The notes beneath the pieces are model-generated. The model did no database searches. It saw only the letters and a list, made by a program, of their open reading frames with translations, and was not told the origin of the DNA. Made by a program: the position numbers and the translations under genes. A stretch of 56,119 bases of DNA from positions 1 to 56,119 of the forward strand of contig WFZS01000161.1 of the NCBI GenBank assembly GCA_015489465.1, given 5' to 3'. This stretch comes from Bacteroidales bacterium (GTDB lineage Bacteria; Bacteroidota; Bacteroidia; Bacteroidales; F082). Shown here piece by piece: positions 1 through 56,119 of the stretch (the first letter of the stretch is position 1; every line of letters starts with the position of its first letter).

Positions 1-46
1 AATTCGACCACGCTTATTACAGTTTGATTTACAAGTGTTTAAAAAA

Positions 47-136
47 GACGTCATTGGTAGTCCGGTCGAAGGGTGGCAGGGAAGGAAATTTGCCTACCCG
101 CTGTCACACATTCGACGGGGCTCAGTGTGACAACCC
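47..136 (+). repeat. Type B palindromic repeat, copy 1
   Basis: It begins gacgtcattggtag and ends in a palindrome with arms TGTCACAC and GTGTGACA around an attcgacggggctca-like loop. The middle part (ggtggcagg, then tttgcctaccc) is shared with 184-236 and 16601-16687. It is non-coding and downstream of the patatin-like gene. The assignment rests on direct visual comparison of the copies. Confidence 0.75.
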
Positions 137-183
137 ATCGTACATTAAAAATTTAATATATTGATATTCCGCTCTTTACAAGT

Positions 184-236
184 GGTGTCATTGGTAGCTT
201 GTCGAATAGTGGCAGGGTAAGCCTATCCACGCACGG
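184..236 (+). repeat. Type B repeat, truncated copy 2
   Basis: Shares tgtcattggtag and gtcgaatagtgg with the copies at 47 and 16601. It lacks the terminal TGTCACAC palindrome, because it runs straight into an inverted type C element at 231. The junction looks like a fusion of two modules. Confidence 0.7.
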
Positions 237-283
237 TTTTATACGATATTCCCAAAGGTCGCATCACTCACCGTGACAAGCCG
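231..283 (-). repeat. Type C palindromic repeat, inverted copy
   Basis: Read on the minus strand this is TGTCACGGTGAG, then an inner module TGATGCGACCTTTGGGAATA, then an ACCGTG closing arm. It matches the elements at 16002 and 16391 in reverse orientation with a few substitutions in the inner module. The outer stem CACGGT/ACCGTG is conserved. Confidence 0.75.
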
Positions 284-300
284 CTGCAGAAGATCACACG

Positions 301-408
301 TCATAGTGTCACAAAAACACAACTTCGCTTAATCTTAAATCGATATTCGGAGTTCGGCGTTGTTTAAAGTTTTCAAAAAGTTAACAATTAATCGTTAAAA
401 AAATTTTC
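301..408 (-). repeat. Type A AT-rich repeat, inverted partial copy
   Basis: On the minus strand it reads gaaaatttttttaacgatta, aactttttgaaa, then gccgaactccgaatatcgat and ttaagatt. The same order of blocks occurs at 16150-16320. It ends two bases before the stop codon of the patatin-like gene. Together with the three elements to its left it accounts for almost all of the gene-free stretch 1-410. Confidence 0.65.
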
Positions 409-410
409 AC

Positions 411-1202
411 TTACAGGATGTCTTTTTTGAACTCTTTCACAAACTCAAGTCCGGCTTTGTAACCTGTGTTGTATAAAATATCGGTATTGTCAAAATCCAG
501 TAGTCCGTAGTCTTTTTCCAAAAAAGGATTTACAAGGTAATCGCATTTTTCAAAGCTTTCTTTGGTGTTGTTAAGGATAACCAAAGTAAAAACACGTTCT
601 GCAATGGTAAACAATGAGAGTTCGGGTTCGGGACGGTAATTATTAGTGTGTACGCCTACAACATATGAATCTCCGTTGAGTAAAGGGTCAACGGGCATGT
701 TGTTAAAAAGACCACCGTCAACATAATTGTAGCCGTTTATCTCCACCGGTTCGAAAATTACCGGAATAGATGCCGATGCCGCAACGGCTTTATGCAAATC
801 ACCCGAATTAAATATCTCGAATTCTCCTTTATCCAAGTTGCTTAATCCTGCAAAAAAAGGGATTTCCAACGCTTCAAAACTGTTGTGAGGTAAATATTCT
901 TGCATTAACTCGTATAGCCGCTCCATTTTTAACAAACCTTTTTTATTCCACGAAAAATGAAATATTTTGGAAAAGCTTTGTGTTTTCATTATTTCAAGCA
1001 TCTCTTTCGGAGGAACGCCTCCGCAAAAAAACGAACCGATAATGGAGCCTATACTTGTTCCTGCAACGGCATCTATTTTTATGTCATTCTCAACCAGAGC
1101 TTGAAGAACACCTATATGGATAGCGCCTCTGGCTCCGCCTCCGCTCAATGACAGGGAGACGGAATTTGAGTTCTTTTTAAAGAATGACGGTAATTTTATC
1201 AT
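411..1202 (-). CDS. Patatin-like phospholipase
   Basis: This is a 263-residue protein of the patatin (cPLA2-like) acyl-hydrolase family, expected to release fatty acids from membrane lipids. The catalytic features are visible: the oxyanion glycine loop SGGGARG at residues 20-26, the nucleophile Ser50 in GTSIGS, and Asp162 in the DGG motif (YVDGGLFNN). No signal peptide is seen, so it is probably cytoplasmic or membrane-associated. The frame is open for 28 codons further upstream, but that extension lies inside aspS. The ATG at 1202 starts just after the aspS stop and puts the conserved domain near the N-terminus, so I chose it. It is probably co-transcribed with aspS. Repeats begin immediately after its stop codon. 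The family is certain; the substrate is unknown. Confidence 0.88.
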   Translation of the reverse strand: MIKLPSFFKKNSNSVSLSLSGGGARGAIHIGVLQALVENDIKIDAVAGTSIGSIIGSFFCGGVPPKEMLEIMKTQSFSKIFHFSWNKKGLLKMERLYELMQEYLPHNSFEALEIPFFAGLSNLDKGEFEIFNSGDLHKAVAASASIPVIFEPVEINGYNYVDGGLFNNMPVDPLLNGDSYVVGVHTNNYRPEPELSLFTIAERVFTLVILNNTKESFEKCDYLVNPFLEKDYGLLDFDNTDILYNTGYKAGLEFVKEFKKDIL

Positions 1203-1203
1203 T

Positions 1204-2970
1204 TTATTTTTCTTCCTGTTTGTCTTCAACAATTTTAAGATGCAGCTCTTCCAACTGTTCTTCCGATATTGTGGAAGGTGAGTCAATCATCATATCCCTT
1301 CCGGCATTATTTTTCGGGAAAGCGATAAAATCACGTATAGAATCTTGTCCTCCGAACAAGGCTGCCAAACGGTCGAATCCCAAAGCTATGCCACCGTGAG
1401 GAGGTGCTCCGTATTCAAAAGCATTCATCAAAAATCCGAACTGCTTTTGTGCATCTTCATCGCTGAAGCCCAGAACTTTAAACATAAGTTTTTGAAGGTC
1501 TCTATTGTGAATTCTTATGGAGCCTCCGCCAATCTCAACACCGTTTATTACCAAGTCGTAAGCATTTGCTCTTACTTTTCCGGGGTCGGTTTCCAACAAA
1601 GCGATATCTTCAGGTTTCGGTGATGTAAAAGGGTGATGCATTGCATGATAGCGTTCATTTTCCTCGTCCCATTCCAAAAGCGGAAAATCGGTAACCCACA
1701 AGGGTTTGAAAACATCCGGATTTCTTAACCCGAGGCGCTCACCCATTTCAAGTCTTAATTCATTCAGTTGCTTACGCACTTTTTCGGCTTCTCCTGAGAG
1801 TACCAACATAAGATCGCCGGGTTTTGCACCGAATTTATCCGCCCATTGTTTTAAGTCTTCTTGAGTGAAAAATTTATCAACAGACGATTTGAAAGTTCCG
1901 TCTTCGTTATATTTTACGTAAACCAATCCTTTGGCTCCCACTTGCGGGCGACGGACAAACTCGGTTAATTTGTCAAGCTGCTTACGGGTGTAATTAGCGC
2001 AACCTTCGGCATTTATACCTACAACAAGTTCGGCATCATCAAAAATTTTGAAACCTTTATTTTGAGCTACATCGTTAAGTTCCGTAAATTTCATCCCGAA
2101 ACGTAAATCGGGTTTATCGGAACCGTAATATTTCATAGCCTCGTCGTAAGGCATTCTTTGGAGGTCTTCTATTTCGATACCTTTAACTTCTTTGAAAAGA
2201 TATTTAACCAAACCTTCAAAAGTGTTAAGAATATCTTCCTGTTCCACAAAAGACATTTCGCAGTCTATTTGCGTAAACTCGGGTTGGCGGTCGGCACGCA
2301 AGTCTTCATCCCTGAAGCATTTAACGATTTGATAATAGCGGTCGTAACCGGCAACCATCAACAGCTGTTTAAATGTTTGTGGCGACTGCGGTAAAGCATA
2401 AAATTCGCCGGGGTGGATACGCGAAGGAACAACAAAATCGCGTGCACCTTCAGGTGTGGATTTTATAAGGTAAGGTGTTTCCACTTCCACGAAATTTTGG
2501 CTGTCGAGATATTTTCGTGTTTCCATGGAAAGTTTATGACGCAGCAACAGGTTGTTTTTCAAAGGGTTTCTGCGCAAGTCGAGGTAGCGGTATTTCATTC
2601 TCAACTCTTCACCGCCGTCGGTTTCATCTTCAATGGTAAAAGGAGGAATTTTCGATTCGTTTAATATCTCTATAGCGTTTACGTCTATTTCTATGTCGCC
2701 GGTAGGCATTTTGGGATTTTTCGATTCCCTTTCGATAACTTTACCGGAAACTTTTACAACATATTCACGTCCCAACTTCCTTACAGTATCAATAATTTCC
2801 TGCGGGGTTCGTCCTTCTTCCAAAAACAACTGGGTTATGCCGTAACGGTCGCGTAAAGTAACCCATATAAGTTTACCTTTATCTCTTATTGTTTGAACCC
2901 ATCCCGAAAGGACAACATCTTTATTTACATCTGTAAGGCGTAGTTCGCCGCATGTATGTGTTCTTAACAT
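1204..2970 (-). CDS. aspS: Aspartyl-tRNA synthetase
   Basis: A 588-residue class IIb synthetase that charges tRNA-Asp, full length for the bacterial type. The N-terminal OB-fold anticodon-binding domain spans about residues 1-105. Class II motif 2 ([18 protein letters not shown]) lies near residue 220, the bacterial-specific GAD insertion covers about 285-410, and motif 3 ([13 protein letters not shown]) lies near 525. The ATG at 2970 begins [11 protein letters not shown], the usual start for the family. Presence of the GAD insert marks it as bacterial rather than archaeal in type. The patatin-like gene starts two bases beyond its stop, suggesting a bicistronic transcript. Upstream is a weak -7 element and the terminator of the ribosomal-protein operon. 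Confidence 0.97.
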
Positions 2971-2994
2971 GATTAATATTTTTTAAAAACTGTG

Positions 2995-3002
2995 CGAAGG
3001 TA
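2995..3002 (-). promoter_or_regulatory. Candidate -7 promoter element of aspS
   Basis: Minus-strand TACCTTCG is one mismatch from the Bacteroidota -7 consensus TAnnTTTG. It lies 25 bases before the aspS ATG and directly follows the rplI terminator. No convincing -33 element is seen. Confidence 0.4.
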
Positions 3003-3037
3003 TAAAAAAAGCCCCACCGAACGGAAGGGCTTTTGTT
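3003..3037 (-). terminator. Intrinsic terminator after rplI
   Basis: On the minus strand an AAGCCC arm and a GGGGCTT arm form a hairpin followed by a run of seven T. It ends the rpsF-rpsR-rplI operon about 20 bases past the rplI stop. Confidence 0.85.
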
Positions 3038-3055
3038 TGTATTTCAAATGTTTTG

Positions 3056-3505
3056 TTACTCGGCTACAACGTCAAGGTCGATATCAACAACGATATCTTT
3101 AAACAACTTAACTTGAGCCTTGTATTTACCCACTTCTTTGATATGATCTTCGTTGAGGATGATTTTTTTACGGTCAACTTCAACGTTTGCGGCTTCTTTT
3201 ATGGCATCGGCAACCATGATTGTGTTAACCGATCCGAAGATTTTACCCGAAGCACCGGCTTTAACACCGATTTTAAGTTCAAGACCTTTGAGAACATCGG
3301 CAATAGCTTGAGCTTCTTTGCGGAGTTTCTCTTCTTTGTAAGCTTGTTGTTTTTTAACTTCGGCAAGAACCTTTTTGTTGGCAGGAGTAGCAAGAATTGC
3401 CATTCCTTTGGGAATCAGATAATTTCTTGCGTATCCGTCTTTTACGGTTACGAGGTCGTTTTTATGACCTAATCTTTCTATATCTTGTTTAAGAATAATT
3501 TCCAT
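3056..3505 (-). CDS. rplI: 50S ribosomal protein bL9
   Basis: A 149-residue bL9 with the typical opening MEIILKQDIERLGHKNDLVTVKDGYARNYLIP, whose GY.RN.L.P motif contacts 23S rRNA. The long connecting helix is lysine- and glutamate-rich (about residues 41-75), followed by the C-terminal rRNA-binding domain. Length is standard. It is third in the rpsF-rpsR-rplI operon, 14 bases after rpsR, and is followed by an intrinsic terminator. Confidence 0.97.
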   Translation of the reverse strand: MEIILKQDIERLGHKNDLVTVKDGYARNYLIPKGMAILATPANKKVLAEVKKQQAYKEEKLRKEAQAIADVLKGLELKIGVKAGASGKIFGSVNTIMVADAIKEAANVEVDRKKIILNEDHIKEVGKYKAQVKLFKDIVVDIDLDVVAE

Positions 3506-3519
3506 TGTTAAATCCTCCC

Positions 3520-3789
3520 TTATTTAAGTAAATCAGCTACATACGGCATTAAAGCAAGGTGACGGGCTCTTTTTATAGCCTGTGCCACTTTTCTTTGATA
3601 CTTTGTTGAAGTACCTGTAATTCTGCGAGGCAGGATTTTTCCTTGTTCGTTAACGAATTTCAAAAGGAAATCTGCATCTTTATAATCAATGTATTTGATA
3701 CCGTTCTTTTTAAAACGGCAGTATTTTTTTCTCTTTGTATCTACTGCTATAGGAGTAAGATATTTAATTTCTGAATTTGATTGTGCCAT
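3520..3789 (-). CDS. rpsR: 30S ribosomal protein bS18
   Basis: An 89-residue bS18, which pairs with bS6 on the platform of the small subunit. Diagnostic segments are [18 protein letters not shown], then [32 protein letters not shown]. One cysteine remains in the N-terminal CRFKK segment, so it is not a full zinc-ribbon form. It lies between rpsF and rplI with short gaps (27 and 14 bases). No ssb or priB gene separates it from rpsF, unlike many other phyla. Confidence 0.97.
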
Positions 3790-3816
3790 GTTTCTTTTCT
3801 TTTTCAGGTTAATAAA

Positions 3817-4173
3817 TTAAGCTTCCTTTTTTTCTTCTTTTTTCTCTTGTGCTTTTTTACGTTTTTTCTCGTTGTAAGCAATTGCGTGTTTGTCGAGTTT
3901 TACCGTAAGGAAGCGCATGACACGCTCATCGCGTTTGAATTGAACTTCCAAAGGTTCAACGATGGAACCGGGAGCTTTAAATTCAAAAAGTTGATAAAAT
4001 CCTGTTGATTTTTTCTGAATGGGGTAAGCAAGTTTGCGTAAACCCCAGTTTTCACGATGAACAATTTCAGCACCGTGTTCGGTGAGAAAATCTTCATACT
4101 TCTTTACCGCTTCCTTCATCTGTTGCTCAGACAAAACGGGAGTTAAAATGAAAACGGTTTCGTACTGATTCAT
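3817..4173 (-). CDS. rpsF: 30S ribosomal protein bS6
   Basis: A 118-residue bS6 beginning [30 protein letters not shown]. The ferredoxin-like core carries the conserved [25 protein letters not shown] and [17 protein letters not shown] segments. A lysine/glutamate-rich tail ([16 protein letters not shown]) extends past the core, a common feature of bS6. It is the first gene of its operon, with a consensus -7 element 68 bases upstream of the start codon. Confidence 0.97.
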
Positions 4174-4240
4174 AATTTAATTTTTAATAAATGATTAATA
4201 ATGTGTTAAATTTATTTTTCACCCCAAAAATTTGGGACTG

Positions 4241-4248
4241 CAAAAGTA
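4241..4248 (-). promoter_or_regulatory. -7 promoter element of the rpsF operon
   Basis: Minus-strand TACTTTTG matches TAnnTTTG exactly and is followed by GCAG. The expected transcript leader is about 60 bases and includes a small CCCAAA/TTTGGG hairpin. Confidence 0.75.
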
Positions 4249-4301
4249 TAAAAAGTTTTGTTTTTTGCAACCGTAATTGCGTATTTTTTAAAAGATTAAC
4301 A

Positions 4302-5522
4302 TCATTTTATGAATTTTCCGGTCGCAATTATGCCGTTATCCGATATAATGCGGTAAATAAAAACACCTTTTTCATAAAGATTAAAGGATGTTTCACTACT
4401 TCCCGCAGGTAGAGGCTTTTTAAAAATTTCTTTTCCGGAGATATCATAAATTGATAGTGAGGCATTGTTGAGGTTTTGTCCGGTTTTAAAATAAACTTTG
4501 TTGTTTTCAACAAATATATTGATGTTGTTTTTCATCTCTTCCTTATCATTAACCGATGTTGTACCCGATGCAAGCCAAACGCTTCCGTTCATAAACAGTT
4601 TGCGGTGGTTTCCGTTTGCATCTTCCAGCCAACCGTTGTAAAGGTTATCACCGTTGTCGCCCGTACCGTCATCGGCAGGCGAGCTGTCGCCTATAGCAAC
4701 AACTTTGCCGTTACCAAATGTAGAATAAGCACATAAAATATTATTGTTTCCGTTGGTAGAGCTGCCTTGCATAAAAACAACACCTTTTACGGATGAATTT
4801 GCGGAAGGATATATTTTCATGGAAGTACCGCCGTAAAATTCAACTTTGGTAACCTTACCGTATTCGCCGTTGGTAATGGGATTTCCGTTGTTGTTAACTA
4901 TGTTGTATGTGTTTTCGTTAAAAAACTCGTAATTGAATTTTATACCGAACGGATTATTCTGAATTTGATTGTTGAACATAAGGTCGTTCCAAATAAAAGG
5001 AGAGTCGTATCCGTCGCCGTTTCTGTCGGAGTTGTCGTGGTCTGAAATCATAAAAAGACCGCCGCCGTTTTGAACGAATTTGATTATGGCTTTTTTCTCG
5101 CTCGAGGTAAATTTTATGTTGGGTTCGCATACCACAAAAACATCGTAATGCGAAAGGTCCTGCGGATTATTGCTGTTTTGCCAGGTAATTTGACCGTTAT
5201 ATGGCAGCGTTTCCACTTGGTAGCCGCGTTTAACAAGTTCAACACCCCATGACGACAAGGCTCCTTTCCAATATGTCTCGCTTGTGCTTGAAGTTATGTT
5301 GTTTTGCGAAGGTGTGGGAAAGCGTTGAGCATTGGCTTCATTACCTCCGGGTGTAGCATAAGGAACATAATCAAGGTTCCAATGGTCGGCATCTATTATC
5401 CAGTCGGCATTACCTGCTGTTTCGGCTTTCGAGGCGTCAAACAGAAATTTTTTCTGTGCGTTAAGACTAATGACCGATAATACCAGAAATGTTATAAGTA
5501 AAATACTTTTATTCATATTCAA
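4302..5522 (-). CDS. T9SS-exported protein with GATase-like domain
   Basis: A 406-residue secreted protein. The N-terminus MNMNKSILLITFLVLSVISLNAQ is a clear Sec signal peptide. The body (about 24-310) resembles a class I glutamine-amidotransferase-like or DUF4350-like fold: a WGVELVKRGYQVETL strand-helix, a YDVFVVCEPN strand, then FVQNGGGLFMISDHDNSDRNGDG. No catalytic Cys-His-Glu triad is apparent, so the activity is unknown. The last 80 residues form a T9SS type A sorting domain (FVENNKVYFKTGQNLNNASLSIYDISGKEIF, then GVFIYRIISDNGIIATGKFIK). It should cross the outer membrane through the T9SS encoded at 45051-50750. It is monocistronic, with its own consensus -7 element. Confidence 0.8.
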   Translation of the reverse strand: MNMNKSILLITFLVLSVISLNAQKKFLFDASKAETAGNADWIIDADHWNLDYVPYATPGGNEANAQRFPTPSQNNITSSTSETYWKGALSSWGVELVKRGYQVETLPYNGQITWQNSNNPQDLSHYDVFVVCEPNIKFTSSEKKAIIKFVQNGGGLFMISDHDNSDRNGDGYDSPFIWNDLMFNNQIQNNPFGIKFNYEFFNENTYNIVNNNGNPITNGEYGKVTKVEFYGGTSMKIYPSANSSVKGVVFMQGSSTNGNNNILCAYSTFGNGKVVAIGDSSPADDGTGDNGDNLYNGWLEDANGNHRKLFMNGSVWLASGTTSVNDKEEMKNNINIFVENNKVYFKTGQNLNNASLSIYDISGKEIFKKPLPAGSSETSFNLYEKGVFIYRIISDNGIIATGKFIK

Positions 5523-5539
5523 ATTTTGAAAAAGGGCAA

Positions 5540-5547
5540 CAAATGTA
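5540..5547 (-). promoter_or_regulatory. -7 promoter element of the T9SS cargo gene
   Basis: Minus-strand TACATTTG matches TAnnTTTG exactly. It lies 18 bases before the ATG at 5522 and directly after the terminator of the preceding gene. Confidence 0.65.
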
Positions 5548-5560
5548 GCTTTTTTAAATT

Positions 5561-5589
5561 AAAAAAGGGCTCCAGCAAAAGAACCCTTA
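5561..5589 (-). terminator. Intrinsic terminator after the M49-like gene
   Basis: Minus-strand AAGGGTTC, a short loop, and GAGCCCTT, followed by six T. It closes the gene run that descends from 10800. Confidence 0.8.
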
Positions 5590-5614
5590 TTCTATTGAAA
5601 CTATTGTTGTTTTA

Positions 5615-7273
5615 TTAAAGTCCTAAAACTTCGGGTCCCTGTTCAAAATATATATCAACGGGAATACCCATGTTATTTACTTTGTCAAGGTCTTTTTGCA
5701 AAGTAGCCGGTATTTTACCGTCTTCTTCAATCCATTGTTTTGCAGCTTCATAATCGCCGTCGCCTTGTATTTTTAATATTTTACGTGTAAGCTCTTCCGA
5801 TGCTTGTTTCATTTTGTCGAAATTTACCGAATATGTACCGTCGGCATTTCTTGTGAAAGCACCTTTTTTAAGGAAAAAGTTGAACCGTAGCATATTAGCC
5901 ATACCGTGAGCGCTTGACGCACCGAACCTTACCGAACGGAAAATACCGGCCATAAACGTTACGTAGTTTTCTTTCAGGTCGGTTTTAAATTCACCCATTT
6001 TAGCAAGTTTGTCGATTATGTAAAGTCCTAAAATATCTGCTTTACCTTCTTCAATAGCCGAAAATTTTTCCTTAAGAACTTTACGAACGGGACCTTTACC
6101 CGTTATCGTATTTTTAATACCCATGCCGTGAGCAACCTCATGGAACATTGTATTAGCAAAAAAGGCGTTGAATGTTATGTATTTTCTTTGGTCGGGAGAT
6201 ATCAATACATTTGAAATAGGTACCAATATTTCATCGAATTTGGCTTTCATGGCATTTTTCAACTGCAATTTACGTGTACCTTTTTTCAGTTGTACGCGCT
6301 CATCGTTTGGCAGGTTGATAGCTATGGTTTTTCCTCCCATATTGCAATCTCCCGCGTAATAAACAACATCGTAGGCATTTAAGTCTGCTTTGGAACCCGG
6401 CTTTTCTTTTTTATATTTTTCCGGTACGGGAAGTTCCTTTTGCATTCTGGGTAAGAATTTTGCATATTTGGCAAGCTTCTTACTCCATTCTATATCTTTA
6501 ATCAGTATAAACGATTCGTGAGCCGCTTTGTATCCGAAAAGCTGATCGGTATAATTTTCAATGGGCCCGATAACCAAATCCACTTTGTTGTTGTTCATAT
6601 CAAGCCATGCCATATCGCTTTTGTAATAATCATCGGTACGCAAAGCTTCGGCTCTCAATTTCAGATATTTTTTAAAACCCGGGTTTTCGGCAAGTTCTGC
6701 TGCTTTGTCAAGTAAATTTGCAGCCGTTTCTATTTCTTTTTTGAAATATTCGTGATACCAAACCGATTGTAAAGCTCCTTGTGAGTTTCTCACTATCATT
6801 GTGTATTGACTTGTTTTGTCGGGTGAGTTGAATTTTTCAAACTCTTTTACCGTCATGTCGTGAGGATAAAAGTTGGCACCTTTGGGTTTGGGACCCCAAC
6901 CCGGAATAAACGGTTTTAAATCGTTAAGCTCATCCCAAGGTCCGTAGTTTATTTCGGCATATTGTTTCAGCTCTTTATCGTGTATTGAGCTTAAAAACTC
7001 GTCTTTCGGACCTACGTTTTCTTGCCAAAATATCTCATCCATAATATCTGCGGCTTTGAACAACAGTTTCAACATCTCCTTTTGGTTATCCGAAAGGCCT
7101 GATATGTCGGCTGTGAGCTTAACTTTGGCGTATTTTTTCATCTTATATTTTTCTTGTTTTTCCGTTTTTTGCGGTTGTTTTTTTGTCTCTTTTTTATTTT
7201 CTCCCGATTTACAGGAAATAAGATTTATTGCCATAAAAAGGGCTAAACCGATTATTATGATTTTTCGTTTCAT
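5615..7273 (-). CDS. M49-like (dipeptidyl peptidase III-like) zinc lipoprotein
   Basis: A 552-residue lipoprotein. The signal peptide MKRKIIIIGLALFMAINLISC ends in a lipobox (LISC), so it should be membrane-anchored after LspA cleavage. The zinc site is visible: His378-Glu379-Val-Ala-His382 (HEVAH), with a downstream EEGKAD (408-413) resembling the EECRAE motif of dipeptidyl peptidase III. Classical M49 enzymes have a six-residue HExxGH; this one has the five-residue form that I recall from Caldithrix DPP III. M49 enzymes trim peptides two residues at a time; here the location would be envelope rather than cytosol. Length is shorter than the eukaryotic enzyme (about 730). It is followed by an intrinsic terminator and preceded by the metallo-hydrolase 25 bases away. 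Family assignment is good; substrate is inferred. Confidence 0.72.
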   Translation of the reverse strand: MKRKIIIIGLALFMAINLISCKSGENKKETKKQPQKTEKQEKYKMKKYAKVKLTADISGLSDNQKEMLKLLFKAADIMDEIFWQENVGPKDEFLSSIHDKELKQYAEINYGPWDELNDLKPFIPGWGPKPKGANFYPHDMTVKEFEKFNSPDKTSQYTMIVRNSQGALQSVWYHEYFKKEIETAANLLDKAAELAENPGFKKYLKLRAEALRTDDYYKSDMAWLDMNNNKVDLVIGPIENYTDQLFGYKAAHESFILIKDIEWSKKLAKYAKFLPRMQKELPVPEKYKKEKPGSKADLNAYDVVYYAGDCNMGGKTIAINLPNDERVQLKKGTRKLQLKNAMKAKFDEILVPISNVLISPDQRKYITFNAFFANTMFHEVAHGMGIKNTITGKGPVRKVLKEKFSAIEEGKADILGLYIIDKLAKMGEFKTDLKENYVTFMAGIFRSVRFGASSAHGMANMLRFNFFLKKGAFTRNADGTYSVNFDKMKQASEELTRKILKIQGDGDYEAAKQWIEEDGKIPATLQKDLDKVNNMGIPVDIYFEQGPEVLGL

Positions 7274-7298
7274 AAGTTTATTTTTTTGATATTATTTT

Positions 7299-8138
7299 TT
7301 ATAAAAACTCTTCAAGTTTACCTGTTTTTCCTATTCTAACGCCTTTGGGAGTTTCGGTGAGAGTTCCCGCTTCGTTGTAAATATCATGTTCGAAAAACAG
7401 GATGTAGTTGTTTTCCAAAGCCTCTTTGTAAAAAGCCTCTCTTTCGTCAAGGGTTATCAACGGACGTGTGTCGTAAGCCATAACCCAGGCGATGGGAATA
7501 TGTGCCGCTGACGGCATTAAGTCAGCCATGTAAACCACCGTTTTTCCGTTTACTTTTATGTGAGGAATAACCTGTCCGTCGGTATGTCCTGAAAACATTT
7601 TAAAATAAATTCCCGGGATATGTTCACCTTCTTTGTCGAAAAGTTTAAGGTGACCGCTATCTTTGATGGGTAAAATATTTTCTTTTAAAAAGGATGCTTT
7701 TTCGCGACGGTTGGGATTTACCGCCCATTCCCATTGTTGTTTACTTGTCCAGTATGTGGCGTTTGGAAAAGTAAGACGATAGCCGTCTTTTTCATTTCCG
7801 GTAACACTACCTCCGCAATGGTCAAAATGGAGATGAGTCAAAATAACGTCGGTAATATCTTCAAATCCGTAGCCCGCTTTTTTTAACGATTTCTCCAAAG
7901 TGTCATCGCCGTTAAGATGGTAATGACGCAACCATTTTTCATCTTGTTTGTCGCCTATTCCGTTGTCGATAAGCACTTTTCTGTCGCCGTCAACAATCAA
8001 AAGGCAACGCATAGCCCAATTACAAAGGTTATTTTCATCGGCGGGATAAACTTTGTTCCATAAAACCTTAGGCACTACGCCGAACATAGCACCGCCGTCA
8101 AGTTTTAAATTTCCCGTTTCTATAGGTATAAGTTTCAT
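7299..8138 (-). CDS. Metallo-beta-lactamase-fold hydrolase
   Basis: A 279-residue MBL-superfamily hydrolase with no signal peptide. The metal motif HLHFDH (His102, His104, Asp106, His107) is intact, followed by the further ligands in FSGHTDGQ, in YMADLMPSA and in FFEHDIY near residue 250. The sequence resembles the AHL-lactonase/quinoprotein-relay-like group of cytosolic MBL hydrolases, but the substrate cannot be read from the sequence. It lies between the QueD-like gene and the M49-like lipoprotein, 25-35 bases from each, so it is likely in the same transcript. Confidence 0.85.
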   Translation of the reverse strand: MKLIPIETGNLKLDGGAMFGVVPKVLWNKVYPADENNLCNWAMRCLLIVDGDRKVLIDNGIGDKQDEKWLRHYHLNGDDTLEKSLKKAGYGFEDITDVILTHLHFDHCGGSVTGNEKDGYRLTFPNATYWTSKQQWEWAVNPNRREKASFLKENILPIKDSGHLKLFDKEGEHIPGIYFKMFSGHTDGQVIPHIKVNGKTVVYMADLMPSAAHIPIAWVMAYDTRPLITLDEREAFYKEALENNYILFFEHDIYNEAGTLTETPKGVRIGKTGKLEEFL

Positions 8139-8173
8139 AATCGTTTTTTTAAGCTGTTTTTAAATTTATTTTT

Positions 8174-8632
8174 TTATTCGTTTTCTTCGGCAAACCATTC
8201 GGCATACGAGGTAACGGTTTCGCGTAACAAAAGATGTTTAAGTTTTATATTACCAGGTAATTTGGCTTTTATTCTTTCGGCAAAGTCTGCAAGCATAAGC
8301 TCGCTGGTAGGTTGGTAATCGAGGAGTATGATTTTTTCGTAAAGGTTTTTAAGTTCGGAAATCAAAGTTTCCGGAACATCGCTTCTTAAAACCAAAGCGT
8401 GGTCGAAAGGGGTAACTATAACCTCTTTTACTATCTTTTTAAGGTCGCTGAAATCCATTACCATACCCAGTTTGGGGCTGTTTTGGTCCTCAATGGGATA
8501 TCCTGCCATGGTAACTTGAAGTTCGTATGAATGGCCGTGGATGTTTTTACACAATCCGTCGTAACCAGTAAGGCTGTGTGCCGTTTCGAATTTGAAAATT
8601 TTGGTTATCCTTATATAGCTCTTTTTCATCAT
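8174..8632 (-). CDS. queD: 6-carboxytetrahydropterin synthase (QueD) family
   Basis: A 152-residue member of the QueD/6-pyruvoyl-tetrahydropterin synthase family. Zinc ligands His19, His32 and His34 sit in FETAHSL and NIHGHSY. Catalytic Cys28 lies in the GLCKNIHGH motif, and PFDHALVL supplies the proton-relay Asp-His. Glu in LRETVTSYAEW near the C-terminus binds the pterin. QueD makes the queuosine precursor 6-carboxytetrahydropterin. No other queuosine gene is present here. Its start overlaps the stop of the endonuclease gene by four bases (ATGA), indicating translational coupling. A second ATG lies one codon downstream. A true PTPS role is a less likely alternative. Confidence 0.85.
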   Translation of the reverse strand: MMKKSYIRITKIFKFETAHSLTGYDGLCKNIHGHSYELQVTMAGYPIEDQNSPKLGMVMDFSDLKKIVKEVIVTPFDHALVLRSDVPETLISELKNLYEKIILLDYQPTSELMLADFAERIKAKLPGNIKLKHLLLRETVTSYAEWFAEENE

Positions 8633-9738
8633 TGTGTTTTGAAAATTTTGGTATTGTAAACAAATTTACCGTCGGATGTTTTAAAAACGAACAAATATAA
8701 TCCCGAAGGCAGATTATTCATATCCAATCTGTTTTTATTACTTGTTAATTTTCCTTCAAAAAGTTCCCGACCTGTGGAGTTATAAACGTAATACATTACA
8801 TCCTCTTTTCCGGTAAAATTTACGTTAATATTATCGATAACAGGATTAGGGAAAACAGATATCTCATATTTAAGAGGTTCTTTTACCGATGTAGGGTCAA
8901 CCCATATTGCCGTAATGTATTCCGGATGATCCACAAAAGGATTTCTGTTGTGTTGGAACTGATAAATTTTGTTGTTTCTGTCAATTTCCTTTTGACTTAC
9001 GGGGTCTTGGTTATTCCATTTTACCAGGAGGTCGAGGTACCAGTTTTCGAAAACATGATCGCTTGTTCCGTCAAGTACGGCATCTGCGTTTGCACTGTTA
9101 TTTTCCCATCCGGCAATTTTATTTTGATATCTTGTTGCCATGTAAAAATATATTCTTGCCAAATCGCCTTTAAATTCATCAATAGGTTCAAAAGCAGTGC
9201 CTGAGTATCCCGGTACGTTGCTTGTTCCCAGCTTACTGCCGTTTTCAGATTCCCAGCTGACATTTCCCACTTCAGAATAAGGATGATTGCTACGGCGACC
9301 GTTAACATATCCGTCGGTGGGTAAAATATGTACGGCATCACTTTTCATGGGAGCCGTATTGTTAAACCAACTTTTCGGAAAAGTATGTTCGCGGTTGTAA
9401 CAGTCACCTTCGGAGCTGTAACTTCCGCACTGGTCGGTACCTGCATGAAATTCATATGGATTGTTACCATCCGGGTTGTACGAATATATATCCCAAATTA
9501 TGTTGGTGGAATTACCGCTGTTAGTAAGTTCCGGCGGTAAAATATCGGCGGTTTTGTAAAAAGTCCATAATGCCGAATATCCTTGGTCATCGTGATTTTT
9601 AATAATGTTAAACAAAGCCGTTTTAAGCTGGTATCCACTCAATCCTTCGGCATCGTCATAATAACCGGGAGGAATTTGCGCATTTGAAGATATTGAAAAA
9701 AAGAAAAATGATAATATCAATAAATAAATTTTGTTCAT
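8629..9738 (-). CDS. Exported endonuclease I with T9SS sorting domain
   Basis: A 369-residue secreted nuclease. Residues 1-21 (MNKIYLLILSFFFFSISSNAQ) are a signal peptide. The endonuclease I (EndA/NucM) domain follows, with NREHTFPKSW (catalytic His118) and the metal-binding DGYVNGRRSNHPY (142-154). The cysteine-bearing CGSYSSEGDCYN segment precedes it. From about residue 295 a linker leads to a T9SS type A sorting domain (YEISVFPNPVIDNINVNF, then LPSGLYLFVFKTSDGK and KIFKTQ). It probably degrades extracellular DNA for nutrient uptake. The gene is coupled to queD by a four-base overlap, although no functional link between them is evident. Confidence 0.92.
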   Translation of the reverse strand: MNKIYLLILSFFFFSISSNAQIPPGYYDDAEGLSGYQLKTALFNIIKNHDDQGYSALWTFYKTADILPPELTNSGNSTNIIWDIYSYNPDGNNPYEFHAGTDQCGSYSSEGDCYNREHTFPKSWFNNTAPMKSDAVHILPTDGYVNGRRSNHPYSEVGNVSWESENGSKLGTSNVPGYSGTAFEPIDEFKGDLARIYFYMATRYQNKIAGWENNSANADAVLDGTSDHVFENWYLDLLVKWNNQDPVSQKEIDRNNKIYQFQHNRNPFVDHPEYITAIWVDPTSVKEPLKYEISVFPNPVIDNINVNFTGKEDVMYYVYNSTGRELFEGKLTSNKNRLDMNNLPSGLYLFVFKTSDGKFVYNTKIFKTQ

Positions 9739-9756
9739 TTTAAATGTTTTATGTTT

Positions 9757-10305
9757 TTATAATGAAAATCCCAAGTAAAAAGCCGAAAAGATAAAGACTC
9801 CGCCTCCGATTACGTAAAGAAAGGAGCTGAATATTCTTGATGTATTGTCTTGCTTGGTATAAATTGCCGGCAACATCATAAACGAAGTAAGAAAGAAAAT
9901 AGCTATTAAACTGGTTTCGAAGTTAATTCCGGTGAAAAAATAGAACATCATTCCCGCGAGAAATGTGTTTATGCTTTGAGCTATTGATGTGAGTATTGCC
10001 AGTTTTGAATTTTCGAGGTTGTAGGCAACTTTACCTTTTCTGATTTTAAAAGCGTCCATCAACATTCTTATACCTATCAGAAAAAATACTGCAAAAATTA
10101 TTATATGTTTCCATTGTTCGATAAGATGTAAAAACGAGCCCCCGAGCAATTTTCCCAAACCAAGCATTAAAGTTTGTACCGAAACCATTATAGCCGTTGC
10201 AGTCAGTGCTTTTAACCTGTCGCTGCCTACATTTAAGGAAAATCCTGCCGGAACGACCTGTACGGACAATGAAAATATTATCAGGGAGTGTATAAGCCAA
10301 TTCAT
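9757..10305 (-). CDS. MntP-like membrane protein lacking the key aspartates
   Basis: A 182-residue protein with about six hydrophobic segments and an internal two-fold repeat, as in the manganese exporter MntP (DUF204, about 188 residues). Matching landmarks include LIGIRMLMDAFKIRKG (MntP: LGGRMIIEGF) and the second repeat ILTSIAQSINTFLAGMM. In MntP each repeat carries a DAxA motif whose Asp is needed for transport. Here the first is replaced (PAGFSLN, Pro19) and the second reads INTFLAG (Asn113). It may transport something else or have lost activity. It lies between the methionine sulfoxide reductase and endonuclease I genes on the same strand, within 30 bases of each. Confidence 0.62.
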   Translation of the reverse strand: MNWLIHSLIIFSLSVQVVPAGFSLNVGSDRLKALTATAIMVSVQTLMLGLGKLLGGSFLHLIEQWKHIIIFAVFFLIGIRMLMDAFKIRKGKVAYNLENSKLAILTSIAQSINTFLAGMMFYFFTGINFETSLIAIFFLTSFMMLPAIYTKQDNTSRIFSSFLYVIGGGVFIFSAFYLGFSL

Positions 10306-10332
10306 AATTAAAAAATTAAATAGCTTGTAAAA

Positions 10333-10800
10333 TTAATCATTACCAACAAGATTTACGATTTTTTCAAGCCAAAAAGCATCTGTTTCGTCAAAAGAACTTT
10401 TTTCTTTACTGTCAACGTCCAAAACGCCGGTAGTTTTTCCGTTTTTATCTTTCAACAAAACCACTATTTCCGAATTTGACCTGGAATCACACGCAATATG
10501 TCCTTCAAATGCATGAACATCATCCACTATGACGGTTTTGTCACTGTTTATTGCAGACCAGCAAACACCGGTATTTTCGGGTAAGTCAATACAAGCCAAT
10601 GAACCTTGGTACGGTCCTACTTGCAGTTTCCCGTTTTGTATCAAATAAAAACCCGTCCAAAAAAAGTAATCCATTTTATGATGCAACACGGCTACTATTG
10701 TTGCCATATCCGAAATGGGGTTGTTAGAGCTTTTGTCAATCAGTTCTTTTATTTGATTGTACAATCTATGATATCTTCCCTCTTTTTTGTTTTTATCCAT
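10333..10800 (-). CDS. msrC: Free methionine-(R)-sulfoxide reductase, GAF type
   Basis: A 155-residue GAF-domain enzyme that reduces free methionine-R-sulfoxide. The three catalytic cysteines are at 70, 80 and 104 (LACIDLP, GVCWSA, HIACDS). The spacings of 10 and 24 are those of E. coli fRMsr (84, 94, 118). The following SEIVVLL and GVLDVDS segments are conserved in the family. The frame opens ten codons upstream, but the ATG at 10800 (MDKNKKEGRY) fits homologue starts. It is probably first in the gene run ending at 5615, so an oxidative-stress role for part of that run is possible but unproven. Confidence 0.92.
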   Translation of the reverse strand: MDKNKKEGRYHRLYNQIKELIDKSSNNPISDMATIVAVLHHKMDYFFWTGFYLIQNGKLQVGPYQGSLACIDLPENTGVCWSAINSDKTVIVDDVHAFEGHIACDSRSNSEIVVLLKDKNGKTTGVLDVDSKEKSSFDETDAFWLEKIVNLVGND

Positions 10801-10819
10801 TATTAAATTTAATTGACGG

Positions 10820-10827
10820 CAAAGTAA
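10820..10827 (-). promoter_or_regulatory. Candidate -7 promoter element of msrC
   Basis: Minus-strand TTACTTTG, one mismatch from TAnnTTTG, followed by CCG. It lies about 20 bases before the chosen start codon, which also argues against the longer N-terminus. Confidence 0.45.
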
Positions 10828-10883
10828 CAAAATGTTTTACAAAAAAAAATTTTGAGTACCCGGATAATAGACCTGTTTATCTA

Positions 10884-11891
10884 TTAGTATATCTCGAAAG
10901 TAAATTGTGCTCTGTGTTTTATGTTTCCGGAGGGTTTGAATTTTACGTTTTTAAATTTTTTCAAAAGCATCTTTTTGTTTTTTGCCCTGTAGCCCACTGC
11001 AAAATTCAATTCTTTTTCCGGAACCGAAACCGTAAGTTCTTTTTCTTTGTTCCCCGGGATTTTATTTAACAGATCGTACCAAATTTCCGTCATCACCAAC
11101 TCTTTAAAGGAAGGATGGAAAGGTCCGGCAATAAGCTCGTCACCCGTAACAAGACCTTCCGAAGGGTGTAATCCCGTTCTTATAACTTTTACCGGTGTCT
11201 TTTCGAAGAACAACAGAAGATGTTTGCTCCATGTTACTGCTTCTTCAAGGCTCAACGGTTTGTAAGATCCTTTTTTATACCATTGGTGCATTGCGGTATC
11301 TTTAATAACAACGGTAGGATAGATTCTTGTGCATGAAGCTCCCGAGTCTGCAATCTTGCGTGCCGTAAAAAGTGCTTTTTCAAGAGTATCTCCCGGAAGT
11401 CCGATCATCATTTGAAGTCCCAATTTAAAACCGTTTTTCAGAATCATTTCCGAAGCAACTTCGGTTTGCGCTGTGGTATGACCTCTGTATGATTTTTTCA
11501 GCACCTCATTATCAAAAGACTGAGCTCCCAGTTCAATTGAGGTAACACCGTATTTTTTTAACAGTTCAAGAACGTCGTTGTTGATATAATCGGGCCTTGT
11601 TGAGAGTCTTATACCTTGAATTTCTCCCGAATCTTTAAAAGGTTTTGCCAGCGATAAAAAATATTCTTGTTCTTTAAGCGGCATACCCGTAAAACTTCCT
11701 CCGAAAAAGCCTATTTCCACGTGTTTATTACCGGAAGGGAATGTTTTGAGGTGTGATTTAATTATATTTAAGATTTCATCGCCCGAAGGCACGGCAATAT
11801 GCCCCGATATCTTACGTTGATTACAAAAGGCGCATTGAAACGGACATGCAAGTTCGGGAATAAAAACCGGTATTGTGAAATGTTTAATCAA
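10884..11891 (-). CDS. Elp3-like radical SAM protein
   Basis: A 335-residue radical SAM enzyme. The [4Fe-4S] cysteines Cys16, Cys20 and Cys23 sit in ELACPFQCAFCNQRKISG. GFFGGSFTGMP is the SAM-binding glycine motif, and IRLSTRPDYIN and GVTSIELGAQSFDNEVL match the Elp3/COG1243 branch. The acetyltransferase domain of true Elp3 is absent, which explains the shorter length. Homologues are commonly annotated only as radical SAM proteins; tRNA modification is the best guess by family. It is transcribed divergently from the lipoprotein gene at 11967. Confidence 0.82.
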   Translation of the reverse strand: MIKHFTIPVFIPELACPFQCAFCNQRKISGHIAVPSGDEILNIIKSHLKTFPSGNKHVEIGFFGGSFTGMPLKEQEYFLSLAKPFKDSGEIQGIRLSTRPDYINNDVLELLKKYGVTSIELGAQSFDNEVLKKSYRGHTTAQTEVASEMILKNGFKLGLQMMIGLPGDTLEKALFTARKIADSGASCTRIYPTVVIKDTAMHQWYKKGSYKPLSLEEAVTWSKHLLLFFEKTPVKVIRTGLHPSEGLVTGDELIAGPFHPSFKELVMTEIWYDLLNKIPGNKEKELTVSVPEKELNFAVGYRAKNKKMLLKKFKNVKFKPSGNIKHRAQFTFEIY

Positions 11892-11924
11892 GAAATTTAT
11901 TTATAAAAAGATTGAAAAATTTAA

Positions 11925-11932
11925 TACTTTTG
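11925..11932 (+). promoter_or_regulatory. -7 promoter element of the lipoprotein gene
   Basis: TACTTTTG followed by CGAG matches the TAnnTTTG consensus exactly, 34 bases before the ATG at 11967. Confidence 0.7.
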
Positions 11933-11966
11933 CGAGCCATTTAAAAATATTCACAAAAATAGAAAA

Positions 11967-12617
11967 ATGAAAGAGATGAAAAATCTGTCAACAAAGTTTT
12001 TGATGTATGCCCTTGTAGCAATAATTGCATTGGGTGGAGCAACATCATGTAAAAGTAAAAAGAAATTGGAGAGAGAACGCGCTGCAGCCGAATATGCGGC
12101 TAAAGTGGAAAAGGCAAAGAAAGATCTTCTGGCTATCATCAACGGCGAAACAGACTGGACTTTGGATCAGAAAAAAGCCAGAGTTGAGGAGATCAAAAAC
12201 ATGAATTTAAACGATCAGGAAATACAAGACCTCATCGTTAAGGCGGAAGAAAAAATTAAAGAAGAAGAAAGACTTCTTGAAGAGGAAAGGTTAAAAAAGA
12301 AAGAAGAGGAGATGCGGCGTAAAGAGATGGAAAAATATAACGCATTGAACAGATTATTCTCTTCGGTAGCATCGGCATCAAATTATGACGAAGCTAACAG
12401 TTTAATCGAAAGCACTCTGCAAAATTTTGCAACACCTGATGTACCTGTTCTTATAATTATCAGCAAAGTCGGAGGTTTTAACGATTACGACAAACCGACA
12501 ACAATATCCAAATTTTTGGATTATCTTAAATATGTAAAATCATATAATTATGCTGTTGAAACGGCAAAATATAATGAACAAGGAAAAATAACGGAACTTG
12601 AATTAATTAAAAAATAA
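11967..12617 (+). CDS. Coiled-coil lipoprotein of unknown function
   Basis: A 216-residue predicted lipoprotein. The signal MKEMKNLSTKFLMYALVAIIALGGATSC has a lipobox (ATSC). The next part (about 30-120) is strongly charged and heptad-like (KSKKKLERERAAAEYAAKVEKAKKDLL, then EEKIKEEERLLEEERLKKKEEEMRRKEMEKY), predicting a long coiled coil. A compact C-terminal domain (about 120-216) contains NYDEANSLIESTLQNFATPDVPVLIIIS and YDKPTTISKFLDYLKYVKSYNYAV. I do not recognise this domain. A second in-frame Met lies at residue 4. The next gene starts six bases after the stop, so both are likely translated from one mRNA and act together in the envelope. Confidence 0.8.
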   Translation: MKEMKNLSTKFLMYALVAIIALGGATSCKSKKKLERERAAAEYAAKVEKAKKDLLAIINGETDWTLDQKKARVEEIKNMNLNDQEIQDLIVKAEEKIKEEERLLEEERLKKKEEEMRRKEMEKYNALNRLFSSVASASNYDEANSLIESTLQNFATPDVPVLIIISKVGGFNDYDKPTTISKFLDYLKYVKSYNYAVETAKYNEQGKITELELIKK

Positions 12618-12623
12618 CAGGAA

Positions 12624-13202
12624 ATGAACAAGATAGCGTATTTATTAATATTGGTTTTCGGAATAGGGTTTGTTGCACCTGCAGTTGCACAAGATGATAT
12701 AAGCCCTGAACGTAAACAGGCAATTGACAGTCTTGCACTTGAAAAAGTCAGAGATTTAAGTAAATATATTAGCATTATAGGTGATAAAGCCACACCTTGG
12801 AGTGAAGCAAACCGTGTTATCGACCGTGCCGAAGAACTTTTTATGCAAGGAAGCGAAATAGGTGTTTCATCACTTGTTAATCCCGATATTAAATATTATC
12901 CGGTAAGAAAGTATTTTGAACGTTTGATGCGTTTAAATTACAACAAAGTTGAGATAGAATGGTATAACATTGAATATGTTAGCGATCTTCAACGTCAGCC
13001 TGACGGTACTTATGTTGGGGTTATCACTATTTTCCAGAAGTTCAGAGGTTACGACAAAGAAGGAAAATTACTTTATAAAGATACCACTAAAAAAGACATC
13101 ACCGTTTACGTAAAACGTAAAGAAACACAGATAGGCGGAAGAATGATCGGGTTCTGGGATGTTATGTTAGGTGATATCCGTGTTAAAGAAACAACATTGT
13201 AA
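12624..13202 (+). CDS. Secreted protein of unknown function
   Basis: A 192-residue protein with a signal peptide (MNKIAYLLILVFGIGFVAPAVAQ, cleavage after residue 23). The mature part is helical at first (SPERKQAIDSLALEKVRDLSKYISIIGDKATPWSEANRVIDRAEELF) and then strand-rich (YNKVEIEWYNIEYVSDLQRQPDGTYVGVITIFQKFRG, IGGRMIGFWDVMLGDIRV). The helix-then-sheet order could suit an NTF2-like fold, but that is a guess. There is no lipobox and no T9SS sorting domain, so it is probably periplasmic. It follows the coiled-coil lipoprotein by six bases and ends at a good terminator, making a two-gene operon. Confidence 0.78.
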   Translation: MNKIAYLLILVFGIGFVAPAVAQDDISPERKQAIDSLALEKVRDLSKYISIIGDKATPWSEANRVIDRAEELFMQGSEIGVSSLVNPDIKYYPVRKYFERLMRLNYNKVEIEWYNIEYVSDLQRQPDGTYVGVITIFQKFRGYDKEGKLLYKDTTKKDITVYVKRKETQIGGRMIGFWDVMLGDIRVKETTL

Positions 13203-13227
13203 TAATCTTTAACGTAATATGAATTTT

Positions 13228-13263
13228 AAAAAAGGCTGTGTCAGTTTCGACGCGGCCTTTTTG
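13228..13263 (+). terminator. Intrinsic terminator after the two-gene envelope operon
   Basis: AAAGGC plus a GU-containing extension pairs with the matching arm ending in GCCTTT, giving about 13 base pairs and a short AGTTTC loop, followed by T residues. It lies 26 bases past the stop. Confidence 0.8.
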
Positions 13264-13270
13264 TTTTATT

Positions 13271-13278
13271 TATCTTTG
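13271..13278 (+). promoter_or_regulatory. Candidate -7 promoter element of the DPM synthase gene
   Basis: TATCTTTG matches TAnnTTTG and lies immediately after the terminator, 64 bases before the start codon. Confidence 0.55.
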
Positions 13279-13342
13279 TTTACAACAAAACAGCTAAAAT
13301 CACGTAATAATATAAACGTTATTTTAGCAAAAAATTTGGAAT

Positions 13343-14098
13343 ATGAGCGACGGGTTAGTCATAATACCTACTTACAACGAGAAAGAAAATATAGAGAAGA
13401 TAATCAAAGCTGTTTTTGAACTTCCCAAAGAATTTCACGTGTTGATAGTTGAGGATAACAGTCCCGACGGTACGGCCGATATAGTGAAAAGATTAATGAA
13501 AGAGGATAAATTCAAAAACAAGTTGTTTATCCTTGAACGTAAAGGTAAGTTAGGGCTTGGTACGGCTTATATTGCAGGTTTTAAATGGGCATTGAAAAAC
13601 GGATATGATTATATTTTTGAAATGGATGCCGATTTTTCGCATAATCCGGAAGATTTGTTAAGGCTTCATAAAGCTGTTGCCGAAAAAGATGCCGATGTAG
13701 CTGTGGGATCAAGATATGTAAAGGGAGTAAATGTTGTAAATTGGCCTATGGGCAGGGTTTTGATGTCTTATTTCGCTTCGATGTATGTCAGGTTTATTAC
13801 CGGAATAGATATTAAAGATTCTACGGCGGGATTTGTTTGCTGGTCGAGAAAAGTTTTGGAAACCATAGATCTTGATAAAATTAAATTTGTAGGGTACGCT
13901 TTTCAGATAGAGATGAAATATACCGCATTAAAATTAGGTTTTAATGTTGTTGAGGTTCCCATAATTTTTACCGACAGGACAGAGGGTGAGTCGAAAATGA
14001 ACACCGGAATTTTTCGTGAAGCTGCACTTGGCGTTATTAGTTTGAGATTGAGAAAAATGTTGGGTAAAATAAAACCCGTTAAAAAAGAAAATAAATAG
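13343..14098 (+). CDS. Polyprenol monophosphomannose synthase (GT2)
   Basis: A 251-residue GT2 glycosyltransferase of the dolichol/polyprenol-phosphate mannose synthase type. The nucleotide-binding start is LVIIPTYNEKENIEKII, with VEDNSPDGTADIV as the first acidic motif. The metal-binding motif lies in FEMDADFSHNPEDL, and the acceptor region is VGSRYVKGVNVVNWPMGRVLMS. It transfers mannose (or a related sugar) from GDP-sugar to a polyprenol phosphate. No C-terminal membrane domain is present, so it is a soluble or peripheral form. Dihydroorotase follows after three bases. Other GT2 polyprenyl-phosphate glycosyltransferases are possible, but this motif set favours the DPM group. Confidence 0.88.
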   Translation: MSDGLVIIPTYNEKENIEKIIKAVFELPKEFHVLIVEDNSPDGTADIVKRLMKEDKFKNKLFILERKGKLGLGTAYIAGFKWALKNGYDYIFEMDADFSHNPEDLLRLHKAVAEKDADVAVGSRYVKGVNVVNWPMGRVLMSYFASMYVRFITGIDIKDSTAGFVCWSRKVLETIDLDKIKFVGYAFQIEMKYTALKLGFNVVEVPIIFTDRTEGESKMNTGIFREAALGVISLRLRKMLGKIKPVKKENK

Positions 14099-14101
14099 GC
14101 T

Positions 14102-15439
14102 TTGAAACCTTTTGTAATAAAAAATGCAACCGTTGTTAACGAAGGAAAAATTTTTGTTGCCAATGTTTATGTTTCGGGTGAATTTATAGAAGATATTACC
14201 GAACCCGGAGTAATAAAAGAGGGTTTTGAAATATTTGACGCCAACGGTCTTTATCTTTTGCCAGGCGTTATTGACGACCAGGTTCATTTTAGAGATCCCG
14301 GATTAACATATAAAGCGGATATCTTTACCGAAAGTAAAGCTGCCGTTGCAGGAGGCGTTACCTCTTTTATGGATATGCCCAACACTGTTCCCAACACGCT
14401 TACGCAAAAGCTTCTGGAGGAAAAATATTCGGAAGCATCAAAAAAATCGTTAGCGAACTACTCTTTTTATATGGGTGCTTCAAACGATAACCTTGAAGAA
14501 ATCGTAAAAACCGACCCGCGGAAAGTTTGCGGTATAAAAGTGTTTATGGGTTCCTCAACGGGCAACATGCTTGTTGATGACGATGAGGTTTTGGAAGAAA
14601 TTTTTAAAAAAGCCCCCACACTGGTAGCGACTCATTGTGAAGATGAGGATACTATAAAGAAAAACACGAAAATTTTCAAAGAAAAATACGGTGACGATGC
14701 TCCTGCCCGGATTCATCCTTTAATACGAAGTGCCAAGGCATGTTATCTTTCATCGTCAAAAGCTGTAAAGCTGGCAAAAAAACACAATACACGTCTTCAC
14801 GTTTTACATCTTTCCACTGCCATCGAAACGGAATTATTTGACAACACTATTCCTTTGGAAGAAAAACGGATAACGGCGGAGGTGTGCGTTCATCATTTGT
14901 GGTTTTCGGACCGGAGTTATGATAATAAAGGTAATTTCATAAAATGGAACCCTGCAGTAAAAACCGAAAGTGATAGAAAAGCCTTGTTAAAGGCATTACT
15001 GGACGACAGACTTGATGTTGTTGCCACCGACCATGCTCCTCATACCTTGGAAGAAAAGCAACGTCCGTATTTTAAAGCTCCTTCCGGCGGTCCCATGGTT
15101 CAGCATTCTTTACAAGCTATGCTTGAATTTTATCAAGGGGGAGAAATATCATTGGAAAAAACAGTTGAAAAAATGTGTCATAATCCCGCAAGACTTTTCA
15201 GAATCGAAAAGCGCGGATTTATAAGAAAAGGATATTTTGCCGATTTGGTTTTGGTTGAATTTGACAAACTTTTTACTGTTGAAAAAAGCAATATTTTATA
15301 CAAATGCGGTTGGTCGCCTCTGGAAGGGGCTATTTTTAACTCAATAATAGTTGCAACATTTGTTAACGGCAATAAAGTTTACCACAAAGGTGTTTTCGAT
15401 GAAAATGTAAAAGGGAAAAGACTAACTTTCGACCGGTAG
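14102..15439 (+). CDS. pyrC: Dihydroorotase (pyrC-type, class I-like)
   Basis: A 445-residue amidohydrolase for pyrimidine synthesis (carbamoyl-aspartate to dihydroorotate). Landmarks are LPGVIDDQVHFRDPGLTYKADI (53-74), the carbamylated Lys146 in CGIKVFMGSS, His179 in THCED, RLHVLHLST, and TDHAPHTLEEK. The first His of the usual HxH motif is Gln60 (Q-V-H-F-R), which I believe is common in Bacteroidota homologues. The start is a TTG at 14102, three bases after the preceding stop; no in-frame ATG precedes the conserved domain. Convergent with recO across the large repeat region. Allantoinase or hydantoinase is a less likely alternative. Confidence 0.88.
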   Translation: MKPFVIKNATVVNEGKIFVANVYVSGEFIEDITEPGVIKEGFEIFDANGLYLLPGVIDDQVHFRDPGLTYKADIFTESKAAVAGGVTSFMDMPNTVPNTLTQKLLEEKYSEASKKSLANYSFYMGASNDNLEEIVKTDPRKVCGIKVFMGSSTGNMLVDDDEVLEEIFKKAPTLVATHCEDEDTIKKNTKIFKEKYGDDAPARIHPLIRSAKACYLSSSKAVKLAKKHNTRLHVLHLSTAIETELFDNTIPLEEKRITAEVCVHHLWFSDRSYDNKGNFIKWNPAVKTESDRKALLKALLDDRLDVVATDHAPHTLEEKQRPYFKAPSGGPMVQHSLQAMLEFYQGGEISLEKTVEKMCHNPARLFRIEKRGFIRKGYFADLVLVEFDKLFTVEKSNILYKCGWSPLEGAIFNSIIVATFVNGNKVYHKGVFDENVKGKRLTFDR

Positions 15440-15571
15440 TAAAAGGTTTTTTGGATACCGTACTTATTTTTTTAGTCTTTTGCACCACCAATGATGTAAC
15501 TTGTAAAGAGCGGAATGTCAGATAGATAACACTTTGTAAAAAATACTAATTTCTGATATAGTTTGTATTAG

Positions 15572-15832
15572 GCGTCATTATAGATTGTTGAAAAATTTTT
15601 TTCCTATCCTTCAATATGACACAAACCCGCGCGCCCGCAAAAACCATTAACGATTAACTTTTTAACCACCTTTGAACAATTTTGAACAAATCTGAACTCC
15701 AAACACTAAGCTAAATATAGAATATCGAACGAAGAACACCGATTAACGATTTAAGATTGAATGAAAAATATAGATATTAAAACCTTCGGACCTTTGACTT
15801 TTCGACCTTCAGACCTTTTGACTTTTCAACTC
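15572..15832 (+). repeat. Type A repeat, copy 1
   Basis: About 260 bases beginning cgtcatta...gattgttgaaaa with a T-rich run. Later parts are attaacgattaacttttta, runs of ttgaaca, gaatatcgaac, and a tail of pyrimidine-rich gacctt/gactttt units. The same blocks appear in the same order at 16118-16382. It is non-coding on both strands. Confidence 0.75.
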
Positions 15833-15887
15833 TACCAATGACGTCGATTCAAAATACCTGTATGTCAATTAGATAAAAGAGTGAATG

Positions 15888-15940
15888 GATTGTCACGGTG
15901 AGCAGCCTGCCAAATGGCAGGTAAGTCGAACCGTGCGTGC
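15888..15940 (+). repeat. Type C palindrome with a different inner hairpin
   Basis: The outer arms gtcacggtgag and tcgaaccgtgcg match those at 16002 and 16391. The interior is instead a compact hairpin, CCTGCC-AAAT-GGCAGG, flanked by a few bases. The element is followed by ctaccaatgacgtc, the junction word also seen at 15834 and, inverted, at 47-60. Confidence 0.8.
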
Positions 15941-16001
15941 GGTGACTACCAATGACGTCTTTTTAAATACTTGTAAATCAATCTATAAAAATTGCGCCCG
16001 A

Positions 16002-16097
16002 GATTGTCACGGTGAGTGATGCGACCTTTAGGAGCATCGTATCGAACCGTGCGAGGAGTGGCTTGTCCCGCCACATTTCGACAGGCTCATTGTGACA
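16002..16097 (+). repeat. Composite palindromic element, copy 1
   Basis: The first 52 bases (16002-16053) are identical to 16391-16442: gattgtcacggtgag, then an inner GATGC-loop-GCATC module, then tcgaaccgtgcg. A spacer leads to an opposite-facing half (tttcgacaggctcattgtga). The arrangement of two facing palindromic units is like a BIME (paired REP elements). Confidence 0.85.
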
Positions 16098-16117
16098 GCC
16101 TCCCCTTCCTACAATTA

Positions 16118-16382
16118 CGTCATTTACCGATTGTTGAAAAATTTTTTTCTTCCCTCTCACTGTGACACCTTGCACGCCGACAAAACTATTAACGATTAAC
16201 TTTTTAAACTACCTTGAACAACTTCGAACCACTTTGAACAACTCTGAACACAAACGCTAAATTCAGAATTGAATATCGAACGCCGAACGGCGAATATCGA
16301 TTAACGATTTAAGATTTAGTGAATAATGGTGAAGTTGAGACTTTCGACTTTCAGACCTTCTGACTTTCGACCTTCCCACCTT
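16118..16382 (+). repeat. Type A repeat, copy 2
   Basis: This direct, diverged duplicate of 15572-15832 begins cgtcatttaccgattgttg. Its first 45-50 bases recur at 16508 and at 42076. A gaacgccgaacggcgaat palindromic piece lies near 16280. Confidence 0.75.
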
Positions 16383-16390
16383 AAGCGTCG

Positions 16391-16485
16391 GATTGTCACG
16401 GTGAGTGATGCGACCTTTAGGAGCATCGTATCGAACCGTGCGTGCGGCGGCTTCCCCTGCCATGGTTCGACAAGCTCACCATGAC
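16391..16485 (+). repeat. Composite palindromic element, copy 2
   Basis: The first 52 bases are identical to 16002-16053. The second half, catggttcgacaagctcacc followed by atgac, faces the opposite way, giving a long inverted pair. The tcgacaagctcac word is a REP-like motif widespread in bacterial genomes. Confidence 0.85.
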
Positions 16486-16507
16486 TGCCTCTCCCGCCCT
16501 GATACAA

Positions 16508-16556
16508 CGTCATTTAAGATTGTTGAAAATTTATTTTCTTCTCTCTCACTGTGACA
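16508..16556 (+). repeat. Type A repeat, truncated copy 3
   Basis: cgtcatttaagattgttgaa plus the T-rich run and ctctctcactgtgacaat repeat only the first 50 bases of type A. The truncation point is near the gtgaca word, the same boundary as in the copy at 42076. Confidence 0.75.
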
Positions 16557-16600
16557 ATCCGGTCATCCTTTTATCTATTCGATATTCAAGCATTTTGAAT

Positions 16601-16687
16601 CGGCATCTTTGGTAGCGGTGTCGAATAGTGGAAAGGTAGAAAATTGCCTATCCGCTGTCACACATTCGTCAACCCCGTTGTGACACC
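16601..16687 (+). repeat. Type B palindromic repeat, copy 3
   Basis: Contains tttggtag, gtcgaatagtgg, gcctatccgctgtcacacat and a closing gttgtgaca arm, matching the copy at 47-136 in the same orientation. It ends about 50 bases before the recO stop. With the elements to its left it fills most of the gene-free stretch 15440-16738. Confidence 0.75.
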
Positions 16688-16738
16688 CTCCTTTAAACTT
16701 TAGCCTTTTGACGTACAGACTTTATACTTTCGGCTTTT

Positions 16739-17461
16739 TCAAAAAATCATCCTTAAAATCTCCAAGCTTTTTATCTCCCCGAAATGTTCTATCTGTAAAC
16801 GGTAATACCGCATCAATACATCCAACACGTCACTCCTTTCCGAAGCGGTAATTTTAAAACCACTTGTATTACCGGAAGCAACATCAACAAGTTTACGGAA
16901 AAGTTCCGCGGTTTTCCCCGTTACATAATTAGGGTGTAAAGGTTCATTATTAGTAAAAACGCCCTCTACCATATCAAAATAACGGAATCTGTTAACGGAA
17001 GGTGATTTCGGAAAAAATCCCAAAAACTTGGATAACCTTATCAAAAAGAACAAATGGAAATTTGCAGTATTTTCTTTACTTAAATCGTACCATATTAACG
17101 ATTGCCAGAGCCAGTTAAAAAATTCTTTATCCGGAAAACGGTCTTTTAAGGAGCGGTTTAATACTTCATCGAGAAAAATGACTACGGAACGTTTTACGGC
17201 ATCATCGTAGATGCAAGAATAACCGTGTGAAACACTAATTTCTTTTATATGGTTAAGTTGTTTGTTTTCGCGGGCATAAACGGACATCTCAAGAAGTTGT
17301 AAAGGTCGAAACAGTGCAGCTTTCATCTCGCCTTTTTTTGACCTTACCCCCTTCACAATGTATGACATCACACCTTCTTCTTCGGTAAATATCTTCACTA
17401 TCAAACTCGTGTCTGAATATTTTACCGAACTTATTACTATCCCTCTGGTATTCAGAAGCAT
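16739..17461 (-). CDS. recO: DNA repair protein RecO
   Basis: A 240-residue RecO, the mediator that helps load RecA on SSB-coated DNA and anneals strands in the RecFOR pathway. The N-terminal OB fold is evident in TRGIVISSVKYSDTSLIVKIFTEEEGVMSYIVKGVRSKKGEMKAALFRPLQLLEM. The helical C-terminal domain follows, ending HFGEIKSLEILRMIF. The zinc-finger cysteines found in some RecO proteins are absent. It starts 21 bases after the porZ stop, so it is probably co-transcribed with porZ. The large repeat region begins past its 3' end. Confidence 0.93.
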   Translation of the reverse strand: MLLNTRGIVISSVKYSDTSLIVKIFTEEEGVMSYIVKGVRSKKGEMKAALFRPLQLLEMSVYARENKQLNHIKEISVSHGYSCIYDDAVKRSVVIFLDEVLNRSLKDRFPDKEFFNWLWQSLIWYDLSKENTANFHLFFLIRLSKFLGFFPKSPSVNRFRYFDMVEGVFTNNEPLHPNYVTGKTAELFRKLVDVASGNTSGFKITASERSDVLDVLMRYYRLQIEHFGEIKSLEILRMIF

Positions 17462-17482
17462 TACAAATATTTGTTAATGCGG

Positions 17483-19822
17483 CTAATTTATCAAAAGAAT
17501 TTTTGTAACGGCTTTTTCTTCACCGGTATCATCAACTATAAACACGACATATATTCCCGAAGCAGCCCTCCGCCCGTCAATATTTTTACCGTTCCAAACA
17601 GCCTGTCCGCCTTCCGCATGTGTAGTATAAACCACGTTGCCGTAGCTATCCGTTATTTTTACGTCTGCATTGTTAACCAAACCTTTAATGGCGATAGGTC
17701 CGGTATAGCCGGGCTTAACGGGGTTGGGAAATGCATAAACGTTTTCATTAACGGGTTTTCCGGGTGTGGCTTCTCCCCTGTAAGATATTATACCTTTATC
17801 GGTTCCTATAAAAACTTCTCCATCACCGTCTATTGCTATATCAATTATGTTGTCTGACAGAAGAGGGCTGTTTTCGGCAGTAAAATGAGCCTTTTCAACA
17901 AGTCCGTCCGGCGATAAAAAGAATACTCCCGCACGTTCGGTTCCTATCCATTTGTTATTACCACCGTCAACAGCTATTGCGGTAACTGTTTCCGTTTCCA
18001 ACAGATAATCGGCAAGTCCCGTTCCGTCATTTCGCGGAACCAAGATTTGCTGAGCATCAAAATTTTCACCTTGCTCAAATATTGCCTGCGGATTATAAAA
18101 AACCGAAATACCTTTATCGGAACCCACCCAAACATCACCTTCCAAGTCGGCAGCCATTGAATAAACTTTACTGCCCACAATGTTACCGGAACCGGCTGTA
18201 GAACCCAAAACTTTAGCCCTGTCATCGGTTTGATCTTCCAGAGTATTGTTATCGTTAAAAACAATAATATATCCGTTGCTCCTTTTCAATATCCACTTTT
18301 GATCATAATTGTCAACCATCATTTTATCAATATCGATACCGCTGAGACCCGCGGGCAGGGTAAACGACAGCCATGTTCCGTCACGTTTCATAACCGAAAG
18401 CAAATCGGGAGAACCGGAATTTGCAACCCAAAGATTTCCTTCACTATCGTAATCCAATCCGCTTATTAGCGTCAAATAATTTGCATTAACCCATGGTTGC
18501 AAAGTGCTGTTTGTTTTATCGAAAACCTCCACCAGTTGATTATCCTCAAATTTCAAAAGTCCGTCGCCCCATGTACCCACATATGCAACATTGGTATTTT
18601 GAGGATCTATTTTTACACAAACAAAATCCGTAATTGTATCGAATGCCGGCGTATTTCCCTTGTTGTGCGTACTCCATTTGCCGTCAATGAATGAGAAAAC
18701 CCCGTCTTTCATGTAAAGTTTGGACCAGTTTGAAGCATGCCCGCCGGAAGCATCCCAAACACTTTTTCCTGCTGCATCCAAATCGTAAACACTTTTTGTC
18801 CCGGGACCGTTAGGTTCAATTATTTCACCTCCGTAGCCGTTGTCTTTAGCTTTAATCAATCCCAAAACAGAACTGCCAATCCAATATTCGTTATTTTTAA
18901 AATCGCATGATAACGGATAAAAGTTTTCGCCTACAGGATTCCAAATTTTTAATACCTCATTCAAGTTTTTATCAAAAACCGCGATATTAAATCTTTGAGT
19001 CAGCAACAAATTGTTACCAACAACCCTTAATTCGTGGTGTCTGTCGGAATTTCCGGGTAAAAAATGCTGCCAGCTTGAACCGTCAAAGATGTATAAAGTA
19101 TCACCGTCCCAACCGCTGTCTTTATAGTTGGCAATTACTTTACCGCTGAACGCTTCTATCTGATTAAAAAACGCCTCCGGTTTGGGTAACCCGGTTTCTT
19201 TATGCCATTCGTTAAAATCGGCAAGGTTAGGCGAATTTACATTTGCATAATAAATTCCGTTAACGGTAGCTGCAAAAAAAGCCGTATCATTAACCGTTAA
19301 ATCCTGGACATTAAGGTACGAACCGTTGGGACCGATATACCAAGTATCTTTTATCTCATATTTTTCCAGGTCGAGTACTATAATACCGAATCCGCAACTA
19401 AGATATGCAACACCGTCACCCAGCAAAATATTGTTAATGGTTTTGTCGCCGAGAATTTCTTTATTTTTTATATCAGGTATATTTCTTACGCTACCGTCTT
19501 TTTGCAAAATATCGATATTGGTATTTTTATAAGCTATTATCATTATCTGATAAGGTTCGTAGTAAGCTATTTTGCTGACTCCCACATCGTTAAGACCGCT
19601 AACTTTATCGATACGTTCAATGGAATTATCACCTTTGTTATATTTAAAAAGCGAGTACGGTGTTGCGGCGTAAACTTCCTCATTTAAAGCAACCACTCCG
19701 GTAACTTTTTGATATGGGAAATGTGTCCGCCAGTGTCCTATACCTATTCCGCTGTCTTGAGAAAATATTTTTATTGAAAAGAAAAGTATCAATAAAACGG
19801 TGTAAAGTAATCTTTTATTCAT
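17483..19822 (-). CDS. porZ: PorZ-like T9SS surface protein
   Basis: A 779-residue exported beta-propeller protein, almost the length of Porphyromonas PorZ (776). Residues 1-21 (MNKRLLYTVLLILFFSIKIFS) are the signal peptide. GHWRTHFPYQKVTGVVALNEEVYAATPYSLFKY opens the first of two propellers of the two-component-regulator-propeller kind (for example NKWIGTERAGVFFLS and GEVFIGTDKGI). The end is a T9SS sorting domain (VYAFPNPVKPGYTGPIAIKG, then SGIYVVFIVDDTGEEKAVTKILLIN). In Porphyromonas, PorZ belongs to the surface attachment complex that delivers A-LPS and matures T9SS cargo. It neighbours recO, a gene order I believe recurs in the phylum. A weak -7-like AATTTTTG lies upstream; read-through from the GH31 gene is also possible. 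Confidence 0.86.
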   Translation of the reverse strand: MNKRLLYTVLLILFFSIKIFSQDSGIGIGHWRTHFPYQKVTGVVALNEEVYAATPYSLFKYNKGDNSIERIDKVSGLNDVGVSKIAYYEPYQIMIIAYKNTNIDILQKDGSVRNIPDIKNKEILGDKTINNILLGDGVAYLSCGFGIIVLDLEKYEIKDTWYIGPNGSYLNVQDLTVNDTAFFAATVNGIYYANVNSPNLADFNEWHKETGLPKPEAFFNQIEAFSGKVIANYKDSGWDGDTLYIFDGSSWQHFLPGNSDRHHELRVVGNNLLLTQRFNIAVFDKNLNEVLKIWNPVGENFYPLSCDFKNNEYWIGSSVLGLIKAKDNGYGGEIIEPNGPGTKSVYDLDAAGKSVWDASGGHASNWSKLYMKDGVFSFIDGKWSTHNKGNTPAFDTITDFVCVKIDPQNTNVAYVGTWGDGLLKFEDNQLVEVFDKTNSTLQPWVNANYLTLISGLDYDSEGNLWVANSGSPDLLSVMKRDGTWLSFTLPAGLSGIDIDKMMVDNYDQKWILKRSNGYIIVFNDNNTLEDQTDDRAKVLGSTAGSGNIVGSKVYSMAADLEGDVWVGSDKGISVFYNPQAIFEQGENFDAQQILVPRNDGTGLADYLLETETVTAIAVDGGNNKWIGTERAGVFFLSPDGLVEKAHFTAENSPLLSDNIIDIAIDGDGEVFIGTDKGIISYRGEATPGKPVNENVYAFPNPVKPGYTGPIAIKGLVNNADVKITDSYGNVVYTTHAEGGQAVWNGKNIDGRRAASGIYVVFIVDDTGEEKAVTKILLIN

Positions 19823-19881
19823 ATGCTATTCTTACTCTTTTTAATAAAATAACTTTAAAACTTTAAAAATATTGCAAAAAT

Positions 19882-22353
19882 TTATTTTAACGACTGAGTT
19901 ATAAAAACATCGTTCAATCCCCATTTAAATCTAAGTAGCCAAACCTTTCTTTGTTCATCGTATAAATAACCGTTGTCTGCCGGTTTTTTGGTTTTTATTT
20001 TTTCCATTTGTTTGCCGTTAATAATAAACGTAAAATATTTATTATATGGAAGCCCTATTATTTCCAGGTTTATTTTTCTTTCACGGGGCATTTTTTTGTA
20101 ACCTTTTATCCTGCTGAACATAAATTCAAGGTTTCCTTTCTCATTCTTTTTCTGCACAAACATTAGTGTTTCAAAATTACCGTTTTTTATGGCATCAGGC
20201 TCTTTTCTGTCATCGGAATACATTAAATAATGGTCTCTCGACTCGTCATCTCCCACATAATATTTTATTGTCAGAACGGAATCGCTATAGTAATCGGTAG
20301 AAGATACTGGCTTTACCACAGGTAAAAACGAACCTGCCTTGACAAACAGCGGAATATTATCAATTTTAACGGGGATATCGTATTCGTTACCACCCGGCAT
20401 TTTTCTGTTTGTAAAGTAATTGTACCACTTGTTATTACGCGGGAGATAAACCGTTCTGATTCTCTGACCGGGGTTTAATACAGGCGCCACAAGTATATTA
20501 CTTCCGAACATATATTCGTCTTTTGTTTCAAAAGCCATCCAGTCGTCCGGAAATTCAAAAAAGAGGGTACGCATCAACGGATAACCTTTTAATGTTGCCT
20601 GTGCTGACATAGAGTAAATGTAAGGTAAAAGCGAATACCTCAATTTAATATACTTCCTGACTATTTTTTGAGTCTGTTCACTGTAAAATACCGGTTCGGA
20701 AGGAGCCGTAAAAGCATCACCGTGTGGTCGCAGTATAGGTGTAAAACACGCAAACTGCAACCACCTTGTGTAAAGTTCATCATCTTTTTTGCCGCCTGCG
20801 AACCCTCCCGCATCGGAATGAACATAAGGTAATCCGCTTAAACCGGCATGCAAAAGAGCCGGTATTTGTGCTTTTAGTCCTCCCCACGACCTCGACACAT
20901 CTCCCGTCCACGGAAACACGGAATAACGCTGTGATCCTGCATAACCCGCCCTGTTAAGATTAAAAAGTCGAATTCCTGGATAAAATTGCCTGTAGTTTTC
21001 GTACAACATTTTATGCCAGTAATGAGCATAAACATTGTGAACCGCATCGGCAGGTCCGTTAACGTGATATTCATCCGAGGGGTGATATTCCGGTTCTCCC
21101 AAATCTCCCCACCATCCCGAAACTCCCATGCGGGCAAGATTCTTATACTTTTCCCAAAACCATCGTCCGGCAACGGATTTGAAAATATCGATTAAACCTG
21201 CCGGACCGAAATAAAAGTCTTTATTAATATATGTTTTACCTGTACTGTCGGTTGTGAAAATTCCCAAGCTGTCGCCGGTATAAAAATTTTTTAAAGTGTC
21301 AATGATATAAGGTTCCGTTATCAAAACCGTTTTAACACCTACATCTTTGAATTTTTCCATCATCTTGCCGGGTTGCGGCCATTTTCTCTTATTCCATTCC
21401 AATTTTCCCATATAACCTTTCAAGCTGTCACCGAACCAAAACAAATCGATTATCAAAGCATCCAGCGGAAAATTGTTTTCTCTCATCAACGTTACAATAC
21501 TATCGGCTTCTTTTTGACTTTTATATCCCATCCTCGATTGCAAGTTGCCCAATGCCCAAAAAGGAGGCAAGGGCTGCATACCGCTGAGTTTACCCCATTC
21601 CGTGGAAAGTTCTTTAAAGTCATCACCGGCTATAAAAAAATATTTCATCACACCTCCAACAGCTCCGAATTCCATAATATTTTTCTCCGTTTTACCCAAA
21701 TCAACATAGCCCTTTTCGGGATTGTCGAACAAGAGCATATATTTTTTTGAAGAAACAAGCAAAGGCACGGAATAGTTTAAAAAATCCGCCCCTGAAACAT
21801 AGCCGTAGTTTGCCTGATTATACAACCGGTATTTTCCCCCTCGCAATGAAAAATCCACTGCCCTTTCACCAAGTCCGTAAAAAGATTCTTCACTGTCATC
21901 GAGTTTGAATCTTATGCCGGCGCTATCGTTTCTTATGAAAAACCCTCTTTCCTCCGGTAATAAAAGTTCGTCATTGTAATAAAATATTATGGAAAACGGA
22001 TTTTTATTAAAAACAACAGTCAAACTTCCCAGAATCATACGTAAGTTTTCCGGTTCATCTTTAACTGTTATTTCCATATTTTCCGGGCTCATAATAACGG
22101 CATCCGAAGAATCTTTAACGGGAACATTACCGTAAAAATTTTTTATCTCCACAATTTTAGGGCTGTAAGGAATAGCCTGAACAAGTCCGTGGTCGGTTTT
22201 TATGTTCAAAATGCCGTTAACCAGGTAATGCGAAATATATTTTCTGTTACCCCATTCATAACCGGTAACCGTGCCCGTTTGCGATTTCAGTGCTGAAAAG
22301 GTAAATACGGATAAAAACAGAAATATATTTTTCAAAGAAAGATTCATGTTCAA
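19882..22353 (-). CDS. Alpha-glucosidase-type glycoside hydrolase GH31
   Basis: An 823-residue GH31 enzyme with a signal peptide (about 1-24). The N-terminal galactose-mutarotase-like sandwich is followed by the (beta/alpha)8 domain from about residue 265 (PPFWALGNLQSRMGYKSQKEADSIV). The nucleophile is Asp417 in GWWGDLGEPEYH, and the acid/base is probably Asp514 in VHSDAGGFAGG. C-terminal beta domains (LPRNNKWYNYFTNRKMPGG, IPLFVKAGSFLPV) complete the fold. Likely an alpha-1,4- or alpha-1,6-glucosidase acting on oligosaccharides made by the adjacent GH13 enzyme. There is no T9SS sorting domain, so it is probably periplasmic. It starts five bases after the GH13 stop: a two-gene glucan operon. 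Confidence 0.92.
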   Translation of the reverse strand: MNMNLSLKNIFLFLSVFTFSALKSQTGTVTGYEWGNRKYISHYLVNGILNIKTDHGLVQAIPYSPKIVEIKNFYGNVPVKDSSDAVIMSPENMEITVKDEPENLRMILGSLTVVFNKNPFSIIFYYNDELLLPEERGFFIRNDSAGIRFKLDDSEESFYGLGERAVDFSLRGGKYRLYNQANYGYVSGADFLNYSVPLLVSSKKYMLLFDNPEKGYVDLGKTEKNIMEFGAVGGVMKYFFIAGDDFKELSTEWGKLSGMQPLPPFWALGNLQSRMGYKSQKEADSIVTLMRENNFPLDALIIDLFWFGDSLKGYMGKLEWNKRKWPQPGKMMEKFKDVGVKTVLITEPYIIDTLKNFYTGDSLGIFTTDSTGKTYINKDFYFGPAGLIDIFKSVAGRWFWEKYKNLARMGVSGWWGDLGEPEYHPSDEYHVNGPADAVHNVYAHYWHKMLYENYRQFYPGIRLFNLNRAGYAGSQRYSVFPWTGDVSRSWGGLKAQIPALLHAGLSGLPYVHSDAGGFAGGKKDDELYTRWLQFACFTPILRPHGDAFTAPSEPVFYSEQTQKIVRKYIKLRYSLLPYIYSMSAQATLKGYPLMRTLFFEFPDDWMAFETKDEYMFGSNILVAPVLNPGQRIRTVYLPRNNKWYNYFTNRKMPGGNEYDIPVKIDNIPLFVKAGSFLPVVKPVSSTDYYSDSVLTIKYYVGDDESRDHYLMYSDDRKEPDAIKNGNFETLMFVQKKNEKGNLEFMFSRIKGYKKMPRERKINLEIIGLPYNKYFTFIINGKQMEKIKTKKPADNGYLYDEQRKVWLLRFKWGLNDVFITQSLK

Positions 22354-22358
22354 ATTTT

Positions 22359-24212
22359 TTACTTCAATTCAAGTATCAAAGATGATTTGGGATTCATAAC
22401 AAAAGACTTTGTTAAGTCGTAAGTTTTACCGTCAATTACCGAGACACCTTTTGTATCACTTTCAATCATTTCTGAATATCGGTTTACATCCACTTTCTCT
22501 TGTTTAACGGAATTGTTAAAAATAACCATTACTTTATCATTTTCGTTATATCTGAAATAAACGTAAATATGATTATCCGGTATAAATTGTTTCATTTTGC
22601 CGGAATGTATTACATCCTTTGTTTTCCGCCAATTGAACAATGTTTTAACAAATTCAAAAGCTTCTTCCTGTTGAGCCGTGCGACCGTTTTTTGTAAAAGC
22701 ATTTAACGTGTCGCCCGGCCAACCTCCCGGAAAATCTTTACGAATAAACGCATCACCGTTGTTTTTATCACCTGTCATTAATATTTCGGTACCGTAATAA
22801 ATCTGTGGTATTCCCCTTACGGTTGCAATTAACGTCATTGCCATCTTCCATTTTTTTATATCGTTCCCCAACTTTGTGAAAATCCTGCCTATGTCGTGAT
22901 TATCGGGAAAAACCACCAAGGCATCCGGGTTGCTGTAATTGAAATCACGGCTCAATACATCATAAATTTCCGCTAATCCCGTTGACCAAGCATCACTCTC
23001 ATTAAAAGCCTTTGAAACGGCAAACATTAAAGGGAAATCAAAAACATTTGTAAGGTGGGAATGATAACCGTCGGGGTTCCTGTCGTTTTCAAGCCAATAT
23101 GCTATAGATGCGGGATTATTCATCCACACTTCTCCCACAACATTATATTCCGGATATTCTTTTAAAATACGCTGCATCCATCTTGCCATAAAGTCTTTAT
23201 ACGGATACGGATAAGTGTCCTGACGTATTCCGTCGAGCCCTGTTGTTTCTATCCACCAAATGCTGTTTTGAATCAGGTAATTGGCTACGTATTCGTTATG
23301 CTGATTAAGGTCTGCCATAGTTACATCAAACCACCCTTTAACCATTCTGTCGTAGTCATATTTTGAAGCATGGGGGTCGGAAACCACACCGGCACGGTAA
23401 TTTGACCTTGTAAATTTATCCCATTGATTATACCAATCATGCATGGGAAGGTCGTCTTTCCAAAAATAATTGGTGCCGCAATGGTTGAAAACCATGTCCT
23501 GAATTACTTTAATACCTTTTTTATGAGCTTCCGAAACAAGCTTTACGTAATCATCATTACTTCCGAAACGAGGGTCTATTTTATAAAAGTCTGTCATTGC
23601 ATATCCGTGATAAGAATAAGCAGGCATATTATTTTCCATCAAAGGGTTTATCCAAACGGCAGTGAATCCGGCTTCTTTTATGTAATCCAGATGCTCGGTT
23701 ATTCCTTTAATATCGCCACCATGCCTGCCGTTGGGATTATCTCTGTCGGCTTTTTCAAGCATTGAATTGACATTGTCGTTGGTAGTATCTCCGTTAGCAA
23801 ATCTATCGGGCATCAAAAGATAAATGGCATCCGAAGCGTCAAACCCTCGATATTCCGAAGGTTTTTTTATTCTGTTTTTTAAAACGTAATCGTATTTGGC
23901 AACGGTTTTTTTCCCTTTTTTAAAAAGTATTTTAAAAACCCCCGGTTTTGCCTCCGGCGAAATCTTTAAATTTATAAAAAGATAATTAGGATTTTCCGCC
24001 TTTCCAACGCTTATAATCTTTACACCTTTATAATTGATAACCGGTGAGGTTAATGAAATATTATCACCCCACACCAAAAGCTGTAATTCAGGAACTTTCA
24101 TACCAACCCACCAATTGGGAGGATCGATACGTTTAACGTTTATATTTCCTGCATTTAAAAACAGTGAAAAAAAGAACAATAAAATCAACGCAAAAAATCT
24201 GATTTTTTTCAT
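22359..24212 (-). CDS. Neopullulanase/cyclomaltodextrinase-type alpha-amylase (GH13)
   Basis: A 617-residue secreted GH13 enzyme like SusA of the starch utilisation system. The signal peptide is MKKIRFFALILLFFFSLFLNAG. An N-terminal cyclomaltodextrinase domain (IDPPNWWVGMKVPELQLLVWG) precedes the barrel, which has YLLMPDRFANGDTTND and VIQDMVFNHCG. Catalytic residues are Asp332 (GIRQDTYPYP), Glu361 (VVGEVWMN) and Asp440 (FPDNHDIGR). The C-terminal part is the small beta-sandwich domain. An upstream in-frame Met exists 28 codons earlier, but the ATG at 24212 begins a proper signal peptide and lies past the promoter. No SusC/SusD genes are nearby, so this is not a full PUL. Confidence 0.93.
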   Translation of the reverse strand: MKKIRFFALILLFFFSLFLNAGNINVKRIDPPNWWVGMKVPELQLLVWGDNISLTSPVINYKGVKIISVGKAENPNYLFINLKISPEAKPGVFKILFKKGKKTVAKYDYVLKNRIKKPSEYRGFDASDAIYLLMPDRFANGDTTNDNVNSMLEKADRDNPNGRHGGDIKGITEHLDYIKEAGFTAVWINPLMENNMPAYSYHGYAMTDFYKIDPRFGSNDDYVKLVSEAHKKGIKVIQDMVFNHCGTNYFWKDDLPMHDWYNQWDKFTRSNYRAGVVSDPHASKYDYDRMVKGWFDVTMADLNQHNEYVANYLIQNSIWWIETTGLDGIRQDTYPYPYKDFMARWMQRILKEYPEYNVVGEVWMNNPASIAYWLENDRNPDGYHSHLTNVFDFPLMFAVSKAFNESDAWSTGLAEIYDVLSRDFNYSNPDALVVFPDNHDIGRIFTKLGNDIKKWKMAMTLIATVRGIPQIYYGTEILMTGDKNNGDAFIRKDFPGGWPGDTLNAFTKNGRTAQQEEAFEFVKTLFNWRKTKDVIHSGKMKQFIPDNHIYVYFRYNENDKVMVIFNNSVKQEKVDVNRYSEMIESDTKGVSVIDGKTYDLTKSFVMNPKSSLILELK

Positions 24213-24255
24213 ATAAAAATTTAAAAAGTGAAAAAATGAAAAAATGAATTTTTCA

Positions 24256-24263
24256 CAAAAGTA
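24256..24263 (-). promoter_or_regulatory. -7 promoter element of the GH13-GH31 operon
   Basis: Minus-strand TACTTTTG followed by TGAA matches the TAnnTTTG consensus. It lies 43 bases before the GH13 start codon in the divergent gap to fabH. Confidence 0.7.
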
Positions 24264-24384
24264 ACTATTTGCTGTTATATTAATGCCCGTTAACAAATGT
24301 ATTACACGTATAATTTTATTGAAGATAAATCATAAGTGTTTTTATCAAATGGTGCTCAATAATAACAGTTTTTAATTTAATATT

Positions 24385-24392
24385 TACATTTG
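24385..24392 (+). promoter_or_regulatory. -7 promoter element of fabH
   Basis: TACATTTG followed by CACA matches TAnnTTTG, 26 bases before the fabH ATG. Confidence 0.65.
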
Positions 24393-24418
24393 CACAAATT
24401 TTCTAAAAATAGTTATTT

Positions 24419-25432
24419 ATGTCTAAAAGAAGAGCGGCAATAACGGGTGTTCACGGATGGGCTCCCGATTACATATTAACTAATAAAGAACTGGAAAAAA
24501 TGGTGGACACTACTGATGAATGGATAACCACCAGAACAGGTATAAAAGAAAGACATATTTTAAAAGGAGAAGGTAAAGGAACTTCAGATATCGGAACGGA
24601 AGCCGTAAAAGGTCTTTTGAAAAAAACGGGAACTTCCCCCGATGAAATAGACCTGTTAATATGCGCAACCGTTACTCCCGACATGGCATATCCCGCCACG
24701 GCAAATATTATCAGCGATAAAGTGGGTATTAAAAACGCATTCAGTTTTGACATTAATGCCGCATGCTCGGGATTTTTGTATTCCCTGGTTACAGCATCCC
24801 AATTTATAGAAACCGGTAAGTACAAAAAAGTAATTGTTGTTGGTGCCGATAAAATGTCAGCCGTAGTGGACTATACCGACAGAACCACATGTGTTTTGTT
24901 CGGTGATGCCGGCGGTGCCGTACTTTTGGAGCCTTCGGAAGATGGTTACGGAATAATAGATTCAAGATTATATACCGACGGTTCGGGTCGCGTTCACCTT
25001 CATCAAAAAGCGGGAGGTTCGGTAAAACCGGCTTCGCACGAAACCGTTGACAACCGCGAACACTTTGTTTACCAGGAAGGCCAAGCCGTTTTTAAATTTG
25101 CCGTTACCAAAATGGCTGATGTATCGGTTGAAATAATGGAACGTAACAATCTTACCTCGGACGATATAGCATGGCTTGTTCCCCATCAGGCAAATTTGAG
25201 AATAATTGAATCAACAGCGCGAAGAATGGGGCTTGACAAAAGCAAGGTAATGATAAACATTCAGAAATACGGCAATACCACCAACGGTACAATACCTATG
25301 TGTTTATACGAGTGGGAAGACCGCCTGAAAAAAGGCGACAACATTGTTCTGGCTGCTTTCGGCGGTGGATTTACCTGGGGTTCTATATATCTGAAATGGG
25401 CTTACGACGGTGATAAATTTGCAAAAAAATAA
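24419..25432 (+). CDS. fabH: Beta-ketoacyl-ACP synthase III
   Basis: A 337-residue KASIII, which condenses acyl-CoA with malonyl-ACP to start fatty acid synthesis. The catalytic triad is visible: Cys116 in [13 protein letters not shown], His in [10 protein letters not shown], and Asn in [29 protein letters not shown] is the conserved nucleotide/acyl loop. The start [17 protein letters not shown] fits. The gene stands alone with its own promoter and is not beside plsX or rpmF as in many bacteria. It converges on the ABC permease with an eight-base gap and no visible terminator. Confidence 0.94.
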
Positions 25433-25440
25433 CAAGTTTT

Positions 25441-26679
25441 TCAATTGGCTCGTATCGCTTCCACAGGGTCTAACCGTGAAGCTGTCCATGCCGGAATAAA
25501 TCCGGAAATAAAACCTATAGTTGCCGAAACGGTAATTCCCAATATTATATTCTGCATTGAAAGAAACATGGGAAAATCAAATAAAGACTTTACTCCCCAT
25601 GACAAAAGAAAAACCAATAACAAACCCACTGCACCTCCCAGCAACGAAAGGAAAACGGCTTCAAATAAAAACTGCAAAAGGATGAAATACCTTTTTGCTC
25701 CCAACGCTTTTTGAATACCTATTTGATTTGTCCTTTCTTTTACGGAAACAAACATTATGTTTGCAATGCCGAAACCGCCTACAAGTAACGAAAATCCGCC
25801 GATAATCCAGCCTACAATGGCAATAACCCCGAACAGTTGATCAAACCCTTTTGAAATTATGTCCGTTTGATTTAATGCGAAATTGTCATCTGCGGCAGGT
25901 TTTAATTTTCTTATGGAACGCATAATACCCGTTAACTCGTCTTTCATCTCTTCAATGGTTACCCCGGGTTTTGCTTTCACGATGATAGTTGTCCCCATAT
26001 TACGTATATCAACCACACCGCGAGCAAAAGCTACGGGAACAAAAGCCTGCTTGTCCGGCGAATTTCCAAAAACATCACTTCCCTTTTTGTTAAGAACACC
26101 GATAACATAAAGCCTTCTCCCGAATATCTTAACTCTTTTGCCCAACGGGTCCTCGTCCGGAAATAAACTCTTTGCAAGATCATATCCTAAAATGACAACA
26201 TTTTTACCGCTTTTGTCTTCCTGCTCGGTAAAAAACCTGCCTTCGCCTATATCTAAATTTAAAATTTTAGGATAATCGTAAGTAATGGCATTAACTTTTG
26301 CTCCCTCAACAATATTTGTCCGGTAACTGATATTACGCGATACGGCAAACATAAAAGTACCGTTTTCAACGGTGTTGCTCCTGAGCTTTATCATTTTTAG
26401 TTCCGAAAGTTTAGGGTTGGGTCTTTGCCAATATTTCCACCACGCGTAATCACCTCCCATTGCCCAAGGCCATTTCTGAATGAAAAGAATATCGCTGCCA
26501 AGCGAATTAATCTCGGATTTTATGGAATACTCCAAGCTGTCGAAAACCGTAAAAACCGATATTATCGAAAAAATACCTATGGTAATACCAGTTAAAGACA
26601 AAACAGTTCTCATTTTATTTATGATTAATGCATCAATGGCAAACTTGAAACTTTCACGTATTAGTTTGAGAACTATCAT
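25441..26679 (-). CDS. MacB/FtsX-type ABC transporter permease
   Basis: A 412-residue membrane protein with the MacB topology: one N-terminal transmembrane helix (LSLTGITIGIFSIISVFTVF), a periplasmic MacB-PCD domain of about 240 residues, then three C-terminal FtsX helices. The C-terminal part shows GIANIMFVSVKERTNQIGIQKALGAKRYFILLQFLFEAVFLSLLGG and FISGFIPAWTASRLDPVEAIRAN, the family signature. Such permeases need a separate LolD-like ATPase and often a membrane-fusion partner; neither is adjacent. The substrate is unknown (peptide, lipoprotein or drug efflux are all possible). Confidence 0.87.
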   Translation of the reverse strand: MIVLKLIRESFKFAIDALIINKMRTVLSLTGITIGIFSIISVFTVFDSLEYSIKSEINSLGSDILFIQKWPWAMGGDYAWWKYWQRPNPKLSELKMIKLRSNTVENGTFMFAVSRNISYRTNIVEGAKVNAITYDYPKILNLDIGEGRFFTEQEDKSGKNVVILGYDLAKSLFPDEDPLGKRVKIFGRRLYVIGVLNKKGSDVFGNSPDKQAFVPVAFARGVVDIRNMGTTIIVKAKPGVTIEEMKDELTGIMRSIRKLKPAADDNFALNQTDIISKGFDQLFGVIAIVGWIIGGFSLLVGGFGIANIMFVSVKERTNQIGIQKALGAKRYFILLQFLFEAVFLSLLGGAVGLLLVFLLSWGVKSLFDFPMFLSMQNIILGITVSATIGFISGFIPAWTASRLDPVEAIRAN

Positions 26680-26708
26680 TATTTGGTTTTTGTTAAGAAA
26701 TTTTATGG

Positions 26709-26716
26709 TAAAAGTA
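26709..26716 (-). promoter_or_regulatory. Candidate -7 element of the ABC permease gene
   Basis: Minus-strand TACTTTTA differs from TAnnTTTG only in the last base, 30 bases before the ATG. It lies back to back with the candidate purH promoter. Confidence 0.35.
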
Positions 26717-26739
26717 TAATATCTTTTAATTAAATCTTG

Positions 26740-26747
26740 TTACTTTG
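26740..26747 (+). promoter_or_regulatory. Candidate -7 promoter element of purH-mreBCD
   Basis: TTACTTTG followed by CATA, one mismatch from TAnnTTTG, 53 bases before the TTG start of purH. Confidence 0.45.
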
Positions 26748-26799
26748 CATATCAAATGAAGTTTTTAGTTTTTTAATTCACTTTTAACAACTTACAACA

Positions 26800-28317
26800 T
26801 TGAAAAAAATTAAATCGGCATTAATTTCCGTTTTTTACAAGGACGGCCTTGAACAAATTGTAAATAAACTGGATGAATTGAATATAGACATCTATTCAAC
26901 CGGTGGAACAAAAAAGTTTATTGAAGAACTCGGATACAAAGTCAAATCGGTTGAATCACTTACCTCATACCCTTCCATTTTGGGAGGAAGAGTAAAAACA
27001 TTGCATCCTAAAGTGTTTGGCGGAATTCTTGCCAGAAGGGATAACGACCTTGATACCGACCAACTGAAACAGTATGACATCCCTGAAATAGATTTGGTAA
27101 TAGTTGATTTATATCCTTTTGAGGAAACCGTTAAAAAAACTAAAGACGAAAGCGAAATCATTGAAAAGATAGATATCGGAGGAATAAGTCTGATAAGAGC
27201 GGCAGCAAAAAATTTTAAAGATGTTTTGGTTATTCCTTCATCGGAGTTTTATGACGATTTGTTAAAAATATTGGATGAAAAAGAAGGACAAACGGATTTG
27301 ACCGACCGTAAATGGTTTGCAACGCAAGCTTTTAACGTGAGTTCACATTACGACACTCTTATCTTTAAATGGATGAACAGCACGGAAAACATTAAAGCTT
27401 TCAAAGAGAGTCGTAGGGAAGCCGTAGTATTGAGATACGGGGAAAATCCGCATCAGGAAGGTATTTTTTACGGAAAACTTGATGAAGTTTTCGAACAACT
27501 TAACGGTAAAGCCTTATCGTACAACAATCTGCTTGACCTTGATGCGGCAATAAACCTTATTAACGATTTTGAAGAAACAACATTTGCCGTTATTAAACAC
27601 AATAATGCATGCGGATTGGCAAGCAGGGAAAACCTTTTGGATGCTTGGAAAGATGCTTTAGCCGGCGATCCGGTGTCGGCATTCGGCGGTATTTTGGTTA
27701 CCAACAGACCCGTTGACAAAGAAACGGCCGAAGAGATAAACAAGATATTTTTCGAGATCATTCTTGCTCCGGATTACGACAAAGATGCATTAAAGATTTT
27801 GAAATCGAAAAAGAACAGAATTATTCTTAAAAAGAAGGTTTACAACTTTCCGTCAAAGCAATTCAGGTCGCTTTTAAACGGAGTATTGGAACAGGAAAAA
27901 GATTTGAAAACCGAAACGCCGGAAGAACTTAAAACCGTTACCGTAGTTTCACCTTCAAAAGAGCAGGTTGAAGACCTTTTGTTTGCAAATAAAATTGTTA
28001 AACATACCAAATCGAACAGTATTGTTTTAGTAAAAAACAAACAACTGATAGGTTCCGGTACAGGACAAACATCACGTGTTGATGCATTGAAGCAAGCAAT
28101 TGAAAAAGCTAAGAATTTCGAACTGCCGCTGGAAGGTTCCGTCATGGCTTCCGATGCATTTTTCCCCTTTGCCGATTCAGTTGAAATTGCCGACAAAGCG
28201 GGAGTAAAGGCAGTGATACAACCCGGAGGTTCAATACGTGACAAGGATTCCATTGAATATTGTAATGAACACGGTATGTCAATGGTATTTACGGGATTCA
28301 GACATTTTAAACATTAA
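26800..28317 (+). CDS. purH: AICAR transformylase / IMP cyclohydrolase
   Basis: A 505-residue bifunctional enzyme for the last two steps of purine synthesis. The MGS-like IMP cyclohydrolase domain covers about 1-185 (IYSTGGTKKFIEELG, GGRVKTLHPKVFGGILARR, IDIGGISLIRAAAKNF). The transformylase domain follows (LRYGENPHQEGIFYG, KHNNACGLASRE, DPVSAFGGILVTNRP, MASDAFFPFADSVEIA, VIQPGGSIRDKDSI). The start is a TTG at 26800 giving MKKIKSALISVFYK, the usual family beginning; no better ATG exists. The mreB gene starts 27 bases after the stop, so purH may lead the mre operon. Confidence 0.95.
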   Translation: MKKIKSALISVFYKDGLEQIVNKLDELNIDIYSTGGTKKFIEELGYKVKSVESLTSYPSILGGRVKTLHPKVFGGILARRDNDLDTDQLKQYDIPEIDLVIVDLYPFEETVKKTKDESEIIEKIDIGGISLIRAAAKNFKDVLVIPSSEFYDDLLKILDEKEGQTDLTDRKWFATQAFNVSSHYDTLIFKWMNSTENIKAFKESRREAVVLRYGENPHQEGIFYGKLDEVFEQLNGKALSYNNLLDLDAAINLINDFEETTFAVIKHNNACGLASRENLLDAWKDALAGDPVSAFGGILVTNRPVDKETAEEINKIFFEIILAPDYDKDALKILKSKKNRIILKKKVYNFPSKQFRSLLNGVLEQEKDLKTETPEELKTVTVVSPSKEQVEDLLFANKIVKHTKSNSIVLVKNKQLIGSGTGQTSRVDALKQAIEKAKNFELPLEGSVMASDAFFPFADSVEIADKAGVKAVIQPGGSIRDKDSIEYCNEHGMSMVFTGFRHFKH

Positions 28318-28344
28318 TATTAAGAAAACAAAAGATATATTGAA

Positions 28345-29367
28345 ATGGGACTTTTTTCATTTTTAACAAAAGAAATTGCCATCGACCTCGGAACGGCTAA
28401 CACCATCATTATTTATAACGATAAAATAGTAGTTGACGAGCCGTCAATAGTAGCCATTGAAAGAAATACGGGAAAGATTATAGCCGTTGGTAAACGTGCT
28501 ATGATGATGCATGGTAAAACACACGATAACATAAAAACCATAAGACCCTTGCGCGACGGTGTTATTGCCGATTTTCAATCGGCTGAGTTTATGATTCGTG
28601 AGATGATAGGGATGATAGGCATTAAAAACTCCCTGTTTCAACCGGCACTAAAGATGGTTATTTGTATTCCTTCGGGTATTACCGAAGTTGAAGAAAGAGC
28701 CGTAAAAGATTCTGCCGAACAAGCCGGAGCAAAAGATATTAGACTTATTCACGAACCTATGGCTGCTGCAATTGGTATCGGTATCGATGTGCTGGAGCCT
28801 ACGGGAAACATGATTGTCGATATCGGCGGAGGCACTTCCGAAATTGCCGTTATAGCATTGGGAGGTATCGTAAACAATAAATCAATACGTATAGCCGGTG
28901 ATGACTTAAATGCCGACATTAAAGATTATATGCGTAAGCAGCACAACATATCAATAGGTGACAGAACCGCCGAAAGAATTAAAATAGAAGTAGGCTCGGC
29001 TGTTACCGAGCTTGAAAACCCACCCGACGATTATGCTGTTCACGGAAGAGACTTGTTAACGGGTATTCCGAAAGAGATAAAAGTGAATTACAAGGAAATA
29101 GCAACTTGCATGGATAAATCCATCTCAAAAATAGAAACGGCGGTTCTCCAAGCTCTTGAAAACACTCCCCCGGAATTATCGGCGGATATTTTCAGAACGG
29201 GTATTTATTTGGCAGGAGGAGGCTCGTTATTAAGGGGACTTGACAAACGTTTGGAAAGTAAAGTAAAATTGCCGGTTCATGTTTCGGACGACCCGTTACA
29301 CGCCGTTGCAAGAGGCACAGGTATTGCTCTTAAAAACTTTGAGAAATTTACCTTCCTCATTAAATAA
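28345..29367 (+). CDS. mreB: Rod shape-determining actin homologue MreB
   Basis: A 340-residue MreB, the bacterial actin that directs lateral wall synthesis. Actin-fold nucleotide motifs are EIAIDLGTANTIIIYNDK (phosphate 1), MIVDIGGGTSEIAVIALGG (phosphate 2) and TGIYLAGGGSLLRGLDKRL (adenosine). LIHEPMAAAIGIGIDV is the connecting motif. Length is standard. It is followed by mreC after 14 bases and mreD, implying a rod-like or elongating cell. Confidence 0.96.
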   Translation: MGLFSFLTKEIAIDLGTANTIIIYNDKIVVDEPSIVAIERNTGKIIAVGKRAMMMHGKTHDNIKTIRPLRDGVIADFQSAEFMIREMIGMIGIKNSLFQPALKMVICIPSGITEVEERAVKDSAEQAGAKDIRLIHEPMAAAIGIGIDVLEPTGNMIVDIGGGTSEIAVIALGGIVNNKSIRIAGDDLNADIKDYMRKQHNISIGDRTAERIKIEVGSAVTELENPPDDYAVHGRDLLTGIPKEIKVNYKEIATCMDKSISKIETAVLQALENTPPELSADIFRTGIYLAGGGSLLRGLDKRLESKVKLPVHVSDDPLHAVARGTGIALKNFEKFTFLIK

Positions 29368-29381
29368 ACAGGGGTTAAGCC

Positions 29382-30194
29382 ATGCAAAACCTGCTTGCTT
29401 TTCTGGCCAAATACAAAAATATTTTTTTATTTCTGATTTTGGAAACCATTGCTTTAATAATGGTTTCCTTTAGTTATTCATACCACGGTTCTCTGGCATT
29501 CAATTCGGTAAACGATATTACGGGAGGTATTTTCAAAACATTTGCCGAAGTTGAAGACTACTTCAGCTTAAAACGGGAGAATGAAATATTATTAAAGGAA
29601 AATGCCGCCTTACACGACAGCCTTAAAAGCTCGTTTTTAATTACCGATACAAATTACGTGTATGTTGATACTTTATACAGATATGTACCGGCTCACGTTG
29701 TTTATATTACAACAAATAACCCGTCCAATTACTTTATCATTGACAAGGGTAAAAAGCACGGTATTAAAAAAGAGATGGGAGTAATTTCTCCAACCGGAAT
29801 AGCGGGAATTGTGATAGGTGTTTCAAACCATTACTCTTTAGTCATGCCCCTTATCCACCCGAACTTTACCGGCAGTGCAAGGATTAAAAAAAACAACATG
29901 CTAATATCGGTACAGTGGGACACTACGGATTACCGTTTCGGGAAAATTACAGACATTCCTTCGTATGTAGATTTGTACAAAGGCGACACGATAGTTACCA
30001 CGGGTTTCTCTCTCATTTTTCCTGAGAATTTGAATGTAGGTACGGTGGAAAAATATTATCCGTCCCCGGATAAAGAGTTTGCCACCGGAATAATAAGGTT
30101 TTCTACGGATTACAAATCTTTAAAGAATGTTTATGTTATAGATAACTTGATGAAAGCGGAGGTTAAAAAGTTGATGGAGGAGAAAAATGAATAA
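29382..30194 (+). CDS. mreC: Rod shape-determining protein MreC
   Basis: A 270-residue bitopic membrane protein of the elongasome. An N-terminal transmembrane helix (KNIFLFLILETIALIMVSFSY) leads into a short coiled coil (YFSLKRENEILLKENAALHDSL). The periplasmic double beta-barrel domain follows (NYFIIDKGKKHGIKKEMGVISPTGIAGIVIGVSNHYSLVMPLI, then GDTIVTTGFSLIFPENLNVGTVEK). The stop overlaps the mreD start by eight bases, indicating translational coupling. Confidence 0.93.
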   Translation: MQNLLAFLAKYKNIFLFLILETIALIMVSFSYSYHGSLAFNSVNDITGGIFKTFAEVEDYFSLKRENEILLKENAALHDSLKSSFLITDTNYVYVDTLYRYVPAHVVYITTNNPSNYFIIDKGKKHGIKKEMGVISPTGIAGIVIGVSNHYSLVMPLIHPNFTGSARIKKNNMLISVQWDTTDYRFGKITDIPSYVDLYKGDTIVTTGFSLIFPENLNVGTVEKYYPSPDKEFATGIIRFSTDYKSLKNVYVIDNLMKAEVKKLMEEKNE

Positions 30195-30699
30195 AACGTT
30201 ATCAAACATATTACGGTTTGTAATACTGATATTGATTCAAGTGCTTATATTTAACCATATAAGTCTGTGGGGATACCTTACTCCATATCCGTATCTTTAT
30301 TTTATTTTGTTACTTCCCAGAGATATTAGTAAAACTTCATTGCTTTTAGCAGGTTTCTTTACCGGATTAACGGTAGATATTTTTCAAAACACTCTTGGAA
30401 TGCAAGCTGCAGCCGCAACATTGGTAGCCTTTGCCCGGCCTTATATTTTAAAATCTTATTTCAGAACCATGGATTTTGCCAAAGATGAAATTCCGGGAAT
30501 AAACAAACTTAAATTCGGAGGTTTTTTTAAATATACATTTACACTGGTTTTTATTCACAGCTTCACGGTTTATGTTCTCGAAACACTTTCGTTAAACAAT
30601 TTTTTAAACCTTTTAAAATACACATCTGTAAATGCCCTTATAACTACTATGTTCATTATTATTTTTGAACTTTTCGCGGCAAAAAAGACAAAACGGTAA
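30187..30699 (+). CDS. mreD: Rod shape-determining protein MreD
   Basis: A 170-residue polytopic membrane protein with about five hydrophobic segments (NILRFVILILIQVLIFNHISL at the start, LITTMFIIIFELFAA at the end). The conserved core is LTPYPYLYFILLLP and FTGLTVDIFQNTLGMQAAAATLVAF. It overlaps mreC by eight bases. In many Bacteroidota the PBP2 and rodA genes follow mreD; here glyS follows with its own promoter, so the elongation transpeptidase must lie elsewhere. Confidence 0.9.
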   Translation: MNKTLSNILRFVILILIQVLIFNHISLWGYLTPYPYLYFILLLPRDISKTSLLLAGFFTGLTVDIFQNTLGMQAAAATLVAFARPYILKSYFRTMDFAKDEIPGINKLKFGGFFKYTFTLVFIHSFTVYVLETLSLNNFLNLLKYTSVNALITTMFIIIFELFAAKKTKR

Positions 30700-30761
30700 G
30701 CCTTTTATTGCACCCCGGTTACATTACCTTTTTCCGTTCAAAACCCGAACTCAATTTTTAT

Positions 30762-30769
30762 TACTTTTG
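30762..30769 (+). promoter_or_regulatory. -7 promoter element of glyS
   Basis: TACTTTTG followed by CCCC is an exact TAnnTTTG match, 33 bases before the glyS ATG and after the mreD stop. Confidence 0.7.
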
Positions 30770-30802
30770 CCCCTTAATTTATCAATTGAACAACATAATA
30801 TT

Positions 30803-32329
30803 ATGGCAAAACAGGAAGATGTTTTAAAAAAGATAATAGCACATGCCAAAGAGTACGGTTTTGTGTTCCAAAGCAGCGAAATTTATGACGGATTAAGTGC
30901 TGTGTACGATTACGGTCCGAATGGCGTTGAATTAAAAAAGAACATCCGCGATTACTGGTGGAAATCAATGGTGCAGTTTCATGAAAATATTGTAGGTATC
31001 GATGCCGCTATATTCATGCATCCTACCACCTGGAAAGCTTCCGGCCATATTGATGCCTTTAACGATCCTTTGATAGATAACAAAGACTCGAAAAAACGTT
31101 ACCGCGCAGATGTTTTGGTTGAAGATTATATTGCGAAAATAGAAGCCAAAATAAAAAAGGAAGTTGACAAAGCCCGTAAACGTTTCGGCGATGCTTTTGA
31201 CGAGAAGCAATTTATGGAAACCAATCCCAGGGTTCTTGCCAACCTGAAAAAAATTGAAGATATAAAAAACCGTCTTTACCCTGCCATGGAAAACAACGAC
31301 ATGGAAGGAATAAGGCAGTTGATAATAGACCTCGACATTGCGGACCCCGTTTCCGGCACAAAAAACTGGACCGAGGTTCGCCAGTTCAACCTTATGTTTT
31401 CAACACAACTGGGTTCAATGTCGGAAAGTGCTACCGAAATATACTTGCGTCCGGAAACGGCACAGGGTATTTTCGTAAACTACCTCAACGTGCAGAAAAC
31501 AAACAGAATGAAAATCCCTTTCGGTATTGCGCAAACGGGAAAAGCTTTCAGAAACGAGATAGTGGCACGTCAATTTATTTTCCGCATGAGGGAATTCGAA
31601 CAAATGGAAATGCAGTTTTTCGTTCGCCCCGGAACCGAAATGAAATGGTTTGAATACTGGAAAGAAGAAAGGTTGAAATGGCATCTTGCAACAGGTATTC
31701 CCGCTGAAAAATTCCGTTTTCACGATCACGACAAGCTGGCCCATTATGCAAATGCAGCTACCGATATTGAGTTTGAATTTCCAATGGGTTTCAAAGAGCT
31801 GGAAGGAATCCACTCGCGTACCGATTTCGATTTGAAATCACATGAACAATATTCGGGTAAAAAACTCCGTTATCACGACCCTGAAATCAACGAAAGCTAT
31901 GTTCCTTACGTTATCGAAACTTCCATAGGTCTTGACAGAACATTCCTGGCAATGTTAAGTTATGCTTATACGGAAGAGAAACTTGAAGACGGTTCGGAAC
32001 GCGTGGTTTTGAAATTACCGCCTTTCCTGGCACCTTACAAAGTGGCTATTTTCCCGCTTACCAAAAAAGACGGTTTGCCTGAAAAAGCACATGAGATAAT
32101 GGATGAATTGAAATACGATTATATGTGTTTCTACGAGGAGAAAGATACAATAGGGAAACGTTACCGTCGCCAGGATGCCATAGGAACACCATATTGCGTT
32201 ACCGTTGACCATCAAACCCTTGAAGATAACACGGTAACTATCCGCGAGCGTGATACTCTTAAACAGGAAAGGGTTCCCATATCGCAGTTGAGTTCGATAA
32301 TCGGAGAAAAGTTGAAAATCAAATTATAA
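30803..32329 (+). CDS. glyS: Glycyl-tRNA synthetase, single-chain type
   Basis: A 508-residue class II synthetase of the homodimeric (eukaryote/archaeal-like) type rather than the two-subunit glyQ/glyS type. It begins MAKQEDVLKKIIAHAKEYGFVFQSSEIYDGLSAVYDYGPNGVELKKN. Motif 2 lies around FRNEIVARQFIFRMREFEQMEMQFF, motif 3 in VIETSIGLDRTFLAML, and the C-terminal anticodon-binding domain in APYKVAIFPLTKKDGLPEKA. The open frame continues 46 codons upstream through mreD and the promoter; the ATG at 30803 is the clear start. A strong terminator follows. Confidence 0.96.
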   Translation: MAKQEDVLKKIIAHAKEYGFVFQSSEIYDGLSAVYDYGPNGVELKKNIRDYWWKSMVQFHENIVGIDAAIFMHPTTWKASGHIDAFNDPLIDNKDSKKRYRADVLVEDYIAKIEAKIKKEVDKARKRFGDAFDEKQFMETNPRVLANLKKIEDIKNRLYPAMENNDMEGIRQLIIDLDIADPVSGTKNWTEVRQFNLMFSTQLGSMSESATEIYLRPETAQGIFVNYLNVQKTNRMKIPFGIAQTGKAFRNEIVARQFIFRMREFEQMEMQFFVRPGTEMKWFEYWKEERLKWHLATGIPAEKFRFHDHDKLAHYANAATDIEFEFPMGFKELEGIHSRTDFDLKSHEQYSGKKLRYHDPEINESYVPYVIETSIGLDRTFLAMLSYAYTEEKLEDGSERVVLKLPPFLAPYKVAIFPLTKKDGLPEKAHEIMDELKYDYMCFYEEKDTIGKRYRRQDAIGTPYCVTVDHQTLEDNTVTIRERDTLKQERVPISQLSSIIGEKLKIKL

Positions 32330-32340
32330 AACATCGAAAC

Positions 32341-32378
32341 GGGGCTGTCAAAAAAGATATTTGTACAGCCTCTTTTTT
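32341..32378 (+). terminator. Intrinsic terminator after glyS
   Basis: GGGGCTGT pairs with ACAGCCTC around a 16-base loop, followed by seven T. The downstream gene's ATG lies three bases beyond it, so that gene may depend on read-through or on an unseen promoter. Confidence 0.85.
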
Positions 32379-32381
32379 TAT

Positions 32382-33479
32382 ATGTACACAATAGTAAGAT
32401 ATCCGGAAACTAAAAATAACTCGCTGAAACCTTGGTCGGCAGCTGATGAACTGTTGCTTGAAAGAGTTAATGAGCAAAATTTGTCCGGTAAAAACATTGT
32501 AGTTTTTAACGACAGGTTCGGATATTTGTCTGTAAACCTGAATTCTTTCGAGCCGTGGATAATAACAGGGTACAGAAGTCAGGAAAAAGCGTTGGAAAGA
32601 AATTTTAAAATTAACGGACTTGACATTGAGCCTGGTCACATTATAAGATTACCCGAACCGCCTCCCGGAAAAATTGACATTGCCCTGATACGGATACCCA
32701 AATCAATTGAGCTTTTCAGGTTGTTTTTATATCTAACTCATGAGAAAAGTGATGAAAACACTGAGGTTATTTGTTCATTTATGACCAAATATTTCTCACC
32801 GCAGATATTGAAAACGGCAGAGCTGTTTTTTGAGTATGTAGAGCAAAGTAAAGCAAAGAAAAAAGCACGACTTTTGATTTTGAAAAACCCGAAAGAGTTG
32901 AAAACGGAAATAAAGTTGACTGAGCAAGTTACTTGGAAGAATATTACCTTAAAACAATATTCGGGAGTGTTTTCATCGTCAAGAATTGATTTTGCGACTA
33001 GATTTCTATTGGAGAATTTTAGGGTAAATGTTAATGAAAAAAGAATTCTGGACCTCGCTGCAGGCAACGGAATAATAGGATATTACATATTAAAAGAATA
33101 CAAAAAACAAAACCTTCCCCAACCCGAACTTCATCTTTTGGATGATTCCGTTTTGGCTGTAAAATCGGCTGAAATGAATTTACCCTCAAAATGCTTTTTC
33201 CATTACAATGACACGCTTGAAGATTTAAAAGAAAACTATTTCGACCTTATTATTACAAACCCGCCGTTTCATTTTGAACACGAGATAAATACCGAAATAA
33301 GCATAAATCTTTTCAAAGAGTCTTTTGCCAAATTAAAGCCGGGAGGCAGGTTTGTTTTGGTTTTTAACAGACATCTTGCAGGTAAATACAAACCTGTTTT
33401 AAAAGCATTGTTTCAAAAGATAACATTGGTTGCAGACAGCCCGAAGTATATGATATTGGAATGTAGAAAACAAAAGTAA
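32382..33479 (+). CDS. RsmC/RlmG-type rRNA guanine-N2 methyltransferase
   Basis: A 365-residue two-domain SAM methyltransferase. The N-terminal half (about 1-190) is the degenerate substrate-binding domain typical of RsmC and RlmG. The C-terminal half has the SAM motif ILDLAAGNGIIGYYILKEY, then LHLLDDSVLAVKSAEMN and the catalytic motif LIITNPPFHFEHEI. The NPPFH motif is characteristic of m2G methyltransferases. I cannot tell whether it modifies 16S G1207 or 23S G1835. A TTG 21 bases upstream is in frame but lies in the glyS terminator, so ATG 32382 is preferred. It is convergent with the 46-residue peptide gene. Confidence 0.82.
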   Translation: MYTIVRYPETKNNSLKPWSAADELLLERVNEQNLSGKNIVVFNDRFGYLSVNLNSFEPWIITGYRSQEKALERNFKINGLDIEPGHIIRLPEPPPGKIDIALIRIPKSIELFRLFLYLTHEKSDENTEVICSFMTKYFSPQILKTAELFFEYVEQSKAKKKARLLILKNPKELKTEIKLTEQVTWKNITLKQYSGVFSSSRIDFATRFLLENFRVNVNEKRILDLAAGNGIIGYYILKEYKKQNLPQPELHLLDDSVLAVKSAEMNLPSKCFFHYNDTLEDLKENYFDLIITNPPFHFEHEINTEISINLFKESFAKLKPGGRFVLVFNRHLAGKYKPVLKALFQKITLVADSPKYMILECRKQK

Positions 33480-33487
33480 CCTTTCTA

Positions 33488-33628
33488 TTATTTTTTATTA
33501 TCGTCGGATGTTTCATCACCGTTATTTTTTTCGGGTTTTTTGTTCATTTTTATAAACGCCCATATAAACCCTGCTACAAGATGCAGCATAACAATACCGA
33601 ATATTATGTAAGCCAACGTATTGTTCAT
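33488..33628 (-). CDS. 46-residue membrane peptide
   Basis: A short frame coding for 46 residues. It starts MNNTLAYIIFGIVMLHLVAG, continues FIWAFIKMNKK, and ends with a charged tail rich in Asp, Glu, Asn and Lys. A single transmembrane helix (about residues 6-27) with a lysine-containing cytoplasmic flank is evident. The start codon lies one base after the stop of the DUF438/PAS gene, so translation is almost certainly coupled. The size, helix and coupling resemble small regulatory membrane peptides, but no homology is recognised. It ends eight bases from the convergent methyltransferase gene. Confidence 0.68.
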   Translation of the reverse strand: MNNTLAYIIFGIVMLHLVAGFIWAFIKMNKKPEKNNGDETSDDNKK

Positions 33629-33629
33629 C

Positions 33630-34865
33630 TTAATCCATTAACCTTTTTTCTCCTTCCAGTTTCTTAATTTCCGAAATATCCTGACTTACCTCTAAAGTTC
33701 CTCTGTAGTTTCCATTTTCGTCACGGACGGCAAAATATTGTATCAAAATAAATTTCGGTCCCATTTGTATCCAAAAACTCTCTTTATCTTTTTTCCCCGA
33801 TTTAAAAGCATCCAAAAGTTCTTTTACAATATGAACACTTGAGGGCGGATGGCAATTTTCAACCAAACGCCCTATAATAGCTTTACTACGCGGAAATATC
33901 CTGTGGCCCGGCGTTGAGAAATACCTTACTTCGTCATTCTCGTCAACAAATGTCATATCAACAGGCAAGTGGTTAAGCATCATTATTGCTTGTTCGAGTT
34001 TTAAAAGTCCCGTACCCATATCCAGAATAGCATCGGGGTTTGAGATAATTTCCCCGGGACTTTCGTTTTCGTGTTTTTCTTTTTCTTTGGCTATAGTCCT
34101 CATTTCGGGAGGATCGATAAAAGCAAACCCCTCTTTCATCGCTTGCTCCATCATTTCGTCCCAAACTTCTTCGGGTATCAAATCGAAAATAACGGGAAAT
34201 AGAATGTATTCCTCACGGAATTTTATTGCGTACATCGTAAAAAACAAATCGCCGAGTAATCTGTTCAACTTTTTCAGATCTGTGTTTCCTTTTTCAATAA
34301 TTTCAACGGTTTCTTTGATGTACTTGCGTATATCATCATGATACGACCACATCAATGGAAGACAACCGTACTCTTTCAAATATTTTTCCACATAAGGGAA
34401 AAGGATATTTTCTTTTTTCACATAATGAACCTCAAACCGTGTCAGCTCATAAACCCTGTCACTTATTTCATCTAAAATTTCTTCGAGTTTCTCACTGTCA
34501 ATATCTTTAGAGTTAAAAGCTTTTATCAGCGGCTTCATCTCCATGAGGCGGTTGTTTAATTCGTTGTTTTCTTTTACAAACGAATCAAGGAAAGGTATCA
34601 AGCTGTAATCGGGAATTTCGCGGGATATCAATCCTTTGTAAAGCATATTCAAAGCTTTGTTAATCCCCGTTTTAACATCTTCTATATCAATACCTTTTTT
34701 CATCAACTTGTCAACCATTACAACAACGTCGTAAGGAGTAACATTGTCAATGGCTTCGGCATATTTTTTTATCAGCTCACTGCCTTTTTCCTTGTTAATC
34801 AACCCTTCCACAAATGCCAAAAGGTCGTTGATTCTTCTCTCCGTATTATTTATAAATTCCGACAT
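33630..34865 (-). CDS. DUF438 / hemerythrin-like / PAS protein
   Basis: A 411-residue cytoplasmic protein. The N-terminal part is helical. A hemerythrin-type HHE domain follows (about 145-245), with metal-ligand candidates in RFEVHYVKKENILFPYVEKYL, MWSYHDDIRKYIKET and KFREEYILFPVIFD. The C-terminal PAS domain (about 300-405) has LPVDMTFVDENDEVRYFSTPGHRIFPRSKAIIGRLVENCHPPSSVHIVKELLDAF and ends GTLEVSQDISEIKKLEGEKRLMD. Proteins of this design are thought to sense oxygen, NO or redox state. No DNA-binding or kinase domain is attached, so the output is unknown. The gene for a 46-residue membrane peptide starts one base after its stop. Confidence 0.85.
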   Translation of the reverse strand: MSEFINNTERRINDLLAFVEGLINKEKGSELIKKYAEAIDNVTPYDVVVMVDKLMKKGIDIEDVKTGINKALNMLYKGLISREIPDYSLIPFLDSFVKENNELNNRLMEMKPLIKAFNSKDIDSEKLEEILDEISDRVYELTRFEVHYVKKENILFPYVEKYLKEYGCLPLMWSYHDDIRKYIKETVEIIEKGNTDLKKLNRLLGDLFFTMYAIKFREEYILFPVIFDLIPEEVWDEMMEQAMKEGFAFIDPPEMRTIAKEKEKHENESPGEIISNPDAILDMGTGLLKLEQAIMMLNHLPVDMTFVDENDEVRYFSTPGHRIFPRSKAIIGRLVENCHPPSSVHIVKELLDAFKSGKKDKESFWIQMGPKFILIQYFAVRDENGNYRGTLEVSQDISEIKKLEGEKRLMD

Positions 34866-34957
34866 AAATTTTGATTATTACAACCGTGTAAAATTATATG
34901 ATTTTTCAACGCGAAACTAAAATGAAAAACGTTCTGCCCTTTATTCTTATTTTTATT

Positions 34958-34965
34958 TACTTTTG
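34958..34965 (+). promoter_or_regulatory. -7 promoter element of ileS
   Basis: TACTTTTG followed by CACC is an exact TAnnTTTG match, 33 bases before the ATG at 34999. It overlaps an in-frame upstream TTG at 34963, which rules that codon out as the start. Confidence 0.72.
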
Positions 34966-34998
34966 CACCTCATTTTAAACGACATAAACAATAAACCG

Positions 34999-37900
34999 AT
35001 GGGTAAAAAATATAATGAATACAAACAATTGGATTTGCCGAAATTAGCCGAAGAAGTAAGGGCTTTTTGGGAAAAAGAGGATGTTTTCAAAAGAAGTTTG
35101 GACAAAAGAAAGGACGGAGAACATTTTGTATTTTACGAAGGACCGCCCTCGGCTAACGGAACACCCGGAATTCACCATGTTATGGCTCGTACCATAAAAG
35201 ACCTTTTCTGCCGTTACCAAACACAAAAAGGTAAATACGTGGAAAGAAAAGCGGGGTGGGACACTCACGGGCTTCCCGTAGAAATAGGTGTTGAAAAAAC
35301 CCTCGGCATTACCAAAGAAGACATCGGTAAAAAAATAAGTGTTGAGGAATACAACAAAGCTTGTCGTAAAGAAGTATTGAAATACAAAGACATGTGGGAC
35401 GATCTTACCCGCCGCATAGGTTATTGGGTTGATCTTGAACATCCTTACATAACTTTCGACAACAAATACATCGAAACCGTTTGGTACTTACTGAAAAAAC
35501 TTTATGAAAAAGGCCTTCTTTATAAAGGTTACACCATACAACCTTATTCGCCGGCTGCAGGAACAGGTCTTTCAACACACGAGTTGAACCAGCCGGGTTG
35601 CTACCGCGATGTTAAAGATAACACCGTTGTTGCACAATTTAAGGTTATAAAAGATGAAAAATCCGAATTTCTTTTCGGAGACGATAACTATCCTGTATAT
35701 ATTCTAGCATGGACAACAACCCCTTGGACTCTTCCGTCAAACACCGCTTTGGCTGTGGGCGAAAATATTGATTACGTTTTGGTGAAAACCTTTAACCCTT
35801 ACACCGGAAGTCCTCAAAAAGTAGTTCTTGCAAAAAACCGTCTGAACGCATATTTCAACCCCAAAAATAAAGACCTGAAACTCGAAGATTATAAAAAAGG
35901 AGACAAAAACCTGCCTTTTGAGATTTTGGCCGAATTCAAAGGAAAAGACCTTGTGGGAATACGTTACGAACAACTCTTCCAGTGGGTAAAACCTCAAGGT
36001 AAAGCTTTCGAAATAATTCCCGGTGATTTTGTTACAACCGAAGACGGTACCGGAATCGTTCATATAGCTCCTACTTTCGGTGCTGATGACGACCGTGTTG
36101 CCAAAGCCAACGGAATAGCACCTTTGACTTTAATAGATAAAAACGGTGACATACGTCCGATGGTGGACCTTAAAGGACGCTTTTATCTTATAGAAGAACT
36201 CGATGAAGACTTTGTTAAAGAATATGTAAACGAAGAGGTTTACAGAACATGGGAGGGACGTTACGTTAAAAACGCGTACATCGGTCTTACCGATAAAGAT
36301 CCTTCTTTGGATGTTGACCTTGCCGTTGAATTAAAGCAAAACAACAAAGCTTTTAAAATAGAAAAACACGTTCACAGCTATCCGCATTGCTGGCGTACCG
36401 ACAAACCTGTTCTTTACTATCCTCTCGACAGTTGGTTTATTAAAACAACCGCCTTGAAAGACAGGATGATAGAACTTAACAAAACTATCAATTGGAAACC
36501 TAAAGCCACCGGTGAAGGGCGTTTCGGTAACTGGCTCGAAAATCTTGTGGACTGGAATTTATCACGTTCACGATTCTGGGGAATACCCTTGCCGGTATGG
36601 ACTACCGAAGACAAAACCGAACAAAAGGCAATCGGCTCAGCTGCCGAGCTTAAAGAGGAGATAGAAAAAGCTATTAAAGCGGGATTTATGAAAGAAAATC
36701 CTCTTGAAGATTTTGTTCCGGGTGATATGAGTGAAGAAAACTATAAAACATTCGATTTCCACCGTCCTTACGTTGATAATATCATATTGGTTTCCGACAG
36801 CGGTAAGAAAATGTACCGCGAAACATCTTTGATTGATGTTTGGTTTGATTCCGGTTCCATGCCTTACGCACAATTTCACTATCCTTTTGAAAACAAGGAT
36901 AAACTTAAAGATTATTTTCCCGCCGATTTTATTGCCGAAGGTGTTGACCAAACACGCGGCTGGTTTTTCACGCTTCACGCCATTGCAACGATGCTGTTCG
37001 ACTCGGTAGCTTATAAAACAGTTGTTTCAAACGGGCTTGTATTAGACAAAAACGGCAACAAAATGTCGAAACGTTTGGGCAATGCCGTTGACCCGTTTTC
37101 AACAATAGAAAAATACGGTGCCGATGCAACACGCTGGTACATGATAACCAATTCCCAACCTTGGGACAATCTGAAATTCGACCTTGCCGGTGTTGATGAA
37201 GTAAGGAGAAAATTCTTCGGAACGCTTTACAATACCTATGCGTTTTTTGCACTTTATGCCAACATTGACGGGTTTACATATAGCGAAGAAGAGATACCTT
37301 ATGAAGAAAGAAGTGAACTTGACAGGTGGATTTTGTCGGAACTCAACACTTTAATAAAAGAGGTTGACAAGGCATACTCAGATTATGAACCTACAAAAGC
37401 GGGCAGGGCAATACAGTATTTTGTTACCGAGCATCTCAGTAACTGGTATGTACGTTTGTCGAGAAGAATATTCTGGAAAGGTGAATATACCCGTGAAAAA
37501 ATTGCGGCTTATCAAACCATATACAGAAATCTCGAAGTTCTGTCGCAATTAATGGCTCCCATAGCTCCGTTTTTTGCAGACAGACTTTTTACCGACCTTA
37601 ACAGTGTAACGGGTAGATTTGACGATATATCGGTTCACCTTACCGACTTCCCGGTATCCGACGAATCGTTTATCGACAAAGACCTCGAAGAACGTATGCA
37701 GCTGGCACAAGCCATATCTTCGATGGTTCTTTCGTTGAGGAAGAAAAGTAATAACCGTGTTCGTCAGCCTCTTAACAAAATAATGATTCCCGTTCTTGAC
37801 GAAAAATTCAAACGTCAGTTAAAAGACGTTGAAAAGTTGATACTTTCGGAAGTTAACGTTAAAGAGATAGAATATATTACCGATGACTCGGGAATACTTG

Positions 37901-38427
37901 TTAAAAAGATAAAACCGAACTTCAAATCGTTAGGTCCGCGTTACGGTAAGCTGATGAAACAAATTTCGGCAGCTATAAACTCTTTTAGCCAGGATGACAT
38001 CAATAAACTGGAAAAAGAAAAAGAATACAAGCTGGTTATTGACGGTCAGGAAGTTTTATTGACACCCGAAGATGTTGAAATATCAACTCAGGATATTCCG
38101 GGATGGATTGTAACAAATCAAGGCAACTTAACGGTAGCTTTGGATATTACCGTTACACCGGAACTCAAAAATGAAGGTCTTGCCCGCGAGTTGGTTAACC
38201 GTATCCAAAATTTAAGAAAGGATATGGGACTTGAAGTTACCGACAGGATTAAAATAACCATTGAAAAAGCTCCCGAAACTTATGAAGCGTTTGACGGTTT
38301 TAAAGATTACATAGGATCGGAAACATTGGGAGAGATTGTTTTTACTGATAAACTTGAAGGCGACGACGTAAAAGAATTGGAGCTTATTGAAGGAATAACC
38401 GTAAGGTTAAAGATTGAAAAATTGTAA
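34999..38427 (+). CDS. ileS: Isoleucyl-tRNA synthetase, IleS2-like with GIHH signature
   Basis: A 1142-residue class I synthetase, longer than the 930-940 residues of the common bacterial IleS1, and like the eukaryote-type IleS2. The first signature should read HIGH; here residues 57-60 are Gly-Ile-His-His (SANGTPGIHHVMART), so the first His and the Gly are swapped. The second signature is KMSKR (688-692). The CP1 editing domain (AWTTTPWTLPSNTALAVG, DDDRVAKANGI) and the WNLSRSRFWGIPLPVW segment are intact. No C-terminal zinc cysteines are seen. IleS2 enzymes tolerate mupirocin, and I recall the swapped GxHH motif being linked to extreme resistance. It is followed by the dksA-like and lspA genes, a conserved Bacteroidota order. 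Confidence 0.95.
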   Translation: MGKKYNEYKQLDLPKLAEEVRAFWEKEDVFKRSLDKRKDGEHFVFYEGPPSANGTPGIHHVMARTIKDLFCRYQTQKGKYVERKAGWDTHGLPVEIGVEKTLGITKEDIGKKISVEEYNKACRKEVLKYKDMWDDLTRRIGYWVDLEHPYITFDNKYIETVWYLLKKLYEKGLLYKGYTIQPYSPAAGTGLSTHELNQPGCYRDVKDNTVVAQFKVIKDEKSEFLFGDDNYPVYILAWTTTPWTLPSNTALAVGENIDYVLVKTFNPYTGSPQKVVLAKNRLNAYFNPKNKDLKLEDYKKGDKNLPFEILAEFKGKDLVGIRYEQLFQWVKPQGKAFEIIPGDFVTTEDGTGIVHIAPTFGADDDRVAKANGIAPLTLIDKNGDIRPMVDLKGRFYLIEELDEDFVKEYVNEEVYRTWEGRYVKNAYIGLTDKDPSLDVDLAVELKQNNKAFKIEKHVHSYPHCWRTDKPVLYYPLDSWFIKTTALKDRMIELNKTINWKPKATGEGRFGNWLENLVDWNLSRSRFWGIPLPVWTTEDKTEQKAIGSAAELKEEIEKAIKAGFMKENPLEDFVPGDMSEENYKTFDFHRPYVDNIILVSDSGKKMYRETSLIDVWFDSGSMPYAQFHYPFENKDKLKDYFPADFIAEGVDQTRGWFFTLHAIATMLFDSVAYKTVVSNGLVLDKNGNKMSKRLGNAVDPFSTIEKYGADATRWYMITNSQPWDNLKFDLAGVDEVRRKFFGTLYNTYAFFALYANIDGFTYSEEEIPYEERSELDRWILSELNTLIKEVDKAYSDYEPTKAGRAIQYFVTEHLSNWYVRLSRRIFWKGEYTREKIAAYQTIYRNLEVLSQLMAPIAPFFADRLFTDLNSVTGRFDDISVHLTDFPVSDESFIDKDLEERMQLAQAISSMVLSLRKKSNNRVRQPLNKIMIPVLDEKFKRQLKDVEKLILSEVNVKEIEYITDDSGILVKKIKPNFKSLGPRYGKLMKQISAAINSFSQDDINKLEKEKEYKLVIDGQEVLLTPEDVEISTQDIPGWIVTNQGNLTVALDITVTPELKNEGLARELVNRIQNLRKDMGLEVTDRIKITIEKAPETYEAFDGFKDYIGSETLGEIVFTDKLEGDDVKELELIEGITVRLKIEKL

Positions 38428-38455
38428 CAATACATAAACTTTTTTCTGCATTAAC

Positions 38456-38463
38456 GTACTTTG
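38456..38463 (+). promoter_or_regulatory. Candidate -7 element of the dksA-like gene
   Basis: GTACTTTG followed by TGTA is a near match to TAnnTTTG, 30 bases after the ileS stop and 90 bases before the next start. Weak support. Confidence 0.3.
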
Positions 38464-38554
38464 TGTAAAAAAAGAAAGCGGAAAAATTGAAACTATTTTA
38501 CAAAATACTTACTTTTATGAACTGAATAAAGGGAGAAATAAAAAATTGAAGTCC

Positions 38555-38953
38555 ATGGGAAAGAAAGAAACTATTGTAACAAGATATTCAGATGAAGAGC
38601 TGGAAGAATTCAGACAAATCATTCTGAAAAAGTTGGAAAAAGCGAGAGAAGACCTCAAACTTTTAACCGAAGCATATACTAACGCAAGCGGTAATGACAC
38701 TACCGACACATCACCCACTTTTAAAGTTTTGGAAGAGGGACAACAGGTTTTGTCCAAAGAAGAAAACCGTCAACTTGCGGCACGCCAGGAACGCTTTATT
38801 AACAACCTGGAAGCAGCATTGGTGCGTATCGAAAACAAAACATACGGTATTTGCCGCGTCACCGGTAAACTCATTAGTAAAGAAAGACTTAGAGCGGTAC
38901 CTCACGCAACGCTTTCCATAGAAGCCAAATTAAATCAGAGAAATATAAGATAG
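38555..38953 (+). CDS. DksA/TraR-family protein with degenerate zinc finger
   Basis: A 132-residue DksA/TraR-type protein. The N-terminal half is a coiled coil (RYSDEELEEFRQIILKKLEKAREDLKLLTEAYTN), the part that enters the RNA polymerase secondary channel in DksA. The C-terminal segment is TYGICRVTGKLISKERLRAVPHATLSIEAK. A C4 finger would need CxxC twice; only one Cys remains, which I believe is usual for the Bacteroidota version. The coil tip has TNASGNDTTDTSP, not an obvious DxxDxA tip. The ATG at 38555 was chosen; a TTG three codons upstream is possible. It lies between ileS and lspA. Confidence 0.82.
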   Translation: MGKKETIVTRYSDEELEEFRQIILKKLEKAREDLKLLTEAYTNASGNDTTDTSPTFKVLEEGQQVLSKEENRQLAARQERFINNLEAALVRIENKTYGICRVTGKLISKERLRAVPHATLSIEAKLNQRNIR

Positions 38954-38977
38954 GTTAAAAGTTAAACACCGTAACTT

Positions 38978-39676
38978 TTGAGAAAAGTCTTTTTAATAAC
39001 CTTGATAATCCTGATTATTGATCAGGCGTTTAAAATTTGGGTTAAACTACATTTTACACTTGGCGAAGAAGTCAACGTCATAGGTAATTGGTTTAAACTC
39101 TATTTTACCGAAAATAACGGAATGGCTTTCGGTATGGAGTTCGGCGGAAGTACCGGAAAACTTTTGTTAAGTGTTTTCAGGTTATTGGCAATCACGGGTA
39201 TAATTATTTACCTTATTAAACTCACAAGCAAAGCAAAAAACAAAACCGGACTGATAATAAGTACATCCTTGATTCTTGCCGGTGCCATCGGCAATGTTAT
39301 TGACAGTGCTTTTTACGGACTTCTTTTTACAAAAAGCTCTTATCATCAGGTAGCTCAATGGGCAACGGGTGACTTACAAGGATACGCATCGTTTTTACAC
39401 GGCAAGGTGGTTGATATGCTCTATTTCCCTATAATAGACATTTCACGTAGCGAAGCACCTTCATGGATTCCCGATTTTCTTTTCGGTCCTGACAACAGGT
39501 TGATATTCTTCCGCCCTATATTTAACATTGCCGATGCTTCAATAACAATAGGTGTGTTTTGGCTTTTACTTTTTGAAAGAAAAAATCTACACTTTGAAAA
39601 AGATACTAAGAAAAATCAAGAAGATAATGAACCGGAACCGGGTGAAAATATTATCTCCGAAAATTCGGGACAATAA
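38978..39676 (+). CDS. lspA: Lipoprotein signal peptidase (signal peptidase II)
   Basis: A 232-residue integral membrane aspartic protease that cuts prolipoproteins before the lipidated Cys. Conserved segments are IDQAFKIWVK, FTENNGMAFG, GAIGNVIDS and the catalytic GKVVDMLYF and FNIADASITIG. It is longer than E. coli LspA (164) because of an inserted loop (LLFTKSSYHQVAQWATGDLQGYASFLH) and an acidic tail, both common in this phylum. The start is a TTG at 38978; no in-frame ATG precedes the first transmembrane helix. It would process the lipoproteins seen here (5615, 11967, gldK). Confidence 0.94.
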   Translation: MRKVFLITLIILIIDQAFKIWVKLHFTLGEEVNVIGNWFKLYFTENNGMAFGMEFGGSTGKLLLSVFRLLAITGIIIYLIKLTSKAKNKTGLIISTSLILAGAIGNVIDSAFYGLLFTKSSYHQVAQWATGDLQGYASFLHGKVVDMLYFPIIDISRSEAPSWIPDFLFGPDNRLIFFRPIFNIADASITIGVFWLLLFERKNLHFEKDTKKNQEDNEPEPGENIISENSGQ

Positions 39677-39712
39677 TTTCAAGAAATAAGATAGTCTTTA
39701 AAAAGAAATTAT

Positions 39713-39720
39713 TATTTTTG
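39713..39720 (+). promoter_or_regulatory. -7 promoter element of tRNA-Leu
   Basis: TATTTTTG followed by CAGC is an exact TAnnTTTG match, 22 bases before the tRNA. Confidence 0.65.
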
Positions 39721-39742
39721 CAGCCCGTTCATTAAACGTATT

Positions 39743-39826
39743 GCCCGAGTGGCGGAATTGGTAGACGCGCTGGTCTCAAAAACCAGTGAGGTAACACTCG
39801 TGCCGGTTCGATCCCGGCCTCGGGTA
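39743..39826 (+). tRNA. tRNA-Leu (CAA)
   Basis: An 84-base class II tRNA. The 5' acceptor strand GCCCGAG pairs with CTCGGGT (the first pair is G-U). The D arm is TGGCGGAATTGGTAGACGC. The anticodon arm CTGGT-CTCAAAA-ACCAG has anticodon CAA at 39777-39779. A variable arm (GAGGTAACACTC) and T arm with GGTTCGATCC follow. CCA is not encoded. It has its own promoter and terminator, so it is a single-gene unit. Confidence 0.95.
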
Positions 39827-39831
39827 CTTGT

Positions 39832-39863
39832 AAACCTCCTTGCTTTTGCTTGGAGGTTTTTTT
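39832..39863 (+). terminator. Intrinsic terminator after tRNA-Leu
   Basis: AAACCTCC pairs with GGAGGTTT around a 12-base loop, followed by T residues. It starts five bases after the tRNA. Confidence 0.88.
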
Positions 39864-39894
39864 ATTGTCAAAGTACTATTTTACAAACTTCACT

Positions 39895-39902
39895 TATTTT
39901 TG
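39895..39902 (+). promoter_or_regulatory. -7 promoter element of rlmD
   Basis: TATTTTTG followed by TCAG, an exact TAnnTTTG match, 18 bases before the ATG. Confidence 0.6.
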
Positions 39903-39920
39903 TCAGGTTAATTTGATGTT

Positions 39921-41354
39921 ATGGCAAGAAAAAAAAGACCGTTACCTTTTATAGAAGATTTGGAAATTATAGACGCAGGTTCCGAAGGTAAAGCCGTTGG
40001 CAGGTATAATGAAAGGGTTGTGTTTGTCCCTTTTGCTGCACCCGGTGACGTTGTTGACGTTCAGGTGGTAAAAAAGAAAAAAAACTTCTTTGAAGGGAAA
40101 ATAAAAAACATAAAAAAATATTCGCAGTACCGTACGGAACCTAAATGCAGCCATTTCGGACTGTGCGGCGGTTGTAAATGGCAACATCTCGACTACGAAG
40201 CTCAAAAATTCTTTAAACAAAAACAAGTTAAAGATGCTTTGGACAGGATTGCCAAAATACCATATCCTGAAATTTTACCGATAATAGGTGCCGAAAATCC
40301 TTACTATTACAGAAACAAACTTGAATTTACATTTTCAGACAGACGTTGGCTTACCGACCTAGACATTTCAAAGGAAAACGGAGGGCCTGAAAACACCAAC
40401 GGTTTGGGATTTCACCTGCCGGGAATGTTTGATAAGATTCTTGATATTGAACATTGTTATCTGCAGCCCGACCCTAGTAACGACATTCGGCTTGCCATTA
40501 AAAATTATGCACTCGAACACGGCATATCTTTTCATAATGCCCGTACTCATGAGGGTTTGTTACGTAATTTGATAATACGAAACGCTGTTACCGGTGATTT
40601 GATGGTTATTGTGGTATTTAACGGTAATGAAGAAAAAATCATCAATGATATAATGGGGTTTTTAGGTGATAAGTTTCCTCAAATTACCAGTTTGATGTAC
40701 GTCATAAACGACAAGTTGAATGACTCCATAGCCGACCGCGAAGTTATTCTATATAAAGGCAAACCCTTCATCATGGAAACGATGAAATCACCTGTTGAGG
40801 GGAAACCGGATCTTAAATTTAAAGTAGGACCTTTGTCGTTTTATCAGACAAACCCCGAACAAGCTTGGAAACTTTATAAAACGGCTTTTGACTTTGCGGA
40901 ATTTAAAGGTGATGAACTTGTATATGACTTATACACCGGTACCGGAACTATAGCATCGTTTGTTGCCGGAGCCGTTAAAAAAGTCGTAGGCGTTGAGTAC
41001 GTTGAGCAAGCCGTTAATGATGCCAAAGAAAACGCTGAGCTTAACAATATTGACAATATTGAATTCTATTGGGGTGATATGGCAAAGGTGCTTGACAAAG
41101 GTTTTATTGAAAAACACGGACGCCCCGATGTTTTATTGACCGACCCGCCCCGTGCAGGTATGCATGAAAAGGTTGTCCGCGAAATTCTCTACATGGAACC
41201 TGAAAAAATAGTTTATGTGAGCTGTAACCCCGCCACACAGGCAAGAGATGTTGCTCTTTTACACGAAAAATATGATATTGTTAAAGTCCAACCCGTTGAC
41301 ATGTTTCCTCAAACCCACCATGTGGAAAATGTTATTTTATTGATAAAGCGATAG
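39921..41354 (+). CDS. rlmD: 23S rRNA (uracil-5-)-methyltransferase RlmD
   Basis: A 477-residue RumA/RlmD-type enzyme that makes m5U in 23S rRNA. A TRAM domain opens the protein (IEDLEIIDAGSEGKAVGRYNERVVFVPFAAPGDVV). The [4Fe-4S] cysteines are Cys76, Cys82 and Cys85 (KCSHFGLCGGCKW), with a fourth in IEHCYLQ. The SAM motif is VYDLYTGTGTIASFVAG, then LLTDPPRAG, and the catalytic Cys in YVSCNPATQARDV. Whether it targets U1939 or another uridine cannot be told here. The membrane protein gene follows after four bases. Confidence 0.93.
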   Translation: MARKKRPLPFIEDLEIIDAGSEGKAVGRYNERVVFVPFAAPGDVVDVQVVKKKKNFFEGKIKNIKKYSQYRTEPKCSHFGLCGGCKWQHLDYEAQKFFKQKQVKDALDRIAKIPYPEILPIIGAENPYYYRNKLEFTFSDRRWLTDLDISKENGGPENTNGLGFHLPGMFDKILDIEHCYLQPDPSNDIRLAIKNYALEHGISFHNARTHEGLLRNLIIRNAVTGDLMVIVVFNGNEEKIINDIMGFLGDKFPQITSLMYVINDKLNDSIADREVILYKGKPFIMETMKSPVEGKPDLKFKVGPLSFYQTNPEQAWKLYKTAFDFAEFKGDELVYDLYTGTGTIASFVAGAVKKVVGVEYVEQAVNDAKENAELNNIDNIEFYWGDMAKVLDKGFIEKHGRPDVLLTDPPRAGMHEKVVREILYMEPEKIVYVSCNPATQARDVALLHEKYDIVKVQPVDMFPQTHHVENVILLIKR

Positions 41355-41358
41355 AATT

Positions 41359-41991
41359 ATGGAAAACAAAAAAGACTTTTTAATATATATCATTATCTTT
41401 TTGTTTTCCTTTTCCTATGCTGTAGTTCGATACGATGTTTTTGCCGGTGTGCCATGGTCACAACTACCTTTTTTCATAATGAACAAGGTTATGGCGTTTA
41501 GCGGAACAATTCTTTTGATAATTACGTTTACTATTTCACCGTTAAAAAATTTAGGTGTTAACATACCTTCAAGTTGGCTAACAGCAAGAAAAGGAATGGG
41601 TATAACGGGATTCGCAAGCATTTTTGTGCATGTTTTGATAAACCTTTTAATTTTTTCACCGGCTTATTACGGTAAATTTTTTGATGCAAATAACTTACTG
41701 ACATTAAATGCCGGTTTAAGCATGCTTTCAGGTGTATTGGCGTTTGTTATCCTTTGGCTCTATAATATCAGCTTTTTTAAACCTGACAAAAACATCGGTT
41801 TAAACAAGGTTTTAAAATCAAAGGGCTTTCTTCTTGTATTTTTACCTTTGGCAGCCTTTCATATGTTTTTTATGGGTTATGAGGGATGGCTTACACCTTC
41901 AAAATGGCAAGGAGGCATTCCGCCGATAAGTCTTGTTACATTTTCTTTATTTTTTACCGGATACATTTTAAATATAGTAGGAAGAAAATGA
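41359..41991 (+). CDS. Ferric reductase-like membrane protein (MsrQ/YedZ-like)
   Basis: A 210-residue protein with about six transmembrane helices. The arrangement and the positions of His91 (GFASIFVHVLINLL) and of His in LPLAAFHMFFMGYEGW suggest a b-heme-binding ferric-reductase-like core, as in MsrQ. The sequence TARKGMGITGF resembles the RRxLGLxGF start of that domain. No msrP partner is present, and only two helix histidines are seen, fewer than in MsrQ. It starts four bases after rlmD, so it is co-transcribed. The repeat region at 42051 follows its 3' end. Confidence 0.6.
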   Translation: MENKKDFLIYIIIFLFSFSYAVVRYDVFAGVPWSQLPFFIMNKVMAFSGTILLIITFTISPLKNLGVNIPSSWLTARKGMGITGFASIFVHVLINLLIFSPAYYGKFFDANNLLTLNAGLSMLSGVLAFVILWLYNISFFKPDKNIGLNKVLKSKGFLLVFLPLAAFHMFFMGYEGWLTPSKWQGGIPPISLVTFSLFFTGYILNIVGRK

Positions 41992-42050
41992 AGAATACCG
42001 AATTCCCGATAACGTTTTAAGATTTATGAAGTTAAGGGTGTGTGATGATG

Positions 42051-42122
42051 TGACAGTTTTCCCATCCTACAATTACGTCATTTACCGATTATTGAAAGTT
42101 TTTTCTTTGTTCTCACTTTGTC
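42051..42122 (+). repeat. Type A repeat, truncated copy at a third locus
   Basis: tgacag, then cctacaattacgtcattta, ccgattattgaaa and ttctcacttt match 16093-16166 in order and orientation, with a few differences. It lies between two convergent genes and ends six bases from the stop of the minus-strand gene at 42128. Confidence 0.75.
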
Positions 42123-42127
42123 AGCAA

Positions 42128-42628
42128 TTATATTTTTTCCCATTGAACACTGAAACGTTCGGCTCTGTTCTTGCATTTATCCGATATAAGTTTTAGCTCC
42201 AATTTATATTTGCCAATAGGTTTCCACTTATATTTTCCTTTGATTCCTTTGCAAGTCCCGGAACCGTTTTTATAAATGATAACAACTTCCTTATCCAAAA
42301 ATGTCAATTCACCCTGAATTACATTTCCGGCGTCAACAGATGGTTTTTCAAGCTTAAAAGAAGTTCCCGTAACTGTGAGAATGGATCCGTCGTAAGAACT
42401 GTACCATGTACCCTCGAGAGGTGTAACTATGTTAACATTTCTTTTTATACCGTTTGTAACCTGCTCGGATCTTTTTGTGTAAACTTTTTCACCTGTTGAT
42501 GCGTCATCAATAAAAATAAAACTTAATGCATACGAAAGAATCACTAACAAAGCGATAATAACTATTAAAATAGCTACATTGGTTAATTTCAAATAACCTT
42601 TTTGTGTATTTTTTTTCTTTTTCGCCAT
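42128..42628 (-). CDS. Membrane-anchored protein of unknown function
   Basis: A 166-residue protein. A lysine-rich start (MAKKKKNTQKGYLKL) is followed by one transmembrane helix (about 18-39, VAILIVIIALLVILSYALSFIF). The remaining 125 residues are strand-rich and would lie in the periplasm (TPLEGTWYSSYDGSILTVTGTSFKLEK, GELTFLDKEVVIIY, CKGIKGKYKWKPIGKYKLELKLISDKCKNRAERFSVQWEKI). The GTWYSSYDGSILTVTG pattern recalls lipocalin-like domains. Two cysteines could form a disulfide. No family is recognised. It is divergent from the dehydratase gene at 42747, with an inverted repeat between them. Confidence 0.78.
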   Translation of the reverse strand: MAKKKKNTQKGYLKLTNVAILIVIIALLVILSYALSFIFIDDASTGEKVYTKRSEQVTNGIKRNVNIVTPLEGTWYSSYDGSILTVTGTSFKLEKPSVDAGNVIQGELTFLDKEVVIIYKNGSGTCKGIKGKYKWKPIGKYKLELKLISDKCKNRAERFSVQWEKI

Positions 42629-42734
42629 TTTTATTTTTTTGCTAATTTAATCAATAATATTAACATATTTTAACGTTTTCAAAAAACGTTTGATTCTCAG
42701 TGGTAATAAACGGATAATTACATTTTATTATTGT

Positions 42735-42742
42735 TAAATTTG
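42735..42742 (+). promoter_or_regulatory. -7 promoter element of the epimerase-like gene
   Basis: TAAATTTG matches TAnnTTTG exactly and ends four bases before the ATG at 42747. Transcription would begin at or just after the start codon region, so the message would be leaderless or nearly so. Confidence 0.6.
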
Positions 42743-42746
42743 TTGC

Positions 42747-43760
42747 ATGAATATTATAACGGGTGGAACGGGTTTTTTAGGCGCTCATGTTGCTTATCAT
42801 CTTATTTCAAAGGGGGAAGAAGTTAAAATTTTAAAGAGAAAAGGTTCTTCTGATTATTTGATTCGGAAAATTTTTAAATGGTATAGTAACAATCCTGAAG
42901 ATTTATTTAAAAAAATTAAATGGGAAAATGCCGATATCCTGGATATCTTTTCACTTGAGGATTCCATAGATGATTTTGATAAAGTTTATCATACAGCGGC
43001 AACGGTTTCGTTTGATAAAAAAGACCGTGATAAAATTTTACACAACAATATAAACGGTACAAGAAATCTTGTAAATGTACTTTTGGATAAAAAAGATGTT
43101 AAACTTTGTCATGTCAGTTCGATAGGAGCTTTGGGCAGAACGTCAAATCCCGGTAAACTTATTACTGAAAAAACACATTTTACAAGTTCAACAAATCCGT
43201 CAATATATTCTATCAGCAAATTTGAATCCGAACGGGAAGTATGGCGGGGAATGGAAGAAGGATTGCAAGCCTTTATAGTTAAGCCTTCAATTATTTTAGG
43301 TCCCGGAGATTGGGAAAAAGGGAGTGTGAAACTCATAAAAACGGTTTTTAAAGGTTTAAAATTTTATATAAGAGGTGTCAACGGTTTTGTCGATGTTAAT
43401 GATGTAGCCGAGATTATGATAAAACTCATGGAAAGTGATGTCTCCGGAGAACAATTTATTATAAGTTCCGGAAATGTTAGTTATAAACAACTTTTTGATT
43501 GGATGGCAGAAGCTTTAAATGTTAAACCGCCAAAATATAAAGCCGGGAAGATTCTGTCGGAAGTAGGTTGGAGAGCTTCTGCCGTTAAAGGTAAATTGAC
43601 CGGTAAACAGCCTGTCATAACCCGTGAAACAGCAACAACAGCCAATAGAATTTATAAATATGATAACTCCAAACTTTTTAAATATATCGATTACGATTAT
43701 ACCCCCGTTAAAGAAACTGTAACAAGAACAGCTAAAATATTTTTGGAGGACTTGGATTAA
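42747..43760 (+). CDS. NAD-dependent epimerase/dehydratase (extended SDR)
   Basis: A 337-residue extended short-chain dehydrogenase. The Rossmann motif is MNIITGGTGFLGAHVAYHL (TGGTGFLG). The catalytic Tyr-Lys pair is in SIYSISKFESEREVWRG, and the Ser/Thr in CHVSSIGALGR. AFIVKPSIILGPGDWEKGS is the family substrate-pocket segment. Similarity is to dihydroflavonol-reductase/3-beta-HSD-like members, which act on steroid-like, flavonoid-like or sugar substrates; the substrate here is unknown. The tail (about 285-330) is lysine- and threonine-rich. It precedes the small membrane protein gene by 57 bases. Confidence 0.86.
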   Translation: MNIITGGTGFLGAHVAYHLISKGEEVKILKRKGSSDYLIRKIFKWYSNNPEDLFKKIKWENADILDIFSLEDSIDDFDKVYHTAATVSFDKKDRDKILHNNINGTRNLVNVLLDKKDVKLCHVSSIGALGRTSNPGKLITEKTHFTSSTNPSIYSISKFESEREVWRGMEEGLQAFIVKPSIILGPGDWEKGSVKLIKTVFKGLKFYIRGVNGFVDVNDVAEIMIKLMESDVSGEQFIISSGNVSYKQLFDWMAEALNVKPPKYKAGKILSEVGWRASAVKGKLTGKQPVITRETATTANRIYKYDNSKLFKYIDYDYTPVKETVTRTAKIFLEDLD

Positions 43761-43817
43761 CGGTGTCATTCATAAAAATTTCATTTTGATTGAACCGTTG
43801 TTTTTGATATTTATGCT

Positions 43818-44297
43818 ATGGATATAAACAGTAAAATAAAAAGTCTGCTAAGAAAATACGGTAAAAAGTATGTGGATTATAAAATGGGTGTGGCGGGGGC
43901 TGTTGTTATGGCGTCGGTAGTGTTTACAATAAATTACATTGGCACTGATAATATTTTGGGAGCTTTTACCGCTTCTTTAAAACAAGGTGTATATACATTC
44001 TTTTTCGGTGGAATAATTACCAAGATGGCCGAGAGGCTTGCAACCGAGATTAAAAGAAAAGGTACGGCTCTATTATTGGCATGTTTATTACCGTCATTTT
44101 TGTCAATTGTGTTAACTTTCGGTTTACATAATTTAAAAGGAACACCCAAACCTTTGCAATCTACAATACCTACTGTAATACTTGTTATTCCTTCTACATT
44201 TGTTTGGGGGTATATAAACAGGAGAAAAATGGAAAAAGCCAATGTTTCTGCTAAAAATGAAAAAAGAAGTTCAAATCAACGAACTTCTTTTTTGTGA
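43818..44297 (+). CDS. Small membrane protein of unknown function
   Basis: A 159-residue protein with about four hydrophobic segments (GVAGAVVMASVVFTINYIG, FTASLKQGVYTFFFGGIITKM, ALLLACLLPSFLSIVLTFGL, TIPTVILVIPSTFVWGYI). The C-terminal tail KRSSNQRTSFL is encoded by the arms of a terminator hairpin shared with the tRNA-Ala gene on the other strand. I do not recognise the family. The basic N-terminus (INSKIKSLLRKYGKKYVDYK) points to the cytoplasm. Confidence 0.75.
   Translation: MDINSKIKSLLRKYGKKYVDYKMGVAGAVVMASVVFTINYIGTDNILGAFTASLKQGVYTFFFGGIITKMAERLATEIKRKGTALLLACLLPSFLSIVLTFGLHNLKGTPKPLQSTIPTVILVIPSTFVWGYINRRKMEKANVSAKNEKRSSNQRTSFL
44261..44293. terminator. Bidirectional terminator overlapping a coding end
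   Basis: AAAAA-GAAGTTC, an eight-base loop, and GAACTTC-TTTTTT form a symmetric hairpin with A and T runs. It can end transcription of the membrane protein gene on the plus strand and of tRNA-Ala on the minus strand. It lies inside the last codons of the plus-strand gene (stop at 44295-44297). Confidence 0.8.
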
Positions 44298-44373
44298 TGT
44301 GGAGCATATCGGAGTCGAACCGATGACCTCTACGCTGCCAGCGTAGCGCTCTAGCCAGCTGAGCTAATGCCCC
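44298..44373 (-). tRNA. tRNA-Ala (GGC)
   Basis: A 76-base tRNA on the minus strand. The acceptor stem GGGGCAT pairs with ATGCTCC, followed by discriminator A. The D arm is TAGCTCAGCTGGCTAGAGC. The anticodon stem-loop CTACG-CTGGCAG-CGTAG has anticodon GGC (plus-strand gcc at 44335-44337). The T arm contains GGTTCGACTCC. CCA is not encoded. It has its own -7 element and a terminator at its 3' end. Confidence 0.96.
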
Positions 44374-44383
44374 TTTGAGGGCG

Positions 44384-44391
44384 CAAATTTA
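44384..44391 (-). promoter_or_regulatory. -7 promoter element of tRNA-Ala
   Basis: Minus-strand TAAATTTG followed by CGCC matches TAnnTTTG, ten bases upstream of the tRNA 5' end. Confidence 0.65.
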
Positions 44392-44421
44392 TAAAAAAAT
44401 ATGAGTTTATAAAATTAAATT

Positions 44422-44979
44422 ATGAAAAGACTTTTTATAGCAATAAAAATAAATCCCGAAGAAAAATTGCTGAATGAATATGCCAAGATAAAAGCTTTGC
44501 TTAGTCATTCCGGTATAAAGTGGGTTGATCCTGCTCTTTTTCATTTTACAATAAAATTTTTGGGGGACACAAATGAAGAAAAAACAGATGTTTTAAAAAA
44601 TATAATGTTAAACATTGCCGGCAACTATGAACCTTTTGATATCCAATTAAAGGGTCTGGGTGTATTCGGAAGCAGATACAACCCCAGGGTGATATGGATA
44701 GGACTGCATAATACCGGTATTTTAAAAAAAATGACACTTGACTTTATTGAAGAATTAGATAAATTTGGGTTTAAAAAAGACAGACAAAATATTGTTCCTC
44801 ATTTAACAATAGGCAGAATAAAATATATTCGGGATAAATACGTTTTAAAAAATATTGTTGAACGGTATAGCGAAACGCTATTTCAAACAACAAATATTGA
44901 AAACGTGATATTATATGAAAGCATTTTGAAAAAAAGCGGACCCGCTTACAACGAATTATTTAAAGTGAAGTTGAATTGA
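44422..44979 (+). CDS. thpR: RNA 2',3'-cyclic phosphodiesterase (2H family)
   Basis: A 185-residue protein of the 2H phosphoesterase family (formerly 2'-5' RNA ligase LigT). The two HxTx motifs are H41-F-T43 (LFHFTIKFLGDT) and H127-L-T129 (IVPHLTIGRIKY). The opening MKRLFIAIKINPEEKLL and the VFGSRYNPRVIWIG segment are typical. It opens 2',3'-cyclic phosphate ends of RNA. It stands alone between tRNA-Ala and the T9SS locus. Confidence 0.93.
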   Translation: MKRLFIAIKINPEEKLLNEYAKIKALLSHSGIKWVDPALFHFTIKFLGDTNEEKTDVLKNIMLNIAGNYEPFDIQLKGLGVFGSRYNPRVIWIGLHNTGILKKMTLDFIEELDKFGFKKDRQNIVPHLTIGRIKYIRDKYVLKNIVERYSETLFQTTNIENVILYESILKKSGPAYNELFKVKLN

Positions 44980-45030
44980 ATTTAAAAAAGTTATTATTTC
45001 GGATATTCAAAAAGTAATACATTAATTAAT

Positions 45031-45038
45031 TATTTTTG
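45031..45038 (+). promoter_or_regulatory. -7 promoter element of porP/sprF
   Basis: TATTTTTG followed by GTGC matches TAnnTTTG, 12 bases before the ATG at 45051. It overlaps an in-frame upstream TTG at 45036, excluding that codon. Confidence 0.65.
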
Positions 45039-45050
45039 GTGCCTTGTAAT

Positions 45051-46016
45051 ATGGTAAAATTTTTGAAATATTTTAAAAAGAGTTTTGTTGTTGCTTTTAT
45101 TTTTGTAATTAGCGCATTTGGAGCCTTTTCACAGCAAATGCCTATATTTACGCAACATACATACTCTTTAATGTATTCCAATCCGGGTTATGCCGGTATG
45201 GGAGACGCGATTTGTGTTGACGGGTTGATGAGGCAACAGTGGGCGGGTTTTGAAGATGATGAGGGTAATAAGGTGGCACCTAATACATATTTAATATCAA
45301 TAAACTCTCCCGTAAAATTTCTCCATGGAGGTTTGGGAGGTTCTATTATCCAAGATAAACTGGGTTTTGAAAGTAATATAGCGTTAAACTTATCTTATTC
45401 ATTTCAGATACCTCTTTCTTTTGCCGATTTGGGAATGGGTGTAGGAGCAAATCTTTTAAATAAAACAATTGATTTCGGTAAACTTAAACCTTCGCAAGGA
45501 GGAGATCCTTTGTTAACGGGAATTAATACCGGGGTTATGATGTTTGATGCCGATGTGGGTTTCTTTTTAAAAAATCCCGATTATTATGCGGGTTTTTCCG
45601 TTAAAAATTTATTGGAACTTAAAGGAAAAGATTTGAGTACAAACTCAAATACGGTTATACGGTTTCAAACCGACAGGACATTTTATTTAACCGGAGCTTA
45701 TTACATAAAAACAATACCCGATTTTTTAATCTCCCCTAGTTTTATGATTATGTCTGATTTGGCACAAACACAGTTGATGATTGCGGGTAATTTTTCTTAT
45801 AAAAATAAATTTTTCGGAGGAATAAGTTACAGACTGTTTGAATCTATCGGTATAATTGCAGGTGTTAGAATTAAAGATTTTAAACTCACATATTCATATG
45901 ATGTGGTAACCATTAGATACGGTATGCCGGGTTCACACGAAATAGGATTAAGGTATTGCTTTAAAATAAAAGGCGATAATTCAAAAACAAGTTATAAAAA
46001 TACCAGATTTTTATAA
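45051..46016 (+). CDS. porP: PorP/SprF family T9SS outer-membrane protein
   Basis: A 321-residue outer-membrane beta-barrel protein. The signal peptide (MVKFLKYFKKSFVVAFIFVISAFGAFSQQ) leads into QQMPIFTQHTYSLMYSNPGYAGMGDAICVDGLMRQQWAGFEDD, the diagnostic start of the PorP/SprF family. The barrel strands alternate to the end (SHEIGLRYCFKIKG). In T9SS this protein works with the GldK/N ring and, for some cargo, as an adhesin-specific partner. Its place directly before gldKLMN, as in Porphyromonas (porPKLMN), supports the core-component role rather than one of the many paralogues. Confidence 0.92.
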   Translation: MVKFLKYFKKSFVVAFIFVISAFGAFSQQMPIFTQHTYSLMYSNPGYAGMGDAICVDGLMRQQWAGFEDDEGNKVAPNTYLISINSPVKFLHGGLGGSIIQDKLGFESNIALNLSYSFQIPLSFADLGMGVGANLLNKTIDFGKLKPSQGGDPLLTGINTGVMMFDADVGFFLKNPDYYAGFSVKNLLELKGKDLSTNSNTVIRFQTDRTFYLTGAYYIKTIPDFLISPSFMIMSDLAQTQLMIAGNFSYKNKFFGGISYRLFESIGIIAGVRIKDFKLTYSYDVVTIRYGMPGSHEIGLRYCFKIKGDNSKTSYKNTRFL

Positions 46017-46022
46017 GTTTTT

Positions 46023-46030
46023 TATATTTG
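46023..46030 (+). promoter_or_regulatory. -7 promoter element of gldKLMN
   Basis: TATATTTG followed by TAAA matches TAnnTTTG, 78 bases before the gldK ATG and inside the gap after porP. Confidence 0.55.
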
Positions 46031-46107
46031 TAAAATATTTTGGTGATAAGTTAGTTGTATTAAAAGAAAAGTAAAAAAGGATTTGAGTGATATTTAACAA
46101 GTTAAGT

Positions 46108-47472
46108 ATGAAAAAACTGATATTTTATTCATTAATGGTAATATTGTTTGCCGGGTGTAAAAGTTCCGGAGAGGGTGAACTAATAGGTGCACGAAGAGAT
46201 TCTAAGGCATTTTACCAACCTACCCCTTACGGGATGGTATTTATTCCGCAAGGTAGTTTTACAATGGGTTCCGGTGATGAAGATGTTGCCAGAACCAGAT
46301 TGTATCAACCCAAGAATGTTTCGGTTTCTGCATTTTACATGGATCAAACTGAGATTACTAATAATGAATACAGGCAGTTTGTAAATTGGGTAAGGGATTC
46401 CATCGCAAGATATCTACTTGGTCAGGTAAAACCTGAAGATTACCTTATAGAAGAAGATCCTGTTACAGGGGAAGTTTACGATCCTCCTTTCTTAAATTGG
46501 AAAACGCCAATTAATTGGAATAGTGAAGATCAGGATGTAAGAGATGCTTTAGCTGAAATGTATATACCTGAAAAGGAAAGATATTTTCGAAAAAAAGAAA
46601 TAGATGCCAGAAAATTGATGTACACATATTCGTGGATAGACTTTCATGAAGCTGCCAAAAAAGATATGTCTCAAAAAGGAGATTATATAAATGCCAGCTT
46701 CTCAAACAGACCGCAAGGTATGAAAGACAGATCCGTTTATGTATATAACGAAACAATTAATGTTTATCCTGATACTTTATGCTGGATAGCAGACTTTTCA
46801 TATTCATTTAATGATCCTTTGACGGAAAAATATTTTTGGCATCCCGCTTATGACAATTATCCCGTTGTGGGAATAAATTGGCGTCAAGCACGTGCATTTT
46901 GTGTTTGGAGAACAAATTATTACAATACAAAAAGAGGAAAAGGCGGAAACACTATACTTTCAGAATTCCGTTTACCTACCGAAGCTGAATGGGAGTGGGC
47001 TGCACGCGGCGGGCATCAGCTTACTACTTATCCTTGGGGTGGACCTTATACGGTTAATGATAAAGGCTGCTTCTTGGCTAACTTTAAACCGCGTAGAGGT
47101 GATTATGTAGCAGACGGAGGTTTGAGAACTATGGTTGTAGGTCATTATCCTTCAAACGACTTTGATTTATATGATATGGCTGGCAATGTTTCCGAATGGA
47201 CACTTTCCGCCTATGATCCCGTGTCATATAATTTTACTTGGGATATGAATCCCAATTATACTTATAATGCCAAGGAAGACGATCCGCCGGTATTAAAAAG
47301 AAAAGTTATAAGAGGAGGTTCGTGGAAAGATATTAAATATTATCTTCAGGTATTTGTAAGGGATTACGAATATCAGGATACAGCCAAATCTTATATCGGA
47401 TTCAGATGTATTCAACCTTATGCAGGAAGTGGAGACGGTAATACAAAATCCAGTGGTTCCAGAGTATATTAG
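46108..47472 (+). CDS. gldK: T9SS ring lipoprotein GldK/PorK
   Basis: A 454-residue lipoprotein. MKKLIFYSLMVILFAGC has a lipobox (FAGC). The rest is a formylglycine-generating-enzyme-like (sulfatase-modifying factor) fold: YGMVFIPQGSFTMGSGDEDVA, AFYMDQTEITNNEYRQFVNWV, FRLPTEAEWEWAARGG, YDMAGNVSEWTLSAYD and VIRGGSWKD. In T9SS, GldK and GldN form the large periplasmic ring under the outer membrane. A GTG seven codons upstream is in frame but would spoil the signal peptide, so ATG 46108 is used. The gldL gene follows after 51 bases. Confidence 0.95.
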   Translation: MKKLIFYSLMVILFAGCKSSGEGELIGARRDSKAFYQPTPYGMVFIPQGSFTMGSGDEDVARTRLYQPKNVSVSAFYMDQTEITNNEYRQFVNWVRDSIARYLLGQVKPEDYLIEEDPVTGEVYDPPFLNWKTPINWNSEDQDVRDALAEMYIPEKERYFRKKEIDARKLMYTYSWIDFHEAAKKDMSQKGDYINASFSNRPQGMKDRSVYVYNETINVYPDTLCWIADFSYSFNDPLTEKYFWHPAYDNYPVVGINWRQARAFCVWRTNYYNTKRGKGGNTILSEFRLPTEAEWEWAARGGHQLTTYPWGGPYTVNDKGCFLANFKPRRGDYVADGGLRTMVVGHYPSNDFDLYDMAGNVSEWTLSAYDPVSYNFTWDMNPNYTYNAKEDDPPVLKRKVIRGGSWKDIKYYLQVFVRDYEYQDTAKSYIGFRCIQPYAGSGDGNTKSSGSRVY

Positions 47473-47523
47473 ATTTTAAATTTTAAAAAGCAATTTAATA
47501 ACAATCAATAAAAAGTTAAAATT

Positions 47524-48213
47524 ATGGGTTTAGCTCAATTTACACAATCGAGAAAGTATAAACATTTCATGGCAAAAGTCTATGGAATCGGGGCATCAAT
47601 TGTATTGATAGGTGCTTTATTTAAAATAGTTCACTGGCCCGGTGCTAACATTATGCTTACTGTCGGACTTATGACAGAAGCTATAATATTCTTCTTTTCA
47701 GCTTTTGAACCACCTCATGTGGAACCGGATTGGAGTTTGGTTTACCCCGAATTGGCAGGAATGTATCATGACGATGTTGACGATTCTGTAATTGAAAAAA
47801 GGAAATCTCCAACAGAAAAACTGGATGAAATGTTGGAGGAAAATAATGTAACTGCACAAGCTATTCAAAAACTTGGTGAGGGATTGAACAAGCTTAGTAC
47901 CGTTGCAGCTCAATTAAGTGAAGTTACTGATGCCACGGTTGCTACAAAAGAGTTTGCCGATAATATGAAACAAGCTTCGGAAACCGCTAAAAAATTAACC
48001 GAGGTTATGAGCGAAGATTTGGATTCTGCATCCGAGTATTCCGAAAGTCTTAAAAAAGTTGCCGGAAACGCTACCGCTCTTCTTGAAACTTTCGATGACA
48101 CTACGGAAACAACTAAAGAATTCTCTGCACAAGTTAAGGAATTGAATGAAAAAATCAGTTCGCTTAATAAAGTGTATGGCAATATGTTGTCAGCAATGAG
48201 AGTTAACGGTTAA
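47524..48213 (+). CDS. gldL: T9SS inner-membrane motor protein GldL/PorL
   Basis: A 229-residue protein. Two transmembrane helices lie at the N-terminus (VYGIGASIVLIGALFKIVHW and ANIMLTVGLMTEAIIFFFSAF), with a conserved Glu in the second. The cytoplasmic part is a long alpha-helical, coiled-coil region (EKLDEMLEENNVTAQAIQKLGEGLNKL to the end). GldL with GldM forms the proton-driven motor that powers T9SS. The gldM gene starts 35 bases after the stop. Confidence 0.94.
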   Translation: MGLAQFTQSRKYKHFMAKVYGIGASIVLIGALFKIVHWPGANIMLTVGLMTEAIIFFFSAFEPPHVEPDWSLVYPELAGMYHDDVDDSVIEKRKSPTEKLDEMLEENNVTAQAIQKLGEGLNKLSTVAAQLSEVTDATVATKEFADNMKQASETAKKLTEVMSEDLDSASEYSESLKKVAGNATALLETFDDTTETTKEFSAQVKELNEKISSLNKVYGNMLSAMRVNG

Positions 48214-48248
48214 GAATTATTGATTTATTAATTAAAAAAATTTAAAAA

Positions 48249-49889
48249 ATGGCCGGATATAAAGAAACTCCCAGGCAGAAGATGATAGCCTTAATGTATC
48301 TGGTTCTTACTGCTTTGCTGGCTTTAAATGTGTCTAAAGACGTGCTTAATGCATTTGTTGTTGTTAATGAAAGTCTGGACGATACAAATACAGGGCTTGA
48401 TAGCAAGATAGATTATTTTTACAGGAAATTTGATCAACAGTATAAACTTAATCCAGCAAAAGTAGGTCCTAAATGGAAAGAATCGAAAGAGGTACAGAAT
48501 CGAACGGATAATCTCTTAAAATATTTGAATGATTTAAAGTTTAAACTTGTTATGGTATCCGAGATGAAAGACTCGGCTAAAGTGAGAGAACTTTATTACA
48601 AAGATACAGTCTTAAACGGAAAACACGTTCAATATCTTATGCTGGATAAAGTACCGACAAGAGATAAATATGATAATACCACCAATTATTTGATCAATAA
48701 TCGTGAGGCTTACCGTCTTGCAGATAGTCTTAAAAGTTACCGAAAGTTCATTTTAGCCAAAATGCATGAACCTGAAGACTCAAAAACGATCGGTCTTATC
48801 ATAAAAGAAGGTAAAGCTTACCATGATGCCACCGGTACACCAGAAGATTGGGAATACCACTACTTTAACCATACAATACTTGCTGCGGATATAGCATTAA
48901 TAAATAACTTTGTTAATGAAGTTCAATCCGCCGAATTTGACGCGATTAATTATTTGTATTCTTCAATAACCGCTTCCGACTATAAATTCGATAATGTTGT
49001 AGCAAAGGTAATTCCTAAAAGAACCTATGTTCTTAAAGGAAGAAAATATGAAGCGGAAGTTTTGGTAGCTGCTTATGATACTAAGACTAAACCGGATGTT
49101 TATGTTATGCCCGGTGTTGACACTTGGAAACCCGAATATTTAAAAAAGGCACAAAAAGTAACCGGAGAAAGCGGAATAGTAAAACTCGAATTTCCTGCAA
49201 CAAAAGAAGGTGTTCATAAATACGCGGGTGTAATAGAACTTTTAGACCCGAAAACAAATAAAAAGGTTCAGTATCCGTTTTCCGGTAAATATATGGTTGC
49301 TCCACCTGCTCTTATTGTGTCACCTTTAAAGATGAATGTTTTCTATATTGGTGTTAAGAACCCAGTTGCAATATCTGTACCTGGAATTCCAACTGAAAAA
49401 ATCAAACCTTCTATTAGTAAGGGTAAACTTTATAGAGACCCCGAAAATAAAAGTCAATGGATTGTTGAGGTTCCCAAAGGAGTTAAGAAAACATATATAT
49501 CGGCTATTACCGAATTGGACGGTAAACCTTATGATTTGGGTAAATCCGAATTTCGTGTGAAAAGGGTACCTGACCCGATTGCCACTATTGCCGGAATTAC
49601 GGGCGGACAAGTCGGTAAAAACCAATTACTTGCGGCGGGTGCTATAATTCCCGAACTAAAAGGGTTTGAATTTGACCTCTATTTTAAGATTATATCATTT
49701 TCAATGTCAACAATTATAAACGGCGACTTTGTTACACTTAAAACAAAAGGAAATAGATTCTCGAGGGATATGAGGAGAAGGATAAAAGGCGCTACCAGGA
49801 AACAAAAGTTCTTATTTGAAAGAATTCTTGCAGTTGGACCTGATGGCTCAAAACGTACATTGAACCCTGTAAATATTGAGATCAAATAA
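48249..49889 (+). CDS. gldM: T9SS motor protein GldM/PorM
   Basis: A 546-residue bitopic protein. MAGYKETPRQKMIALMYLVLTALLALNVSKDVLNAFVVVNESL contains the one transmembrane helix (about 12-32), with the Ala-Leu face that packs against GldL. The periplasmic part has a helical bundle followed by three beta-rich domains (from VVAKVIPKRTYVLKGRKYEAEVLVAAYD, through YIGVKNPVAISVPGIPTEKI, to GPDGSKRTLNPVNIEIK). It spans the periplasm and links the motor to the GldK/N ring. The gldN gene follows 18 bases later. Confidence 0.94.
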   Translation: MAGYKETPRQKMIALMYLVLTALLALNVSKDVLNAFVVVNESLDDTNTGLDSKIDYFYRKFDQQYKLNPAKVGPKWKESKEVQNRTDNLLKYLNDLKFKLVMVSEMKDSAKVRELYYKDTVLNGKHVQYLMLDKVPTRDKYDNTTNYLINNREAYRLADSLKSYRKFILAKMHEPEDSKTIGLIIKEGKAYHDATGTPEDWEYHYFNHTILAADIALINNFVNEVQSAEFDAINYLYSSITASDYKFDNVVAKVIPKRTYVLKGRKYEAEVLVAAYDTKTKPDVYVMPGVDTWKPEYLKKAQKVTGESGIVKLEFPATKEGVHKYAGVIELLDPKTNKKVQYPFSGKYMVAPPALIVSPLKMNVFYIGVKNPVAISVPGIPTEKIKPSISKGKLYRDPENKSQWIVEVPKGVKKTYISAITELDGKPYDLGKSEFRVKRVPDPIATIAGITGGQVGKNQLLAAGAIIPELKGFEFDLYFKIISFSMSTIINGDFVTLKTKGNRFSRDMRRRIKGATRKQKFLFERILAVGPDGSKRTLNPVNIEIK

Positions 49890-49907
49890 TTTAGAAATTT
49901 AGATATT

Positions 49908-50750
49908 ATGAATAAATATTTTTTTGTCATATCTTTTGTTTTGGTCAGTTTAGTCGGTAGGGGAGCTTATGCTCAAGAAGTTAACGAGAATAAAATTGAC
50001 GACTTTTACGGGCAAGACCAACCGAAAGTAAAACCGGCACCATTACCTGAAATTCGTAAAGCCGACATTATGTGGTCTAAAAGAATTTGGAGGGAAATTG
50101 ATTTTAAACAAAAGATCAATCAAAAGTTTTTTTATCCTATTCACCCCAGATCGGATGCAAAATCTTTTATAACAACTATTTTGGATGCTGTTAAAGAAGG
50201 TGAGCTTACAGCTTACGATATTAACAATACGGACGAGTTGATAGCTCCTCTTAGCTATAACGAGATAATAGGGAGGGAAGAAGATACCAGTTATGTTACG
50301 ATGAGAAGAACATATCCGCCTTATGAGGAATACGATACTGTTATCATATCGGAATTCGATCCTACGCGTATAATGCGGTTGAGAATAAAGGAAGATTGGT
50401 ACTTTGACAAGAAAAGATCCCAGATGTTAGTTAGAATAGAGGCTATGTGTCCTGTCATCATCAAAGAGATAGAGGGTGAGGAAGTTACAAAACCTTTGTT
50501 TTGGTTTTCATATGATGAGGCAAGGCCGATTCTTGCAAATACTTATGTTTTTAATCCTGACAATTCCGCTCAAAGGTTATCGTATGATGATGTTTTTATA
50601 AAACGGCTTTTTGATTCTTATATTTATAAGGAACAAAATACATTTGATAGAAGGATATCACAATATGCACTTGGCGTTGATGCTTTGCTGGAAGGACAAC
50701 GTATTGAAAACAGCTTGATTGATTTTGAACAGTTTCTTTGGGCATATTAA
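49908..50750 (+). CDS. gldN: T9SS ring protein GldN/PorN
   Basis: A 280-residue periplasmic protein with a signal peptide (MNKYFFVISFVLVSLVGRGAYAQ). The core has IRKADIMWSKRIWREIDFKQKINQKFFYPIHP, ITTILDAVKEGELTAYD, and IKEDWYFDKKRSQMLVRIEAMCPV, all typical of GldN. It ends FEQFLWAY. GldN binds GldK and the C-terminal domain of GldM. It closes the operon at a strong terminator. Confidence 0.94.
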   Translation: MNKYFFVISFVLVSLVGRGAYAQEVNENKIDDFYGQDQPKVKPAPLPEIRKADIMWSKRIWREIDFKQKINQKFFYPIHPRSDAKSFITTILDAVKEGELTAYDINNTDELIAPLSYNEIIGREEDTSYVTMRRTYPPYEEYDTVIISEFDPTRIMRLRIKEDWYFDKKRSQMLVRIEAMCPVIIKEIEGEEVTKPLFWFSYDEARPILANTYVFNPDNSAQRLSYDDVFIKRLFDSYIYKEQNTFDRRISQYALGVDALLEGQRIENSLIDFEQFLWAY

Positions 50751-50772
50751 ATTGTTAAGTGAATTTTATTTT

Positions 50773-50804
50773 AAAACTCCCGGTTTATCCGGGAGTTTTT
50801 TTTT
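50773..50804 (+). terminator. Intrinsic terminator after gldN
   Basis: AACTCCCGG-TTTAT-CCGGGAGTT with flanking A and nine T gives a perfect nine-pair stem. It ends the porP-gldKLMN unit. Confidence 0.92.
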
Positions 50805-50826
50805 GCGTTAATGTTTGATAACTTTA

Positions 50827-50834
50827 TATTTTTG
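50827..50834 (+). promoter_or_regulatory. -7 promoter element of recG
   Basis: TATTTTTG matches TAnnTTTG and lies six bases before the ATG at 50841. An upstream in-frame ATG at 50811 would lie before this promoter, so the shorter start is preferred. Confidence 0.5.
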
Positions 50835-50840
50835 TTTTTG

Positions 50841-52949
50841 ATGAATAATATCCTCGAAACAAATATCAGTTATTTGAAAGGTGTGGGGCCCAAAAGGGCT
50901 GAACTGTTAACAAAGGATTTGGGAATCGAAACTTTTGAAGATCTTTTAAATTATTTTCCTTTCAGATATGTTGACAAAAGCCGCTTTTATAAAGTAAAAG
51001 ACGTTGTTACCGATTCTGTTTATTACCAGATCAAAGGGAAAGTTTCAAATTTATCATCAGTCGGAGATAAAAGGACAAAATATATTACGGCTACTTTTTC
51101 GGACGAAACGGGTAGTATCGGTTTGGTTTGGTTTAAAGGATTACAATGGATTAAGAAAAAACTCGATTCCGATAAGGAGTATATACTTTTTGGAAAACCC
51201 GGAGTTTTTAAAAATAAATTCAATTTTGTTCATCCCGATTTGGAGGTTGTTTCGGAAAATGAAACACAAAAAATTATCGGTAACAGGTTGGAAGGTATAT
51301 ATTCTACCACCGAAAAACTGAAAAATGTAGGACTCGGCTCCAAAGGAATATCCAAAATCGTTAAAACACTTCTGGAAAAAATTTCGGAATCCATTGAAGA
51401 GACTTTACCCGAATATTTAATAAAGAAATATAATTTGCTATCACGCAAAGAAGCTCTTATAAATATCCACTTTCCTGAAAATCCCGACATTTTAAAACGT
51501 GCCGAATTACGTCTAAAGTTTGAAGAGCTTTTATTTGTTCAACTTCAAATACTTCAATTAAAAATCACGGTTCAGGATAAAATTAAAGGACATGTCCTTG
51601 AAAAAGTTGGCGATGTCTTTAATGAATTTTATTATAACCATCTTCCTTTTGAATTGACCGGTGCACAAAAACGTGTAATAAAGGAGATACGCAAAGACAT
51701 GAAGTCCGGAAAACAGATGAACAGGCTTTTACAAGGGGATGTGGGTTCGGGTAAAACGTTAGTGGCACTGATGTCAATGCTTATAGCCATTGATAACGGT
51801 TATCAATCCGCATTAATGGCTCCTACCGAAATTCTCGCAACGCAACATTTTCATTCCATAGTAAATTTATTAAAGGATATGGATGTGGAAGTAGGTCTCC
51901 TTACGGGTTCTACAAAAGTTTCTCAAAGGAAGGTTATCCACGAGCGGTTGCAAAACGGGAAAATGAACATTATAATAGGTACACATGCGTTGATAGAAGA
52001 TGTTGTAAAGTTTAATAATCTGGGTTTAGTGGTAATAGATGAGCAGCATAGATTTGGTGTGGCTCAGCGTGCCAAATTATGGAAAAAAGGTTCCATTCCT
52101 CCACATGTTTTGGTGATGACCGCAACACCGATTCCCAGAACTCTTGCAATGACACTGTACGGTAACCTTGATGTTTCGATTATTGACGAATTGCCACCCG
52201 GAAGGAAACCCGTTAAAACTTTGCATTTTTATCAAAATAAGTATTTGGCTGTTATCGGTTTTTTAAGAAAGCAAATAAAAGAAGGAAGACAGGTATATAT
52301 TGTTTATCCTCTGATAAGTGAATCGGAAACCTTGGATTTGAAAAATCTTATGGATGGATTTGAAGAACTCCAAAGGCATTTTCCTTTACCGGAATACCAG
52401 GTTAGCGTTTTACACGGCAGAATGAAACCCGAGGATAAGGAATATGAAATGAAAAGATTTGTAGAGGGTAAAACGGATATTATGGTTTCCACAACTGTCA
52501 TTGAAGTAGGGGTGGATGTTCCCAATGCAACGGTTATGGTTATAGAAAATGCCGAAAGGTTCGGACTTTCGCAACTCCATCAACTGAGGGGTAGAGTGGG
52601 AAGAGGTTCCGGTCAATCATATTGTATTTTAATGTCGGGAAACAAACTCTCCAATGAAGGAAGAAAACGGCTTGAAATAATGGTAAGTACCAGCGACGGA
52701 TTCAAAATTGCCGAAGAAGATTTGAAATTGCGGGGTCCCGGTGAAATTCAAGGAACCAAACAATCGGGTATTATGAATTTTAAAATTGCCAACCTTGCAA
52801 AAGACGGAGAACTTGTGTCGCGAACAAGAGTTATAGCACAAAATATTTTGGAGAAAGATCCTACACTTTCCATGCCGGTTAATATCCGTTTAAAAAAGCA
52901 ACTGAACAAGCTTTTAAAAGATAAAACCAACTGGGGCAGGATATCCTGA
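50841..52949 (+). CDS. recG: ATP-dependent DNA helicase RecG
   Basis: A 702-residue RecG, which remodels stalled forks and Holliday junctions. The wedge/OB domain (about 1-250) starts MNNILETNISYLKGVGPKRAELL. Helicase motifs follow: LLQGDVGSGKTLVALMS (Walker A), VVIDEQHRFGVAQR (DEQH), VLVMTATPIPRTLAMTLYG, and VEVG-type IEVGVDVPNATVMVIENAERFGLSQLHQLRGRVGRG. The C-terminal TRG region contains GPGEIQGTKQSG. It follows gldN in this genome after a terminator and has its own -7 element. Confidence 0.96.
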   Translation: MNNILETNISYLKGVGPKRAELLTKDLGIETFEDLLNYFPFRYVDKSRFYKVKDVVTDSVYYQIKGKVSNLSSVGDKRTKYITATFSDETGSIGLVWFKGLQWIKKKLDSDKEYILFGKPGVFKNKFNFVHPDLEVVSENETQKIIGNRLEGIYSTTEKLKNVGLGSKGISKIVKTLLEKISESIEETLPEYLIKKYNLLSRKEALINIHFPENPDILKRAELRLKFEELLFVQLQILQLKITVQDKIKGHVLEKVGDVFNEFYYNHLPFELTGAQKRVIKEIRKDMKSGKQMNRLLQGDVGSGKTLVALMSMLIAIDNGYQSALMAPTEILATQHFHSIVNLLKDMDVEVGLLTGSTKVSQRKVIHERLQNGKMNIIIGTHALIEDVVKFNNLGLVVIDEQHRFGVAQRAKLWKKGSIPPHVLVMTATPIPRTLAMTLYGNLDVSIIDELPPGRKPVKTLHFYQNKYLAVIGFLRKQIKEGRQVYIVYPLISESETLDLKNLMDGFEELQRHFPLPEYQVSVLHGRMKPEDKEYEMKRFVEGKTDIMVSTTVIEVGVDVPNATVMVIENAERFGLSQLHQLRGRVGRGSGQSYCILMSGNKLSNEGRKRLEIMVSTSDGFKIAEEDLKLRGPGEIQGTKQSGIMNFKIANLAKDGELVSRTRVIAQNILEKDPTLSMPVNIRLKKQLNKLLKDKTNWGRIS

Positions 52950-52995
52950 CAAACCCGGTTGGTTTCAAATTATGATAAAATCTTTCTTAAACGGC

Positions 52996-54336
52996 TTAAT
53001 GCCCACCGAATAATTTTATAATATCGTTACCGTTTGCAAGAACTAGTAAAGCCAAAAGTATTACCATCCCTGTTATTTGAGCATATTCCAGAAATTTGTC
53101 GCTTGGCTTACGTCCCGTAATTATCTCATAAAGCAAAAACAATACATGACCGCCGTCCAAGGCCGGAATAGGTAAAACGTTCAATATTGCAAGCATTATG
53201 GAAAGAAATGCCGTTAATCTCCAAAAGCTTTCCCAATCCCATTGGGCCGGGAAAATACTGCCTATTGTTATGAACCCTCCCACATTTTTGTAGGCTTTTA
53301 CTTCGGGAGAGAACAGCAGTTTTAACTGTTTTATATAATCACCGATTCCTTTCCAGGTTTGTTTAAAACCTTGGACTACAGCCTCTGAAAATGTATATTT
53401 CTTCTTTTCAACATTAAAAAAGGCATTCATATTACTTACGGGATAAACACCTATAAGCCCTTCTTTTGGTACGTGGAGGGCAATATTAATGGTGTCGTTA
53501 CCGCGTTTAACCGTAATGATTACATCTTTATCTTTATATTTTTGAAGTTCATTTTTGAACTCCATAAAATATTTTTTTTCAACACCGTTAATACCTATTA
53601 TAGTATCGCCTTTTTGCATTCCTGCGGCTTTTGCAACGGAATTATTTGTAAAGTCTTTTGCTACAAAAGGCAATCGTACCGAAATGAAAGGAGTTTTTTG
53701 TTTGATAAGTTTCCCCAATGAACCCGGAGGAAATACGATATCCAACGTGTCGCCGTTTCTTATAACTGTAGCTTTGTAAGCTTCGTTAAGAATTATTTCC
53801 GCCGGAATTTTCTGAAAATTTTCGACTCGTTTTCCGTCAATTGTCAAAATTTTGTCACCATCTCTGAACCCCAACTCAACACCTGTACTGTCAACGCTTA
53901 TGCCGTATTTGTTTGCTTCGCTTGTTGGTAAATATTCTTCACCGTAATGGAGGTAAAGGCCTATATAAATTGCTATAGCCAAAACGATGTTCATAATAAC
54001 ACCGCCGAGCATTATTATTAATCTTTGCCATGCAGGTTTTGCTCTGAATTCCCATGGTTGTGGTGGTTTTTTTAACTGCTCCTTATCCATCGATTCGTCA
54101 ATCATTCCTGCAATTTTAACATAACCGCCCAAAGGAAGCCAGCCTATACCGTATTCGGTTCCTTTGTAGTTGAATTTAAAAAGTGAAAACCACGGATTAA
54201 AGAACAGGTAAAATTTCTCAACTTTTGTTTTAAATAGTTTGGCAGCGGCAAAATGACCGAACTCGTGTATAATCACCATTATGGAGAGGCTCAATATAAG
54301 CTGCGCTATTTTTATCAATATAACTTGTATATCCAT
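52996..54336 (-). CDS. rseP: Site-2 protease RseP (M50 zinc peptidase)
   Basis: A 446-residue membrane protease. The zinc site is H24-E-F-G-H28 in IMVIIHEFGHFAAAKLF, with the third ligand in IPALDGGHVLFLLYEI. Two PDZ-like domains lie between (about 130-290), with SVDSTGVELGFRDGDKILTIDGKRV and AAGMQKGDTIIGINGVEK. Three or four transmembrane helices are seen. It cleaves anti-sigma factors or signal-peptide remnants within the membrane. The dxr stop codon ends where its start codon begins, so the two are tightly coupled. Confidence 0.94.
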   Translation of the reverse strand: MDIQVILIKIAQLILSLSIMVIIHEFGHFAAAKLFKTKVEKFYLFFNPWFSLFKFNYKGTEYGIGWLPLGGYVKIAGMIDESMDKEQLKKPPQPWEFRAKPAWQRLIIMLGGVIMNIVLAIAIYIGLYLHYGEEYLPTSEANKYGISVDSTGVELGFRDGDKILTIDGKRVENFQKIPAEIILNEAYKATVIRNGDTLDIVFPPGSLGKLIKQKTPFISVRLPFVAKDFTNNSVAKAAGMQKGDTIIGINGVEKKYFMEFKNELQKYKDKDVIITVKRGNDTINIALHVPKEGLIGVYPVSNMNAFFNVEKKKYTFSEAVVQGFKQTWKGIGDYIKQLKLLFSPEVKAYKNVGGFITIGSIFPAQWDWESFWRLTAFLSIMLAILNVLPIPALDGGHVLFLLYEIITGRKPSDKFLEYAQITGMVILLALLVLANGNDIIKLFGGH

Positions 54337-55500
54337 TTATCTATTTAGGTTTTTTATAAAATTTAAAGCTGCTTGTCGTGCAGCTTTGTCACAATTAATA
54401 ATATCCTCCAAATCGGGATTCTTTATAAAAGGAAGCGAATTAACGACATGTTCATTCACTTCCGGAATTTCTGAAAAATTCAGATTGTTATTCAAAAAGT
54501 TATCTACGGCTACCTCGTTTGCTGCATTTAACAAACAAGGTGTATTGCCGCCTTTTTTCATTATTTTTAAAGCGAGTGCAAGATTACGAAAAATTTTTGT
54601 ATTTGGAGTTTCAAAAGTTAATGTTCCCGTTTTTACCGGATTAAAATCATCCGTGTCAAGTTGTAATCTTTCCGGAAATGACAGGGCATATAAAATAGGT
54701 ATTCTCATATCGGGGTTACTCATAACCGATTTAACATTTCCGTCGGTAAAATATACAAATGCATGAACCACCGATTGAGGATGTATAACTATTTCTATCT
54801 GATTAGGTTCCAGGTTAAAGAGCCATTGGGCTTCCATAGCTTCAAATCCTTTGTTTATCATTGTTGCCGAATCAATGCTTATCTTGTCACCCATATTCCA
54901 TGTGGGATGATTAAGGGCTGTTTCGGGTGTTATGTTTTTCAGATCTTCCGGTTTAAAATTCTTGAAAGGTCCACCGGATGCCGTTAATATTACCTTTTTT
55001 ATTTTGTTGTCACCTTCTCCCGCAAGACATTGAAATATTGCAGAATGTTCCGAATCTACCGGTATAATCGGAGTCAGGTATTCTAGAGCCGTTTCTTTTA
55101 TAATATTACCCGCTATCACTAAACATTCTTTGTTTGCTAATGCTACCGGTTTTCTGTTTTTAATTGCGGCAAGTGTAGGTTTCAAACCTTGAAAACCTAT
55201 AATTGCCATCAAAACAATATCAACGGTTTCCATGGAAGTGATTTGTTCAATAGCTCGGGAGCCGGCATATACTTTTATACCTCTGTCGAAAAGAGCGTTT
55301 GAAACCTCTTCAAAATATTGTTCGTCACCTATTACAACTGTGTTGGGATTAAACTTTAATGCTTGCTTTATTAACAGTTTGGCATTTTTGTTGGCGGTTA
55401 GCACTTCAACTTCGAATTTTTCCGGAAACCTTTCGATGACATCCAAAGCTTGTTTTCCTATTGAACCGGTGGAACCTAATATGGCTATTCTTTTTTTCAA
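54337..55500 (-). CDS. dxr: 1-deoxy-D-xylulose 5-phosphate reductoisomerase
   Basis: A 387-residue enzyme for the second step of the MEP isoprenoid pathway. The NADPH-binding loop is at residues 9-15 (KKRIAILGSTGSIGKQALDVI). Metal and substrate motifs are ALANKECLVIAG, IIPVDSEHSAIFQCL, LTASGGPFKN, NHPTWNMGDKISIDSATMINKG and AMEAQWLF, ending in the helical C-terminal domain. The start is a TTG at 55500; the longer frame to 55608 overlaps the upstream M23 gene and is unlikely. It precedes rseP with no gap and follows the M23 peptidase gene by ten bases. Confidence 0.95.
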   Translation of the reverse strand: MKKRIAILGSTGSIGKQALDVIERFPEKFEVEVLTANKNAKLLIKQALKFNPNTVVIGDEQYFEEVSNALFDRGIKVYAGSRAIEQITSMETVDIVLMAIIGFQGLKPTLAAIKNRKPVALANKECLVIAGNIIKETALEYLTPIIPVDSEHSAIFQCLAGEGDNKIKKVILTASGGPFKNFKPEDLKNITPETALNHPTWNMGDKISIDSATMINKGFEAMEAQWLFNLEPNQIEIVIHPQSVVHAFVYFTDGNVKSVMSNPDMRIPILYALSFPERLQLDTDDFNPVKTGTLTFETPNTKIFRNLALALKIMKKGGNTPCLLNAANEVAVDNFLNNNLNFSEIPEVNEHVVNSLPFIKNPDLEDIINCDKAARQAALNFIKNLNR

Positions 55501-55510
55501 AGTATTTCTT

Positions 55511-56119
55511 TTATTCGAATAATATGAATTTTTCAGGGTCAACAGGTGTTCCGTTATACCAAATCTCAAAATGCAAATGAATTCCTGTTTGTTGATATCC
55601 CGAGTCACCCGTCATGGCAACAGGATCGCCGGCTTTAACAACATCGCCTTCTTTAACAAGTAAATCGGAACAGTGTTTATAAACCGAAATAATATTGGCA
55701 GGGTGTTGAATCGCCAATACGTTTCCCGTTGCAAGGGTCCAATTAGAAAAGATTACCGTCCCTTGCAATGTTGCTTTAATTATTTCATCTTTTGCCGCGG
55801 CAATATCAACACCGAAATGTCCGTTTGACGGATCAAAACGGGATGTTATTATTCCGGTAACCGGAGTGAAAAAATTGTAGTCTTTTAGAGATTCTTTTTT
55901 TATGGAACCCGATAAACTTTTGTTGCCACTGTAATATAAGTTGAAGATATGCTCGTTTTCAAATTCTACTCTAAACAAACTATCCTCAACTGAAGTCCTT
56001 ATTTTTATAGTGTCGTAGTTTACCGAAGCATTTCCTGCGGTATAATCATTATCGGGAAAGTCTTCATTGTTAAGTATCTTTTTCAGAGATTGTAAAAATT
56101 GATCTTTTTGTTTAATTTC
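55511..56119 (-). CDS. M23 (LytM-type) peptidase, truncated by the window edge
   Basis: The reading frame has no start inside the window: it is open to base 56119, so at least 202 residues are present and the N-terminus is missing. The C-terminal part is a full LytM/M23 domain. FTPVTGIITSRFDPSNGHFGVDIAAAKDEIIKA holds the first zinc pair (HFGVD), and GIHLHFEIWYNGTPVDPEKF the HxH motif. Such domains cut peptidoglycan cross-links or, when inactive, regulate amidases; the zinc residues here look intact. It lies directly upstream of dxr on the same strand. Confidence 0.88.
   Translation of the reverse strand, partial: EIKQKDQFLQSLKKILNNEDFPDNDYTAGNASVNYDTIKIRTSVEDSLFRVEFENEHIFNLYYSGNKSLSGSIKKESLKDYNFFTPVTGIITSRFDPSNGHFGVDIAAAKDEIIKATLQGTVIFSNWTLATGNVLAIQHPANIISVYKHCSDLLVKEGDVVKAGDPVAMTGDSGYQQTGIHLHFEIWYNGTPVDPEKFILFE

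Follow-up and report, generated by a model that had tools for sequence, protein, structure and literature searches.

Three hairpin elements within a short stretch of DNA share their outer arms and carry different interiors, which raises the question of whether the tip of such a repeat can be exchanged as a block, and by what route. They lie in the window analyzed here, namely, the whole stretch of 56,119 nucleotides that is contig C161 of a 2.74-Mb, 209-contig Bacteroidales genome, inside a 1.3-kb repeat block located between the 3' ends of two convergent genes, the dihydroorotase gene and recO. This block contains five hairpin elements, and the features of the window are as follows.

232 to 277, minus strand: diverged element of B type, in which TCGA has become TAAA; it falls outside all counts that need an intact junction.
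14102 to 15439, plus strand: dihydroorotase gene (NF006688, E 3.7e-215), upstream of the repeat block.
15892 to 15935, plus strand: hairpin element with arms CGG/CCG and an interior of module A, CAGCCTGCCAAATGGCAGGTAAG.
15946 to 16168, plus strand: composite repeat unit 1, of about 220 bp, with both of its hairpins inside; its limits are recurring ends of BLAST matches.
16006 to 16051, plus strand: hairpin element with arms CGG/CCG and module B at 16017-16041 (GATGC..GCATC hairpin); slot 1 of composite unit 1.
16072 to 16096, minus strand: simple hairpin element with arms CAA/ATG and loop CCTG; slot 2 of composite unit 1.
16279 to 16556, plus strand: stretch similar by BLAST to a further copy of this composite repeat (80.6% to locus L091), with the hairpins at 16395 and 16461.
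16395 to 16440, plus strand: hairpin element with arms CGG/CCG and module B at 16406-16430; slot 1 of unit 2.
16461 to 16485, minus strand: simple hairpin element with arms TGG/CCA and loop CTTG; slot 2 of unit 2.
16739 to 17461, minus strand: recO (TIGR00613, E 1.8e-20; PF11967 and PF02565), convergent with the dihydroorotase gene.

The first-pass annotation of this DNA had proposed that three elements have outer arms in common around differing interiors, and this holds for the plus-strand elements at 15892, 16006 and 16395, with starts shifted by about four bases. The diverged inverted copy that it placed near 231 is indeed present as the B form at 232-277. Its fourth, simple version at 16461 follows the same plan, but the arms are TGG/CCA instead of CGG/CCG (GTCATGGTGAG-CTTG-TCGAACCATG, minus strand). 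Absent from it were the second simple element at 16072-16096 (GTCACAATGAG-CCTG-TCGAAATGTG, minus strand) and the 20-bp, head-to-head spacing of the 16006/16072 and 16395/16461 pairs. The interior TGATGCGACCTTTAGGAGCATCGTA is identical in both slot 1 elements of these pairs, and that of the 15892 element (15903-15925) is a CCTGCC-AAAT-GGCAGG hairpin. Since no partner hairpin follows 15892-15935, this element probably represents the first slot of a composite unit that has been truncated. All element copies of the window are intergenic, and five stretches, comprising three single elements and two hairpin pairs, gave DNA folding z-scores from -1.99 to -3.26 against dinucleotide shuffles. An Rfam search of the window at the gathering score returned two tRNAs only, the elements matching no described RNA family.

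The repeat family is real, genome-wide and not a product of chance: the Bacteroidales genome holds 36 exact GTCACGGTGAG-loop-TCGAACCGTG copies and 109 copies of the looser plan GTCA-NNN-TGAG-loop-TCGAA-NNN-TG, with zero matches to the reversed-pattern control in either case. Element statistics were obtained for 100 of these 109 copies (95 in fetched stretches and five in the window), the search pattern missing any copy, such as 232-277, whose junction is mutated. The arms are constrained to pair rather than to keep a given sequence, as the NNN positions are fully complementary (3/3) in 91 of the 100 copies, against a mean of 21.6 and a maximum of 33 in 1000 shuffles, and 13 kinds of left arm occur among the 95 copies outside the window. 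Covariation among 11 distinct B elements, from 13 picked rows, scored 0.112 against 0.058 for shuffles, with none of 500 shuffles reaching it; three pairs are altered on both sides, a number reached by five of 500 shuffles and of a sort that kinship of rows inflates. According to a crude ORF caller, 28 of 129 counted places fall inside ORFs, with the loci overlapping. In the Bacteroidales genome, the gaps that hold elements were nine convergent, seven tandem and zero divergent, in overlapping loci with 32 places cut by an edge and 19 inside called ORFs. Elements often lie near contig ends (e.g. C4:34, C73:24, C208:33), and because of this array sizes are probably underestimated, and the assembly likely broke at elements.

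Loop lengths in the 100 copies fall into two groups, namely, 53 short loops (4 nt in 40 copies and 5 nt in 13) and 47 long loops (23 nt in 11, 24 nt in five, 25 nt in 27 and 26 nt in four), with no loop of 6 to 22 nt. The long loops are hairpin modules, which we refer to as A (CCTGCC..GGCAGG with CAG/TAAG ends), B (GATGC..GCATC) and C (the same CCTGCC palindrome as in A, mostly with CCCG/CTTG or CTGG ends), together with one odd form. Module B is unrelated to A and C, with edit distances of at least 13 for A-B and B-C and of up to 10 inside B. A and C come as close as 5, with a spread of 6 inside C, and have the inner palindrome in common. The earlier proposal of discrete alternative modules, as opposed to continuous drift of one ancestral loop, is sustained by this gap in loop length and by the A-B and B-C distances, A and C being the closer pair; the continuous drift that would have refuted it was not observed.

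The hairpins are slots of a BIME-like repeat of about 220 bp, partly in tandem, with many copies in the Bacteroidales genome, as seen by BLAST against 40 fetched stretches. The arms of slot 1 are CGG, CGC or CGA, and in 27 of 29 pairs its tip is a long module; slot 2, with arms of other kinds and as a rule a simple loop, lies mostly 20 bp from slot 1, head to head. We found 29 such head-to-head dimers, 25 of them with the 20-bp spacer; eight of the 11 tail-tail spacings below 300 bp measure 118-123 bp. Both arms and loop differ within every one of the 29 slot pairs. Arms and loops do not assort freely (Fisher p about 1e-13): long loops occur in 34 of 36 elements with CGG arms and in 13 of the 64 others, an association that arises because CGG arms are characteristic of one of the two slots.

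Within these slots, differing interiors occur in near-identical surroundings. Clustering of the 30-bp upstream flanks (at least 90% identity, single linkage) gave 14 clusters, four of which have mixed interior classes and ten a single class. The mixed clusters are, first, one of 16 copies with 11 simple loops and five of C, one of the latter with TCG arms; second, one of nine with five B (one with CGC arms), two A, one simple and one C; third, one of six with four A and two B; and fourth, a pair with 30/30 identical upstream flanks and interiors B and CTGG. In three cases, one and the same pairing of upstream and downstream cluster carries two interior classes. The cleanest case is that of L068 (C) and L091 (CTTG), which differ by a 20-nt hairpin indel with closely matching flanks on both sides and no target duplication. 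These filled and unfilled pairs are paralogous copies inside one draft assembly of 209 contigs, and a four-gamete test found one complete quartet among the 29 hairpin pairs. Different interiors do occur, as expected of exchangeable tips, in near-identical flanks in four of 14 clusters, but exchange would not be free, given the strong association of CGG arms with long loops.

One tip can be followed beyond this genome. The palindrome M, CCCGCCTGCCGGACGGGCAGG, is found in such loops in several genera of Bacteroidota, in a Chlorobi MAG and in a Peregrinibacteria MAG. When GTDB genomes were scanned for loops of this type with M inside, in forward orientation only, 33 stretches were retrieved, from Muricauda, Allomuricauda, Flagellimonas, Flavivirga, Aestuariivivens, Algoriphagus and further Bacteroidota MAGs, as well as from a Chlorobiaceae MAG and the Peregrinibacteria MAG, the last possibly by a binning error. 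Over all loci there are 46 distinct M-bearing loops, 44 of which could be parsed. The latter have 28 different pairs of 4-bp arms, and the arms are fully complementary in 33 of them (18 distinct pairs). When CCCG-M is deleted in silico, the remaining loop matches that of a simple element in 40 of the 44, namely, CGAAG in 11, CGCAG in ten, CGTAG in six, CGGAG, CTTG and CTGG in three each, CCTG in two, and CTCG and CAGAG in one each. M is oriented forward in all 46 loops and reverse in none; outside the 33 stretches retrieved with the forward-only pattern the count is 13 to 0, seven of these from the Bacteroidales genome. Homology-driven exchange would keep the orientation of M, and its one-way placement is more readily accounted for by transfer through homology, or by descent from a small number of insertions, than by repeated insertion at random. 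Common descent of a single composite whose arms were altered later could also account for it.

M also occurs outside these elements, the first-pass annotation having proposed to test whether inner modules occur alone. In 15 genomes picked for M in the loop, 23 of the 30 M copies examined, out of 52, lie in the GAG/CGA core. In a draw across the phylum, M was present in 16 of 395 genomes, the Bacteroidales genome included; outside the latter, this draw gave 25 loci with 28 sites of 51 copies, or 21 sites after removal of near-identical flanks, and only one of these 21 is in the GAG/CGA core. An insertion of M limited to these loops was rejected on this basis. Nonetheless, a flanking stem score of at least 6 was reached at six of the 21 sites, the core site included, with no such stem at the remaining sites, against 6.4% expected (p 0.0016), an excess that depends on the score threshold (at least 7, 3/21, p 0.0019; at least 5, 7/21, p 0.10; at least 8, one site, p 0.14; at least 9, one site, p 0.10). 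M is thus a separate palindrome that is somewhat over-represented at hairpin tips but not restricted to them. At L249 and L250, in genomes G266 and G408, M has similar flanks in the two genomes and may be located inside one and the same coding sequence.

The explanation that we put forward, and to which we give an even chance, is that of a REP-like family with a constrained lower half and a free tip, in which homology exchanges the tips and palindrome insertion seeds them. The constant part would be the lower half, namely, the TGTC/AGTC foot, a short pairing stem of many sequences and the mismatch junction TGAG/TCGAA, above which any hairpin or short loop may suffice, leaving the tip free to change. 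New tips would be acquired through the insertion into the loop of a short, independent palindrome, M for example, and a tip could then pass between copies via the homology of arms and flanks, by gene conversion or replication template switching. A tip under no sequence constraint would be replaceable wholesale, the shared arms supplying the homology, and transfer of this kind would produce discrete modules in near-unchanged flanks. The pairing constraint, the discrete modules, the differing interiors in near-identical surroundings, the presence of M beyond these elements and its single orientation are shown by the data; we infer that the lower half alone is read by a protein or by the replication machinery, and that the exchange is homology-directed. 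Against exchange by homology stand the ten flank clusters with a single class, the one quartet among 29 pairs, the strong association of arms with loops and the phylum sample, where most copies of M lie outside these loops; in addition, an exchange in progress was not seen, and some mosaics, with many units at contig ends, could be misassembly.

A broader proposal, which we offer tentatively and with well under even confidence, is that hairpin loops in Bacteroidota and beyond serve as a general landing or exchange site for palindromes, giving matryoshka elements without a dedicated transposase. It is possible, if doubtful, that palindromes like M nest in unrelated hairpins, sometimes in several layers, so that shells and cores follow separate courses in evolution and spread. 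A strict search of the fetched loci for nesting (4-bp outer and 3-bp inner complementary arms) yielded two cases, at L131 and L135, in both of which the inner element is inverted. Looser nested forms were read by eye in G002 and G071, in a search whose reversed control equals or exceeds the true matches in several genomes. Also by eye, L150 of Flagellimonas beolgyonensis shows at about 6120-6200 a possible three-layer nesting, an element in an element with M in the center.

The proposed division into a constant lower half and a free tip would be the same one, by analogy, as that required by the E. coli enzyme TnpAREP. According to the accessible part of that study (PMC8266576), this enzyme accepts any loop and also an exchanged upper stem, whereas changes in the lower stem and loss of the upper hairpin are harmful and the mid-stem mismatch is required; the y, z1 and z2 REPs of E. 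coli differ in their upper stem-loops, which TnpAREP reads as structure only. The elements described here resemble E. coli REPs and BIMEs in their foot, common lower stem, mid-stem mismatch and alternative upper stem-loops, and in their heterodimers with different loops and their mosaics (PMC8266576; PMC3733652, as far as available); they are short, high-copy palindromes arranged in dimers and tandem mosaics. They differ in their foot, which is TGTC or AGTC and not the GT[AG]G of RAYT-linked REPs, although GTCA itself is set by the search pattern; among 169 copies from four genomes, GTC is preceded by T in 133, by A in 28 and by G in eight. They differ, too, in that their lower-stem sequence varies widely with compensation, their tips include the cross-genus, independent palindrome M, and their dimers in the Bacteroidales genome are head-head with the feet outside, whereas in the family of E. 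coli REPs tail-tail dimers are commoner than head-head ones (PMC3733652, same part).

Closer relatives may be sought among the CGTC-tagged REPs of Bacteroidetes and Chlorobi. These are described, in the available sections of PMC3733652, as having a CGTC foot, often TGTC and also CCTC, a stem of 8-9 bp whose first two positions are complementary A,T, a CCA tail, loops of 4-5 nt and mostly head-head dimers, often heterodimers, and apparently no dedicated transposase. By this published description, rather than by sequence, our family has head-head heterodimers and an apparent lack of a dedicated transposase in common with them, and may share the TGTC foot and the 4-5 nt loops. However, CGTC is the foot in none of the 169 copies of four genomes, TGTC in 133; the six tails seen most often do not include CCA in any of the four; the second pair of the stem is often other than T-A, with T at position 2 in at least 23 of the 95 copies from this genome (ATGGT in 22, ATAGT in one), the A-T at position 1 being fixed by the search pattern; and about half of the loops are 23-26-nt hairpins, those of 4-5 nt making up 53 of 100.

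Alternative or self-complementary loops on REP stems, heterodimers and REPs inside palindromes are already in print (PMC3733652, in the sections at hand). GTAG-3 and GTAG-14 REPs have two or three discrete loop types per stem, some with paired interiors, and are in this respect alike; those sections describe no loop type as a separate repeat or as swapped in near-identical flanks. The palindrome within a palindrome has counterparts in GTAG-15 of A. variabilis, GTAG-23 of T. roseum and CGTC-1 of H. neapolitanus, but there the REP is the inner part, whereas here the REP-like hairpin is the outer one, with M or another hairpin inside (same sections). The first-pass annotation, which knew of no description of modular loop exchange in REP/BIME elements, thus claimed too much, as GTAG-3/GTAG-14 (PMC3733652) and E. 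coli y/z1/z2 (PMC8266576) show even in the parts consulted. A tip module that is a separate cross-genus palindrome, exchanged in near-identical flanks, was not found in the literature covered, which included few subscription papers, and a text search with six element or M sequences gave zero matches. The family resembles known REP elements, with an unusually clear exchange of tips, and the original interpretation as a whole is partly supported.

The wider question addressed here is the spread of REP-like elements for which no transposase is known, and the reason for their falling into discrete types. In this family the lower half keeps its pairing and the tip changes as a block, one tip being traceable as a separate repeat across genera, which leads to the testable claim that function or replication resides in the lower half, with the tip as a free slot. 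A further caution is that REP families sorted by their loop sequences may lump together things of separate origin.

A different route would be offered by a Y1 (HUH) enzyme, either TnpAREP/RAYT or IS200-type, that has been lost, was missed in the draft or is external, and that recognizes foot, lower stem and mismatch, mobilizes the elements and puts single-stranded hairpins into hairpin loops. The foot, lower stem, mid-stem mismatch, free upper half and heterodimers are like those of E. coli REP recognition (PMC8266576, accessible part), the 20-nt indel lacks a target duplication, and the Y1 transposase domain PF01797 is present in 85 of 100 genomes searched. Even so, we consider this route unlikely. 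The PF01797 profile was not found in the Bacteroidales draft genome, which is the richest in elements of the 100, and Y1 genes do not track elements, being present in 14 of the 16 genomes that have elements and in 71 of the 84 that lack them. Among 20 Y1 neighborhoods in relatives (examined over about 2 kb, often less owing to contig ends, and including nine of 14 same-genus Y1 matches), one clear element, 1.7 kb away, and one poor match were seen. The foot is not GT[AG]G, and the sequence preceding M outside loops is variable by eye. The RAYT link raised at first was dropped, and a RAYT partner rejected, on the absence of PF01797, the few elements by the Y1 genes of relatives and the lack of association; no cognate TnpAREP/RAYT gene flanked by repeats, as in a REPtron, was found, nor was any nuclease or transposase partner identified.

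Ordinary amplification would do without any special role for the loop: the interior classes would be old subfamilies of the BIME-like unit, copied whole, and the apparent exchange would reflect deep divergence plus recombination between unit copies. The location of the hairpins within a partly tandem repeat, the difference of both loop and arms in 29/29 pairs with long slot 1 loops in 27/29, and the ten single-class clusters are all expected from it. It does not sit well with the near-identical flanks common to C and simple loops, nor with M, which occupies the same loop position in several genera and among 28 arm pairs, and occurs outside the elements; we regard this reading as unlikely. That the variation comes from collapsed or chimeric repeats in the draft genome, with its 209 contigs and many elements a few hundred bases from contig ends, seems to us exceedingly improbable, as modules in loops recur in records not labelled as MAGs, those of Muricauda sp. 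CP2A, Flavivirga sp. 57AJ16 and Algoriphagus and in relatives of the genus, and elements of 25-47 bp should be shorter than a typical read.

Relatives of the genus provide comparisons at matching loci. In G003, an M-bearing element lies downstream of the orthologous dihydroorotase gene (1485 bp at 70%), convergent with a tadA-like gene (136.5 bits, for a model cut-off of 150). At another locus, with flanks of about 1.3 and 1.5 kb at 80% identity, G002 and G003 have elements at an equal position that differ in both arms (CATTCT vs CACACT) and loops (CGGAG vs CGTAG). A head-to-head dimer common to both genomes shows four differences in about 56 bp, namely, one compensated arm change and a T-to-G change in both loops alike; its locus is a probable orthologue, going by a 163-bp BLAST match that takes in the dimer. 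Across the relatives, loops are identical in five of seven dimers and arms in none. Loops of such dimers are complementary on one strand, and there may be selection for kissing or for one long hairpin. By the crude ORF caller, the element gaps of the relatives were 32 tandem, seven convergent and four divergent, against a background of 87, 26 and 15, respectively, among all gaps of 30 bp or more at the same loci.

Further arrangements were noticed in these two genomes. Head-to-head dimers with the same loop and different arms occur in G002 and G003 at L187, L206, L218, L219 and L225. In G003 (C352:9020-9594, L205), five identical simple elements, GTCACACTGAGCGTAGTCGAAGTGTG, follow each other in direct order with starts at 9020, 9212, 9329, 9455 and 9569, and in G002 (C100, about 2926-3012, L216) a 17-bp unit with TGAGCGGAGTCGAAG forms head-to-tail repeats.
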